DNA from: a virus
Length of the DNA: 44,092 nucleotides
Direction: 5' to 3' (one strand)
Virus record (IMG/VR): IMGVR_UViG_3300049846_000790
Location: 1-44,092 of that record
Shown here one piece after another: positions 1 to 44,092 of this stretch (positions are counted from its first letter, which is position 1; each line of letters opens with the position of its first letter). The notes under the pieces are model-generated. The model was given only the letters and a program-made list of their open reading frames with translations, was not told the origin of the DNA and did not search any database. A program made the translations under genes and the position numbers.

Positions 1-127
1 CAATGGTTGTGCTACCGACCAACTTCCCATTCAAATATCCTGCTGTCGTGTCGTTAGATGATATTTTAACTTTCTCATCAATATCAGGATTAAAAGCGGC
101 AGCAAAAACATGATGATTATTAGCAAA
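1..127. repeat. Terminal direct repeat, copy 1 (circular overlap)
   Basis: Bases 1-127 match 43966-44092 base for base. The repeat lies inside one continuous reading frame. An exact overlap of 127 is what a de Bruijn assembler leaves when a circular path is cut open at k=127, so I read it as an assembly overlap (circular or circularly permuted genome) and not as a biological terminal repeat. A real 127-bp direct terminal repeat cannot be excluded from sequence alone. Confidence 0.95.
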
Positions 128-499
128 CCCAGTCGTGCCTGTGCCTGTAGAACTTAAAAGAGTAACGGGAATTGTCCAGTAATTCGTGTTATTTGTAGGC
201 GTAGAGCTTATTTCAAATATCTGATTGTTAGCGTGATCATCTTTGTCTTGAATAACAAAACGTGCGCCTGTTCTTAGTAAATCAAAAAAAATAGAAGCAT
301 CCACTCCAGTGGTTGAAATGTCGTGAATGTAAATCTCAGTAGCACTTGTTTGAGTAGCGTTATTATATCGAATATATCCAGTCGCAGGTGGTGCAGTATA
401 GCTATTAGCGTCGATCTTATACTCGCCAAGAATAGCTGAGATGTAGCCAGCAGATCCACCAGATCCAGTAGATGGCATTTTTAATCCAACTTTAGCCAT
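1..499 (-). CDS. Giant tail/adhesin protein, N-terminal part (continues at 44092..40964)
   Basis: This is the first ~166 codons of a 1,166-residue protein that crosses the circular join. The ATG at 499 overlaps the TAA of the gene at 499-798 by one base (TAATG), which fixes the start and suggests translational coupling. The frame runs open through base 1 and continues without a break from the matching point of the other end. The N-terminal part (MAKVGLKMPSTGSGGSAGY...) is rich in Gly, Ser, Thr and Asn, typical of a virion-attachment region of tail fibres. See the entry at 40964-44092 for the domains. The split is only a cut-point artefact. Confidence 0.85.
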   Translation of the reverse strand, partial: MAKVGLKMPSTGSGGSAGYISAILGEYKIDANSYTAPPATGYIRYNNATQTSATEIYIHDISTTGVDASIFFDLLRTGARFVIQDKDDHANNQIFEISSTPTNNTNYWTIPVTLLSSTGTGTTGFANNHHVFAAAFNPDIDEKVKISSNDTTAGYLNGKLVGSTTI

Positions 500-798
500 T
501 ATTCATCTACCAAATACTGCACTCTTACATATTGAGAAGCAGTACCAATTATATAAATCTTAGACAAATCAAATTGTAAAATAATTCCACGAGCAGTTGT
601 TCGGGCTTCTAACTCAAGAGCTTCTTTTGAGTAATATGGGTATCCTTGAGCAGTAGAAACAGTTGAATCGCCAGAATAAAAAGCATCGTTTCCATCTTCA
701 TTTCTAACCGACAAAGCCTGAGTAGTTATTTTTGTAGAAGACAATGGCTGAGCAGATCCTGTTAACTGAAGTCTATAAGACTTGATATACTCAGCCAT
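499..798 (-). CDS. Small structural protein, unknown (99 aa)
   Basis: A 99-residue protein in the head/tail run, between the small head proteins and the giant adhesin. It has no Cys and is rich in Ser, Thr, Tyr and beta-forming stretches (IILQFDLSKIYIIG, YVRVQYLVDE), with no signal or membrane segment. Its stop overlaps the ATG of the adhesin gene by one base, and 11 bases separate it from the upstream gene. Position and composition suggest a virion protein (decoration or fibre-attachment). I do not recognise the family. Confidence 0.7.
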   Translation of the reverse strand: MAEYIKSYRLQLTGSAQPLSSTKITTQALSVRNEDGNDAFYSGDSTVSTAQGYPYYSKEALELEARTTARGIILQFDLSKIYIIGTASQYVRVQYLVDE

Positions 799-809
799 TT
801 ATTTACTCC

Positions 810-1115
810 TTAATAGAAATAAAGAATTGAAAGTTTCTCGCCATTTACTGACGAATCAATATACATATTCTTTAAATTGAAAACATCGTCAATTCCTCCT
901 CTTGATTCTAAATCTCCAATTACAAGAGGTGGATCACCAACTTTTAAATGAAGACCTACAGTAGAAGAAACTGTCGATGTACCAAGATAAATATGCCCTG
1001 TATTGGCTGCGTGACCACGAACAACAATTTTCTTTACCCATAAATCAGTTGTAGAAACTTGTACTCTAGTGCCAGCAGTTGTTACAGTTACGTTAAGCGT
1101 TGCAAATTGTGCCAT
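810..1115 (-). CDS. Small head/tail structural protein (101 aa)
   Basis: A 101-residue beta-rich protein starting MAQFATLNVTVTTAGTRVQV. The pattern of a beta start, a VKKIVVRG strand, a Gly-rich IYLGTSTVS loop and a closing NGEKLSILYFY resembles small phage decoration or spike-base proteins often found near the capsid gene. It lies 8 bases after the gene at 1124-1450 in the late operon. The assignment is by position and composition only. Confidence 0.7.
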   Translation of the reverse strand: MAQFATLNVTVTTAGTRVQVSTTDLWVKKIVVRGHAANTGHIYLGTSTVSSTVGLHLKVGDPPLVIGDLESRGGIDDVFNLKNMYIDSSVNGEKLSILYFY

Positions 1116-1123
1116 AAGTCACC

Positions 1124-1450
1124 TTAAGAAGCGGCTTTCAACACTAAAACTCTTATAACAGCTCCAGCACCTGGATTTCCTGTCCACTCAACTGCTAATT
1201 GATCAGCAGTTCGTGAAGTATCTGTCCATTTAATAATAGCTGTTCCATTGGCACCTTTAGTTTTTTGACTAACAGCCAAAATTGTATCAGCCGCTGCTAA
1301 ACCAGTAACAGTTAGTGTTTCTGTGGCGGCTCCACCAGCACTTGCAGCTGAATCATAAGTTCTAATATTAACAAGATCTCCTAAGCCAACTTTGCGAGCT
1401 AAAGAGTTCATTCGATTTAATTGAAAAACGTCGTTATCTGAAATTGCCAT
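1124..1450 (-). CDS. Probable capsid decoration/head protein (108 aa)
   Basis: A 108-residue protein directly downstream of the major capsid gene, preceded by AAAGGA about 7 bases before its ATG. It has an N-terminal helix (NDVFQLNRMNSLARKVG), then an Ala/Thr/Gly-rich beta region ending LVLKAAS. It is separated from the capsid gene by a GC-rich hairpin (1471-1506), so its expression can be set apart from that of capsid. A head decoration or completion role is inferred from position. No family is recognised with certainty. Confidence 0.65.
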   Translation of the reverse strand: MAISDNDVFQLNRMNSLARKVGLGDLVNIRTYDSAASAGGAATETLTVTGLAAADTILAVSQKTKGANGTAIIKWTDTSRTADQLAVEWTGNPGAGAVIRVLVLKAAS

Positions 1451-1470
1451 TTTATTTTCCTTTTTTTATA

Positions 1471-1506
1471 TGAGGTTGCCCCCCTCAAACGGGGGGCTAT
1501 TCCTCA
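1471..1506 (-). promoter_or_regulatory. Strong intercistronic hairpin behind the capsid gene
   Basis: Read leftward, GCCCCCC-GTTTGA-GGGGGGC forms a perfect 7-bp GC stem. Around it TGAGG (1506-1502) pairs with CCTCA (1475-1471) across short internal loops. It begins about 10 bases after the capsid stop. The bases after it in the transcription direction are A-rich (TATAAAAAAAGG), not T-rich, so it does not fit an intrinsic terminator. A 3'-end stabiliser or processing/attenuation element that favours capsid mRNA is the better guess. Confidence 0.6.
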
Positions 1507-1515
1507 GTTAATTGT

Positions 1516-2790
1516 TTAGTAGCTGATAGAGTAGATGATTCCGCAGTGTCCAGGAGCTTTAACAACTAAGTCACCAAACAAACATACGTCTACAATGTAG
1601 CTGTATCCTGCTGTAGCTCTGCTTTCATAGTATTCAGTTCCATCAGGAGATTTACGTTTTCTAAACATTCCGTTTGAAGCGAATACTAAGGCTTTAGGAT
1701 CAAGGAATACGATTTGAGCATCGGGCATTTCTTGAATACCAACGATTTTTAAAGCACCTTTTACGGAAGTGATTTCAATTTCAGTCCATCCGTATTGACT
1801 AGCTTTTGAAGAGGTAGGAGTTACTTTGAATCCACCTTTTTGAGTTTCAATTAATTTCATAATTGAACCCAAGTGTTTAAAGCTCATCAAAATGGTATTA
1901 GCATTTCCTTTAGCTTTCATTCTTACTTTGTTATAAGCATCAAAGAGTTTTTCTAAGATGTTAGCAGCAGTAATATCAGAACCCAATACGTTAACTGCTT
2001 GTAAGAAAGGATAAAGTAATTTTGTTTTTCCGTGAAGAGTTGAACTACCACCGTTTGCTGCACTTAAAAGAGCATCAATTAATGTTTGAAAGCCAGCCGC
2101 TTGTGCTCCAGGGTGATAAAATCTTGCGCTTTGTGAAACAGTGTATGCTGAAATATTTGCAGCAGATCCACCACGAGATGCAGATAATGTAACGGTACCT
2201 AATTTAGAAGCACCTGCGTTTACATCGATTGCAATTACGTAAAAGTTTCCAGAATTAGGAGTATTGTCATATAAAGCAACTTTTTGACCTAAAACAAAGC
2301 GGTCAATACGATCAACTTCGCAAACACCGTTTGCTAAGTCAGTTTCAGCAGTCATTGATGCAAAGTAAGAAGGTCCAATTAAGTTTACAGACACAACTTC
2401 TTTCATGTACTGCATGAAAGCTTCAACTCTATCAGGAAGAATTTTTAGGAAAGTTTTTTCAGTAACATTTTTTCCATGTTCCATTAAATCTCTATGATTA
2501 AATACCATAGATCCCCAAACTTCTTTTTGGGTATCAATTCTTCCGCGAACAAAAGAATCTTGTGCAATATCTCCAACGTCAGCTAAAGCACCAAACTCAA
2601 CAGAGCTTGCTCCAGCGCCAACAAATGGTACAATATAAGCAGCTTCCCCTGTAACGGAGCTTGCTCCTTGCCAGCCTTCATCTAATTCTACGTTTGAAAG
2701 TAACCAGTCTCTTTTAATCATTTCTTCCTTCAACAATGAGTTGGGAAGATAGTCGTTTAACATCGCGTTAAATGATCTTGTAGTTGCCAT
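1516..2790 (-). CDS. Major capsid protein
   Basis: A 424-residue protein in the expected place, just after a scaffold-like gene and portal. Its leader has a strong Shine-Dalgarno (AGGAGAT). Features fit an HK97-fold coat: helical N-arm (FNAMLNDYLPNSLLKEEMIKR), an extended GAGASSVEFG region, a long central spine-like helix (ILPDRVEAFMQYMKEVVSV) and a C-terminal P-domain/beta core with ALVFASNGMFRKR and YSYIVDVCLFGDLVVKAPG. There is no protease gene beside it, so maturation cleavage is not evident. The exact family was not identified; confidence rests on length, context and fold-like pattern. Confidence 0.85.
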   Translation of the reverse strand: MATTRSFNAMLNDYLPNSLLKEEMIKRDWLLSNVELDEGWQGASSVTGEAAYIVPFVGAGASSVEFGALADVGDIAQDSFVRGRIDTQKEVWGSMVFNHRDLMEHGKNVTEKTFLKILPDRVEAFMQYMKEVVSVNLIGPSYFASMTAETDLANGVCEVDRIDRFVLGQKVALYDNTPNSGNFYVIAIDVNAGASKLGTVTLSASRGGSAANISAYTVSQSARFYHPGAQAAGFQTLIDALLSAANGGSSTLHGKTKLLYPFLQAVNVLGSDITAANILEKLFDAYNKVRMKAKGNANTILMSFKHLGSIMKLIETQKGGFKVTPTSSKASQYGWTEIEITSVKGALKIVGIQEMPDAQIVFLDPKALVFASNGMFRKRKSPDGTEYYESRATAGYSYIVDVCLFGDLVVKAPGHCGIIYSISY

Positions 2791-2803
2791 ATTTATCTAT
2801 CTC

Positions 2804-3712
2804 CTATAATTCAGCTTGCATTTTTCTCAAGTCCTCAATTGAGCGAGGTTTATTCTTCGCTGGACTTTGAGAGCTAGCTGGTATGTTTGTTATTACTTTT
2901 GGTTTAGGCATAGATTGAACAGGGGCCGTTCCCGTAGCCTGTAATCTTTCAATGATTGGTTTCACTCGTCCCAACACCTGAGCCACCGCTTCCGAAGCAG
3001 TCAAGTCTTGTTGACGTGTCAACCATTCAAATTGCCCTGCTTTTATAACTTCTTGTTTGAAGGCTCCATTTCCATAGATGCCGTCATACTGAGAAGCCAC
3101 AGATTGGACATCTGCTTTTCCAAGCTCGTTGTCCAACTGGAAACTGCGTGCAGTAACAGCTTCCTTCTGTGCTCTTAATCTGTGACTAGCTAACTCCTCT
3201 TCCATTTCCATAGAACGAAGTTTATGCTGTCTTGATTCATTGTATATCGCTTTTTGTTCATCGGGAAGCTGTGCGTATTTTATTTTTTCTTTTACCCAAT
3301 CAACAACATGATTTGGATCAATTCCAAGACCATTAAATACTAAATCTAAGTCACCATTTTGATAATGACTTGCTACTTTTTGTAAACTTGACTCCAATTC
3401 TTGATATTTTGGCGCAAGTTCTGAATATTCTTTATATAAATTAGCATAATTATCTCTATGATATTGCATGGACTCTGCTCTTTCATAAAGATCACGAAAC
3501 TTCTTTTCACTATCTGCATCTTTTATGACGGATCTAAAGTAAGGATCGTCAATTTCTTTTTCCTCTCCCTTAAACACGTATTTATAGCTAGGGGTCCACG
3601 CTGGCTGTTCTGTTTGTTCAGAAGTCTGCTGTTCAGTAGACTCCTGTTGGATTTCCTGCGCTGGTTGCTCCGTAGTTTGTTGTTCCGTCACTTGCTCCGT
3701 TGTTTGTTCCAT
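2804..3712 (-). CDS. Scaffolding protein
   Basis: A 302-residue, highly charged and Gln-rich protein between portal and capsid, the standard place for the scaffold. Residues 1-38 are a low-complexity Glu/Gln/Thr run. Residues ~65-120 and 150-210 are predicted long helices/coiled coils (DADSEKKFRDLYERAESM, YKEYSELAPKYQELE). The C-terminus is basic with KPKVI...KNKPRSIEDLRK, as expected for coat-binding tails of scaffolds. Its first 80 bases overlap the end of the portal gene in another frame. Confidence 0.8.
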   Translation of the reverse strand: MEQTTEQVTEQQTTEQPAQEIQQESTEQQTSEQTEQPAWTPSYKYVFKGEEKEIDDPYFRSVIKDADSEKKFRDLYERAESMQYHRDNYANLYKEYSELAPKYQELESSLQKVASHYQNGDLDLVFNGLGIDPNHVVDWVKEKIKYAQLPDEQKAIYNESRQHKLRSMEMEEELASHRLRAQKEAVTARSFQLDNELGKADVQSVASQYDGIYGNGAFKQEVIKAGQFEWLTRQQDLTASEAVAQVLGRVKPIIERLQATGTAPVQSMPKPKVITNIPASSQSPAKNKPRSIEDLRKMQAEL

Positions 3713-5750
3713 TCATTTCACCTTCCCCCTGCATAGCTCCTAATCTAGCTTGCATTTCAGGACTAATCTCCTCGATTTGATCCTGAACAACACCTTGGCT
3801 TTCTAATTTTTCCATAAGCCAATTAATTGAATCATTAGGTAGTCTAGCCCTTCTTGTTTTAGAAGGATCAGCAGGGTCATATTGTGTATAAAACTCTACA
3901 GCAACCAATGGACCAGAAGTAGGTATTAATCCAGATGCTGCCATCTCAGCTTCTTTTTTAGCTTGATCAAGCATTTGTATGTGCTCGTTTAAATATTTAT
4001 CATAAAGCATTTTAACGTGTTCATGTAGAAATTGAAAATCAGCTTGCTTCATTCTATTGTTTACTTTTTTAATAATGTAATCATGACTTTCAAATTGTTT
4101 TGGTTGTGGATACTCGCCACGTTCCAACTGAAGCATATCGTTGGTAGCGTTTTCATAATCAATGGTTAAATCATCAAACATCTCATTCAAATTAGCCATT
4201 GGCATGTTTTTAATAATCTTACCAATATCCTCCCGACCCATGTTTTCATTAGATCCAATGTATTGAAGTAATTGGTTCATGACTAACTGTTGTCCCATTC
4301 GTGACTCAATATCATCTGCCTGTGATTCAATTTCTATCTGAACCAATAAATCATCTGATTTCTTAAACTCAGCAATATTAATTCTTTCTTTTGAACCAAC
4401 GGCTAAAATAATAGCATCTTCATCAAGATACATTTTTGAGAATTTAAGATACATATAAACAAACTTTTTTAAGTACCGTTCAAACTTGCGAATATATCTT
4501 TGAAAAACTTTTTTCTTAGAAGCGGCTTTAAATAAAGCAGCAAAAACATCTTGTTCATTGTTCCCACTTACTTGAGAATCTTCATCTACCATTGCTACCT
4601 GATACATCTCAGAAATTTGAGATTCAAGATAAGGCAAGTATTGATCACCAGTGCGACCAGGTAGTACAGTTGGCTCTTGTCCAGTAACCGTCATGACACG
4701 AATACCTGGCTGTGAAGCGCCTGCACTTACTTTAGATCCATTTTGAAGAATAAGTTTGTCATCACCTAACGTGACTTGGTGTTCAGCGATTTTAGATCCA
4801 CAACGGTTGATCTCTGCTTGAAAAGGACGAAGTTGTTTAACAATGCTTCTTCCCCTTGGAGTCGTTTGAATTTTTTCAAAAAGTTCCGTAATAATAGGAA
4901 ACACTGGTTTATTATTTTCATCAAGTGGTAACTCTCCATCTTCTAACTCTGTGCTGTCAGTACATATCCAGTAATATCCATTTGGATATTTAGCACATGG
5001 ACGAAAGAAAAATTCTTTTACTAAAACTTCATCACTGTCTGCCTTTTTATATTGTCCATTCTGATCGAAAACAAGAAATGTCTTGTCTTCTCCTGCTTTA
5101 ATCTTTTCAGATTTATCTGGATATTGTGCTTTTAAATCATCAACTTTAACCATTTTACGATGAATTAAATAAGGAGACTTATCAAGTGTTTTAGCTTCTG
5201 GTGCGCGAAGTAGATTAAATCCATAGATTTCTTCAACCTCAACACTTCCTGACATGATTGGACTGGTCATGTCGGCTTCTTCTGGATTGTCAGCAGAAGG
5301 AGCGTAGCCTTTTAATTCTCCACCTTTTGGATCAAAGTAAAATTTATGTGCAATTTCTCCAACTCCAACAAAAGTGTCTGCCCAGTCAGGCATTTCATCT
5401 TCATATCCCTTACGTGTCTTTCCGTCGTGCCATACAGAAGAGTGCATTTCAGCTACTTTTCTATCAGAAAGTTCAGCCTTGTTTTTTGGGTTAATAGCAA
5501 CACCTGGTGAATAAGAAACAATATTGTTGGAATATAATTTAACAATTTTTTGTATATGATTTTTAGTTAGACGTATTTTTTGTTCAGGAGACACGTCTTT
5601 ATTGGTACGAAGGCGATCAAAGAATGATGAACCAGTTTTAGAGTAGTGATCTCCAGCAATAAGCAGGATATTAGAGCGCATTTCACTGAATATGGCCTTG
5701 TCACAAGTTTCGGATTCGTTATAAAGTTTATTAAGCTCTTCCAGTTTCAT
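3633..5750 (-). CDS. Portal protein (P22-like)
   Basis: A 705-residue protein, close in size to the P22-type portal (about 725). It forms the dodecameric DNA channel at the capsid vertex. The N-terminal half has the usual KNHIQKIVKLYSNNIVSYSPG and DEMPDWADTFVGVGEIAHKF segments; a central stretch, TPRGRSIVKQLRPFQAEINR, matches the clip/stem area of this family. The C-terminus (from ~residue 640) is helical, then a low-complexity Asn/Gly/Thr tail that overlaps the scaffold gene by 80 bases. Its ATG overlaps the end of the 94-aa gene at 5731-6015 by 20 bases. Confidence 0.88.
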   Translation of the reverse strand: MKLEELNKLYNESETCDKAIFSEMRSNILLIAGDHYSKTGSSFFDRLRTNKDVSPEQKIRLTKNHIQKIVKLYSNNIVSYSPGVAINPKNKAELSDRKVAEMHSSVWHDGKTRKGYEDEMPDWADTFVGVGEIAHKFYFDPKGGELKGYAPSADNPEEADMTSPIMSGSVEVEEIYGFNLLRAPEAKTLDKSPYLIHRKMVKVDDLKAQYPDKSEKIKAGEDKTFLVFDQNGQYKKADSDEVLVKEFFFRPCAKYPNGYYWICTDSTELEDGELPLDENNKPVFPIITELFEKIQTTPRGRSIVKQLRPFQAEINRCGSKIAEHQVTLGDDKLILQNGSKVSAGASQPGIRVMTVTGQEPTVLPGRTGDQYLPYLESQISEMYQVAMVDEDSQVSGNNEQDVFAALFKAASKKKVFQRYIRKFERYLKKFVYMYLKFSKMYLDEDAIILAVGSKERINIAEFKKSDDLLVQIEIESQADDIESRMGQQLVMNQLLQYIGSNENMGREDIGKIIKNMPMANLNEMFDDLTIDYENATNDMLQLERGEYPQPKQFESHDYIIKKVNNRMKQADFQFLHEHVKMLYDKYLNEHIQMLDQAKKEAEMAASGLIPTSGPLVAVEFYTQYDPADPSKTRRARLPNDSINWLMEKLESQGVVQDQIEEISPEMQARLGAMQGEGEMNGTNNGASDGTTNYGATSAGNPTGVY

Positions 5751-6015
5751 TTAAAATCCTTTCCATGACATATTCATACTCAGAGGGATCTGTCACCATT
5801 AGCTGGGACAGATCCTCTTCTGCTGTATTTATACTTTCTTCACTGTTTGCTTTTTTGCTTGTTTCTTCGATTTCTTTTTGGTCGACATGAATTTTTCTCT
5901 CTTTCTTTTCAAAATTTGAGAACTCAATAGTTACGTCTCCAATAGAAAATTTAGATACTTTATTTTTTCTACATATTTTTACAATGTCAGAAATTTCTTT
6001 AGCAGATAGTGCCAT
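5731..6015 (-). CDS. Small protein between large terminase and portal (94 aa)
   Basis: A 94-residue protein with an N-terminal helix (LSAKEISDIVKICRKNKVSKF), a beta hairpin (IGDVTIEFSNF) and an acidic, helical C-terminus. Small proteins of this shape sit between TerL and portal in several short-tailed phages and their role is not defined. Start ATG at 6015 follows TerL by 11 bases with an AGGAGAA ribosome site. Function unknown. Confidence 0.7.
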   Translation of the reverse strand: MALSAKEISDIVKICRKNKVSKFSIGDVTIEFSNFEKKERKIHVDQKEIEETSKKANSEESINTAEEDLSQLMVTDPSEYEYVMERILNETGRA

Positions 6016-6026
6016 TATCTTTTCTC

Positions 6027-8582
6027 CTAATATTGCTCATTCCAAAAATTGAGTTCTTCATCTACATTAAGAAGCTCTTCATGGTTTTCTGCAAGCCCTC
6101 TTGCAAATTTTTCTCGTTCACTCATTTCTTTTGGCGGTCTCTGATCAACTACTGTATTTACAGCAATCGGCGATACAGAGGTAAAATCCCACATGATAGT
6201 AGATGATGCGTAGCGTAGAGCATCAATCAAATCATTCTTAGCTTTTTTCTTATCTGTGTTGTGAGTGAAGTTCTCAAACTCTTCTGCAAGTTTAGTCGCG
6301 TTCTCACTTTTAAATATCTTAAGCATCTTAAATGATAGCAGTGAGTTCAATATCCCCTCACCTTTCATGTGATTCTTTTCAGCTTTCAAAAATGGCAGCC
6401 CTTGAGCCGCAGCTATATTTTTAGTGTCAGCACTAGCCCAATCATAATAAACGGTGTGGCGTGGCTCTCCATCCGCCATATACAAATATTTATTAACCAC
6501 GTCTTGTGCTGTCGTCACGACGCGATCACCACGCCAACACTTATAAACTACCCCAAATGTGTAGTCAGGATTAATTGCCAGAAACACAATGGCTGCTGGA
6601 TGCCCCGATTCCCCCCCAGATCCAACATCAATCCCGACTACACGTGACCACTCGGCGGGCACCGAAAATGGCTCAATCAAGTGTATTTCTCGATCAAACG
6701 ACGGGTAGACACGATTACTGTCAACTACAAATTTCCCCATTATACGACGTTCAATCTCTGATTTATTCGCACAACGTGCTATGGCCTGCTCTATCCTCTG
6801 ATTAGTCCATTTACTTTCACTCCCATCAGTATACTCCTGACAGTCATAAAGACTAACCTGCCAAACACGGGCTTCTTTTAATTCACTCTTCTTCTCAACA
6901 ACATTACGCCAATACTCTTGCCCTCGTGTTGCCGTAAAAACAAAATACATGTAACCATTAGTCGCGTTTACACGCATAGACAGCTCAGGCAACAATTCAA
7001 CTGGCACCTCTTCATCTAGTCCCATCATGTACACCGTTCCCGACTGAAGCATGTGTACGTCCTGCGCATACGTTTTAAAATAAATAGTCACACCACTATT
7101 AAAATCAACGGAGTGTATTTTACCATTAACAAAATTAGGCTTCCAACCATACTTCTCATGATCTGGATTACGTGGCATGTACTCACTCCACTTCTCATAC
7201 CACTCAATGGTCGCGACATCTTTAGAAGGATAACAATACCAGAACTGACTAGGCACTGGGTTATGCTTTGGCAAATCAGGCCAATACTTAGGCCACAACT
7301 CTTTAGTAGTCGCCACATGTATCATCTTGCGAATAAGTATGGATGAATTATGTGTGACTATGTAATTTTTAGTACAAAGATAACTTTCATCATCAGCACT
7401 AACAGATATGCACCTGCCTTTATGAGGTCCAATATATTTTATATTATCTATTACCTTTTCAAATTTATATCTATCTGTACTCTTCCAAAGATCTGATTTT
7501 CTTTTTGATTTAAAAGGATTAAATTTTGTCCATATATTAATTCTATAAGCTTTTTTACAAAAAACTTTTTCACCATTTTCATTCCTATAGAATGGTTTTT
7601 CTTTTACTTTTATTTGTGCAATTCCACCAAGACTATTTACAAGTTCTTTAAAGTCATTTGCCAACTGTTCTGATACGGTTGTGTACTCCGTTATTCCATT
7701 GTTTGTGTAAGCATCGGTATCTAATAGACCAGCTAAGATAGCCTTTCTTTGTTCTATCGAACCAAATAAATATTCTTTTGGTATAAATTTTTCATGAGAA
7801 ATCTTTTTATATAAACCTAAATCAAATAATTTTTCTTTTGCTTCTTTTAAGATACCTATCGTAAGTTTATCAGTATTATATCTATTACCATATTTTAAAC
7901 AATAATTGCTAAGGTCTGTATCTTCTGAATTAAATGAAATTGAGTGATCAGAACCGTTCCCAAGATAAAGACCAATATAGTAAGGATCAAATAATTCTTT
8001 TTCAAGATACTCCACTGGCTCACAATATGGTATTACATATTTTTTACCAGCTCTTGGTTTTCCATTTTTATAAGATTCTTCAAATATTTCCTTTGTGGAT
8101 TTTACAATCCATTTTCCATATTCTTTATTTGGAATAATGGTTTTTTCTTTATTATTTGATATATAATTTTTTCTAAATCTTTGTTTTTCACCCTTACATA
8201 TCCACAAATGATTTTGCCCTATTTTTACTTTATCTCCGTCTGAAAATTGTAATTCATAACTTTCGTCATATCCATCAAATGGAATATCTATAACCTTTGT
8301 TTTTTTTCCATCGCGAGAATAGACATAATCACCAACATTAATATCCTGTATTTTTTTATATCCATTTGTAGTTGGTATTAATTCATCGTATAAGTTATGC
8401 TTACCAAGCTGGTTTGCGGCAGTAACACACATGATTTTACTTCTGTCGTCATCAAAGAACTGCTTCATCCACCAGTAGAATTTATGTGAGTGTAGATGTG
8501 GCAACAAGTCGCGTTCACTCTGCTCTGCAAGCAAACGCTCCAACTTCATAGCCTTCAGGCGAAGTATCTCAGTCTCTTCCAC
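6027..8582 (-). CDS. terL: Terminase large subunit, interrupted by an intein
   Basis: The packaging motor ATPase and nuclease. The precursor has 851 residues; removing the intein (residues 62-412) leaves 500, normal for TerL. The extein rejoins to the Walker A AANQLGK-SS. Walker B is MMGLDEE (D523, E524), the coupling motif TATRG is at 551-555, and the RNase-H-like nuclease acidic residues are D652 (VGIDVGSG), D714 (VYYDWAS) and D784/D787 (NDLIDAL). Its ATG overlaps the end of the upstream gene by 14 bases, placing it directly after a TerS candidate. Activity would depend on splicing, because the ATP-binding loop is split. Confidence 0.95.
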   Translation of the reverse strand: MEETEILRLKAMKLERLLAEQSERDLLPHLHSHKFYWWMKQFFDDDRSKIMCVTAANQLGKHNLYDELIPTTNGYKKIQDINVGDYVYSRDGKKTKVIDIPFDGYDESYELQFSDGDKVKIGQNHLWICKGEKQRFRKNYISNNKEKTIIPNKEYGKWIVKSTKEIFEESYKNGKPRAGKKYVIPYCEPVEYLEKELFDPYYIGLYLGNGSDHSISFNSEDTDLSNYCLKYGNRYNTDKLTIGILKEAKEKLFDLGLYKKISHEKFIPKEYLFGSIEQRKAILAGLLDTDAYTNNGITEYTTVSEQLANDFKELVNSLGGIAQIKVKEKPFYRNENGEKVFCKKAYRINIWTKFNPFKSKRKSDLWKSTDRYKFEKVIDNIKYIGPHKGRCISVSADDESYLCTKNYIVTHNSSILIRKMIHVATTKELWPKYWPDLPKHNPVPSQFWYCYPSKDVATIEWYEKWSEYMPRNPDHEKYGWKPNFVNGKIHSVDFNSGVTIYFKTYAQDVHMLQSGTVYMMGLDEEVPVELLPELSMRVNATNGYMYFVFTATRGQEYWRNVVEKKSELKEARVWQVSLYDCQEYTDGSESKWTNQRIEQAIARCANKSEIERRIMGKFVVDSNRVYPSFDREIHLIEPFSVPAEWSRVVGIDVGSGGESGHPAAIVFLAINPDYTFGVVYKCWRGDRVVTTAQDVVNKYLYMADGEPRHTVYYDWASADTKNIAAAQGLPFLKAEKNHMKGEGILNSLLSFKMLKIFKSENATKLAEEFENFTHNTDKKKAKNDLIDALRYASSTIMWDFTSVSPIAVNTVVDQRPPKEMSEREKFARGLAENHEELLNVDEELNFWNEQY
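7347..8399 (-). mobile_element. Intein (class 3 type) with LAGLIDADG domain inside terL
   Basis: A 351-residue in-frame insert between Lys61 and Ser413 of the TerL precursor. It starts with HNLYDELIPTTNGYKKI (block A without Cys/Ser at position 1) and ends NYIVTHN followed by Ser. Block B has HLW (W66 of the intein), block F GRCISV (C330) and block G VTHN (T349), the W-C-T triad that defines class 3 inteins. The central endonuclease has motif 1 IGLYLGNG (142-149, N148 where Asp is usual) and motif 2 LAGLLDTDA (222-230, D229 kept). The insert looks more AT-rich than the flanking extein. Exact N-boundary is inferred from the uninterrupted Walker A of TerL. Confidence 0.9.
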
Positions 8583-9213
8583 TATCTACCTCTATCGCCG
8601 TCCCGTCGCGTTGCGACTCCAACTCACGTATCTTAGAATCTATCTCTTCTACAGAAAGATCTTTTGCAAACTTCTTCATCTCTCTAGTATTGGCATGTAC
8701 ATGCAGATTCTTCTGCACAATCCCACCATTTTTTCTCATATCCAAAAACGCCGTTGTCTTAAGTATTATATCAGCAGCTTTAGAATCAAACTTACCTTCA
8801 TCATCAAACAAGGATATATTTAACAAATCATCTCTTAACCTTTTTATACCATGATTTAATGCTTCTTCTAATAACAAGTCATAACTAACTGGTGGCTTAA
8901 GCACCCACACCAAATCCTCCGGCCTCTTAAGTGTTGACGTGACGTTATGTAACGGAACGCCCATCATAGTAGCAACAGAGGCTATATTCATCATACGATA
9001 ATCCTCTTGTGCAGAATTGTACTCTCTCCAAAACGCATACCTTAACTGACACAAGAAAACATCTGGCTCCAGTAGTCTTTTCAACTCTTCTTCACTACGA
9101 TTCAAGTCATCTGGTATTATCTGATCTATTGCCTTCTTTACATAATTAGGCACCAAATTATATATCCCTCGCGGATCTTCTCTATCTATCACCGTCAACG
9201 CATCTACTGACAT
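8569..9213 (-). CDS. Candidate small terminase subunit (214 aa)
   Basis: A 214-residue protein just upstream of terL, overlapping it by 14 bases, the usual position of TerS, which recognises phage DNA and loads TerL. It is mostly helical: MMNIASVATMMGVPLHNV looks like a helix-turn-helix-type segment (~75-95), and a helical C-terminus (MKKFAKDLSVEEIDSKIREL) could oligomerise. I see no diagnostic motif, so the call depends on position and size. Confidence 0.6.
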   Translation of the reverse strand: MSVDALTVIDREDPRGIYNLVPNYVKKAIDQIIPDDLNRSEEELKRLLEPDVFLCQLRYAFWREYNSAQEDYRMMNIASVATMMGVPLHNVTSTLKRPEDLVWVLKPPVSYDLLLEEALNHGIKRLRDDLLNISLFDDEGKFDSKAADIILKTTAFLDMRKNGGIVQKNLHVHANTREMKKFAKDLSVEEIDSKIRELESQRDGTAIEVDSGRD

Positions 9214-9773
9214 ATCTTCACACGATTACTCTTTCTAACCATAAGCAAACTATTTATATCTTCCACCTTCTGTGTCGTCGTGACTAGACTACACAACATA
9301 AGTGCATCATTAAGCGCCTGATGTCCATCATAAATAGTAAGATTAAACTCTGCCATCATATGCAACAACTTACGTGTCTTCACATGATCTGGATACTTAA
9401 AATCAACCTTACTATCCAACCACTCGGTTAATGGCCTTGGAATATTGTATTCATCAAAATGTCTTTCTATTATCGGACGATCAAAAGCATTACCATTATG
9501 TGCCACAACACAATGACTACTAAACAGGAACTGGCTTAATGTGTTCAATGCCATTGCTGCTGGTGTACCGTACTCACTACACATCTTCTCTGTTATACCA
9601 TTTATCTTTGTTATCACTTCAGGCACATACAACTTATCATGCTTTAGTAATGTCGAGTAATGACACAAAACACGGGCACTATCACTGTCATACATCACAG
9701 CCGCCACTTCCAAAATATCACAATTACTTGTGTCTAAACCATTAGTCTCTATATCTACAAATGATATAATCAT
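9204..9773 (-). CDS. DnaQ-like 3'-5' exonuclease (DEDDh)
   Basis: A 189-residue exonuclease of the RNase-T/DnaQ family. Exo I is FVDIETNG (D7, E9), Exo II is VVAHNGNAFDRP (D98), Exo III is HQALNDALM (H151, D156), so all DEDDh residues are present. The length equals a stand-alone exonuclease domain with no polymerase attached. It sits at the head of the late operon, overlapping the TerS candidate by 10 bases. Possible roles are proofreading in trans, end trimming during recombination or host nucleic-acid turnover. The family call is firm, the role is not. Confidence 0.92.
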   Translation of the reverse strand: MIISFVDIETNGLDTSNCDILEVAAVMYDSDSARVLCHYSTLLKHDKLYVPEVITKINGITEKMCSEYGTPAAMALNTLSQFLFSSHCVVAHNGNAFDRPIIERHFDEYNIPRPLTEWLDSKVDFKYPDHVKTRKLLHMMAEFNLTIYDGHQALNDALMLCSLVTTTQKVEDINSLLMVRKSNRVKICQ

Positions 9774-10097
9774 CTACGCCACTTCATTATTAATCATGTC
9801 TTGACGTGTCTGTGCACCTATTATCTCCATCACCTCTACGGCTGGTCGCGTCCCGTCTGCATAATTAAAAGCATAAGCATACTTACCTGTACCAATGTCC
9901 CAAAACTTACGCCAATTCTTCTCATTAGCATACACCTGTAATACCTTACACGCCCACGCATGATCCGCATGTAAACGGTCTAGTACAGACTTACTAATAG
10001 TAACTGTCTCGTCATGTAGAATGGTAGTGTCGTGTGAAGTAGTGTCGTGTGTGTTTTCTACTGCTTTGGCTGCTTTGGCTTCTGTTTGCTCTTCCAT
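9774..10097 (-). CDS. Unknown protein (107 aa)
   Basis: A 107-residue protein with a disordered, Thr/His/Asp-rich N-terminus (to ~35) and a folded C-terminal part with Trp/Tyr-rich NWRKFWDIGTGKYAYAFNY. Its stop abuts the start of the exonuclease gene (9773), and its first 40 bases overlap the end of the upstream gene. No recognisable family, signal or membrane segment. Confidence 0.65.
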   Translation of the reverse strand: MEEQTEAKAAKAVENTHDTTSHDTTILHDETVTISKSVLDRLHADHAWACKVLQVYANEKNWRKFWDIGTGKYAYAFNYADGTRPAVEVMEIIGAQTRQDMINNEVA

Positions 10098-10660
10098 ATA
10101 TCAATTATCCTCTCTTTTAATCCCTTATTAAAAGCATCGGGTAGAACCTTCTGCTCCTGATGACGATACGTCTTGTTATGTATCTTTTGCAATACCTCAT
10201 CTAAACCTTTATCTTCAGACTCCTCCACCAAAGCATCAATAACTGGGTTACTCTCTTCTTCTGTCAGGTCGCGTGGGGTAATGTCGGGTGGGGGTTTTGG
10301 CGTGGATGATGGTTGCCTTTTTTCTCCACCTTTGTACACTCTAAGTGGTCTAATGGGGTAAGTATTCATCTGTTTTTCTAATTTTAACAACTCATCTCTA
10401 TTTGGAGACAAATTTCTTGCTCTATCAGAATTTTTAATGTTTGTTCTTATCCAACCTTCACCTATTTTAACCCTATGGCCACCAAACAATGTATTCTTTA
10501 AATCCACTAACTCATCGTCTGTAAGATTAAGATGTGATAAGTCAGTGTTGGGGTCCATATTACTTATATCCCAAGGGATTTCAACAAACGTATCTTTACC
10601 ACTAACATTTAACAAAACATAACGATTCTTGTAATCTTTATTCTTTTCTTCTTCATTCAT
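10058..10660 (-). CDS. Unknown charged protein (200 aa)
   Basis: A 200-residue protein. The N-terminal ~110 residues look folded (RYVLLNVSGKDTFVEIPWDI, then a Gly-rich FGGHRVKIGEGWIR). A Pro/Lys linker (QPSSTPKPPPDITPRD, ~115-130) follows, then an acidic helical region and a basic tail ending KSKQKPKQPKQ. The two-domain layout with a proline linker suggests a binding or adaptor protein. No known motif was found. Confidence 0.65.
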   Translation of the reverse strand: MNEEEKNKDYKNRYVLLNVSGKDTFVEIPWDISNMDPNTDLSHLNLTDDELVDLKNTLFGGHRVKIGEGWIRTNIKNSDRARNLSPNRDELLKLEKQMNTYPIRPLRVYKGGEKRQPSSTPKPPPDITPRDLTEEESNPVIDALVEESEDKGLDEVLQKIHNKTYRHQEQKVLPDAFNKGLKERIIDIWKSKQKPKQPKQ

Positions 10661-10665
10661 TATTT

Positions 10666-10887
10666 TTACCTTGGCAACCTAACATCTGGTAGCTCATATT
10701 CAACATCTTCTGGATCGCCTACTCTTTTTAAATACTCGTTTACTATATCCCTGTTTTTTTGTTCCTTAATCTGTTCAGGACTTAAACCAAGTCTTTCTAA
10801 AAACTTAGACTCAATAAGATCTCTTTCTCTTTCTTTTTGAAATTGTAGTTTTGTCCACGCGCTTGTTAATTTCTTTCTCATAAACAT
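10666..10887 (-). CDS. First gene of the leftward late operon, unknown (73 aa)
   Basis: A basic, helical protein (MFMRKKLTSAWTKLQFQKERERD...). The frame is open up to an ATG at 11004, but the extra 39 codons run through G- and A-tracts and a 13-bp palindrome and look non-coding, so I place the start at 10887 (10881 is the alternative). Neither start has a good ribosome site, so translation may be weak or use a short leader. A helix, LSPEQIKEQKNRDIVNEY, is the most regular part. Function unknown. Confidence 0.5.
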   Translation of the reverse strand: MFMRKKLTSAWTKLQFQKERERDLIESKFLERLGLSPEQIKEQKNRDIVNEYLKRVGDPEDVEYELPDVRLPR

Positions 10888-10956
10888 GAGTATACAAGTT
10901 TTGTCGTGAGTCGGGTATGGTCGGCGGATTTTTTTTGGATTTTTTAAAATGAAGGG

Positions 10957-10969
10957 GTGGACAGTCCAC
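10957..10969. promoter_or_regulatory. 13-bp palindrome, candidate operator of the late operon
   Basis: GTGGAC-A-GTCCAC is a perfect 6-bp inverted repeat around one base. It lies about 70 bases upstream of the first late gene's likely start, where a late promoter or its control site would be. No convincing -35/-10 pair was found next to it, so the operator reading is only a suggestion. Confidence 0.35.
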
Positions 10970-11200
10970 GTCCTATCACTATCCTTGCCCCCCACCCCCC
11001 CCATAAAATATATATAAATCCAGACAACAAGTAAGTAATTCTCCTAACACCTGAGCTCTCTCATGACGCGTCGGCAGCATTACGAGTGAACACCTGATCG
11101 GTGAGCGCAGAGGAGTTTAGCAAACAAGGGTATTGTGTAGTCATGACAGGTCCTAAATGCTATTTTATGTCAAGCGCTATTTTCGACGCGGCACGCATTG

Positions 11201-11512
11201 GTCAAAATACTTTTGTCCTTGGGACAAAATGCGGACAAAGGACAAAATTCAAAAGTTATTCACAAAAAAGTGCACAAAAAAAGTGCAGTCTCGTAAGTAG
11301 TTGATAACGCGGTGTAGTTTTGTCCCGTTTTGGGACAAAAGTACGACAAAAAACGGACAAAAAAAAAGTCTTAGTAATAATATATATTTATATATAATAA
11401 TTAATGTATATATATAATACATAAATATATAATATTATATAAATATACTTTTGTCATTTTTTGCCTAAGGGTATACATATGTATATAGAACACGCGGGAC
11501 AAAAGGACAAAA
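11201..11512. other. Probable origin of replication: iterons, DnaA-like box and AT-rich unwinding element
   Basis: The motif GGACAAAA or its reverse TTTTGTCC occurs at 11211(-), 11222, 11240, 11318(-), 11333, 11355, 11497 and 11505, with near copies at 11233, 11345 and 11449(-). Two pairs form inverted repeats: TTTTGTCCC-gtttt-GGGACAAAA at 11318-11340 and a looser one at 11211-11229. TTATTCACA at 11256-11264 fits the DnaA-box consensus TTWTNCACA. From ~11374 to ~11447 almost every base is A or T. Iterons flanking an AT-rich stretch between two divergent operons is the classic origin design; initiator protein not identified. Confidence 0.7.
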
Positions 11513-11583
11513 CTCTAAACTATTGTTTTCCCGTCACGACTTGACCACATTTACGCGCCGCTCACTTGTTAAAACATTACTTG

Positions 11584-11612
11584 TTGACATTTCCATAAGT
11601 CACGCTTACATT
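11584..11612 (+). promoter_or_regulatory. Strong sigma70-type early promoter
   Basis: TTGACA (11584-11589, perfect -35), a 17-base spacer and TACATT (11607-11612, 4 of 6 with the key A at position 2 and T at position 6). Transcription would start near 11618-11620 and run into the 26-residue peptide and SprT-like gene. The best host-type promoter I found in the window; fits immediate-early expression by host polymerase. Confidence 0.75.
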
Positions 11613-11629
11613 ACCCTTATGAAAGGGTA
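11612..11629. promoter_or_regulatory. Palindrome at the early transcription start, candidate operator
   Basis: TACCCTT-ATGA-AAGGGTA is a perfect 7-bp inverted repeat covering the predicted start site of the early promoter. A protein bound here would block initiation. It could also fold as a small 5' hairpin in the mRNA. It is followed at once by GTCACGAC (11630-11637), one of the over-represented 8-mers. Confidence 0.5.
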
Positions 11630-11670
11630 GTCACGACACGAGACTACACAAAAGAAAGGACACACACTAC

Positions 11671-11751
11671 ATGACTCTATTTATGTTTCAAACACTAACT
11701 GCGGCAATAATTACAGCTCTGGCAATGATAGCTATAAGGGGGAGTGTATGA
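11671..11751 (+). CDS. 26-residue membrane peptide, first gene of early operon 1
   Basis: A tiny ORF, MTLFMFQTLTAAIITALAMIAIRGSV, read as a single hydrophobic helix with one basic residue near its end. It has an AAAGGA ribosome site 10 bases before the ATG and its TGA overlaps the ATG of the next gene (ATGA at 11748). Position right after the strongest early promoter plus coupling argue that it is translated. It could act on the host membrane or only serve as a leader that couples translation. Confidence 0.6.
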   Translation: MTLFMFQTLTAAIITALAMIAIRGSV

Positions 11752-12338
11752 CTAGACAACACACTACACGTGAACAATGGCTACTAAAGGCCACACAAGC
11801 CCTTACACCGCATTTCATGTCTAAAGGATACCACGTGCCTACGGTACGCGTATCAACGGGCTTCACGGGCAGCAGAAAGGGTTATAAAGCAATCGGTTCA
11901 TGTTGGTCTAATGAGGCAGCCAAAGACGGCATAAATCAGCTATTCATCAGCCCTGTCATAGATGACTCATTAAGAGTGCTTGATGTTTTATTGCATGAAA
12001 TATGTCATGCAGTCGTTGGCGTTAAGGAAGGACATAACAAAGTGTTTAAACGCTGTGCCCAAGCCGTAGGCTTGACAGGTAAAATGACCCAAACAGTAGC
12101 GAGCCCTGAACTCACGACACGACTACAGTCTATTGTCAAAGACATTGGCGAGTATCCACATGCTGAGTTAATGCCTAGTCTATCAGGGACTAAGAAGCAG
12201 GGGACACGCTTACTAAAGGCCGAGTGCACTAGTTGTGGGTATACAATACGCGTGACAAAGCAATGGGTGTCTTTAGGACTTCCGACTTGTCTATGCGGCA
12301 CTGAATTTACAATGGATATAAAGGAGATAATAAAATGA
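11748..12338 (+). CDS. SprT-like zinc metalloprotease
   Basis: A 196-residue protein with the SprT layout: N-terminal domain, zinc-protease motif HEICH (H83, E84, H87) in DVLLHEICHAVVG, a following helix with H99 as a possible third ligand, and a C-terminal zinc ribbon with C160-x2-C163 and C181-x-C183. SprT/Spartan family members cleave DNA-bound proteins; in phages the role is undefined. It is coupled to the 26-residue peptide upstream and to the next gene by ATGA overlaps, in the first early operon. Confidence 0.85.
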   Translation: MTRQHTTREQWLLKATQALTPHFMSKGYHVPTVRVSTGFTGSRKGYKAIGSCWSNEAAKDGINQLFISPVIDDSLRVLDVLLHEICHAVVGVKEGHNKVFKRCAQAVGLTGKMTQTVASPELTTRLQSIVKDIGEYPHAELMPSLSGTKKQGTRLLKAECTSCGYTIRVTKQWVSLGLPTCLCGTEFTMDIKEIIK

Positions 12339-12604
12339 AAAAACAAGTATACTGTTACTATCTACACGTCAACGGCATTTTTGGCCGTAACCGTAAACCC
12401 AAGACTGATATTGTCTACCTGTCACGTCATAACGAGACACGACTTGACCATGATAAAATAGACCCAGTGCCTAAACTTAAAGAAATAAAGCTACGAGGGA
12501 AATGGGCGCTTGTTGAGCGCGTGGGCACTGTAGAAGAAGGCATTTATTCTACAGACTTGTTTGGTGGAATGAAGGAATTAAAAAGAGGAGAAATAAGTTT
12601 ATGA
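12335..12604 (+). CDS. Unknown early protein (89 aa)
   Basis: An 89-residue basic protein starting at an ATG that overlaps the SprT stop (ATGA). It begins KKQVYCYYLHVNGIFGRNRK, with Lys/Arg-rich stretches and a closing MKELKRGEISL; no signal or clear motif. Its stop overlaps the following 20-residue peptide. Short early proteins like this often alter host functions, but nothing in the sequence shows it. Confidence 0.65.
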   Translation: MKKQVYCYYLHVNGIFGRNRKPKTDIVYLSRHNETRLDHDKIDPVPKLKEIKLRGKWALVERVGTVEEGIYSTDLFGGMKELKRGEISL

Positions 12605-12663
12605 TTATGATGATTATTTTTATATGTTTATTATTTTACTTTGTGGATGACTTTAGTTTATGA
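12601..12663 (+). CDS. 20-residue hydrophobic peptide
   Basis: MIMMIIFICLLFYFVDDFSL: a 14-residue hydrophobic core followed by an acidic end. Both ends share ATGA overlaps with the neighbours (12601-12604 and 12660-12663), so it sits exactly in a coupled chain, which is the main reason to believe it. It would insert into the inner membrane. It is the second tiny membrane peptide of this operon. Confidence 0.5.
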   Translation: MIMMIIFICLLFYFVDDFSL

Positions 12664-12884
12664 AAAACTTTAGCAAGTATCTTAATAATGCAATTAAACA
12701 TCAAAACACTAATGAAGCATGTTTTAATGACAATTGGAATATTGAAAAACTTGGCACGACACTAGCTGTGCTTAACTTGGTTAAAAAAGCAAAATGGGAA
12801 AAGTTTGGTTTTAATAAAGGGAATATAACCAAAAAAGATTTTCTTGAATGGCACAGATACTATCTTTTGAAAGGAATGGAATAA
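12660..12884 (+). CDS. Unknown early protein (74 aa)
   Basis: A 74-residue basic, aromatic-rich helical protein (FSKYLNNAIKHQNTNEACF, AVLNLVKKAKWEKFGF, LEWHRYYLLKGME). Start is fixed by the ATGA overlap with the preceding peptide. No recognised domain. Confidence 0.6.
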   Translation: MKNFSKYLNNAIKHQNTNEACFNDNWNIEKLGTTLAVLNLVKKAKWEKFGFNKGNITKKDFLEWHRYYLLKGME

Positions 12885-12887
12885 TTT

Positions 12888-13112
12888 ATGATCTTAAAAA
12901 TAAAAAAACTAAACGATAGACTACAATGGACGATTAATATAATTGATGACGTGTTTTTTGCCGACTCGGTCAATGAAATATTTGAGAGAATAAAGTTTAA
13001 TAAATATACCGATGTCATTGACGGGTATTTCTGGCATAACATGTATATAACTAATCAAAACTTAATGCAAAAAGGCTATACTGAGACACAAATTTATAGA
13101 GAAAGGAATTAA
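12888..13112 (+). CDS. Unknown early protein (74 aa)
   Basis: A 74-residue protein starting MILKIKKLNDRLQW, 3 bases after the stop of its neighbour. It has alternating beta/helix character and a Tyr/Asn-rich C-terminus ending QIYRERN. No domain was recognised. It belongs to early operon 1. Confidence 0.6.
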   Translation: MILKIKKLNDRLQWTINIIDDVFFADSVNEIFERIKFNKYTDVIDGYFWHNMYITNQNLMQKGYTETQIYRERN

Positions 13113-13115
13113 GAA

Positions 13116-13229
13116 ATGAGACAAATAAATGAACTAACACACGAGGAAAAAATAGCACTAACTGACGACGAAGTTAACAATATGGTTAAATATGCTTTAA
13201 TGTTGCTTTGGTTAAACGTGGAAAGGTAA
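13116..13229 (+). CDS. Unknown small protein (37 aa)
   Basis: MRQINELTHEEKIALTDDEV... then a hydrophobic helix KYALMLLWLNVER. The AGAAAGGAA ribosome site lies inside the end of the previous gene, about 8 bases ahead. The start of the acidic helix (LTHEEKIALTDDEV) reads like a phage 'DDE'-type small helical protein. Function unknown; too short for firm support. Confidence 0.5.
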   Translation: MRQINELTHEEKIALTDDEVNNMVKYALMLLWLNVER

Positions 13230-13236
13230 TAAGACA

Positions 13237-13473
13237 ATGATATCAAAAAACACATTAATACGCACTACTTGGTGGCCAGAAAGCGACATTACAGACGACA
13301 CGACACAAAGTGAATGGGGGCCAAGTGTTGAGACATATTTTAAACTTGGATATCAAATAATAAATAAACTAATGAAGCCTAGCTATAGATTGCAGATACA
13401 AAAATTAGGTAGTGATGGTAAATGGTATGCAGAGGAACAAATAGAAATAATGGAATTGAGGACAAGACAATGA
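13237..13473 (+). CDS. Unknown early protein (78 aa)
   Basis: A 78-residue protein with TTWWPESDITDDTTQ near its start and a C-terminal half (SYRLQIQKLGSDGKWYAEEQIEIM) that reads as beta strands. It is preceded by GAAAGGTAATAAG. Its stop overlaps the next ATG (ATGA at 13470). Confidence 0.6.
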   Translation: MISKNTLIRTTWWPESDITDDTTQSEWGPSVETYFKLGYQIINKLMKPSYRLQIQKLGSDGKWYAEEQIEIMELRTRQ

Positions 13474-13730
13474 CCGACTATAAACAACTAAATCGCGACT
13501 ACTGCCGTTATAACGACGACGACACGGAGTCATGTCACGTCACGTATTCTGTAATAGATAAAAAAGGACGATATTGGGATGCTTCGGGCACTTCATACGG
13601 CGACCATATAATCTGGGAAACCTTAACTGTCGGTAGAATTGAATTTTATAACTCTAAAGCCATTACGAGACTACTAAACAAGTATCATCGAGGATGGGAA
13701 CAAGACGTTGATTATTGTAACGTGCCTTAA
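13470..13730 (+). CDS. Unknown protein, last gene of early operon 1 (86 aa)
   Basis: The frame is open from 13422, but the ATG at 13470 overlaps the upstream stop (ATGA) and gives MTDYKQLNRDYCRYNDDD, so I use it. The protein is acidic and Tyr-rich. Its TAA shares the palindrome TTAA with the stop of the convergent prim-pol gene, a 4-base tail-to-tail overlap. An intrinsic terminator follows at 13765. Confidence 0.65.
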   Translation: MTDYKQLNRDYCRYNDDDTESCHVTYSVIDKKGRYWDASGTSYGDHIIWETLTVGRIEFYNSKAITRLLNKYHRGWEQDVDYCNVP

Positions 13731-15808
13731 AACCATGACTTGAAGTAATAAGTCACACTAGGACGGCCAAGGTCATTCTTGGCCTCTTTTTTAACAATGT
13801 TCTCACCCAAAACTAAATCAAGTATTATTTCATTTCTTATTTTAGCATTTAGACTTCTAAATTTTCTCAAAACGTCCCGTGCCGTCACGACTTGTTTATC
13901 TTTAACATAACTTAAAACTTGCATCTTTAACTCGCCAATATCTAATGAAACTAAATTAGGTACTATGGTCTTAATACTATCAATGTGAAAATTAAAAACA
14001 CTACGTGCCCATAAAAGATTATGCAATTCTACAGTGTGATAATTTCCATCAGAAATGGCGTCAATCATTGCAAGCTTGATGATTAATTCACAACGTCTAA
14101 CTTGAAAATCTACTTCCCATGAATGAGCACCAGTTTGTTCTTTCTTAAATTCATGTTCAAAATACTTTTCATTAACTAAAAAATCACTAGCTTCCTTACT
14201 TGGCACCAAGTATCTAAATTTAACCGCTAACTCGTTAGGTACTAATGACTTGTCTCGCTCAATAGGAAACTGTTCACTAAATATTTTTATTTCATGTTTA
14301 AGATCATCTGTGAAATCAAAAAAAGGATTTTTAGAGTCACGACCATACATATCACCTGCTGTTTGATTAAACATTAAAAAACGTGGCAATAATCCAGACG
14401 TGATTATACTGCGAGACAAAACACGTAGCATCTTTTCTTTTGTCGACGCGCCTACTATAGACACGTGAGCATTAGCAACCCTTGTTTTAATTCCATCCTT
14501 CTTTGAATTGTTTGATGAAGTGAAAGTACTAAAATCATCGGCCTGAGAAAACACATGGTTTAACACATCCTCCAGTGCCGACTTTTCTACACTTATATTC
14601 TTACCGCTCATACCTTCAAAAAGCAGCGACATCTCGTCAACAAGGTATAACCTCTCGCGATTACTAGACAAATCCGTTACCAAAGCGGTGCCCGTCTTCT
14701 TAATAGACTCCACAATGTTTAAACGCTCTGTTATTTGATTGACCGTTTTATAAGCTAAATTCTTACCGAAGCCAGTCGGAGCTAAAACCATTTGATACAA
14801 ATTACCACACGTAACTTGACCGTTAGTATTCTTAAAAGCAAAGCGATTGCCGATCATACCCGACACGACACCTAAAGCAGAAATCAAAGCAATAGAGTCA
14901 ACTGGATATTCTGCTTTAGACATGACAGTGCTATATATCTTGTTTAACATATTTGACATGGGCTTTGGAAAGTTGATGATAGTGTCTTCTTTAGTTCCTT
15001 GCGTTGGCATTTCTATAATGGGAAGCTCGTCACTAATCTCGACATTTAAAGATTTGGCAATTGACTCAACGAAAATTCTAGCCGCTTCTCTTTGATCACG
15101 CGTCTTTTTAAAATAAGGCTCATCGACATCTTTGAATAACTGATTTGAGTGATAAGTCTCGTCGTAAAAAATCACTTCGTCAATTGTCTCGTCTACACTC
15201 TTGTGATTCATTAAACACGCCGATGCAACGGCCTTTAGTTTGTTGTTTCGTCCACTGATCTTTGATAAAATTCTATTCTTATCTAAATTGTCTTTGATTC
15301 TCTCAACGGCTTCTACTGTTAATTCTGGCAATTCAGAAGCGGGGCAAAGAGACTTGAATTGTCCCGACCAGTAATATTCTTGACCAGTCTCAGGATGAAC
15401 GGAGGGCGGAATTAAAATATATTTATTGTTTACTAAAAAATCTAATCTACCAGCCACACTGAAATTTTCTAAATCTTTATTCCATTGAAAAAAACGCGCT
15501 TCACCTTTTTTTCCTTTGCGAACCAAGGGGGACTTTGGAATAAACGAATTGTAAACTAAATCATTGTCGTCAATATCTATGACAATTATGTTTGATGCCT
15601 TACCACACACTAGGGCAATATTGGAACCTGGGGCACGTAAACACCAATCATCTATCTCCTCCTCTGTTGGTAAATTAGAAGAGTAATGTTGCCAGTTAGA
15701 CATGAAACTCTGAGGTGTTTTTTGTCTTTTCTGAATTGGAATTAAAGAGTAGCCCATAGAGTGAACTTCAGGAGCTAATTCTTTAAAGAAACTCTTAATT
15801 GCTGTCAT
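13727..15808 (-). CDS. Prim-pol / helicase-like replication protein
   Basis: A 693-residue protein joining two modules. N-terminal (~1-170): archaeo-eukaryotic-type primase-polymerase (bifunctional prim-pol) with IIVIDIDD (D78, D80) and PPSVHPETG (H138). C-terminal (~270-600): DUF3987-like P-loop ATPase with Walker A APTGFGKN (343-350) and Walker B LYLVDEMS (D391, E392). It would prime DNA and probably unwind it; the main replication protein here, since no DNA polymerase was found. Start at 15808 overlaps the HTH gene by 14 bases; a GTG at 15841 is an alternative. Transcribed against both early operons. Confidence 0.88.
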   Translation of the reverse strand: MTAIKSFFKELAPEVHSMGYSLIPIQKRQKTPQSFMSNWQHYSSNLPTEEEIDDWCLRAPGSNIALVCGKASNIIVIDIDDNDLVYNSFIPKSPLVRKGKKGEARFFQWNKDLENFSVAGRLDFLVNNKYILIPPSVHPETGQEYYWSGQFKSLCPASELPELTVEAVERIKDNLDKNRILSKISGRNNKLKAVASACLMNHKSVDETIDEVIFYDETYHSNQLFKDVDEPYFKKTRDQREAARIFVESIAKSLNVEISDELPIIEMPTQGTKEDTIINFPKPMSNMLNKIYSTVMSKAEYPVDSIALISALGVVSGMIGNRFAFKNTNGQVTCGNLYQMVLAPTGFGKNLAYKTVNQITERLNIVESIKKTGTALVTDLSSNRERLYLVDEMSLLFEGMSGKNISVEKSALEDVLNHVFSQADDFSTFTSSNNSKKDGIKTRVANAHVSIVGASTKEKMLRVLSRSIITSGLLPRFLMFNQTAGDMYGRDSKNPFFDFTDDLKHEIKIFSEQFPIERDKSLVPNELAVKFRYLVPSKEASDFLVNEKYFEHEFKKEQTGAHSWEVDFQVRRCELIIKLAMIDAISDGNYHTVELHNLLWARSVFNFHIDSIKTIVPNLVSLDIGELKMQVLSYVKDKQVVTARDVLRKFRSLNAKIRNEIILDLVLGENIVKKEAKNDLGRPSVTYYFKSWF
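13765..13792 (+). terminator. Intrinsic terminator of early operon 1
   Basis: GGCCAAG-GTCATT-CTTGGCC, a perfect 7-bp stem, followed directly by TCTTTTTT. It lies 35 bases after the last gene of the rightward operon. It is embedded in the 3' coding end of the leftward prim-pol gene, so the same bases encode the prim-pol C-terminus on the other strand. The T-tract makes it directional (rightward). Confidence 0.85.
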
Positions 15809-16022
15809 AATTAACCCAGTCTTCACAGCGAACAAAGCCACCTGTCAACTCTTGTATCTTAACGGCAGCGTCTAGTGACGGCATAAATGCACCGTTAAGC
15901 CATCCGTAAAAATTGTTATAAGCAACGTCCATGTTCTGCTCAAAAAACTTGGTTATTTTTAAATCCTTTCTCTCTAAATACTTAATTAACTTAAGCCCAC
16001 CGATAGTTTTGCGTTTAGTCAT
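15795..16022 (-). CDS. Cro/YdaS-like HTH regulator
   Basis: A 75-residue protein (from the ATG at 16022, which has an AAAGGA site; the longer frame from 16121 runs into the promoter and is unlikely). The order LKLIKYLERKDLKITKFFE then NNFYGWLNGAFMPSLDAAVKIQELTGGFVRCEDW fits small Cro/YdaS-type DNA-binding proteins, whose last helix commonly reads A..IE..TGG.V..EDL. It sits at the head of the leftward replication island, divergent from early operon 2, so it probably represses one or both promoters between 16022 and 16113. Confidence 0.75.
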   Translation of the reverse strand: MTKRKTIGGLKLIKYLERKDLKITKFFEQNMDVAYNNFYGWLNGAFMPSLDAAVKIQELTGGFVRCEDWVNYDSN

Positions 16023-16042
16023 AAAATTATTTTCCTTTCTTG

Positions 16043-16072
16043 TTGACTCATTCAATATGATACACTTATTAT
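16043..16072 (+). promoter_or_regulatory. Promoter of early operon 2
   Basis: TTGACT (16043-16048), an 18-base spacer and TATTAT (16067-16072). The start site would be near 16079, so the first ATG of the open frame (16071) is upstream of the RNA; the ATG at 16113 is therefore the start. The intergenic segment also carries the divergent Cro-like gene's leader. Confidence 0.65.
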
Positions 16073-16112
16073 GAAAAAACAAGCAAGGAAACTTAGAAAG
16101 GAAAAAATAATT

Positions 16113-16316
16113 ATGACACAAGAAGAAATGATTGCAAAGTTAGAGCAGATTAAAAACATTGTTCCAGAGATTGAAAAGACTTTGGCAGAGTTAAATTTTG
16201 CACTAGACTTTAATAGTCAATACACGAAGGCACATTCACACTTAGGAAGTGCCCAAAGTCATGCTCACTATTTAAAATGGTGCGTTGAGATGACGCGAGA
16301 GGAACTTGAAAAATGA
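16113..16316 (+). CDS. Unknown helical protein (67 aa)
   Basis: The start at 16113 (MTQEEMIAKLEQIKNI) has a GAAAGGA site and lies inside the predicted transcript, unlike the earlier ATG at 16071. The protein is helical with a His-rich loop, KAHSHLGSAQSHAHY. Its stop overlaps the ATG of the ATPase gene (ATGA). It opens early operon 2 next to recombination genes, so a recombination accessory role is possible but unproved. Confidence 0.65.
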   Translation: MTQEEMIAKLEQIKNIVPEIEKTLAELNFALDFNSQYTKAHSHLGSAQSHAHYLKWCVEMTREELEK

Positions 16317-17023
16317 AAATTCAAAGTACAGAAAACACTCACCAACAAAAAATAAAAATGGTGATTTATGGAACTTCAGGAAGTGGCAAGACTACTTCCA
16401 TCAAGACACTACCACACGACAAGACACTTGTAATAAGTGCTGAGTCTGGTCTTTTGTCATTAGCAGGGACCAAGATTGACTATGTAGACATAGCTGTTGG
16501 TGACGACGGTAAGGTTTTACCAGCAGAAAAAAGAATAGCGCGTTTAAACGACATTGTTAAATATCTTGATACCGATGAGGCAAAGAAAAAATATGAAAAC
16601 ATTGCCGTTGATTCTTTAACTGAGATCGGAGAAATTATTGCTAATTACTGGAAATCAAAAATTACAGACAAGGCAAAAACTTTCGAGGTCTGGGGAAATA
16701 TAGGACAGGATCAAATTAATTTCATAAAAGCAATGAGAGACAATCCTGCATATAATGTTATTTTCTTGTGCCTTGAGGATTTGGACAAGGATGAAATGTC
16801 ACGACGTTTCTACGGTCCTAGTTTACCAGGCAATGCTGCAACGAATTTTCTGGTACCTGCATTTGATTTAATATTACGCTTGACAGTTGATGTAGACGGG
16901 AAGAGATATTTACAGACTGAGCCGTTGGCTACTGTTAAGGCAAAAAATAGAGGTGGAAAGTTGGCTCCTCAAGAGCCTGTAGATTTGGGTTTATTGTTAT
17001 CTAAAATAAGAAAGGAAAAATAA
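16313..17023 (+). CDS. Sak4-like RecA-fold ATPase (phage nucleotide-binding protein)
   Basis: A 236-residue P-loop protein. Walker A is YGTSGSGKTTS (G20-T27), Walker B region EN-IAVDSLTEIG, and a downstream sensor-like NVIFLCLED. Length and motif order match the phage AAA_24/Sak4 family of single-strand annealing or RecA-like recombinases. It is directly followed by the DUF669-type protein and by an SF2 helicase and exonucleases, the usual recombination module. Start fixed by ATGA overlap with the upstream gene. Confidence 0.85.
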   Translation: MKIQSTENTHQQKIKMVIYGTSGSGKTTSIKTLPHDKTLVISAESGLLSLAGTKIDYVDIAVGDDGKVLPAEKRIARLNDIVKYLDTDEAKKKYENIAVDSLTEIGEIIANYWKSKITDKAKTFEVWGNIGQDQINFIKAMRDNPAYNVIFLCLEDLDKDEMSRRFYGPSLPGNAATNFLVPAFDLILRLTVDVDGKRYLQTEPLATVKAKNRGGKLAPQEPVDLGLLLSKIRKEK

Positions 17024-17024
17024 A

Positions 17025-17390
17025 ATGGCACTACCAAAACTTGATGAAATTAAACTACCTGGTTCTTTAGAAAACGGTACATACACCGTTGTTTGTGAGG
17101 AGGCAGAAGAAAAGCTAACTAAAAATGGAGAAGCTATTAAATGCGTCTTCAAAGTTGAAGAGCATGGTAATAAGATTTATCATTACTTTAATACTGTAAA
17201 CAGCAATGCTGTTGCTCAGAGAATTGGATTAGGACAACTAAAACAGTTTATTGAGTTTTCAGACTTAGCAAATAAAACTCCTACCGAAGCAATGGAACTT
17301 TGTGGAGCAAGATGTTTGGTTAAAATTAAGAGTGAAGAAGACAACATGGGCGTTGTACGTCCAAAGATTCAATCTTTTTTAAAGAAGTAA
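17025..17390 (+). CDS. DUF669-type protein, probable single-stranded DNA-binding partner
   Basis: A 121-residue protein with the DUF669 look: LPGSLENGTYTVVCEEAEEKLTKNG, then beta strands (AIKCVFKVEE) and a helical stretch GLGQLKQFIEFSD, ending in VVRPKIQSF. Proteins of this type follow Sak4-like ATPases in many phages and are thought to bind ssDNA (OB-like). The gene starts one base after the ATPase stop (TAA A ATG) and is followed by a strong hairpin. Confidence 0.8.
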   Translation: MALPKLDEIKLPGSLENGTYTVVCEEAEEKLTKNGEAIKCVFKVEEHGNKIYHYFNTVNSNAVAQRIGLGQLKQFIEFSDLANKTPTEAMELCGARCLVKIKSEEDNMGVVRPKIQSFLKK

Positions 17391-17400
17391 ATAGTTTTAA

Positions 17401-17425
17401 TGGAGCCGTTTAAACGACGGCTCCA
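17401..17425. promoter_or_regulatory. 9-bp perfect hairpin after the DUF669 gene
   Basis: TGGAGCCGT and ACGGCTCCA pair perfectly around the loop TTAAACG. Neither strand has a T-tract after the stem, so it does not fit an intrinsic terminator. Placed right after the ATPase/ssDNA-binding pair, it could protect the mRNA 3' end and raise the level of these two proteins. The loop side includes GTTTAAAC (17408-17415). Confidence 0.55.
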
Positions 17426-17444
17426 CAATTGAAAGGTAAAGAGA

Positions 17445-17792
17445 ATGGCAGACTTATACACATTATATAATAATAACGGAAAAAAACTTCCTTTTTATGT
17501 AACAAGGATTTCAAGAAAAGGAAAACCTTATTACATAGAAACAATGTTAGAAGATGGAACTTTTTTAGCTAGATCAAGAGATCGTCACGTCAAAACATTT
17601 GAATGTGATTATGATGATTTCATTTTGTCTTTTAAAAATGATATGGACGATGCAATGAAAAGCATTCCAGACTGTAAACACGAGGAATTAATTCAAATTA
17701 ATCTCGTTAATTCTCATGGTCGAAAAAAAAGAGAAGCAATTTGTAGAAAATGTGACCAAAGAGTTTTTGTAACAATAGTACAAGAATGTTAA
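17445..17792 (+). CDS. Small zinc-binding-like protein (115 aa)
   Basis: A 115-residue basic protein. Its C-terminal half has C77-x-H79 and C100-x2-C103, a spacing that can hold one zinc, so a DNA- or RNA-binding ribbon is likely. The first half (YVTRISRKGKPYYIETMLEDGTFLARS) reads as a small beta barrel. It lies between the recombination ATPase pair and the SF2 helicase with a GAAAGG ribosome site. Exact role unknown. Confidence 0.65.
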   Translation: MADLYTLYNNNGKKLPFYVTRISRKGKPYYIETMLEDGTFLARSRDRHVKTFECDYDDFILSFKNDMDDAMKSIPDCKHEELIQINLVNSHGRKKREAICRKCDQRVFVTIVQEC

Positions 17793-17793
17793 T

Positions 17794-19329
17794 ATGCTCA
17801 CACTAAGACCATACCAACAAGACGCGACCACAGCCGTCATGTCGCGACTACGTGAGAATAAGAACGCTCTTCTAATGCTTCCATGCGGAGGAGGAAAGAC
17901 AGAGTGTTTTTTCTTTATCTGTCAGGAGTTTTTAAAAGATAATCCTAATGCAAAGATATGTATTCTTCTTAACAGAGTTCTACTGTTAGACCAGACGTTT
18001 AAACGAATTGCTAAGATATTTGATTCTCAAAAAGTCGGAGTAGTCTGTGCTTCTCTTGGAAGAAAAGAAGAAGGCGCTCAAATAACAATAGCCACAGTAC
18101 AGTCAGTTAAAGACCACACGTATGATTTGGTTATTATAGATGAGTGTCAAAGAATAACATTTCAAACGACAAGTCTTTACCAAAGGTTTTTACAAAGACA
18201 AAAATTAATACTTGGAGTGTCAGCTACTCCTTGGAGGTCGTCAGACGGTTTTCTTTACGGAAAAAATAAAATGTTTGATTCACTAACATATAAAAAAGAT
18301 CTAAAGGAAATGATAGAAGAAGGATGGCTTGTTAAACCAGTCGTAAAGACAAGTCATGAAGCCTATGATGTAAAAAATGTTACCGTAAAAATGGGCGACT
18401 ATGACATTAAAGAATTGCTTAATGTAGTCGAGAGAAATGAAAAAGTAGTTAAGCAAGTTAAGGAAGTATTAGAAAGAGCAAAAGACAGAAAAGCAATAGC
18501 ATGGATATGCTCTAGCATTAAACATGCTAAAATGGTTCAAAATGAATTAACTCAATATTTTGAAACAAGTGTTCTTATTACAAGTGAAGAAAAGAATAAT
18601 ATTCAAAACATAAAAGACTTTTCAGAAGGAAAAGTTCGCCATGCAGTTTCAGTACAGATGCTTATAGAAGGTTTAGACTCCCCAATAATAGATTGTTTAG
18701 TCATGCTTAGACCAACAAGATCAAGTGTTGTTTGGGTTCAAGCGGCAGGTCGTGGACTAAGATTAAGTAATGGAAAAAAAGATTGCCTGATATTGGATTA
18801 TGGGCGTGTAATAGAAAACTGCGGATCTCTTGATCAGCCTATAGTAAGACAAGGGGGGGGTCGTGGAGCCAAGATAATTCAAGATTCAGCTCCTATGAAA
18901 TTCTGTCCAATGTGCCTTACTTATGTCCCATCAGCCGTCGCGTCATGTCCAGAGTGCAATCATGTATTTGAGAAGACAAGTGATAACTTAACTACTAAAG
19001 CAAGTACCCTATCTCCGTTATCTGTAGATTTAAGTGACGAGTGGGTTAGTGTATCCAATAGAATTGGAATAAAACTCCACATAGGACCAAAAGCAAAATG
19101 TCTTCGGTTAGAGTTCAGGCCAAAAGGTCTTGGATCAAAACCATTTTATGATTATGTTTTTGATTGGGATATTATTAAAAAGTTTAGAAGAATAGGAATA
19201 GAAAGCGTTAATACTTTTCAAGACGCCATGAAGTATGTTAATTCATATTATGAAAGCAAGGTTAGTGATGTGCTTGTGTCTTATAAAGACAAGTATCCTA
19301 AAATACTAGAGGTTAAAAATGCAAGATGA
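17794..19329 (+). CDS. SF2 DEAD-like helicase with C-terminal zinc finger
   Basis: A 511-residue helicase. Q-like LRPYQQDA near the start, motif I LPCGGGKTE (K35, T36), motif II DECQ (116-119, in place of DEAH), motif III SATPW (143-147), motif VI QAAGRGLRL (~314). A C-terminal ribbon CPMC...CPEC (~370-390) is followed by ~120 residues of unknown fold. This set matches phage helicases placed beside VRR-NUC and YqaJ nucleases in replication/recombination modules. Confidence 0.92.
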   Translation: MLTLRPYQQDATTAVMSRLRENKNALLMLPCGGGKTECFFFICQEFLKDNPNAKICILLNRVLLLDQTFKRIAKIFDSQKVGVVCASLGRKEEGAQITIATVQSVKDHTYDLVIIDECQRITFQTTSLYQRFLQRQKLILGVSATPWRSSDGFLYGKNKMFDSLTYKKDLKEMIEEGWLVKPVVKTSHEAYDVKNVTVKMGDYDIKELLNVVERNEKVVKQVKEVLERAKDRKAIAWICSSIKHAKMVQNELTQYFETSVLITSEEKNNIQNIKDFSEGKVRHAVSVQMLIEGLDSPIIDCLVMLRPTRSSVVWVQAAGRGLRLSNGKKDCLILDYGRVIENCGSLDQPIVRQGGGRGAKIIQDSAPMKFCPMCLTYVPSAVASCPECNHVFEKTSDNLTTKASTLSPLSVDLSDEWVSVSNRIGIKLHIGPKAKCLRLEFRPKGLGSKPFYDYVFDWDIIKKFRRIGIESVNTFQDAMKYVNSYYESKVSDVLVSYKDKYPKILEVKNAR

Positions 19330-19501
19330 GATGAACGATAAAAGAGCATTTGAAATTATAATGCGAAGAATTGGAAAGCTGGCAGAACGTGTCAACGAAA
19401 ATCCACAATTCACCTATGACAAAAATGAACTTAATGCTTTATTGTATTTATTGAAAGAATACAAAAAGATTAAGAATGAAGAAAGTTTTGGAAACAAGTG
19501 A
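19319..19501 (+). CDS. Small helical protein (60 aa)
   Basis: A 60-residue helical protein (KRAFEIIMRRIGKLAERVNENP, NALLYLLKEYKKIKNEE). It overlaps the helicase end by 11 bases and the nuclease start by 26, so it lies inside a tight operon. The shape (two helices) suggests a small adaptor or regulator. No match recognised. Confidence 0.6.
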   Translation: MQDEMNDKRAFEIIMRRIGKLAERVNENPQFTYDKNELNALLYLLKEYKKIKNEESFGNK

Positions 19502-19862
19502 AAAACAAATCGAAAACGAATGTCTTGACTGGCTCAACCGACAAGACACGACTTTTGCAATTAAAATCGACAACTCTGCACCTTACTCTGAAGAGATTGG
19601 GAGTAGAATTAGAAAAAATAAATATTCGCCTTCAGGCACTCCAGATGCAATGGTCTTCATTGGAGAAGGCCGTATGTTCTTCATCGAATTTAAACGTAGA
19701 AGCGGAAAACAGAGCCAAGAGCAAAAGGGATTTGAGAGAAAAATTAATTCGCTTGGAATAAATTATTTTGTTGTCAGGACACTAGAAGAGTGTATAGAAG
19801 TTTACTTTAAAGAAAGGGATAGTGAAAGGTATGTTAACAAAGGAACAAATCAAGGAACGTAA
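19476..19862 (+). CDS. VRR-NUC domain nuclease
   Basis: A 128-residue PD-(D/E)xK nuclease of the VRR-NUC type: SGTPDAMVFIGEGR (D57), then FFIEFKRRSGKQSQEQ (E71, K73 and the trailing Q). Family members act on Holliday junctions, flaps or other branched DNA; in phages they accompany SF2 helicases. Only the nuclease domain is present, the usual stand-alone phage length. It ends inside the next gene. Confidence 0.88.
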   Translation: MKKVLETSEKQIENECLDWLNRQDTTFAIKIDNSAPYSEEIGSRIRKNKYSPSGTPDAMVFIGEGRMFFIEFKRRSGKQSQEQKGFERKINSLGINYFVVRTLEECIEVYFKERDSERYVNKGTNQGT

Positions 19863-20661
19863 ACGATACATAGGTGGTTCTGATATAGGAGCCATCATGG
19901 GTGTAAGCCAATATAAAACTGCAAAACAATTGTGGCTTGAGAAAACGGGGCAGGTTGAGCCTGAAGACATTTCTCATTTACCACACGTCATGACAGGTAA
20001 TAACTTAGAGCCTATTATTAGAGAGTGGGCAGAAGAAAAATACGGAACAAAATTCCCCCCCTGTTTTGTTAAGTCTAATAAGTATGATTTCATGGCCGCA
20101 AATTTAGATGGATTGTCTGAATTAGGATGTGTGCTTGAAATTAAAACTGTTGGTAAAGATAAAAACATCATGGCTTCTTTAATGGAAATTCCAGAGTCTT
20201 ATGAAATGCAACTCAGATGGAACATGATGTGTGCCAACGTACAACACGGCCTTTACGTATCATACTGGCCTGAAGGTGATGAAACCCATTACATAGAAAT
20301 TGAACGCGATCTTGATATTGAAAACCAAATGATAGCTGCTGCTATTAAATTCTGGGGTCATGTAGAAAGTATGACAGAACCAGACTCAGAACACGTCACG
20401 ACTCGTTTAAACGAGCTTGCTTATGAATACAAAAGAGTAAAGGCTGAGTTAGACGAGGTTAATGCTAAATTTGAAATGATTGATAATGAAATTAAAGAAG
20501 AATTTAAAAAGACTGGTTTAAACGCTCTTGATACTTGTGGACTGAAGTTTAGTCGTGTCGAGAGAAAGGGCAATATTAATTATAAGGCAATTCCACAATT
20601 AAAGGGTTTAGATTTAGAACAGTACAGAGCAAAAAGTACAGAGTATATAAAGGTGCAATAA
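19822..20661 (+). CDS. YqaJ-like (lambda-type) exonuclease
   Basis: A 279-residue viral recombinase nuclease. RYIGGSDIGAIMGVS (18-28), TGNNLEP with E63, D96 in NLDGL and the ExK pair E106-I-K108 in CVLEIKTV. These are the active-site elements of YqaJ/lambda-exo enzymes that degrade a 5' strand to feed annealing. It pairs functionally with the Sak4-like ATPase. The GTG at 19822 and ATG at 19831 both are possible starts (no clearly better ribosome site), so the first 3 residues are unsure. Confidence 0.9.
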   Translation: MKGMLTKEQIKERKRYIGGSDIGAIMGVSQYKTAKQLWLEKTGQVEPEDISHLPHVMTGNNLEPIIREWAEEKYGTKFPPCFVKSNKYDFMAANLDGLSELGCVLEIKTVGKDKNIMASLMEIPESYEMQLRWNMMCANVQHGLYVSYWPEGDETHYIEIERDLDIENQMIAAAIKFWGHVESMTEPDSEHVTTRLNELAYEYKRVKAELDEVNAKFEMIDNEIKEEFKKTGLNALDTCGLKFSRVERKGNINYKAIPQLKGLDLEQYRAKSTEYIKVQ

Positions 20662-20858
20662 TGGATAGAGGAATATTAATAGACTTTCAGGAAAGTGGAA
20701 ATACAAAGATTGAAGTACGTGACATGACAAGTGTTGTAGCGATTTCTCTTCTTGTTCAAACAATGAGACAACTTTGCTTAGATTTTGGAATATCATTTGA
20801 ACAGGTTTTATCGATTACTTTAGAATATGAAAAAGAAAATTATAAATTACAAAATTAG
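20661..20858 (+). CDS. Unknown early protein (65 aa)
   Basis: A 65-residue protein (MDRGILIDFQESGN...), starting at an ATG that shares one base with the exonuclease stop (TAATG). The C-terminal half is helical (LVQTMRQLCLDFGISFEQVLSI). No motif was recognised. It lies in the run of small genes after the recombination module. Confidence 0.6.
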   Translation: MDRGILIDFQESGNTKIEVRDMTSVVAISLLVQTMRQLCLDFGISFEQVLSITLEYEKENYKLQN

Positions 20859-20870
20859 GAGAATAAGTAA

Positions 20871-21074
20871 ATGAATGAACTAGAAGTGTGGTTTAAACAA
20901 GAAGCTGATAGGCAGTTATCTCATAATATAGCAGCTCCTTTTAATGAGATGAAAACAGTAATTAATATTCTTAAAGCAGGATACAAGAAGGCGTTAGATG
21001 ATATGAGCATGAAGTTAAATCCAAGCCTAGAAGAGATATTGAAGACTCAGCAGAAGTTGGGAGATAAGATATGA
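20871..21074 (+). CDS. Unknown helical early protein (67 aa)
   Basis: A 67-residue helical, charged protein (MNELEVWFKQEADRQL..., ILKAGYKKALDDMSM), preceded by TTAGGAGAATAA. Its stop overlaps the next ATG by four bases (ATGA). Coiled-coil-like heptads suggest self-association. Function unknown. Confidence 0.6.
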   Translation: MNELEVWFKQEADRQLSHNIAAPFNEMKTVINILKAGYKKALDDMSMKLNPSLEEILKTQQKLGDKI

Positions 21075-21298
21075 CAATTAATAAGCGACAAGTGAAGGAT
21101 GTAGTTTATATTATAAAGAATTTTGGTGGATGGGGATACGAAGAACGTGTTTCACTTAGAGATAATCACGCATTTCTAAACGAATTAATGTTTTTATTTA
21201 CATGGCTTGATAGTGAAGATGCTAAAGGTAGCGACGCGAATACTATTTACAGCAAGTACAAAGATTTTTTGGAGAAAGAGTTATATGACACTCGATGA
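21071..21298 (+). CDS. Unknown early protein (75 aa)
   Basis: A 75-residue mostly helical protein, MTINKRQVKDVVYIIKNFGG then aromatic-rich ELMFLFTWLDSEDA. The start is fixed by the ATGA overlap with the preceding gene. It overlaps a 19-codon ORF at its end. No family recognised. Confidence 0.6.
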   Translation: MTINKRQVKDVVYIIKNFGGWGYEERVSLRDNHAFLNELMFLFTWLDSEDAKGSDANTIYSKYKDFLEKELYDTR

Positions 21299-21344
21299 AA
21301 TTATCAAAAAGTATGGATTGCCTGTGAAATTGGTTAAGAGTTAG
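21285..21344 (+). CDS. Possible 19-residue peptide
   Basis: MTLDEIIKKYGLPVKLVKS. It has a purine-rich GGAGAAAGAG ribosome site inside the end of the previous gene and a start that overlaps that gene by 14 bases. The sequence is a plausible helix-turn, but it is very short. It is listed because of the start signal. Confidence 0.4.
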   Translation: MTLDEIIKKYGLPVKLVKS

Positions 21345-21380
21345 GTGTGAGAAATGTGTTTAATATATAAAAAATATATG

Positions 21381-21398
21381 AGGATAGGAGAATTATGA
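21381..21398. repeat. 18-bp leader repeat, copy 1
   Basis: AGGATAGGAGAATTATGA, containing a strong ribosome site and the ATG of the gene at 21395. An identical copy is at 21983-22000, and the ~12 bases before each (ATATATG/ATATCTC) are also similar. The two copies flank the 109-aa gene and the first hexamer array, so recombination between them would remove or double that cassette in frame of the leader. Confidence 0.75.
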
Positions 21399-21724
21399 AT
21401 ATAGAAAAAATAAAACAGGTAATTGAGTTATCTAAACTATTAGACGGTGAATCATGTGTTAGTGATTTTCCAATAGAGACAGGTAAAAATGTTTTTATTA
21501 GGACAGTAACTCTTTATTATACTGGGAAGCTTAAGAAAGTATGTGGGCAATTTCTAACTTTAGAAAACGCAGCTTGGATCGCTGATACTGGAAGATTTTA
21601 CGACTTTTTAAAAGAAGGAAAGGCAAACGAAGTTGAGCCCTTTCAGAGAGATGTACATATTCCTTTGTCATCTTTAATTGATGTTACTGAATTTGGGCAT
21701 AAATTACCTTCGGAGCAAAAATGA
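21395..21724 (+). CDS. Unknown early protein (109 aa)
   Basis: A 109-residue protein with an AGGAG ribosome site 6 bases ahead. A helical start (IEKIKQVIELSKLL) precedes a beta region (NVFIRTVTLYYTGKLKKVCGQFLTLENA). It ends PSEQK with its TGA overlapping the ATG of the (X)Ser repeat gene (ATGA at 21721). It resembles a small single-domain phage protein that I cannot name. Confidence 0.65.
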   Translation: MNIEKIKQVIELSKLLDGESCVSDFPIETGKNVFIRTVTLYYTGKLKKVCGQFLTLENAAWIADTGRFYDFLKEGKANEVEPFQRDVHIPLSSLIDVTEFGHKLPSEQK

Positions 21725-21972
21725 TTAATCAAACACTCAATCGAATTGGTTGGGAGTGGTCAGGGTCATGGTCACGGTCAGGGTCACGGTCAGGGTCAGG
21801 GTCACGGTCAGGGTCAGGGTCACGGTCAGGGTCATGGTCATGGTCAGGGTCACGGTCAGGGTCAGGGTCACGGTCAGGGTCATGGTCATGGTCACGGTCA
21901 CGGTCACGGTCAGGGTCACGGTCACGGTCATGGTCATGGTCAGGGTCACGGTCAGGGTCACGGTCATTATAA
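21721..21972 (+). CDS. (G/R/W)-Ser dipeptide-repeat protein (83 aa)
   Basis: After a short unique head ([13 protein letters not shown]) the protein is a run of Ser alternating with Gly, Arg or Trp, ending RSL. Of the 35 variable positions 14 are Gly (GGG), 13 Arg (CGG) and 8 Trp (TGG). The frame is chosen because its ATG overlaps the upstream stop (ATGA) and has a GGAG site; the other frames of the array are open too. Basic and aromatic residues spaced by Ser resemble low-complexity RNA- or condensate-forming peptides, which is inference. GGG/CGG/TGG codon use is unlike the AT-rich neighbours. Confidence 0.65.
21758..21967. repeat. Hexanucleotide array (GGTCAN), 35 units
   Basis: Thirty-five uninterrupted 6-bp units GGTCA[G/C/T]: 14 end in G, 13 in C, 8 in T and none in A. 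Every other base is invariant. Units 7-14 and 15-22 (21794-21841 and 21842-21889) are an exact 48-bp tandem duplication, which shows growth by slippage or unequal exchange. All changes in unit number keep the frame. Confidence 0.97.
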
Positions 21973-21982
21973 AAGATATCTC

Positions 21983-22000
21983 AGGATAGGAGAATTATGA
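21983..22000. repeat. 18-bp leader repeat, copy 2
   Basis: Identical to 21381-21398. It carries the ribosome site and ATG of the gene at 21997. See copy 1. Confidence 0.75.
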
Positions 22001-22281
22001 CAAACGACGAAGCTATGATCTCTCGTGAAACGGGGGATAATATGGATGATGTATGCAATGAGTTTTTAGATCATATTAAAGTGCCAATGAAATTAAGAGA
22101 TAAGTGTTCTATGTGTGGAAGAGATCGCTCCTTGTTGGATAAACTAGAAAAGCAGAATCAGGTTATGCACAAAGCACTTAAATATTACGCAGATCAAGAT
22201 AACAGTGAATGTATAACAGCACGTCAAGCGATGTGCGAAGTGGATAAATTAGAGAAGGAGAAATTATGGAAAATAAAATGA
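21997..22281 (+). CDS. Unknown early protein with Cys pair (94 aa)
   Basis: A 94-residue protein with an N-terminal acidic helix and C-SMC-G ([20 protein letters not shown]), then a coiled-coil-like helix ([11 protein letters not shown]). One CxxC pair alone cannot hold zinc unless it pairs with the later cysteines ([10 protein letters not shown]). AGGAG ribosome site 4 bases ahead of the ATG. Overlaps the next gene by 16 bases. Confidence 0.6.
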
Positions 22282-22570
22282 TAGGTAAAAAAGTAATAGT
22301 GAGAGCAAATATTGCAGGAGTACACGCAGGAATAGTTGAAAGTTTAGAAGGAACAACGATTATTTTAAAAAATGCTTATCGTCTTTGGAGAGTTTATACT
22401 CGTGATAAAACTGGCTCAATTTCTGATATTGCAGCTAATGGTTTAAAACCAGATGCTCAACATCAAATTGGAGCAAGATTAAAAAGTGTTCTAATTGAAA
22501 ACCCTAATGGATTAGAGGTTGCGGAAATGACAGATGATGCATATAAAAGTCTAGAAGGATTTGTTCAAAA

Positions 22571-22574
<4 letters not shown>
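22266..22574 (+). CDS. DUF6948-like phage protein (102 aa)
   Basis: A 102-residue protein: GKKVIVRANIAGVHAGIVESLEGTTIILKNAYRLWR, with the 'VIVR..AGV..G.....G....LKNAR.MW' pattern I associate with DUF6948 phage/plasmid proteins, a small beta domain of unknown role. It has AGAAGGAGAA before its ATG. The stop overlaps the ATG of the Gly-X repeat gene (ATGA at 22571). The family call is from memory of the pattern and moderate. Confidence 0.65.
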
Positions 22575-22794
<220 letters not shown>

Positions 22795-22798
<4 letters not shown>

Positions 22799-23220
22799 TA
22801 TTTTATAGAGATGGGTTGGAGGAGATAATTGATTCTCCACCAAAAATAAAAATAACTAGAGATGGACACACAGTTGAACAATATAGTGTTAAAGGAAAAA
22901 AGAAATTTTTCGTAACACTTTATAATCTACCTTTTTGTGCTCATGGAGAAACTTTAGAACAAGCTATTTCTGACGCTATATGGAAAGATGATAAAAGACG
23001 ACCTTCTATGGAATCTTTAAAATCTGAAATTCAATTAGAAGGTAAAGATAGAAAGATTACATTAAATGAGTTTAGGCTTTTAACAGGTGCTTGTTCTGAG
23101 GGATGTAGAATTGCTTTAAGAAAAGCAGGATTAGACGGTTCTCCAATGAAAGCCAGTGAGATAGTAAAAGAATTCCCAGAGTGGGGAAATAGATTGTTGG
23201 AAATATTGGAGTGGAAATAA
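22795..23220 (+). CDS. Unknown early protein (141 aa)
   Basis: The ATG at 22795 overlaps the stop of the Gly-X gene (ATGA). The protein (MIFYRDGLEEIIDSPPK...) has a beta N-terminal half with FCAHGETLEQAISDAIW, like small type-II-toxin-associated HicB-type folds, and a C-terminal helical half with LLTGACSEGCRIALRKAGL. A longer open frame in phase with it runs back through the repeat as (Leu/Arg)-Trp dipeptides, but it has no good start. Function unknown. Confidence 0.65.
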
Positions 23221-23223
23221 ATC

Positions 23224-23382
23224 ATGTCAGTAGAAGTCGAAGAAGTTTGGTACATACCTGAAACAAATCAGATAATATTTTATTATTCACAGATTAATGC
23301 TATAGAGTCAGAAACTCGCACTTATTTCTTTGTAAATTATAAAAGGCTTAAACGAATAGGAGTGAAGTTAGGGGATGTATGA
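23224..23382 (+). CDS. Unknown early protein (52 aa)
   Basis: MSVEVEEVWYIPETNQIIFYYSQINAIE... a beta-rich small acidic protein starting 3 bases after the previous stop. Its TGA overlaps the ATG of the gene at 23379 (ATGA). Length and coupling support it; no family. Confidence 0.55.
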   Translation: MSVEVEEVWYIPETNQIIFYYSQINAIESETRTYFFVNYKRLKRIGVKLGDV

Positions 23383-23615
23383 AACATAGAAAAGCTATTG
23401 AAGATAGCTGGGTTATTGCTCAAGTTATTTGTAAACTGTCTACGTCAAAAGGACTTATTAAAGGCACTTTAGACCCTGCTAATCCAAATACCAAAGAGAT
23501 TTTAGATGGTATAGATTACGCTTTGGATATTTTACTAGGAAAAGAAGATAAGCTTTCAGTTGAATCAGCAGGACAAATTTTAGATTATACGTTAAATTCG
23601 ATTAAGAAATTATGA
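23379..23615 (+). CDS. Unknown helical early protein (78 aa)
   Basis: A 78-residue helical protein (EDSWVIAQVICKLSTSKGLIKG, YALDILLGKEDKLSVESAGQILDYTLNSIKKL). Coupled by ATGA to both sides (23379 and 23612). No domain recognised. Confidence 0.6.
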   Translation: MKHRKAIEDSWVIAQVICKLSTSKGLIKGTLDPANPNTKEILDGIDYALDILLGKEDKLSVESAGQILDYTLNSIKKL

Positions 23616-24193
23616 AGGTTCTTGTAGCTTGTGAGTTTTCAGGCGTAGTCAGAGAGGCTTTTGCAAAGCGCGGGCACGATGCTTGGTCGTGCGACATTTT
23701 GCCGAGTGAAGATGGCTCAAGATTCCATATACAAGATGACATTAGGAAAGTTCTAAAAACGGCACCAATGCAATGGGATTTAATGATCGCACATCCCCCC
23801 TGTACTTATCTTTGTAATAGCGGCGTTTGTTGGCTCAAAGATAATGAAGAACGCTATGAAAAACTGCAAGAAGCTGCGGAGTTTTTCAGATTTTTAATGC
23901 ATCAACATTGGATTCCAAAGATCGCAATTGAAAACCCGATCATGCACAAATACGCAAAACAATTTATTGGGGGGATCGAGCAAACTCAAATTATTCAGCC
24001 TTGGCAATTTGGTCATGGAGAAACTAAAGCAACATGTCTTTGGTTGAAATATTTGCCCCCATTGAAGCCGACGAAGATTGTAGAAGGAAGAGAACAAAGA
24101 CTTCATAAACTTCCGCCAAGTCCAGACCGTGGAAAACTTAGATCAATAACATATCAAGGAATTGCTGAAGCTATGGCCAGACAGTGGGGGTAA
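23612..24193 (+). CDS. C5-methyltransferase-like protein, short form
   Basis: A 193-residue SAM-dependent-methyltransferase-like protein. Motif I region VLVACEFSGVVREAF, then SCDI, a PPC motif in AHPPCTYLCNSG (catalytic Cys position of C5 DNA methylases), and IENPIM similar to the ENV motif. It is much shorter than true C5 methylases (over 300 residues) and lacks a target-recognition domain, so it may modify DNA with little specificity, another substrate, or be a relict. ATGA overlap at its start. Confidence 0.75.
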   Translation: MKVLVACEFSGVVREAFAKRGHDAWSCDILPSEDGSRFHIQDDIRKVLKTAPMQWDLMIAHPPCTYLCNSGVCWLKDNEERYEKLQEAAEFFRFLMHQHWIPKIAIENPIMHKYAKQFIGGIEQTQIIQPWQFGHGETKATCLWLKYLPPLKPTKIVEGREQRLHKLPPSPDRGKLRSITYQGIAEAMARQWG

Positions 24194-24195
24194 TT

Positions 24196-24414
24196 ATGCC
24201 AACAATCCAAATAATATTTAACCTACCAGAAGAAAACGACGAATATCAATCCTCCATAAACGGCAGTAAATATCATTATGTTATTCATGAATTATTTAAC
24301 TACCTGCGAAGTGAATCAAAATATCGTGACCGATCGGAGTTGACGATAGAAGAAGTCAGAGAGAAACTAGTCGAGCTATTAAAGGATGAAGGAGTATTAG
24401 ATGACTTTAGTTAA
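24196..24414 (+). CDS. Conserved-looking small phage protein (72 aa)
   Basis: I start it at the ATG 24196 (MPTIQIIFNLPEENDEY) which has GGGGGT four bases ahead; the frame also opens at a GTG 12 bases earlier. The pattern FNLPEE....S.NG.KYHYVIHEL...LR is familiar from small acidic phage proteins of unknown role. Overlaps the next gene by 14 bases. Confidence 0.65.
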   Translation: MPTIQIIFNLPEENDEYQSSINGSKYHYVIHELFNYLRSESKYRDRSELTIEEVREKLVELLKDEGVLDDFS

Positions 24415-24607
24415 GATAAAAGATTTAACACTTGTTATTGGTAAAAAAGAAATTGTTCTTAGTCCTCAAGAAGCAATAGACTTATATAACGTATTGAGGG
24501 ATTTTATGTGTAAGAACGATGGTATAAAATACTATCCAACATGGACTTATTCAAATGGAACATCTGCAAACAATTTTTCTTTAACTACTGGAGACACTAT
24601 CAAATGA
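24401..24607 (+). CDS. Unknown early protein (68 aa)
   Basis: A 68-residue protein with beta LVKIKDLTLVIGKKEIVLSPQEA at the start, a helix (IDLYNVLRDFM) and a Ser/Thr-rich end. Its stop overlaps the ATG of the secreted protein (ATGA at 24604), so the secreted protein is translationally coupled to it. Confidence 0.6.
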   Translation: MTLVKIKDLTLVIGKKEIVLSPQEAIDLYNVLRDFMCKNDGIKYYPTWTYSNGTSANNFSLTTGDTIK

Positions 24608-26211
24608 TTTTACTTAAAATTTACGCACTTTGTACACTATTTGTATCTATAAACGCTTTTGCAATGGGCAATCTTAAACCTAAGTGGTTTAATGGAACAG
24701 AGGAGCAAAAAGCCTCTGTTAGCGGTTGGGTTAATCATTTAAACACTTGTGGAAAAACTCAGTTTAAAAAAGAAGACTATAAAATGTTCTATAACACTTT
24801 AGCTTCTACAAAAACATTCAAGGGCAAAAACTTAACTCTAGCTTATGAAGAAAATTATATGGAAGCATCTGTCACAAATTCAGAAGCTAATTCTTATTCA
24901 TTTCAAGTAATAAATGATTTTAACAATGTGAAAAATGAATCAGCTCATCAAGCTGAAGGTAGGGCAGTTTCTTTGATGATGGCTTGGGCGCTAGGCATTC
25001 CGTTTAATCACTATGATAAATGTATAGACGAGACACGTTGGCTTATTATGCGAGATGATCGCAGTGGTATTTTATACGACACTACTGACATTCCTGAGAA
25101 TGAACCTGAGCCAGATCCCGAAGGTTGTTCAACAAATGGATCGCGCACTAATTTAATTAAACCAATCTCTGATACTAGTGGAACATTGGTTTTAGTGTTG
25201 TCGTGTGAATACTTGCGACAATTCTCATCTGTTACAGTAAAAGGCGAGAAAGGAAGAGATAAAACAAATTATGAAGAGCTTCCAAATGGCAGACGCTATC
25301 ACTGGACGTTTTCAAAAGCAGGGTCTCATTACGGCGTTGCTGAAATTGTAGCTACAAAAAAAGACGGCTCTAAGCTTTGTTACTCCGATAACATGGGGGT
25401 GAGAAAAGAAGGATGGAAGTTTAAGAATTGTGGGTCTTCAAATCCTGAAGATGAAATATTTGAAAATGTCTCTAAATGGGGTGGTCCAGAAATTGGAATA
25501 ACTAAAGATGTTGCCGACTGGCCTGTAACACGTAATTTTAAAATTAATTCTATTGAAGGTATGAAATTAATGAGTTCAATAGACGGCAAGGCTTATGAAC
25601 CTGCTGTTGATGGATTAAGTGGAAACTTTGCAATGGCCGCCCAACAATCCGATGGCTCTTGGATAGTAGGAACATGGGACTATTGCCGAGCTTCATACCA
25701 AACAGTAAAAACATTATCTAATCTTGAGGCAGGTGGAACAATGGCAAAAAGTTTTAATCTACATAAAGGGCAGAAAGTTTGTTTTTTTTACACTGGGTTA
25801 AGTAGATCAAGCGCTAGAAATGCTAGAGAAAGAAGTAATTTAGATTGTACTATATGGATGCAGGGCTCTGATTCTAAATTAGCTCAATGGAAAACTAATA
25901 CAAATGGTAAGGCCTCTTTAACTATTCCTTGGGATACAAAATATTACAAAAGAATAAAATGGTATTACAACACAAGGATGGAAAACGGCGAATGGAAGTT
26001 TGATCAAGAAAAATGTCAGATGTCAGGAAACACTTGTTTTCTTTCTAATACAGGAAGCTCTTATAGAAAAGGAAGGCATGATGGAGTATGCGCAGAATCT
26101 CCAATCGGTTTACCGCCAGAACTACCGCCATTAAACAAAGAAGGATCCCATTGTTGGCATATTTATAAACATGATTTAGATCATTTAGTAGAGGTTAATA
26201 AATTACAATAA
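24604..26211 (+). CDS. Large secreted, Cys-rich protein of unknown function (535 aa)
   Basis: The ATG at 24604 gives a classical signal peptide, MILLKIYALCTLFVSINAFA, with AFA as likely cleavage site; the longer frame from 24541 would bury it, so the coupled ATG is better. The mature part has about a dozen cysteines spread over its length, as in disulfide-bonded periplasmic or surface proteins, and no membrane segment. Beta-rich, Ig-like stretches are possible (LVLVLSCEYLRQFSSVTVKG). It sits among early, not late, genes, so it may modify the infected cell's envelope (for example exclusion of other phages) rather than be a virion part. No family recognised. Confidence 0.75.
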   Translation: MILLKIYALCTLFVSINAFAMGNLKPKWFNGTEEQKASVSGWVNHLNTCGKTQFKKEDYKMFYNTLASTKTFKGKNLTLAYEENYMEASVTNSEANSYSFQVINDFNNVKNESAHQAEGRAVSLMMAWALGIPFNHYDKCIDETRWLIMRDDRSGILYDTTDIPENEPEPDPEGCSTNGSRTNLIKPISDTSGTLVLVLSCEYLRQFSSVTVKGEKGRDKTNYEELPNGRRYHWTFSKAGSHYGVAEIVATKKDGSKLCYSDNMGVRKEGWKFKNCGSSNPEDEIFENVSKWGGPEIGITKDVADWPVTRNFKINSIEGMKLMSSIDGKAYEPAVDGLSGNFAMAAQQSDGSWIVGTWDYCRASYQTVKTLSNLEAGGTMAKSFNLHKGQKVCFFYTGLSRSSARNARERSNLDCTIWMQGSDSKLAQWKTNTNGKASLTIPWDTKYYKRIKWYYNTRMENGEWKFDQEKCQMSGNTCFLSNTGSSYRKGRHDGVCAESPIGLPPELPPLNKEGSHCWHIYKHDLDHLVEVNKLQ

Positions 26212-26212
26212 T

Positions 26213-26722
26213 ATGCCTGCAAAAACTCACGGATTAAGCCATTCTCCAACTTGGTACACTTGGCAAGACATGATGAGAAGGTGTTATCAGAAAAAAAGAT
26301 CTTATTATAAAAACTATGGTGGAAGAGGAATAAAAGTATGCAAGCGATGGCATATTTTTGAAAACTTTGTAAAAGATATGGGAATAAGGCCAAAAGAATT
26401 ACGATTAGATAGAATTAATAACGATGGAAACTATGAACCATCAAATTGTAGATGGGTTACTAATAAAGAAAATTGTAATAATACAAGAAGAAATATATCA
26501 ATAGAAGTTTTAGGAATGAAATTTATTTCAATTTCAGATGCGGCAAGATATTTTAAAATAAATGTAAAAAGTTTTAGAACTAGAATGTATCAGTATGGAA
26601 TGACTCCAGAAGAAGCTATTTTTGGTAAAAAAAGATATAAAAATTCAAGGAGCAATAAACATTTAGATGATGGTCCTGTGTATACCAATATTAAGACCTA
26701 TCCTCCTACGACTAGACAGTAA
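26213..26722 (+). CDS. HNH/AP2-type endonuclease-like protein
   Basis: A 169-residue free-standing nuclease-like protein. The first half has the familiar W..M..RCY...YYKNYGGRGIKVCKRW ... LRLDRINNDGNYEPSNCRWVT pattern of phage HNH-type genes, including D-R-I-N-N-D and N-C-R-W. The second half (MKFISISDAARYFKINVKSFRTRMYQYG) looks like a small DNA-binding helical repeat (NUMOD-like). These are usually selfish homing-type genes. It starts 2 bases after the secreted protein gene and overlaps the convergent gene by 11 bases. Confidence 0.75.
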   Translation: MPAKTHGLSHSPTWYTWQDMMRRCYQKKRSYYKNYGGRGIKVCKRWHIFENFVKDMGIRPKELRLDRINNDGNYEPSNCRWVTNKENCNNTRRNISIEVLGMKFISISDAARYFKINVKSFRTRMYQYGMTPEEAIFGKKRYKNSRSNKHLDDGPVYTNIKTYPPTTRQ

Positions 26723-27032
26723 TGTTTGCCAAGTTTTTTGCCATTACCTCACATATCACTTCTTCAGTGTCTTGTGATATATTACCCGTCGCGTGTACTC
26801 CAGACTCTTCTAGTATTGCGTGACAAATCTCATGTAATAGTACTTCTTTAGCAAACGTCTTGTCTTGTATAGACATGACATAAATTGACTTAGATTGATT
26901 ATCACAAACACCGTAGCAATCTCTTCCATCAAGCACTATTTTTAGGCATTGAATTATTTTGTAATCAGAGCGACCTATTCTAATGGTCTTTACTTTTGAT
27001 CTAGGTTTTCTTTTAAATGAAAAGTCTGCCAT
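26712..27032 (-). CDS. Small zinc metalloprotease-like protein (HEICH)
   Basis: A 106-residue leftward protein with LLHEICHAILEESG (H67, E68, H71), a following Glu-rich helix EEVICEVMAKNL, and a basic N-terminus. It is shorter than, and lacks the zinc ribbon of, the SprT-like protein at 11748 but shares the HEICHA core. It could be an ImmA-like or SprT-like minimal domain. A palindrome lies upstream, and it is divergent to the gene at 27100. Confidence 0.7.
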   Translation of the reverse strand: MADFSFKRKPRSKVKTIRIGRSDYKIIQCLKIVLDGRDCYGVCDNQSKSIYVMSIQDKTFAKEVLLHEICHAILEESGVHATGNISQDTEEVICEVMAKNLANITV

Positions 27033-27057
27033 AACTCAATAATACCCCCTTTTTGTA

Positions 27058-27069
27058 TCAAATATTTGA
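27058..27069. promoter_or_regulatory. Palindrome TCAAATATTTGA in a divergent spacer
   Basis: A perfect 12-bp palindrome between divergent genes. Its right arm TTTGAC (27065-27070) is repeated inverted as GTCAAA at 27089-27094. TTGACT at 27066 could be a -35 for the rightward genes, but no convincing -10 follows at the right distance. The site could bind a dimeric regulator of both directions. Confidence 0.4.
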
Positions 27070-27099
27070 CTGACACCATGCTTATGCGGTCAAAAATAT

Positions 27100-27384
27100 A
27101 TGTGCGACAATGAATATATGATACTTCGGGCCTCTAATAGAACTAGGTCTTTCTATGTAGTAGGCGACTGTGACATTGGACCAAACATATACCTGTTTGT
27201 TTATAAAGTAGTGAATAAAAAAGGTTTTTTAACAGACGATGGATTTTCATTACTAGAAGATTTTGTCCTAGATGCTCAGACTCACGTAACAGTTATAAAC
27301 AACAATGATCTCTACTACTTAAGAAGGGGGCATTACTTTGGCGAAGCAGAGAAAATGGCGAGAATACGGATTGAAAAGAAATGA
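27100..27384 (+). CDS. Unknown protein (94 aa)
   Basis: A 94-residue beta-rich protein (SFYVVGDCDIGPNIYLFVYKVV). Starts at 27100 or 27118 are both possible, neither with a good ribosome site, so the start is uncertain. It overlaps the HNH gene by 47 bases. No family recognised. Confidence 0.5.
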   Translation: MCDNEYMILRASNRTRSFYVVGDCDIGPNIYLFVYKVVNKKGFLTDDGFSLLEDFVLDAQTHVTVINNNDLYYLRRGHYFGEAEKMARIRIEKK

Positions 27385-27643
27385 AAGATTAGGAATAAAT
27401 TTCTCGACAGCTTTAAATAGATTAAAAAAGAGCATTATAAGAAAGTACTTTGATTTAGTATTTAATCTTGTTTGTTATAGATGTAATCAAAAAATAACTG
27501 AAAATGAAGATTTTCACATTGATCACAAAGAAGCATGGTTAAACTCTAAAGATCCACACCAACTTTTTTTTGACTTAAATAATATACAATGCTCTCACGT
27601 CCACTGTAATTTAAAAACCAAGGGTAATATAATTAAGAAATGA
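27338..27643 (+). CDS. HNH endonuclease
   Basis: A 101-residue protein with C-x2-C (CYRCNQKI), HIDHKEAW and a closing NIQCSHVHCNLK, the zinc-bound HNH core. It starts at a TTG with AGGGGG 7 bases ahead; no better ATG exists in frame. It may be a free-standing homing or DNA-processing nuclease. It is far from terL, so a cofactor role in packaging is only one option. Confidence 0.75.
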   Translation: MAKQRKWREYGLKRNERLGINFSTALNRLKKSIIRKYFDLVFNLVCYRCNQKITENEDFHIDHKEAWLNSKDPHQLFFDLNNIQCSHVHCNLKTKGNIIKK

Positions 27644-27795
27644 AGTTCTATAAAATAATACTATCAGTCATTACACTTTTATTGCTTCATTTAATTTTTA
27701 GAAGACAGCAACATTTTGCCGTTTGCGTTTTTAGCAATGGACAAATCTATTGCCAATTGCAGGAGTCAAAGCCTTACGATAGTCTAGGGCAATGA
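27640..27795 (+). CDS. Small membrane/secreted protein (51 aa)
   Basis: MKFYKIILSVITLLLLHLIF forms one hydrophobic N-terminal segment after a basic start, then RRQQHFAVCVFSNGQIYCQLQ with two cysteines and a short polar tail. ATGA overlaps on both sides (27640, 27792) tie it to the HNH and SGNH genes. It would sit in the inner membrane or periplasm and could help the SGNH hydrolase. Confidence 0.65.
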   Translation: MKFYKIILSVITLLLLHLIFRRQQHFAVCVFSNGQIYCQLQESKPYDSLGQ

Positions 27796-28646
27796 ATGAA
27801 GAATTAACAAGAACTGAAAAATGGGCACTTATAATAGCTTGTATATTAATGGCCGTAACAGTGGCGTTTGCAGATGCAAAAACATTATATGTAGGTGTTA
27901 TAGGAGACTCCATTGAATATTCTGTGTTTGGGGGAACTCAAGGGGCTAAATTAACATCAGCTCCTCCTAAAGAATCATCAAAAATTAAAAAATGGATTAT
28001 GTCTTTTGTAAGAGACAAAAGAGATGCGTGGTCTACTGGAGAAAAATCTTATTCAATAACTGAGCGTCTGGCCCAGCAAGGGTACAAAGTTAGGAAACAT
28101 AACTCTGCCTATCCAGGCCATGACGCCGAAGATGCTTGGTACATTCAAGTACCAGCCATCAAGAAATGGGCTGAGAAGAATGGGGATCTTCCCGATATTT
28201 TAATAATATCACTTGGTGAAAATGATGTGTGCGCAGATGATGAAAGTAAAATGACACCTGTTTCAGTTTATGCTGCGTATATGGAATTAATTGTAAAAGA
28301 ATTTCCTAAGTCAAAAATATATCTACTACCTGTTTTAAGAGTCACTGACTTATATGACATGTTAAAAGATAAAAGAAATGTCATAGGAGTCAAAGCTCCC
28401 AGAGTTTGGAAATATATGGGCTATTGTAAAACAGGCCTTAAAAAAGATAATAAAGAAGCTGAACTTAGACGCATAGACTACAATACTGAATTGAAGAAAA
28501 TATCAATGAAATATAAAAATGTAACCTTCATGGAAGCTATGGCAGATTATTATTTTACATCTGACTCTATTTCAAAAGTTGATATGTTTCATCCATCACA
28601 GAATGGACAAAGAGAAATAGCAAATTTAGTCTGGACTTATTTTTGA
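27792..28646 (+). CDS. Membrane-anchored or secreted SGNH hydrolase
   Basis: A 284-residue protein: N-terminal hydrophobic segment (WALIIACILMAVTVAFADA, signal/anchor), GDS with Ser40, block III GEND (142-145), and D264-x2-H267 in VDMFHPSQNG, so the Ser-Asp-His set is complete. SGNH enzymes remove acyl groups from sugars, lipids or peptides, and its exported location points to a cell-envelope or capsule substrate. The convergent overlap of 10 bases with the lysis cluster is at its 3' end. It is not part of the leftward late operon. Confidence 0.85.
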   Translation: MNEELTRTEKWALIIACILMAVTVAFADAKTLYVGVIGDSIEYSVFGGTQGAKLTSAPPKESSKIKKWIMSFVRDKRDAWSTGEKSYSITERLAQQGYKVRKHNSAYPGHDAEDAWYIQVPAIKKWAEKNGDLPDILIISLGENDVCADDESKMTPVSVYAAYMELIVKEFPKSKIYLLPVLRVTDLYDMLKDKRNVIGVKAPRVWKYMGYCKTGLKKDNKEAELRRIDYNTELKKISMKYKNVTFMEAMADYYFTSDSISKVDMFHPSQNGQREIANLVWTYF

Positions 28647-28846
28647 GGCAATCGCTCCATAATATAGTCTAGTTTATTGTTTATTCTCAACAGTTCACTA
28701 TAAATGAAGCCTTTTAATTCTTTAAGGTTTTCGGAGTTGCTAAATGTTTCAGAAGCCACGCTAGAAAGCCAAAAAATGCCGCCAACAACAATAACAAGTA
28801 CGCCAATAGTAATAGAAGTTTTCTCGCTAATCGGTTCACGGCTCAT
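28637..28846 (-). CDS. Single-membrane-span lysis-cluster protein, holin candidate (69 aa)
   Basis: MSREPISEKTSITIGVLVIVVGGIFWLSSVAS: a charged N-terminus, one membrane helix, then a polar coiled-coil-like tail (ELLRINNKLDYIMERLPQK). That plan fits small single-span proteins in phage lysis cassettes, including pinholin-like ones. It is the last gene of the leftward operon. The role is inferred from position. Confidence 0.5.
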   Translation of the reverse strand: MSREPISEKTSITIGVLVIVVGGIFWLSSVASETFSNSENLKELKGFIYSELLRINNKLDYIMERLPQK

Positions 28847-29096
28847 TACCTAATGCCTCCGTAATCTCGATCATATCTTCAATACTTATAGCTAAGAAAT
28901 CTTGTCCTGATGTCTGGTGTGAAACGCTGACCTTGCTTACAGGGCAATAGACTTTTTTTTTCTCTATAACACAAACTTCTACATCAAGATTATGCTGTTT
29001 AAACGAGCTACAATTTGTTAATGAGATTAGTAATACGATAAGCAATTTCTCTGCGTTCCTTTGGAGTTTTTGCTTTATTAATACTACTAATCTCAC
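28836..29096 (-). CDS. Lipoprotein, outer-membrane spanin (Rz1-like) candidate (86 aa)
   Basis: After a Lys/Arg-rich start (with an optional internal TTG start near 29045) comes LLIVLLISLTNC, a lipobox with Cys as the mature first residue, then a polar 57-residue tail. Its first 89 bases overlap another reading frame (29008-29199). A small lipoprotein overlapping a second gene in the lysis area is the usual Rz/Rz1 arrangement. Tail longer than most Rz1 proteins and not Pro-rich, so this remains a suggestion. Confidence 0.5.
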   Translation of the reverse strand: MRLVVLIKQKLQRNAEKLLIVLLISLTNCSSFKQHNLDVEVCVIEKKKVYCPVSKVSVSHQTSGQDFLAISIEDMIEITEALGNEP

Positions 29097-29199
29097 GGTT
29101 TAATTCCCCTATTAACTCTATTCTACCAGACTTTCTAGCAGCTTCCATTAGACGCAAGCCTAATACTAAAGCTTTTAAAATAGTCAGCAATAACATCAT
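29008..29199 (-). CDS. Small amphipathic protein, inner-spanin candidate (63 aa)
   Basis: MMLLLTILKALVLGLRLMEAARKSG could be a short membrane anchor (with one Lys in the middle), followed by a charged helix (ELNREISSINKAKTPKERREI). It overlaps the lipoprotein gene by 89 bases and its stop is read in another frame of it. The layout allows an Rz-like role with the lipoprotein, but a soluble helical protein is equally possible. Confidence 0.45.
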   Translation of the reverse strand: MMLLLTILKALVLGLRLMEAARKSGRIELIGELNREISSINKAKTPKERREIAYRITNLINKL

Positions 29200-29459
29200 T
29201 TTAGTTTAATGCTAAATAATAAATCTAAGACAAATGCCAAAACTTTAGCACCTTTTGACTTCTCAACTTTATCTAATAATTCATCATCTTTTTTAGTTGG
29301 AGTACTTTTAATAAGCTGTTTAACAATTGGCAAAACTGCTTCTCGATATGACTTCACTACTAGACGTATAGACATCAAGCCAGCAAGTGCTTTCAATACA
29401 GCAGGGTTCTCTGGTAAAAGTGATAATACTAAATTTACTAATTCTGTTATTTGTTCCAT
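29196..29459 (-). CDS. Small hydrophobic/amphipathic protein in lysis cluster (87 aa)
   Basis: MEQITELVNLVLSLLPENPAVLKALAGLMSIRLVV... alternates hydrophobic helices and Pro turns, and ends KVLAFVLDLLFSIKLK. It could associate with membranes at both ends, as some holins do. ATGA-type overlaps with neighbours on both sides (29196-29199, shared base 29459). Function unknown. Confidence 0.5.
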   Translation of the reverse strand: MEQITELVNLVLSLLPENPAVLKALAGLMSIRLVVKSYREAVLPIVKQLIKSTPTKKDDELLDKVEKSKGAKVLAFVLDLLFSIKLK

Positions 29460-29734
29460 TATTTTACTCCTTTATTTGTAACAGGCTCAATTATAAGCCT
29501 TGCTCTTTCTTTAGTAGCCTTAATTAAATTATTTTCAGCTTTCATCTGTTCAGCAGCAGCCTTCATGACTTGAGTCTTGTCGGCAGCCTTCTTTTGTTCC
29601 CAAGGAGTAGGCTTGCCAGCTCTCTCAGCAGGGGTCATCTCTCCCAGTGGATTTAAAACATCTGGTTCTGGTTCTGGAGGTCCATAAACAGGTTGCTGAT
29701 TTAATTTCATCCAAGGTACAAAATCTTCATCCAT
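29459..29734 (-). CDS. Unknown late protein (91 aa)
   Basis: A 91-residue protein with Pro/Glu-rich start (QPVYGPPEPEPDVLNP) and a long basic/Ala-rich helix (KAAADKTQVMKAAAEQMKAEN). No membrane segment. One base separates it from the acidic protein upstream (29736-30074). Function unknown. Confidence 0.6.
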   Translation of the reverse strand: MDEDFVPWMKLNQQPVYGPPEPEPDVLNPLGEMTPAERAGKPTPWEQKKAADKTQVMKAAAEQMKAENNLIKATKERARLIIEPVTNKGVK

Positions 29735-29735
29735 A

Positions 29736-30074
29736 TTAGCTCTCCCTAAATGCTTTTAGAATTTTTTTATCATTCTTTTCGTATTCTTTTTTATCCTGTA
29801 AAGCAGCTTTATCTTCTTCCGTCATCAAAGACTCACACTGCTTGATAACAACTTTTACATTAACTTTTTTATCTTCTTTTTCTTCGTCTTCTTCGTCTTC
29901 TTCTTCGGCCATTTTCTCGGCTCGTAATGCCCTCAAGTCGTCAAGACTAGACAGCTCTTTGGATTTCTTCTCAGCCAAGTCTTTTACTTTTTTCATCAAC
30001 TCAGCATCACTACGAATCTTCTTTGCTCTCATCAACGTGTCTAGTGCTGACTCGACTTCAAAATCATTTTCCAT
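29736..30074 (-). CDS. Highly charged helical protein (112 aa)
   Basis: A 112-residue protein, almost all charged helix, with an acidic block EEEDEEDEEKEDKK near residues 58-71. Such coil-like acidic proteins can be chaperones or internal head components. It follows the 697-residue internal virion candidate by one base. Function unknown. Confidence 0.6.
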   Translation of the reverse strand: MENDFEVESALDTLMRAKKIRSDAELMKKVKDLAEKKSKELSSLDDLRALRAEKMAEEEDEEDEEKEDKKVNVKVVIKQCESLMTEEDKAALQDKKEYEKNDKKILKAFRES

Positions 30075-30075
30075 T

Positions 30076-32169
30076 TTATTCTTCTCCTTCGGGTCTATTT
30101 AAAATAATTGGTGTTGATCTTTTAATTCCCTTTTCTAACCAAGGTGTTATAAATTTATATTGATCTTCTCCGTAATAATTACGATACCCTTGTCTTGAAA
30201 GGTCGGTTAAACCAAAAGGTATTTTTCTAATAAGACCACCAAAAACGGATTCTTTATAAACTGGATTTACATACATAGGTTGATCAATTTCTTTATTAAC
30301 TGGAGAAACCATTGATGCTCCCCTTGTAGGCTTACCCAAATAATGATGTTGCTCGGCAGTTCTTAACTGATCAGCATAATTAAATTTATTTGGACCAGTT
30401 AATCCTAAGGCCTCTGCTGACAAATAATCAATATCCCCTTGCATAGCTTGCGATAGCTCTTTTTTTGCTTCATTGGAATGTAAAATTCCTGATAATGATT
30501 CTACTGGAGCGCGAGTTTCATACATATCAGCAAGCTGATTTTTAATATCTTTTACCCTTCCATATCTCTTTAAAAGACCACCCTCTAAAACAAGTTCTGG
30601 GTATTGGTTTTGTAATGCTTTTTCGGTTTCATCACCGACTATTCTCAATAAACCCTTATTCAAGCCAAGATCCTTGTTACCCAAAGACTGTTTTAATTTT
30701 TCTTTAAAATTTAATATTCCATATCTTAATTCAATTTTTCCATTTTTGGGAATTTGAGAATTGACTATATCTTCTATTGCTTTAGCTTGAGAAATAGTAT
30801 CTTTTGTATTTACTTTTCTAAGTCTTTGAGCTTCATCCAATAAAGACTTTTTTAAATTTGAAACATCAAATGTTGATGGTGTTTCTAATGCTTCCTCATT
30901 ACCTTTAAGAAAAACTAAAGCCTCGTCTCTTAAATTTTTTAATTGCTCAATTCTTGTTTTGTATTTTTCTTTTAAATCTGGTGATAGTTTAGAATAATCA
31001 TCTAATTGAGAACTAAAATCAAGATAGGCATTTTTAGCAGCCTTAGCAACCTGTTTAATATACCCTCTTTCTTTTTTGTCACCAGCCTTACCAGCTTTCA
31101 TTAATTTTCTATAATCAGCCCACTCTTGAGCATTTTTTAATAAATTATTAGCTGTCTCCTCAGCGGTTTCTTTTGCAAGACCCTGATCTCGTAATTTCCT
31201 TGTTAATTCTCCAAGTAAACCAGATTCTAAAGTTAGAACATTTTTTTGTGATTTTCTTAATTTTACTCTTTTTGCTGCCTCATCTGCTAAATCTTTTTCT
31301 AAAGTATATGCTGCGATTTCTTTTTCAATATTTGAAAGAGCTTCTTTAGGAACATCAATAAATAATCTTTTCTTGGTTTCTGCTAACATCTCTGGACTAT
31401 ATTCATCAGCATTTTGTAGCATTTTTAATGTTTTCGGATCTTTAATTACTTCTTCAGCTATATCTTCTGGAATACCAAGAAGTCTAGCGTTTTTCTTCCA
31501 TTTACTTTTTGTAAGTGATCTCCAAAATCTACCCAACAAGCCTTGAGCACCTTTAGCTACAGCAAGTTCATTTAAACCTAAATCTTTACTTTTTTCTAAA
31601 AGTTTTTTTTCTGGAAGACTAGAACCAAATACTCCGTGAGAAACTGATGGTAGTAATCCAGACAATGCAACATTTAGTTGAGAGTATGGATCACCATATT
31701 TTTCCTCACCGATGTTCTGTCTTATATGCTCTAAACCAGCTCCAGTTAAAGATTCAGCAGCTAAACCTCCACGAATTGCCGCCTTTGGTCCCATCTTTAA
31801 TAAAGGTATTCCAGTACCAGCAGCAGCTCCTAATTGTAAGGCACCCGATGCCAAATCCCAACCAAGGTCAGAAACATCTTTTAGCTCCATTGATGGAGCG
31901 TCCAAATATCTCCATTCTTTTTCAGATGGATTTTTTACTAAAACATCTCCATCAACAACTTTTGAGTCAAAACCTTCTTTTTTTAAATTATCAGCAATAA
32001 CTTCTGGATTATCTACAAAAGTTTTTAATCCAGTTCTTTTTAAAAAATCAACATCTGGATGAGACTCTTCTATAATTTCATCTTCATCTTCCTCAAGTTC
32101 AGCTTCTTTTTGAAGCTGTAATTGAGTAGCTTTTAATTTTAAAAGTTCAAGCTCTTCTTGTTTGTTCAT
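30076..32169 (-). CDS. Large internal virion/ejection protein (697 aa)
   Basis: A 697-residue Leu/Lys/Ala-rich, largely helical protein without a signal peptide. One hydrophobic/Gly-Ala segment (GALQLGAAAGTGIPLLKMGPKAAIRGGLAAES, ~130-165) could insert into a membrane or act in self-association; the rest has coiled-coil-like charged runs. Large helical proteins after the ejection-type genes are typical of short-tailed phages, where they form the channel that carries DNA through the envelope. No lysozyme motif was recognised. Confidence 0.65.
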   Translation of the reverse strand: MNKQEELELLKLKATQLQLQKEAELEEDEDEIIEESHPDVDFLKRTGLKTFVDNPEVIADNLKKEGFDSKVVDGDVLVKNPSEKEWRYLDAPSMELKDVSDLGWDLASGALQLGAAAGTGIPLLKMGPKAAIRGGLAAESLTGAGLEHIRQNIGEEKYGDPYSQLNVALSGLLPSVSHGVFGSSLPEKKLLEKSKDLGLNELAVAKGAQGLLGRFWRSLTKSKWKKNARLLGIPEDIAEEVIKDPKTLKMLQNADEYSPEMLAETKKRLFIDVPKEALSNIEKEIAAYTLEKDLADEAAKRVKLRKSQKNVLTLESGLLGELTRKLRDQGLAKETAEETANNLLKNAQEWADYRKLMKAGKAGDKKERGYIKQVAKAAKNAYLDFSSQLDDYSKLSPDLKEKYKTRIEQLKNLRDEALVFLKGNEEALETPSTFDVSNLKKSLLDEAQRLRKVNTKDTISQAKAIEDIVNSQIPKNGKIELRYGILNFKEKLKQSLGNKDLGLNKGLLRIVGDETEKALQNQYPELVLEGGLLKRYGRVKDIKNQLADMYETRAPVESLSGILHSNEAKKELSQAMQGDIDYLSAEALGLTGPNKFNYADQLRTAEQHHYLGKPTRGASMVSPVNKEIDQPMYVNPVYKESVFGGLIRKIPFGLTDLSRQGYRNYYGEDQYKFITPWLEKGIKRSTPIILNRPEGEE

Positions 32170-33329
32170 TTTTTATTCTCTAACTCTTTTATTCTTTTAT
32201 TAATAGCATCTAATTCAGCTTGTTTACTAAAGGATTTCTTTGACTTAAATCCATCACCCCATGCAGCTTTAATATCACCAACAGAAGGAACTCCTCTTTC
32301 TAAAAGAAGAGCGTATGCGTCTGGGTCGGTTCTAGCTACATTTTCTAAATTTGCAATGGTATCGTTTATAAGTCTTTGAACTCCAGATCTAAAAGAAGAC
32401 TCTCCATCCCATCTTCCCAATCCATAAGTACTAAGAATTTTTTCTCTTTCTGTTTCAGTAGGGTTACCTTTAGCTAAGGGATTATTGGACATTCCAAACG
32501 TGATTGCTAATTCATCAACCCTTTGTTGAAGTTCATCAGCAGCTTTAGATTCTTTTTCAGATCCACCAGTCCATTCTTTTAATTTTCCTTTTGCGCCCTT
32601 TGGAACAATGCCGCCTAAAATACCAATGTCAGTAACTCCAGGTATATCTTTTTTACGAGCCCATTTTTTTACAAAATTGACAGATTCAATAAAACTTTTT
32701 GGATTGCCCATTTTTTTCATAACCGTATCAATTTCAGCCTGAGTTGGCTTTTCTTTAGTTTCTTTTCCTTTATTACTATCGTCTAAAACTTGTTTTTCTG
32801 AAAATCTCTCAACAGTTTTATTTTCAACCATTTTATCAAGTAAATCATTATACATTTTATGCCGTAATAAATTTTCTTCGTTAGCGGCTGCGTCTCTTTT
32901 TTCTATTCCTTTTAAGGTTTCTAAGGCAATATTTTTAGGAGCATTGTATGGTAATTTACTTCCAGTAAGTTCATTAATTAAACTCATTACAGGTGATAAA
33001 TCCACAGGAGAAGAAAAGCCTTTGCTTAAAACATCTATTTCTGCATCAGAAATATCTTTTAATCGATCTTGATAATTTTGAGATTCAATAGCTCTTGGAT
33101 AAGCCAGATCTATAGCAGTTGGTATTTTATTTATAATTTTAAGTTGGTCTTCTGGGTCCATTAATTTTAATTCTGTTGATACATTTTCTTTAGATGAAAG
33201 TGTTTGTGTTCTTGGTATTCCAAGAGCATCTTTTGCTGCATCTAAATTTTCCCCAGCTAGTGATTTATAATAATCAATTTCACCAGGTTGAGCGGCTGGC
33301 CTTCTAAAATATTTATCAAATACTCCCAT
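32166..33329 (-). CDS. Internal virion-type protein (387 aa)
   Basis: A 387-residue helical protein, beginning MGVFDKYFRRPAAQPGEIDYYKSLAGE and with helices at 95-140 and 300-387. The start overlaps nothing; the stop overlaps the next ATG (ATGA at 32166). Basic region KKWARKKDIPGVTDIGILGG in the middle. It lies between the Gln/Ala-rich ejection proteins and the 697-residue protein, so an ejection role is inferred. Confidence 0.6.
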   Translation of the reverse strand: MGVFDKYFRRPAAQPGEIDYYKSLAGENLDAAKDALGIPRTQTLSSKENVSTELKLMDPEDQLKIINKIPTAIDLAYPRAIESQNYQDRLKDISDAEIDVLSKGFSSPVDLSPVMSLINELTGSKLPYNAPKNIALETLKGIEKRDAAANEENLLRHKMYNDLLDKMVENKTVERFSEKQVLDDSNKGKETKEKPTQAEIDTVMKKMGNPKSFIESVNFVKKWARKKDIPGVTDIGILGGIVPKGAKGKLKEWTGGSEKESKAADELQQRVDELAITFGMSNNPLAKGNPTETEREKILSTYGLGRWDGESSFRSGVQRLINDTIANLENVARTDPDAYALLLERGVPSVGDIKAAWGDGFKSKKSFSKQAELDAINKRIKELENKK

Positions 33330-33331
33330 AA

Positions 33332-33751
33332 TTAAGCACCCATTCCTCTTGAATATTGACCTTCATAAAGCATGGGTTGTCCCTGCATTTGTTGTTCAAA
33401 CCAAGGGTTCAAACCAGGATATGCTCTAGCTTGATTCAATTGAATTTGTGATTCAGCTAATCTCTTATTTAAATCAGCAGTATCAATATTCTGATTCAAT
33501 GCCATTCCTGTAGCAGCTCCTTGTAAACCCCCACTCAAAGCTCCCATCCAAGGAGACGCTGTATTTGCATATTGTACTTCAGTAGATGGACCACGACCTG
33601 TCATGCCACTCCAACGAGCTTCAGCAGCTCTTGCAGCCGCAGTCTTTCCTTGTAATCTTTCGGCAGCCTTGTTAGCCTGATTTTGCTTAACTGCTTCTAC
33701 GCCAGCCCCCAAAGCTGTTCCTATGGCAATAATACTTATTGGATCTAACAT
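33332..33751 (-). CDS. Gly/Ala/Gln-rich internal virion protein (139 aa)
   Basis: Starts at the ATG 33751 (MLDPISIIAIGTALGAGVEAV) with AGGAGAT just ahead; the open frame before it has no good start. The hydrophobic Gly/Ala N-terminus (SIIAIGTALGAGVEA) could be a membrane-active peptide; the rest is Gln/Ala-rich with a tail of FEQQMQGQPMLYEGQYSRG. This look is common to small ejection proteins (P22 gp7/gp20-type layout); no sequence family is claimed. Confidence 0.6.
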   Translation of the reverse strand: MLDPISIIAIGTALGAGVEAVKQNQANKAAERLQGKTAAARAAEARWSGMTGRGPSTEVQYANTASPWMGALSGGLQGAATGMALNQNIDTADLNKRLAESQIQLNQARAYPGLNPWFEQQMQGQPMLYEGQYSRGMGA

Positions 33752-33752
33752 A

Positions 33753-34346
33753 TTATCTCCTACCTTCCATATATCCGCCGTAGATTCTACCTTGGCGCTC
33801 ATAAGCATCCGTAGATGCCTTATCTCTTCCTACTTTATTTAAAAGACCAGCTTTTTCTTTAGCTAGCATATCTGAATTTAATTGATTTTCCATATTAGCA
33901 ACAGCTAATTGATTTTTTAATCCTTCTCCAACGGCTCCTTGATAAATATCACCTCTGTCAGATAAAGCCTGTTGTCTTACAGAAGGAGCTAATGATTGAG
34001 GCATCATTTCTCTTGCTCCACTCATTAAAGCACCTTGCTGACCTGACAACTGATTCCAAACACCGGATCTTGCAGTCGCGTCCTTTTGAGCAGACATGTC
34101 CAAAGAAGCCTCGTCAACCAAATCCTGTCTACTTCTCTGAGCACCAACTATACCTCTACCCAGACTAGGACGAGCTTGTTTACTCATAGCTGTCAAAAGT
34201 CGTTTTGACGAAGCAACTGGTACTGTAGACTTTGTAGCAGTAAAATAACTCTGCAATGGATTAACTTTTTTAGGATCTAATTTAAAATTAGACTCGTCTT
34301 GTATTCCTCCAAAATTTTTATCAGCAAATTTAGTAAATTTTGTCAT
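33753..34346 (-). CDS. Gln/Ala-rich ejection-type protein (197 aa)
   Basis: A 197-residue protein with a long Ala/Gln/Ser-rich helix region (SLAPSVRQQALSDRGD, NQLAVANMENQLNSDML) and a Gly/Arg end (QGRIYGGYMEGRR). It resembles its upstream neighbour in composition and the QQGAL/QQG motifs, suggesting ancient duplication. Overlaps that neighbour by 17 bases. An internal ejection protein is the likely role. Confidence 0.6.
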   Translation of the reverse strand: MTKFTKFADKNFGGIQDESNFKLDPKKVNPLQSYFTATKSTVPVASSKRLLTAMSKQARPSLGRGIVGAQRSRQDLVDEASLDMSAQKDATARSGVWNQLSGQQGALMSGAREMMPQSLAPSVRQQALSDRGDIYQGAVGEGLKNQLAVANMENQLNSDMLAKEKAGLLNKVGRDKASTDAYERQGRIYGGYMEGRR

Positions 34347-35148
34347 AAGCCATTCCTAACCTTTTCCCACCGTATTGAGCTAATTTAGAAGAAGCAATTC
34401 TATTTCTATTTTCATCTAGTGATTCTCTACCCATTCTATTTAAATCATCTTGACTTTGAGCCAACTGAGACTGCTGTCCTTGTAATTGAGGCAATTGTTG
34501 CCAAATACCCTGTTGAGCTTCCGCACCAGCAACACCAATATTTGATTTCTGAAGAGCAGCTTCTCTAGCCAAACCTTGACGATTTAAAGTAGCCTGTTCA
34601 GCCGCGCTTCCCATTACACGAGAAGACGCGTCTTGTGTAACTCCTCCAGTAGCAGCCATTTGATTAGACAACATTTGACCCTGTCCTTGAGCTGCCATAT
34701 CTGAATATTTATTTTGTATAGATAAATCTTTATCTATTTGACCCTGAGAAAGAGAAACCCAAGGATTGGGCTTTTTACCTAAAGCCATTCCTTTTAAATC
34801 TTTAAATTGTTTATTCTGAAAATCAACATCAACTGCTTTATCTTTAAACAGTGGCTCCTTTGGTGATCTTTTATAAAAATTAGGATCAAGAACGCCATCT
34901 CTACCAATGTTAAATTCCTTAGCGGTTTCATAATCATTATTTATTTTATTAATTATTTTATTTCTAACGTATGGATCTGGGTGATTAAATACTCTTTTGG
35001 CAGAACCTTCAGTATTATATTTTAATTTACCCATTTCTGGTTTTTTGCCAACTTTTGCAAAGTCATCTAAATTTATTGGGCCAGCATAAGTGTCAGTAGT
35101 TCCAGTTCTTTGTCCCCTAGGGTTTCTTGAAAATTCATCTAATATCAT
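34330..35148 (-). CDS. Gln/Ala-rich ejection-type protein (272 aa)
   Basis: A 272-residue protein. The first ~140 residues are polar and basic; residues ~145-250 are very rich in Gln, Ala and Gly (AAQGQGQMLSNQMAATGG, GIWQQLPQLQGQQSQLAQ), then RMGRESLDENRNR. Similar composition to the next gene. Start ATG shares one base with the adaptor stop (35148). Ejection/internal virion role inferred from position and composition. Confidence 0.6.
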   Translation of the reverse strand: MILDEFSRNPRGQRTGTTDTYAGPINLDDFAKVGKKPEMGKLKYNTEGSAKRVFNHPDPYVRNKIINKINNDYETAKEFNIGRDGVLDPNFYKRSPKEPLFKDKAVDVDFQNKQFKDLKGMALGKKPNPWVSLSQGQIDKDLSIQNKYSDMAAQGQGQMLSNQMAATGGVTQDASSRVMGSAAEQATLNRQGLAREAALQKSNIGVAGAEAQQGIWQQLPQLQGQQSQLAQSQDDLNRMGRESLDENRNRIASSKLAQYGGKRLGMAYDKIY

Positions 35149-36053
35149 TAACTAATCTCCCCATAAATTGATAAATCCATCTCCACGCTATCTCTTTGAT
35201 CAGGAACCATATTAGATAAAGTAGATAACATTTGATTACGAAACTCCTCTAATTTTCCAGCTTCAATTTCTAATCTAGGATTGCCAATCTCTTTTTTGAG
35301 ACATTCTACGACTACATATTGAACAATAAAATTTGAGAACTCAGGTATATCAATGCTGTCAGTATCCGCTGTTGGATCTTTAGCATTTCTTGTGTAATAA
35401 ACTAAAACATCTGATGACGTAAATGTGGATGCAGTTCCAGTTGCCGTTGCAGTTGCAGGAGCACTCATGACTACAGTGGTGCCAGATATTGACTCAACAA
35501 TGGTATTTGTAGGTACATTAGTACTAGAAATAAATTGTCCAACAATTAAACCAGTGGCTGAAGAAACAGTAATTGTTTTGCTGCTAACAGTAGTGTTTAT
35601 AGTTGGTGTATAAGTATCAACTGTAAACTGTGGTCTTGGTATTAGTCGAATGACGGGCTTTTGTTTTTCTGAACTATTTATGATGATGTATGAAAGAACT
35701 TGTGCAGTACTTGAATACAAGTAATTGTTGTGGATATCAGTATACCTATTGATACCCGTCATTCGCTTTATTTCATAAATATCATCTTGCCTGTTATGTA
35801 TTACTCTTTTTATTTTATTAGCATAAATGTCACTAGGCAAAGTATAATCTGCCACTCCAGATACTACCGCCAAAGGAGCAACAGTTTCAAAATATTGATC
35901 CTCAATGTTTAATTTATGAATTTCTGATTCAACATAATCAACTGCTTCTCTGAAATAATAAGTTAATTCAGAATCAACAATAAACTCTTCATCTTCCAAA
36001 TCAAGGCGCTGCTTTACTCTGGTCTTCAAGTCAAGAAGTGTAGGATATTCCAT
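35148..36053 (-). CDS. Head-tail adaptor-like protein with inserted beta domain (301 aa)
   Basis: The start and the end of this protein match phage head-to-tail adaptors: LLDLKTRVKQRLDLED, then a helix EAVDYVESEIHKLN, VVSGVADYTLPSDI, and a C-terminal helix with FIVQYVVVECLKKE. Residues ~146-210 are an extra Thr/Ser-rich beta segment (SSKTITVSSATGLIVGQFIS...), a small domain seen in several phage surface proteins. It would link the portal to the tail hub. Shares one base with the next gene. Confidence 0.65.
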   Translation of the reverse strand: MEYPTLLDLKTRVKQRLDLEDEEFIVDSELTYYFREAVDYVESEIHKLNIEDQYFETVAPLAVVSGVADYTLPSDIYANKIKRVIHNRQDDIYEIKRMTGINRYTDIHNNYLYSSTAQVLSYIIINSSEKQKPVIRLIPRPQFTVDTYTPTINTTVSSKTITVSSATGLIVGQFISSTNVPTNTIVESISGTTVVMSAPATATATGTASTFTSSDVLVYYTRNAKDPTADTDSIDIPEFSNFIVQYVVVECLKKEIGNPRLEIEAGKLEEFRNQMLSTLSNMVPDQRDSVEMDLSIYGEIS

Positions 36054-36406
36054 TAATTATATCTCCCTATAAACGCCCTTATGGTTATTGTATCACTAGC
36101 TCCCCAACTTGCGGTAGTGAGATCTAAAAAAGTTGCATCAAAACTTTTATAATTCCAAGTCAAAGTACCGACAGTACTTCCAGACGTGGAGACGTGTAAT
36201 GTCACGACGTCTTTTGGCGTGTAATTAAGATTATGCTTGTATCTAAAATTTGTAATATTACCAGTTAATGTAATTTCAAAAAAAGTGAAATTTTCACTCA
36301 GAAATGGTCTTTCTTTCTCCAAATCTGATATTTTTCTAAAGTTTTCTCTTAAAAAATAATCAGCTATTTCTCTTATGTATAAATTAAGAGCCACTGCCAA
36401 CCTCAC
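36053..36406 (-). CDS. Small tail-associated protein (117 aa)
   Basis: A 117-residue protein. A helical N-terminus (LAVALNLYIREIADYFLREN) leads to a beta domain (FTFFEITLTGNITNFRYKHNLNYTPKDVVTLHV) and an end ASDTITIRAFIGRYN. Overlaps the gp10-like gene by 23 bases. It may sit on the tail hub. No family recognised. Confidence 0.6.
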   Translation of the reverse strand: MRLAVALNLYIREIADYFLRENFRKISDLEKERPFLSENFTFFEITLTGNITNFRYKHNLNYTPKDVVTLHVSTSGSTVGTLTWNYKSFDATFLDLTTASWGASDTITIRAFIGRYN

Positions 36407-38669
36407 CAGTTCCAGCAGCTTTATAAGTATTTTGTGTCTGACTTAATGGAGTATAATCTAAATTATAAGAAAGAATGTTAATTATCTCATCTTTTGGATA
36501 ACCCCTAATAACCCATTCTGAACCAGAAGCAGTTGTGCTTAAATTTAAGCTATCTTGATATGTAACAGTGGTACTAGTTCTAGCTGTTATTAAAAATTCA
36601 TTAACATATCCATCATCTTCAAAAGCAACGTAATAATCAACCATATCTGTTGGAAACTCCAACCCAGCAGTGGTTAATGTTAGTGTTTTTGATGTAGAGT
36701 TTACGTCTCCAACACCAAGACTATCAGAAGAAACAATAGCTACAAAACCATTTGTTAATTGTATTTGTTTATATTCACATCTTAAATTCCCAGCAGGGAA
36801 TTTTCTCTGCTCTTCGATTAATCCATCAAAGTTCCAAACAATATCTTCGTCTCCCCAAATTGGTACTGGATCACCCCAAATTAAATTATCTCTAAATCTT
36901 ATAGGTGAAAGATTAGAGATTTTTCTATTATCATCATTATTTGAAATAATTTGAGTAGATAAATTAGTTCTGTTTTTACATGTTAAAATAATATTTGTTA
37001 CATATTTTCTAACCTGAGTTGTTCCAAAGTCATAAGCGGCTGATCTATAATCATAAATAATAGCTTTCTTTTCCCAATCAGAAGCAGCTACTGCTGTATC
37101 AATCTTAGGATCAGAAAACACTTCATCGTCGTGTACTAAAACATATCCTCTTCTATCACCTCGATGAAGATTGCCGTCGTTATCAAAACAATGAGAGGAA
37201 GGAGCAAAATAATCATCCCCACTAGCGCTTGTGAACGGCATATCGTCACTAATACCCCAGTTAAGGTCCAAAATATAACATTTGTCTGAATCTGACGAAG
37301 CATCGTCTTCCTGACAAGACCACCAAATTCTTTTATTCTTCTTATCGTAAGAACCATAAACAAAACTTCTCTTAGTAGTAGTATTAACAAGAGTCTCATA
37401 AGTATCAAGCCATTCTTCATTAATCTTGATAACTTTATATCCATCACAATAATAAATAGCGTCTCGACCCCACCAAAATAAACCATCAAGAGTCTGCACA
37501 ACTGAATTTCCATTAATACATGAAGTAGAGTCAGAAATCTTAATTGCTTTTATTCCACCAGCTCCAGTAGCAGTAAAGAAACCTTCAATTCTATAAGCAG
37601 AACCGTCACAAATAACTATTGGAAAACCGCGTACTGATCCAAGGCCTTGCATGTCTTCAGCAAGATCAATGTAAAATTCTCCAGGACATGAGTCTGGATC
37701 TCCAGGCTTAGATTGCTGCAATCTATTTGCTTTTATCTCACTACCTGATTTAATATTTCCATACCATCCAATACCATTATCACCAGTAATTGTTATAAAT
37801 TTAGCAAAAGGCGGTAGTGAGTTTTCTTTATTACCACCTTCCGTATAAAGAAGCTCATTTGTTTGAGCTGTTGCATTTGATATGTTGTCTGTAAAAGTAG
37901 TAGTACCATTATTAACAGAACCAACTTTATAAAAAACTGTTCCGTTATTAACAGTTCTATATATTTCAACCTTAAAATTAGCAGAAGCAGTGTCCCAGTT
38001 TGTAGTTGTTCCATTAGACAACGCAGGTATTGAAGTAATAGAAATATTTGTTGTAGCAGGATCATTGTTATTTGTAATAGTCCCAGTTTGCACATAAGGA
38101 CCATAGTCTTTAAAAGTGACAGTACCGACCGTATAAGTATAGCTGTATATAAAACGATATACATAATTTTGACCAACTCCAGTACCAGTACAAGTAGGCG
38201 TTGATGCAAGCTCTGGTAAACCTGCTGTTCTTAAAGTAGGAGTAGAAGATCCATCTAAATAAACTTTATTTATGTAATCATAATTATCAGTAGCTATAAA
38301 CAAATGTGAGTTCCACTCAGAAGTAGAAATTCTATTTGTAGAAGCAAAAGAAGAATTAAATGGCTTTTGAGAAGTAGGCCCAACAAGTTCTGTCCAACCT
38401 GAATTATAGTAATAAAGTTTTCTTACATGCTGGGAATATAAACTATTTTTAAAAAATCTTAAATCACCATTTCTCGTGGCTTCTGGTCTAGCATTTGCCT
38501 CATCATAAACTGTTGAGCCAGGTCTTGTTATTAATTTACCAATATCTTTATGAGAAACAATTAAAAAATTATCAGCTTTTTGATACTTATTTGATGGAGC
38601 AGATATGTGATTATCTGTAATACCACCAGAAAAATCATCAACCTTAAAAGACTGTGATCCAATACTCAT
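36384..38669 (-). CDS. Tail hub/DNA stabilisation protein (P22 gp10-like)
   Basis: A 761-residue beta-rich protein starting MSIGSQSFKVDDFSGGITDNHI and with the repeated blades (LYSQHVRKLYYYNSGWTEL, HLFIATDNYDYINKVYLDG, YRFIYSYTYTV) expected of a beta-propeller tail-plug protein. N-terminal 'FSGGITD....P...A.N..I...' is a familiar start of gp10-type stabilisation proteins. It would close the portal after packaging and carry the fibres. Start is coupled to the 135-aa gene (38666-38669 overlap). Confidence 0.7.
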   Translation of the reverse strand: MSIGSQSFKVDDFSGGITDNHISAPSNKYQKADNFLIVSHKDIGKLITRPGSTVYDEANARPEATRNGDLRFFKNSLYSQHVRKLYYYNSGWTELVGPTSQKPFNSSFASTNRISTSEWNSHLFIATDNYDYINKVYLDGSSTPTLRTAGLPELASTPTCTGTGVGQNYVYRFIYSYTYTVGTVTFKDYGPYVQTGTITNNNDPATTNISITSIPALSNGTTTNWDTASANFKVEIYRTVNNGTVFYKVGSVNNGTTTFTDNISNATAQTNELLYTEGGNKENSLPPFAKFITITGDNGIGWYGNIKSGSEIKANRLQQSKPGDPDSCPGEFYIDLAEDMQGLGSVRGFPIVICDGSAYRIEGFFTATGAGGIKAIKISDSTSCINGNSVVQTLDGLFWWGRDAIYYCDGYKVIKINEEWLDTYETLVNTTTKRSFVYGSYDKKNKRIWWSCQEDDASSDSDKCYILDLNWGISDDMPFTSASGDDYFAPSSHCFDNDGNLHRGDRRGYVLVHDDEVFSDPKIDTAVAASDWEKKAIIYDYRSAAYDFGTTQVRKYVTNIILTCKNRTNLSTQIISNNDDNRKISNLSPIRFRDNLIWGDPVPIWGDEDIVWNFDGLIEEQRKFPAGNLRCEYKQIQLTNGFVAIVSSDSLGVGDVNSTSKTLTLTTAGLEFPTDMVDYYVAFEDDGYVNEFLITARTSTTVTYQDSLNLSTTASGSEWVIRGYPKDEIINILSYNLDYTPLSQTQNTYKAAGTGEVGSGS

Positions 38670-39073
38670 GTTAAATAATAAACCTTCAATGTTAAAGTAT
38701 TATCATTTGCATAAACTGTAAATGTAGTTGTAGTTGTCTTATTAATAGTAAGATACAACAAATCTCCAGAAGATCCGTCTTTTATTAAAATCTGATAATC
38801 GTCTATTGTGTTATCAGTAGTTAAACCAGTAATCGCGGCTGGTAATGTCACGACTTGACTATACAGGCCTGCCTTACCACTCACAGCTGCCCAAGATGCA
38901 GCAGTCACGTTTTGAGTCAGCTTACTAATAGCAGTAGGTGATAGTTTTGCAGAGTTAGTGCCGTTATGAGTATGATCGTTTAACTGCTGAATGTTTTGCT
39001 CAAGAGCAGGAAACCAAACAGCTCCTCGATCTGGATTTTGTGGTTTTTTGAATCCGTAGCTAAGTGTTAGCAT
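38666..39073 (-). CDS. Small tail protein with DHTHNG motif (135 aa)
   Basis: A 135-residue protein. The first third (NPDRGAVWFPALEQNIQQLNDHTHNG) is the familiar start of small podovirus tail-base/needle-type proteins: 'NP..G..WW..L..NI..LN.H.H.G'. The rest is Thr-rich beta. It is located between a fibre and the gp10-like protein. The exact role is unknown. Confidence 0.65.
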   Translation of the reverse strand: MLTLSYGFKKPQNPDRGAVWFPALEQNIQQLNDHTHNGTNSAKLSPTAISKLTQNVTAASWAAVSGKAGLYSQVVTLPAAITGLTTDNTIDDYQILIKDGSSGDLLYLTINKTTTTTFTVYANDNTLTLKVYYLT

Positions 39074-39075
39074 AT

Positions 39076-40095
39076 TTATCTCCTAGCGAAAGCAGTTATA
39101 TAATTTTGAAGCGCGTCTGTTGATAATGATTTATTGCCTCCAGCCACATAAGAAAGTTCTACTTCTATTCTTGAAGTTGCAGGAACATAAACAGTTCCAT
39201 CAACCATCCCTTGTGGAGTATCACCAGCAGAACCAAAATCAGTCTGAATGAATTTAGCTATTTTTGCTACGTTATCAACTCTAATAGCCATATACACATA
39301 TCCTCCAGCCGCAAAGGTTCCAGCAAATCTTGCTGTTGCTGTTATATTCCAATATAAATCTACAGGACTTGTTATTTTAAAACCCGTGTTTGTTGTTGTC
39401 ACTATTCCACTATTAGCTCCTGAGACTAAACCAGTATGAGATTCATAAACTAAATCAGCATAATCCATATAGTTTGTAGTAGAGTTTGTTGGAGTGTCTC
39501 CATCGTTTACATTGTAATGAAGACCAACAAATGGAGTGTAAGATCCAATGATCTGCCAGTTTGTGCCGTCTGCTACGATTTCAATATATTCGTGCTGAAA
39601 TGCCAAAGCATAAGTTGATGCGCCATTGATTGTTTGAGCACCATTGGGGTCAATTGTTATTAAACTTAAATCAGAAGTAGTTTTTTTAATCTTATAATAA
39701 AGTCCAGTGTTTCCGACAGCAGTAGGAAGTGCAATTGTATAAGCACCGCCAGCAGATGAAGCAAGAATAACCCCTGTTTCATTAGTAGCAAGCGTTGCAG
39801 TTGTTGTTTTAGTTGTAACTGTTAAATTAGCGGTAGCTACTGAAGACCAACTGTATTGAGCGGACCCGTTAGTAGTTAATACCTGATTACTTGACCCGTC
39901 TGCACTAGGCCATTTATGAGCATATTGTGGAGATATTTGATTCCAAGCAGTTCCGTTATGCACATAAGGACCAGGAGTGTATGATCCGTCTGTAGTAGTT
40001 AAATATACAGCCCTTCCTCTAAATGCTCCTGAACCAGTTGGTAGCGTACTAACTTGCTCCCACTGCGCTCGTTCCAATTCTCCCATCACCTTCAT
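39076..40095 (-). CDS. Tail fibre/knob protein (339 aa)
   Basis: A 339-residue beta-rich protein. The N-terminus (VSTLPTGSGAFRGRAVYLTTTDGSYTPGPYVHNGTAWNQI) is a virion-attachment repeat seen at the start of phage tail fibres. The middle has Thr/Ala beta helices; the last ~130 residues (DLYWNITATARFAGTFAAGGYVYMAIRVDN...) look like a C1q/TNF-like knob with RIEVELSYVAGG near the end. Likely a second receptor-binding part. Coupled to the endolysin by ATGA (40092-40095). Confidence 0.75.
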   Translation of the reverse strand: MKVMGELERAQWEQVSTLPTGSGAFRGRAVYLTTTDGSYTPGPYVHNGTAWNQISPQYAHKWPSADGSSNQVLTTNGSAQYSWSSVATANLTVTTKTTTATLATNETGVILASSAGGAYTIALPTAVGNTGLYYKIKKTTSDLSLITIDPNGAQTINGASTYALAFQHEYIEIVADGTNWQIIGSYTPFVGLHYNVNDGDTPTNSTTNYMDYADLVYESHTGLVSGANSGIVTTTNTGFKITSPVDLYWNITATARFAGTFAAGGYVYMAIRVDNVAKIAKFIQTDFGSAGDTPQGMVDGTVYVPATSRIEVELSYVAGGNKSLSTDALQNYITAFARR

Positions 40096-40517
40096 ATTAT
40101 TAAATCCTTCTCACTTAGATTATCATAAAACCACAGTCTGTGGCCTTTTCTTATATCAACATGAATAAAATCTTTTCCAACCCCTATACATTCAAAAATA
40201 TCTTTAGCGGCGTGGTATAAAGTAACACCATTAACACCTTTTGATATTATATCAGCAGCCCAACCCTGTAGGTGAGCAGAATTATTTTTTCCAAAAACAT
40301 TTTCGTTATGTCGCGGACATCTATATCCAGACGAAATATTGATAGGTTTTTTAATTTTTTCTCTCAAAATGTCGAGTTTTTTGATTAATTCAACATCTAA
40401 TTTCTGATCTGAGCAAACTCCACAACGGCAAATAAACTCAAATGGCCTAAAATGAGATGTCTTTCCGTCAAGAATTAGAGGCCTGTAAGCCCAAGAGTCT
40501 CCTCTTTTAAAGATCAT
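40092..40517 (-). CDS. Endolysin, peptidase M15 family
   Basis: A 141-residue zinc D-Ala-D-Ala carboxypeptidase/endopeptidase-like lysin. Zinc and catalytic residues are in SSGYRCPRHN, SAHLQGWAADI (H82, D89) and FIHVDIR (H119, D121). A Cys cluster FICRCGVCS (C30, C32, C35) stands in the usual N-terminal position of M15_3 proteins. It would cut peptidoglycan stems for lysis or entry. It is placed among fibre genes, not next to the small membrane proteins at 28.6-29.5 kb; no signal peptide. Confidence 0.9.
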   Translation of the reverse strand: MIFKRGDSWAYRPLILDGKTSHFRPFEFICRCGVCSDQKLDVELIKKLDILREKIKKPINISSGYRCPRHNENVFGKNNSAHLQGWAADIISKGVNGVTLYHAAKDIFECIGVGKDFIHVDIRKGHRLWFYDNLSEKDLII

Positions 40518-40651
40518 TTATCTTCCTTTAACTTTTTATCTAATTCCTGCTCTGTTAATTGTATCTTTTGCTCAATCTTTGATCTTTCAACAGATAAATC
40601 ATAAATCAGTGCTTTTAATTCAACCACGGTTAGTTCTTGTAGTGTTTTCAT
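40514..40651 (-). CDS. Small coiled-coil protein (45 aa)
   Basis: MKTLQELTVVELKALIYDLSVERSKIEQKIQLTEQELDKKL...: one long charged helix. ATGA overlaps with both neighbours (40514-40517, 40648-40651) support it. Its kind often sits near lysis or tail genes in phages. Function unknown. Confidence 0.6.
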   Translation of the reverse strand: MKTLQELTVVELKALIYDLSVERSKIEQKIQLTEQELDKKLKEDK

Positions 40652-40959
40652 ACTTGCTCACCTCCTAGAAACTCTTCTAGTTGAAGTGCTTTATTCTCGC
40701 AAACGCGCTTAAGAGCATTGTAAATATTTTCACCGTCTAAAGTAATAGTAAAAGCCATTTCAGCAAACTCTTGACCTTGGACTTCTACTATTCTCATATC
40801 AATAGATTCTTTGCTTTCATCGTGAGCATCTTTGTCTACCCAACCCCATAAGTGAAATATTATTCTGGAATTTTTAACATCAATGTCTTGGAACTTCATA
40901 ACTCTCCAGTATGTTGCGTCCACTCCGTAGTTAGTTGCTATTGCTTTTATAATTGCCAT
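40648..40959 (-). CDS. Tail-associated protein (103 aa)
   Basis: A 103-residue acidic protein with MAIIKAIATNYGVDATYWRVMKFQDIDV, beta strands and a C-terminal helix (IYNALKRVCENKALQLEEFLGG). Small proteins of this style are often found right after the last domain of a tail fibre gene. 4 bases separate it from the giant adhesin. Function unknown; structural or chaperone. Confidence 0.6.
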   Translation of the reverse strand: MAIIKAIATNYGVDATYWRVMKFQDIDVKNSRIIFHLWGWVDKDAHDESKESIDMRIVEVQGQEFAEMAFTITLDGENIYNALKRVCENKALQLEEFLGGEQV

Positions 40960-40963
40960 TTCT

Positions 40964-43900
40964 CTACCCCACTAATGTCGTGTTTAAAAGTTTAGTTCTT
41001 AAGTCGTCATAAGACGCTCTTAGTGTTTCATAAGCCACTCGTAATTGGTTTAAGTCTGTTAGCTGTGCGTAAACAGTACCCACTTGAGCGTTATCTATTC
41101 CAGTATATGCCGAACCCTCGCCGTCTGAAGTATAAGCATTTAATGTTTGTTTGGTAGCTGGCGTAGCTGCAAAAAATGAAATCTTTCCACTGGCATTGTT
41201 CATGACATGAGTTGCATCATTAGAAGCATCTACAAATAAACCAGAATAGCCACCGTCGGTTTTAACGGTAAAATCAATATCTGCACTTTGATTGTTGAAT
41301 ATAACCCCAGTCGTTGCAATTTGATGATCCTGTGAATCTGTATCTAATCCTACATAAAACTCTTTTAAGACATGAGCTTTACCGCCAGTGACTTGCTTTA
41401 AGGAAATATTATCAATGGTAAATGTTCCTGTGGCAGCAATTTCTAATCCATTTCCAGAGAACGACAGTCCTCCTCCGTTTGCTGCGACAAATCTAAACAC
41501 CATGTTAGCAGTTGATGAATTGGAATTTAATGTGATTGTTGGAAGTGTATATCCTGCGCAAGTAAAATAAAAAGTAGCCCCATCTGAAAACGTCCAAGTA
41601 TTAATTTGTAATTCATACACTGCACCCTGAGTTAAAAATTGAGTCTGTTTCAAATAACCAATCGTTGCGCCTGAATGTTCTGCTCTTGAGTTTCCTGCAC
41701 TCCAAGTCCAACCAGAACCAGTAACATCCCAATTTGTAAATGGACCAGTAGAGAAATCAGTATTTAACCCTAATTCAGACCCTACGCTTGCAGAATCTAA
41801 AATAATGACATCTCTATTTATAGCCAATCCATTCATTGTTGGATGTTGATGAATTGAGTAACGACTATTTGTATTTTCTACCGCGTAATAATGAGAGCCT
41901 ATTCCAAATTGTGCCATTTGAGGTAGATTTGAAACAAGTGATCTACCGAAAGCGGCACTTGAATCACCTGCTACGTTATTGCCATAACCAAATGCAAGTC
42001 CTGCACTTGTGCTAGATGTTCTTGATGTAGTGTTTGATAAACCAATTACAACAGTGCCAGTACCGCCAGCCATATTAATACTTTGACCGTAAGCAACTTT
42101 AGCAGTGTTTCCACTTGTAGTTGTAATATTTGTACCAATTAAAAATGAGTTATGATTACAGTTTGAGTTAGCTGTTCCAATGTTAATTGAATTTGAACCT
42201 GATGCAGTAACAGTTGAGCCTATAGCAATAGCACCAGAACCAGTTGAACTTGTGCTAGTTCCTATTGATAGAAACCCAGAACCAGAAGCCGAAGCAGAAA
42301 TTCCTATAGCAATCTGGTTAGCAGCAGCAGAACAGTTATTTCCTAACGCAACCGACGATGCGCCACTTGCATTGTTTCCGTAGCCGACAGCAATAGCATT
42401 ACTTGATCCTGCCGTATTTGAAACGCCTACTGCTAAACTTCTATGACCAGATAAGGTATTTGATACTCCATAAACAACAGCCTTCTCTGCACCGTTGCCA
42501 ATGCTTGCAGTGTTAGAACTTCCAACAATAATAGAATTTCCACGATTATCTGTATTTGATCCAAGAACAATAGTCGTAGCATCAGGTGCTAAAATATCTG
42601 TTCCTCTTAATCGAGTAGAACCCCAACCGCTTGTGTGACCCAATGATAAATCTCCACGGCCTTCCACATAATGAGCATTCATTGCTGTATTGTAATCAAT
42701 AAGAATCTCACCGCTTGTCATGGTCTTGTTGTAAACAAGAATCTCATCCATTGAGCCAGCAAAATATCTTGAGAAACTTGGATGCGCTCCAATTTTCAAA
42801 GTCTCAGTAGTTGTGCAATTTCCAGTCGCACCACTCCAAGTTCCAGTATCAACTTGAACACCATCAACCCAAAGTTCTCCACCTGATGTGTTAAGTATTG
42901 CGACAACTCTGTGCCAAGCGCCGTCATTATAAGCTTTTGTTGATAATAAAGCACCTTCAAGAATTCCTCTTCCAGAGGCAACATAATACCAAGCGTTCAA
43001 TCGCGCCGATGTATCAAGATAAACAAGATAACCGTTTAAGGAGCCAGTATTATATTTTTCAACAAATGCTGTGTAGCTTAGTGGCGTTGCAGTTGTTCTA
43101 AATGAGAAGCATATTGACAAAGGTAGCGTGTTAAAAACTGCATTGTGAGGTACTGTTATATAATCATTCACACCGTCAAGAGTTATGTATTTTCCAATAA
43201 TACCGTTTGCATTATCCGTTTGACCTAGTCCGCCTTGATAGGTTCCGTTTCTTCCATTTCCTGAATCATCTATAGCAGTAGTGGAAGTGTCACCGTTAAT
43301 GTCCCACTGTCCTAATAATGAAGTTGTATTGTAAGTTGCATCAGTGACGTTGGCAGGGGAGTTTTGAATATATCCAGTCGTATTTACAGCAATAGTTCCA
43401 TCACCGCTCGTTGTTGTTAAAACTCCATTGGTTGTTAGAGTGGGAAATTTTAGATTCTGCCAATCAAAGCTTACGGTTGATCCATCGCTTTTAATAAGCT
43501 CTCTTGAGTTCCACTTTAAAGAGTTTGATGTTGATGAATCAACTAAAATTCTTTCATCCCAATCAATGCTTAAACTTGCGTATGTGTCATTAATGAAATA
43601 GTTAGACCAATCAACCACGACTCCATTTGAATCTCGTAAATTCCTAGATTCCCAGTCTATAGAAATTACTTCACTTGTATCATAAGCAAGTCTATTTGCT
43701 GTGCTTAAAGAATCCTGACCTAAACTTGTGAATGGCTGATTTGTTGAATCAAGTTTTGCGTATCCTGCATCATTAGTAAATTCTGAAATATTAGGTGGCC
43801 CAGCAAGCCACGCTCCAAATACAGGATCGCTCTCAGCTTGCAAAGCTGAATCAGCTAAATCTAATGAGGCATTAACAGAAGCATCTAAATGTGATTCATC

Positions 43901-44092
43901 AATAGAACCAGAATTTATTGCAACCGTTAGCGTTTCATTTCCGCCATCATTGTTTTCAGTTAGTCCAATGGTTGTGCTACCGACCAACTTCCCATTCAAA
44001 TATCCTGCTGTCGTGTCGTTAGATGATATTTTAACTTTCTCATCAATATCAGGATTAAAAGCGGCAGCAAAAACATGATGATTATTAGCAAA
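40964..44092 (-). CDS. Giant tail/adhesin protein, main part (starts at 499, wraps the join)
   Basis: Full protein 1,166 residues. It is a multidomain receptor-binding protein: repeats DW-R-L-DS-G (~265-340); LamG/ConA-like lectin (~384-596, ITLDGVNDYITVPH, GAWHRVVAILN, GSMDEILVYN); a left-handed beta-roll like YadA heads (~640-840, many xAIGxxSxAxGxxSxAxG repeats); a CBM-like beta sandwich (~890-1020, GLNTDFSTGPFTNWDVTG, FTIDNISLKQ); and a C-terminal coiled coil (LRVAYETLRASYDDLRTKL). These domains bind sugars and would form a trimer. Coordinates here include the duplicated end. Confidence 0.88.
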   Translation of the reverse strand, partial: FANNHHVFAAAFNPDIDEKVKISSNDTTAGYLNGKLVGSTTIGLTENNDGGNETLTVAINSGSIDESHLDASVNASLDLADSALQAESDPVFGAWLAGPPNISEFTNDAGYAKLDSTNQPFTSLGQDSLSTANRLAYDTSEVISIDWESRNLRDSNGVVVDWSNYFINDTYASLSIDWDERILVDSSTSNSLKWNSRELIKSDGSTVSFDWQNLKFPTLTTNGVLTTTSGDGTIAVNTTGYIQNSPANVTDATYNTTSLLGQWDINGDTSTTAIDDSGNGRNGTYQGGLGQTDNANGIIGKYITLDGVNDYITVPHNAVFNTLPLSICFSFRTTATPLSYTAFVEKYNTGSLNGYLVYLDTSARLNAWYYVASGRGILEGALLSTKAYNDGAWHRVVAILNTSGGELWVDGVQVDTGTWSGATGNCTTTETLKIGAHPSFSRYFAGSMDEILVYNKTMTSGEILIDYNTAMNAHYVEGRGDLSLGHTSGWGSTRLRGTDILAPDATTIVLGSNTDNRGNSIIVGSSNTASIGNGAEKAVVYGVSNTLSGHRSLAVGVSNTAGSSNAIAVGYGNNASGASSVALGNNCSAAANQIAIGISASASGSGFLSIGTSTSSTGSGAIAIGSTVTASGSNSINIGTANSNCNHNSFLIGTNITTTSGNTAKVAYGQSINMAGGTGTVVIGLSNTTSRTSSTSAGLAFGYGNNVAGDSSAAFGRSLVSNLPQMAQFGIGSHYYAVENTNSRYSIHQHPTMNGLAINRDVIILDSASVGSELGLNTDFSTGPFTNWDVTGSGWTWSAGNSRAEHSGATIGYLKQTQFLTQGAVYELQINTWTFSDGATFYFTCAGYTLPTITLNSNSSTANMVFRFVAANGGGLSFSGNGLEIAATGTFTIDNISLKQVTGGKAHVLKEFYVGLDTDSQDHQIATTGVIFNNQSADIDFTVKTDGGYSGLFVDASNDATHVMNNASGKISFFAATPATKQTLNAYTSDGEGSAYTGIDNAQVGTVYAQLTDLNQLRVAYETLRASYDDLRTKLLNTTLVG
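43966..44092. repeat. Terminal direct repeat, copy 2
   Basis: Same 127 bases as 1-127, in the same strand and in the same frame of the adhesin gene. See copy 1 for the reading as a circular-assembly overlap. Confidence 0.95.

Follow-up and report, generated by a model that had tools for sequence, protein, structure and literature searches.

The window analysed here is the whole of a virus record from IMG/VR, 44,092 bases in length, and the feature under study is a cluster of short repeats at 11200-11512. The first 127 bases of the record are identical to its last 127, a pattern shown by complete circular or terminally redundant assemblies. Among its gene products are a portal protein, a large terminase, a primase-helicase in which a prim-pol is combined with a DUF3987 helicase, a Sak4-like annealing protein, a DEAD-type helicase and a RecE-like exonuclease. 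This set of portal, terminase and replication/recombination genes identifies the record as a tailed phage. Comparison with 50,697 phage records returned no close DNA relative, viral contigs scanned with one protein at a time, the prim-pol or the SprT-like protein of this phage, yielded no close relatives either, and Rfam found no RNA family in the record. Since close relatives are absent by both the DNA and the single-protein scans, the case for a replication origin made below is built on distant ones.

Some other features of the record deserve mention. The SprT-like protein, whose gene lies at 11748-12338 (+ strand), is the one closest to outside relatives among all proteins compared, with about 50% identity to the SprT-like proteins of Microbacterium and Arthrobacter phages. 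The large terminase gene (6027-8582, - strand) is interrupted in frame by an insert that has a LAGLIDADG-like domain and matches Hint weakly, and which is apparently an intein within the Walker A motif; judged by eye, its first residue is seemingly His, not Cys or Ser. Two tandem arrays of hexanucleotides, GGTCAG x35 and GGCTAT x32, are present at 21758-21966 and 22592-22785, among small overlapping ORFs that have no Pfam match.

The repeat cluster is flanked by divergent transcription units, leftward at 11004 and rightward at 11748. It contains eight exact copies of the 8-bp word GGACAAAA. Two of these form an inverted pair, TTTTGTCC-TTG-GGACAAAA, at 11211-11229 (copies at 11211(-) and 11222(+)); a single copy follows at 11240-11247 (+), its first base overlapped by the near copy GGACAAAG at 11233-11240 (+). 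A second inverted pair, TTTTGTCC-7 nt-GGACAAAA, spans 11318-11340 (11318(-) and 11333(+)), another single copy lies at 11355-11362 (+), and two head-to-tail copies occupy 11497-11512 (11497(+) and 11505(+)). A preliminary description of this DNA had listed about eight exact copies in both directions, four of them as inverted pairs and two as direct neighbours at 11497-11512, all of which is borne out, and three near copies, where we count five with one mismatch in or at the edge of the stretch: GGTCAAAA at 11200-11207 (+), the overlapping copy just mentioned, and those at 11272-11279 (+), 11344-11351 (+) and 11449-11456 (-). One more exact copy, at 10849-10856 (-), falls within a 13-mer identical to 11313-11325, and may or may not be part of the array.

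The whole record has 11 occurrences of GGACAAAA against 2.4 expected. Its densest 302-bp window holds eight, a density never approached in 300 first-order Markov sequences of the whole record or in 2000 random sequences of local composition, both of which reach at most two per 302 bp, and the array is unique in the record. Between the sixth and seventh exact iterons lies an AT-rich element (11375-11447; 73 bp with two non-AT bases), in agreement with the roughly 75 bp of almost only A/T noted earlier. It is an imperfect inverted repeat, and its 75-bp window, at 96% AT, is the maximum of the record, the runner-up place having 85%; we regard it as a candidate DNA-unwinding element. The GC-skew minimum is a broad span from 11 to 16 kb, across which skew tracks gene direction, and it was therefore left out of the origin argument.

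The primase-helicase gene is found at 13727-15841 (- strand; Pfam PF09250, E 1e-16, and PF13148, E 3e-9; PHROG 3022, DNA primase). Its 3' end faces the array across 2215 bp, with small genes and the SprT-like gene in between. According to the preliminary description no separate initiator gene was evident; a better account, by analogy with P4 alpha, SaPI Rep and Cch2, is that the primase-helicase itself is the likely initiator. A structure model and alignments point to its last 73 residues (13730-13948, - strand) as a C-terminal winged helix and candidate iteron-binding domain. The model covers the last 139 residues (25 sequences, mean pLDDT 83, pTM 0.50), and its elements, H70-83, E86-88, H89-95, H101-114, E117-123 and E130-135, follow the order H-E-H-H-E-E, by which the C-terminus is predicted to be a winged helix. 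The C-terminal motif of this phage reads ARDVLRKFR...GRPSVTYYF; the key residues of the domain are R655, R659, R662 and G692-R693, the first three of which map in and just after model helix 89-95. Among solved structures, the closest folds belong for the most part to repressors of the winged-helix type and to other winged-helix proteins (MarR, HxlR, MecI/BlaI, ROK), with Z reaching 7.7 across some 65 residues. Because the best Foldseek E is only 0.04, the claim is limited to the winged-helix fold class and extends to no family. The origin-binding domain of P4 alpha is not among the structural matches listed, which carries no weight either way, and the prim-pol shows a weak sequence match (E 0.03) to ORF904 of pRN1. 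Just upstream of the prim-pol gene, a small ORF (15795-16121, - strand) has a helix-turn-helix look, judged by eye, and no Pfam or NCBIfam match; Roseobacter phage CRP-902, with a similar gene order, has an annotated Cro/C1-type HTH gene at the equivalent position.

When the viral collection was scanned for a pair of head-to-tail iterons, 58 loci besides this phage were retrieved, 21 of them with at least four GGACAAAA copies within 600 bp. In an all-against-all comparison, the protein family most widely shared by the loci was the prim-pol family of this phage, present at seven loci with arrays (this phage counted) and at none without. Other array neighbours are DUF3987 helicases and other primase-helicases. 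Arrays of GGACAAAA often adjoin a PrimPol-DUF3987 or DUF3987 helicase with C-terminal RDLxRxxR...GRP: prim-pols and DUF3987 helicases that are 15-21% identical to the protein of this phage nonetheless share R-x3-R-x2-R and Gly-Arg in their last 75 residues. A C-terminal profile built without the sequence of this phage (the window-blind HMM) has a single match among its ORFs, the prim-pol C-terminus (E 1.3e-5). The same profile gave a C-terminal match at eight of the 21 loci with at least four copies versus one of the 37 with fewer (Fisher 7e-4, computed with near-duplicate loci kept in), and in a ninth array record the C-terminal domain lies outside the fetched locus. An HMM made from DUF3987 sequences alone does not match the protein of this phage. 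The prim-pol of CRP-902 (L065) scores 24.1 bits on the window-blind HMM, versus 24.8 for this phage, yet its locus has no GGACAAAA; the HMM alone therefore fails to predict the word, whereas the RDxLRKFR helix does predict it.

The word is also found beside proteins of other kinds. When the 13 array records whose fetched locus lacks the C-terminal domain were searched with the C-terminal alignment, no RDLxRxxR winged helix was found in 12, some of them short fragments, and L206 has an RDLxRxxR-type helix and no GGACAAAA. Several kinds of primase-helicase adjoin GGACAAAA, namely those of L020, L024, L007 and L017. The L020/L024 type corresponds to the PHROG 864 primase, a DUF5906 primase-helicase, and the 3' words of its relatives (33 of 50 loci read) are in many cases different ones, for instance GGTTACA, GTTACAAA or GTAACAAA; GGACAAAA is the top word only in L262 (= L020) and L296 (= L024) among the 33. 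Thus, L020 and L024 look like other initiators sharing or converging on GGACAAAA. The arrays in L007, L017, L019, L046 and L052 are accounted for neither by the RDLxRxxR winged helix nor by the L020/L024 type. It would seem from this comparison that several families of phage primase-helicases have 3' iteron arrays in common and that different domains can reach one word, which means that the word alone does not identify its reader protein. Within the PHROG 864/DUF5906 set (loci L264-L311), L298 has GAAAACTT x16 located 3' of its primase gene.

To avoid circularity, relatives of the primase-helicase were fetched by core alignments that exclude the C-terminus (64 viral loci; 43 from genomes of bacteria, Firmicutes for the most part; the best 80 of 180 prim-pol loci). 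The usable genes numbered 173 of 199, those dropped being cut off, shorter than 250 aa or provided with too short a 3' flank. A repeated 8-mer with Poisson p<1e-7 occurs in the 1.35 kb at the 3' end of 47% of the 173 genes. The same holds for 0.6% of 158 gene-body stretches (paired Wilcoxon 1e-20) and for 4% of the 150 taken further 3' (1e-15). Across the 84 genes compared, the array-bearing 3' flank holds the more AT-rich 75 bp in 92% of cases relative to the stretch further 3' and in 99% relative to the gene.

A word with p<1e-6 was available for 99 of the 173 genes, and these were reduced to 80 arrays with less than 95% winged-helix identity. Iteron similarity is correlated with winged-helix identity when the core is held fixed (partial Mantel r 0.39, p 0.002, the floor of 499 permutations; n=80), as against r 0.07 and p 0.06 for core identity with the winged helix held fixed (n=80). 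These p-values take loci as independent, with kinship partly controlled by the partial Mantel test, by the use of distinct helices and by sister pairs. In the prim-pol group the best-matching core segments are 52-71% identical to those of the query pair, while winged helix and word both differ. The helix RDLSRKFR of L182 is found with GGACAAAA x10, RDLTRQFR of L186 with GGCCAAAA x11, the LPHSVLLKRMK-type helix with variants of GGGTGAAAGAAG, and its HQ variant with GGTGAAGGAAG; a single core family includes the words GGACAAAA, GGCCAAAA, GGTGAAAGAAG and GGTGAAGGAAG. The seven HQ loci, three of them near-identical, contain 45 GTGAAGG and 2 GTGAAAG, versus 42 and 132, respectively, in the 48 HS loci, some of which use GTGAAAC, GTGAATC or GTGAAAA. 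Within the PrimPol-core group, at least two copies of GGACAAAA are present in four of seven loci with RDLxRxxR versus none of 61 others. The combination of an RxxxRxxR helix and GGACAAAA is common to prim-pols (L008, L011, L031, L053 and this phage) and DUF3987 helicases (L036, L035, L145, L150 and others) of little core identity. In type, the ARDVLRKFR helix of our phage most resembles the helices of L008, L011 and L053, all three of which have GGACAAAA arrays as well. L036, together with L139, represents a prophage element in a cultured host, Ligilactobacillus ceti DSM 22408.

The DUF3987 group provides additional clues on single residues. With the third Arg of the helix present, 33 of 43 distinct helices go with more GGACAA than TGACAA (8 with fewer, 2 tied), as opposed to 1 of 11 in which this Arg is replaced (9 with fewer, 1 tied; Fisher 7e-5). 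In effect, where the third Arg gives way to Ser, Gln or Lys, GGACAA usually becomes TGACAA. Sister pairs with 64-86% core identity show the G to T switch between nearest relatives: L118 (Ser) has 0 G/8 T versus 5/2 in L078, L099 (Lys) 0 G/7 T versus 3/0 in L152, L128 (Gln) 0 G/5 T versus 5/1 in L135, and L163 (Gln) 0 G/4 T versus 5/2 in L078. The pairs of L167, L175, L103 and L166 are weaker, and there are exceptions in 8 of the 43 helices; L068 (RDIMRLCR, Arg kept) has TGACAAAA x4 and L076 (His) retains G. The third-Arg rule is therefore a tendency and not a law. A further first base is seen in L123 and L161, which use CGACAA. On these grounds we put forward, as a proposal with about equal chances of proving right or wrong, that exchangeable C-terminal winged helices of phage primase-helicase initiators read 3' iteron arrays through a residue-to-base code of a simple kind. 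In this code the first G of GGACAAAA, for instance, would be read by the third Arg of RxxxRxxR, and Ser or Gln in SHSVLLKRMK would select GTGAAAG or GTGAAGG, respectively.

In this context, the segment 11200-11512 is very probably the replication origin of the phage, with iterons that the C-terminal winged helix of the primase-helicase would bind, an AT element that would be melted and a prim-pol that would prime. An iteron origin is the best reading of the array. What sequence shows directly is the array itself, the AT-rich element, the domains that compose the protein, the prediction of a winged helix and, among relatives, an iteron that co-varies with this helix. The preliminary description had proposed an iteron-type origin, which the comparison with relatives supports, and its guess that the prim-pol may bind has become the favoured mechanism, with the winged helix as the candidate domain and the co-variation as indirect support for sequence-specific binding by it. 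The simplest mechanism for this phage would be that of P4 alpha, SaPI Rep and Cch2. Copies of the primase-helicase would bind the 8-bp GGACAAAA iterons by their winged helices, assemble as helicase rings beside the AT element and melt it, and the N-terminal prim-pol domain would prime on the exposed strands, so that replication would start at the array. A repeat array beyond chance, an adjacent AT-rich element and a primase-helicase with a predicted C-terminal winged helix are all found here, as in the class of iteron origins with an initiator primase-helicase. The class and our relatives have the array directly downstream of the initiator gene; in this phage it lies 2215 bp off, on the same 3' side.

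In an alternative scenario, the array would be no origin and would represent clustered operators at which a repressor, or a regulator of early genes, acts between the divergent transcription units. It does sit between divergent genes, inverted pairs such as its own are usual for repressors that bind as dimers, other phages have arrayed repressor sites, and the small ORF at 15795-16121 could by its appearance encode such a protein. Nevertheless, no GGACAAAA is present near the promoter side of that ORF, an AT-rich element recurs alongside the arrays, and arrays of the DUF3987 and PrimPol groups are found 3' of the initiator gene, with a word that tracks the winged helix of the initiator itself. 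We thus consider an operator in place of an origin unlikely, although the two roles could go together in one array.

A still smaller probability attaches to a host protein, DnaA or another, that would bind the iterons and start replication. The occurrence of one word beside several kinds of primase-helicase (L020, L024, L007, L017) would suit such a factor, as would the DnaA-like nonamer of the preliminary description, which is indeed present within the array (TTATTCACA, 11256-11264). However, the record contains six TTATNCACA versus 2.8 expected, and 6 of 100 shuffles reach six; at this chance-level frequency the box is no evidence for DnaA, and the record lacks the DnaA boxes above chance of a DnaA-dependent origin. 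DnaA-like sites are present in one of 24 arrays compared, that of this phage. Furthermore, the word varies with the phage protein inside one core family, for which a host factor would give no explanation.

Least probable of all is a structured origin as proposed for pRN1 and phage BIP-1, where the primase would recognise a large stem-loop and the iterons would be secondary: ORF904 of pRN1 likewise has a C-terminal winged helix (PMC4234260, in excerpt) and the strand at 11195-11520 folds far better than shuffles (z -5.5), but this folding comes from the iterons in inverted pairs and from the palindrome of the AT stretch, the region just 3' of the prim-pol gene (13427-13726), which matches the stem-loop position in pRN1, shows no folding beyond that of shuffles (z +0.9), and iteron sequence, not structure alone, co-varies with the protein. 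Since the array strand folds well, the inverted pairs of the proposed iteron origin may also have a structural role.

The design of array and initiator is already known from P4 alpha, SaPI Rep and Cch2 (excerpts of PMC7581432 and PMC4234260), and both sources provide precedent, in the portions available, for iterons located 3' of the gene to which a C-terminal domain binds. In P4, alpha acts on ori/crr as one protein that primes, unwinds and recognises origin repeats by a C-terminal winged helix (PMC4234260, in excerpt), as predicted here; it differs in its Toprim-type primase and its iterons, our phage having an archaeo-eukaryotic prim-pol and a DUF3987 helicase. In SaPI Rep and SCCmec Cch2, a C-terminal domain binds short direct repeats that follow the helicase gene immediately downstream (PMC7581432, in excerpt), similarly to the candidate domain of this phage. 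These proteins have no fused prim-pol, the Cch2 iteron is AAGTG, and our array is 2.2 kb from the gene. The PrimPol replicons of the pRN1 ORF904/BIP-1 type share the prim-pol, the helicase, the C-terminal winged helix and an origin 3' of the gene; the excerpted text on them argues for a stem-loop origin and against iterons (PMC4234260), whereas here the iterons are the conserved feature. Phage NrS-1 also has a prim-pol fused to a helicase and an 8-nt recognition sequence, TTTGGTTA (PMC8718748, in excerpt), but with two copies only per genome (PMC7102993, in excerpt) and a helix-bundle domain that, in the excerpts, recognises the template for primer start.

The apparent residue-to-base code seems to be new, as far as searched. 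We found no paper in the open-licence literature on iteron/winged-helix co-variation in phage PrimPol or DUF3987 helicases, and the word GGACAAAA gave no phage-origin paper by title among the matches listed. For phages that replicate by prim-pol/DUF3987 enzymes, few origins have been mapped, and stem-loops are preferred to iterons in the main proposal that we found in print for such replicases (PMC4234260, in excerpt). The code would amount to a testable rule, in which the last 75 residues of the protein name the 8-bp word of the origin. If true, origins in uncultured phages could be located from sequence alone; given that the same helix accompanies the same iteron on cores of little identity, those of thousands of uncultured phages might be predictable from the protein alone. 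Such a code would also explain which replicons share or exclude one another's initiators, and would provide matched natural protein/DNA pairs for the study of binding codes.

Ten named phage loci with distant prim-pols or helicases (L064-L073) have no array of GGACAAAA. Several of these loci have other words next to the gene, and in two such words form arrays beside the prim-pol gene, both unreported-looking: TTTGGAAT x6 in Rhizobium phage RHph_TM3_3_14B (L064) and GTCGGTTA x6 in Synechococcus phage Ssp-JY40 (L069). These are likely to be origins too.

Follow-up and report, generated by a model that had tools for sequence, protein, structure and literature searches.

Small beta-barrel proteins with a disordered or low-complexity tail are known among the Sm/LSm and Hfq proteins, and eukaryotic Sm proteins bear RG-rich tails. 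The phage genes described here resemble these systems in that they encode a small barrel for which, according to predicted models, Sm is the nearest solved fold. However, they have no sequence match to these proteins, the tail is a separate gene, and this tail is a polymer with a period of two residues. The Pfam domain DUF6948 (PF22253) is an entry without a function. One of the two barrels at our locus (barrel 2) is a member of it, and the other (barrel 1) lies outside the Pfam model and is a distant relative according to profile comparison and structure search. For the polymer half no family was found in Pfam or PHROG scans, and a search of the open-access literature for the peptide strings and for DUF6948 returned nothing relevant. 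PHROG 18306 gives a weak low-complexity match to a Gly-X polymer (E 0.81) beside a match to DUF6948.

In a survey of low-complexity regions in prokaryotes and phages, aromatic residues and Arg were heavily under-represented (PMC6821194). These regions are Gly/Ser-rich, as are the polymers studied here, but in our case Trp and Arg each make up about one third of the variable residues X (as does Tyr in the sister type), and the repeat takes up the entire protein. Given the under-representation seen in the survey, this composition is therefore unusual. Bacterial GGTCAN microsatellites have the hexamer and the growth by whole units in common with our first array, but they carry a single base at the variable position and have neither a leader nor a barrel. 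The two-gene module, i.e. a barrel and a repetitive, probably sticky chain, is widespread in phages and appears not to have been described before.

The window is the whole stretch of viral DNA that was analysed, 44,092 nucleotides long (IMG/VR record IMGVR_UViG_3300049846_000790). An earlier note, made from its letters, had pointed out a gene made almost wholly of a 6-base repeat. The repeat does form a genuine gene, which encodes a serine-(glycine/arginine/tryptophan) polymer (21721-21972, plus strand), 83 residues long with a net charge of +13 and nine Trp. As the note had it, the gene contains 35 perfect GGTCA[G/C/T] units (array 1, 21758-21967, plus strand), read as TCA-NGG, i.e. Ser-[Gly/Arg/Trp]. 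The start and the ribosome site had also been read correctly: the gene begins with an ATG at 21721 that shares bases with the upstream TGA at 21722-21724, and GGAG (21712-21715, plus strand), identified by sequence within the 3' end of barrel gene 1, ends five bases 5' of the ATG. The leader (21721-21757, plus strand) consists of 12 residues followed by (W) and is one version of the leader pattern of its class, M-N-x-A-[IL]-L-R-x-G-[FYHW]-[DE]. When the leaders of relatives were compared, the closest were those of L332, MINQSIARAGWEW, and L336, MKNQALNRIGYEW. The gene does not stand alone, which the note had missed: it comes second in a barrel module, and a sister module adjoins it.

Directly upstream and on the same strand is barrel gene 1 (21395-21724, 109 residues), a predicted Sm-like small beta-barrel and the partner of the Ser-X polymer. 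The sister module consists of barrel gene 2, the DUF6948 member (22266-22574, plus strand), and a Gly-[Ser/Tyr/Asp] polymer of 75 residues with a net charge of -5 (22571-22798, plus strand), whose start overlaps the DUF6948 stop (22574). The two modules have the same layout, with the polymer start at 21721 against a barrel end at 21724, and at 22571 against 22574. The second 6-base array, 32 copies of GGC[TCT/TAT/GAT] encoding (Gly-[Ser/Tyr/Asp])n, lies in the same operon (array 2, 22592-22783, plus strand) and was not remarked on in the earlier note. Both arrays encode an alternating polymer with three X residues, each with one codon.

A gene of 94 residues with a CxxC motif and no family match (21997-22281, plus strand) lies between the modules. 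The string AGGATAGGAGAATTATG is found at 21381-21397 and again at 21983-21999 (plus strand), before barrel gene 1 and before the 94-residue gene, as if the stretch had once been duplicated. Downstream, a 141-residue protein with what we call the AHG-TL domain (22795-23220, plus strand) has no Pfam or PHROG family. It is a separate overlapping ORF here, and in L138, L149, L171, L173, L188, L211, L243 and L244 the Gly-X polymer bears the domain as a C-terminal fusion. The region of a DNA methyltransferase-like gene (23612-24193, plus strand) gives the only DNA-level matches to named phages (Desulfofustis phage, Cyanophage NATL2A-133 and Methanosarcina virus MetMV); in blastn of the region against named phages there was no long-range match, only these short ones. 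Among the relatives, the nearest neighbours of the modules are DNA methyltransferases, primases, helicases, RecE and replication initiators, and the setting is therefore an early or replication region.

Barrel gene 2 passes the Pfam DUF6948 cut-off (48.6 bits against 27, E 9.1e-13), and barrel gene 1 has no Pfam match at E 0.1, the DUF6948 model included. The barrels fall into DUF6948, found with Gly-X polymers, and two diverged classes, A and B, found with Ser-X polymers. In hhalign profile-profile comparisons class A, to which barrel 1 belongs, matches both the DUF6948 set (95.9%, E 6e-9) and, with 96.7% and E 3e-10, class B; the direct match of class B to DUF6948 is weak (14%). Neither the mixed DUF6948 alignment nor class B has a conserved stretch suitable as a search probe. 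AlphaFold2 models of barrel 1 (pLDDT 92, pTM 0.76) and barrel 2 (pLDDT 93.4, pTM 0.85) were compared with solved structures by Foldseek. For both, Sm/LSm proteins account for nearly all of the top PDB matches, with weak E-values (at best 2e-3 and 1e-2) and a target TM of up to about 0.8. The viral fold matches of barrel 1 include DUF6948 entries. A comparison of the barrel profiles with PDB sequences detected no solved relative and no known Sm protein, and the Pfam scan of the window barrels gave no match to the Sm family. Given the weak E-values and the missing sequence match, "Sm-like" therefore denotes a predicted resemblance in fold only, and not proven membership.

To find relatives, 2.9 million viral contigs were scanned for seven GGTCAN units, which gave more than 119 stretches at the least. 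Most of the long mixed arrays are open as a gene in the Ser-X frame, with a short leader in front and a stop at or adjoining the array end. The leaders are either of the M-N-x-A-[IL]-L-R-x-G-[FYHW]-[DE] type, as in the window, or of a basic type with Tyr-Arg-Ser at its end. Clustering of all the genes up to 5 kb away from arrays of either type brought out one strongly conserved neighbour: a small protein immediately upstream on the same strand, the barrel, present at 111 loci, with the one or the other polymer type, and at a median distance of 35 bases. The next cluster comprises 14. We also considered a RiPP precursor, but no conserved modification enzyme of the RiPP type was found near the arrays and the barrel is the only strongly conserved neighbour.

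For an unbiased test, viral loci were picked on the barrel sequence alone, and the 80 best, i.e. the nearest relatives, were inspected; these are metagenomic and partly redundant. Relatives of barrel 1 are encoded in 399 viral stretches, and among the best 80 of them a Ser-[GRW] polymer follows the barrel directly in 70 according to a simple rule and in 73 by eye. DUF6948 is encoded in at least 588 viral stretches of one virus collection; the barrel is directly followed by a Gly-X polymer in 78 of the best 80, and most of these polymer genes begin 7-13 bases inside the barrel gene. The overlap of ATG and barrel stop seen in the window recurs in 59 of 108 relatives of the class A-Ser-X type. 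The DUF6948 and Gly-X pair is also present in named phages identified by DUF6948 homology (Iodobacter phage phiPLPE, Pectobacterium phage Sabo, Dickeya phage Setonix, Vibrio phage IKEMa6-1 and Chlorobiaceae phage CV-1-33). The polymer is a first partner for this Pfam domain.

The pairing is specific for the class. By the simple rule there are 125 DUF6948-Gly-X, 108 class A-Ser-X and 34 class B-Ser-X pairs, and seven off-class pairs, several of which seem to be misassigned by the rule. No barrel was detected just upstream of 24 of 132 mixed Ser-X arrays and 19 of 160 Gly-X arrays, partly on account of tandem polymer copies. A barrel and a polymer fused in one ORF were not found among these loci. 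Taken together, the pairing and the reading frame argue strongly for a conserved two-gene module in which the array gene takes the second place. The module is common (399 class A and at least 588 DUF6948 stretches) and lies in the replication-recombination region, and neither half has an assigned function.

Some loci deviate from the simple arrangement. Whole polymer genes occur in tandem, with five Gly-X copies in L136 (1693-2971) and several Ser-X copies in L006, L347 and L374. An extra ORF lies between barrel and polymer in L346/L432 (the same contig) and in L459, where it is HNH-like; the polymer is kept. About 23 of the 160 barrel-selected contigs (L332-L411 and L415-L494) break off in the array, no more than 250 bases past the barrel, and about two do so on the upstream side. 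Such arrays are likely to be a reason for assembly breaks in phage genomes, and the module is therefore under-counted.

The earlier note had suggested looking for ORFs of the same hexamer in related phages. They exist, but GGTCA is just one codon variant of the family. The serine codon varies across phages (TCG, AGC, TCT, AGT, TCA) and is 98.9% uniform inside one array, which argues for selection on the peptide. Relatives whose array breaks every reading frame were not found, because the relatives retain exactly the Ser-X frame with other serine codons. GGTCA as a DNA-level binding motif was rejected since relatives encode the same serine by any of the five codons. The other frames (Gly-Gln/His and Val-X) were also rejected: their residues shift with the serine codon, and the stop at the array end fits Ser-X.

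In the barrel-selected set about 98% of the X codons are NGG (GGG 476, TGG 451, AGG 375 and CGG 179, against 31 others). The note had remarked that A is never used at the variable base, and indeed array 1 has 14 G, 13 C, 8 T and no A in 35 units (P about 4e-5 under equal use). The A is missing because nearly every array has a single Arg codon, AGG or CGG; the two occur together in 8 of 118 distinct arrays, compared with about 102 for independent draws of A and C. All but one of 73 arrays contain Gly, Arg and Trp together, with means of 35%, 36% and 29%. Where the barrels share less than 90% identity, the order of the X residues is no more similar between arrays than after shuffling, in a test that ignores ancestry. 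Codons thus change while the residue is kept, composition is steady and order is not conserved, and therefore identity, period and composition are maintained and order is not. Here nature provides, in two chemical versions, a protein selected for composition and period, and not for order.

As the note had proposed, arrays grow and shrink, and they do so by whole units. Relatives with 340 identical upstream bases differ by 7 (L036/L059), 10 (L404/L407) and 1 (L336/L337) units. The exact recurrence of units 7-14 as units 15-22, from which slippage had been deduced, is present in array 1, but an 8-unit block also arises when the unit order is shuffled, in 188 of 5000 trials, so that the duplication alone is modest evidence of slippage and the relatives are the better evidence. 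The picture of a coding, low-complexity and fast-changing polymer in the Ser-X frame is supported. The suggestion that it may stick to nucleic acid or to itself is plausible from its net charge and Trp content.

As a control, bacterial and archaeal genomes (257 billion bases) were scanned for at least 11 GGTCAB units, and 79 stretches were found. The variable base is pure or nearly pure in 78 of them. The sole exception, L289, combines a mixed array with the viral leader MNAAILRTGFDKS. A barrel gene was found upstream of none of 129 pure genomic arrays. The window array does not fit a microsatellite, i.e. one repeated unit with no coding constraint.

Pairing, frame, conservation of composition and not of order, and unit-wise length change can be read directly from the sequences, the Sm-like fold is a prediction, and leader docking, barrel oligomers and a condensate or ribonucleoprotein function are inferred. 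We propose that the module may consist of a Sm-like barrel and a low-complexity tail encoded in trans, docked by its leader, which would build a multivalent assembly early in infection, perhaps one that binds nucleic acid; we give this reading a little less than an even chance. The barrel and the Ser-X polymer would be made together through overlapping translation, and the polymer would dock on its own barrel via the conserved N-terminal leader, a class-specific leader on a class-specific barrel. The barrel, perhaps an oligomeric ring like that of Sm proteins, could then bear many copies of the flexible chain, in which Trp might serve as sticker, Arg as charge and nucleic-acid contact, and Gly/Ser as spacer. 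The result would be a multivalent assembly that binds itself and RNA or DNA during the early, replication-recombination phase. The DUF6948 and Gly-[Ser/Tyr/Asp] pair would be a sister module whose tail is acidic and built on Tyr. Both the length of an array and its X order would drift by gain and loss of units because only composition and periodicity matter. With a genetic system, sticker-and-spacer ideas are testable here.

The charges of the barrels are consistent with docking at the level of classes. Acidic barrels (mean -2.5 and -2.8) accompany the basic polymer, and near-neutral ones (+0.5) accompany the acidic polymer (mean net charge -8.9), a contrast between the three barrel classes with P 1.6e-7 in a rank test that ignores ancestry. 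Within the two large classes no correlation was found (A1 rho 0.12, A5 rho -0.10); the electrostatics thus agree with docking between barrel classes but not within the two large ones. A wider reading is a new class of phage assembly, in which a Sm-like ring would carry trans tails of nearly free sequence, fixed in composition and two-residue period, in a basic Trp/Arg and an acidic Tyr/Asp version, and would, in hundreds of uncultured tailed phages, form a compartment that contains RNA or DNA at an early stage of infection. We regard this as speculative and rather doubtful.

The strict period-2 alternation in all classes and across serine codons would also suit an ordered silk- or amyloid-like beta fibre, one face of which would carry Ser (or Gly) and the opposite face X. 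We consider such a fibre unlikely: the order of X is not conserved, Gly, Arg and Trp are mixed at random, and copying of a 6-base unit yields the alternation automatically.

The near-uniform NGG codons could instead mean that the array acts in translation, as a brake or a poison of host translation, by causing peptidyl-tRNA drop-off or by titrating rare tRNAs. NGG codons at the 5' end are reported to be suppressive via peptidyl-tRNA drop-off (PMC12204400), and this agrees with the X codons of the barrel-selected set. However, the sister Gly-X arrays, with the same architecture and partner fold, need no NGG (GGC plus NNT/NNC), and the serine codons are diverse and share no codon property. The composition is moreover kept near one third each. 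The third base is uniform in the Gly-X arrays too, and uniform codons therefore look like a by-product of repeat copying. An action in translation thus appears quite improbable.

Two small overlapping genes with the barrel made first also recall a toxin-antitoxin or host-takeover pair, in which a cationic Trp/Arg-rich polymer would harm the host in the manner of Trp/Arg-rich antimicrobial peptides and the barrel would restrain it. The net charge of +13, the nine Trp and the pairing of the basic polymer with acidic barrels fit this, but the sister polymer is acidic within the same architecture, and the fast turnover of units suits a role of composition alone. We find such a pair very unlikely.

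It is also conceivable that the basic Ser-X and the acidic Gly-X polymers jointly form complex coacervates, since the window (+13 and -5) and contig G063 each have the two modules in tandem. The two polymers are seldom in one record, with one clear case in 49, three in 50 and one in 50, which are lower bounds as many records are fragments; each module must therefore act alone, and coacervation as a general mechanism was mostly rejected and is highly improbable. A non-functional microsatellite open in frame by chance, to which the slippage-like gain and loss of units and the 8-unit duplication in the window array might point, is largely refuted and has a negligible probability given the leader, the start overlap, the near-universal barrel pairing, the class specificity, the codon changes with the residue kept, the stop directly after the array and the different look of bacterial microsatellites.

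Elsewhere in the window, the Walker A motif of the terminase large subunit (6027-8582, minus strand) is the site of an intein-like insert (ANQLGK / HNLYDELIP...IVTHN / SSILIRK). The first residue of the insert seems to be His and not Cys.
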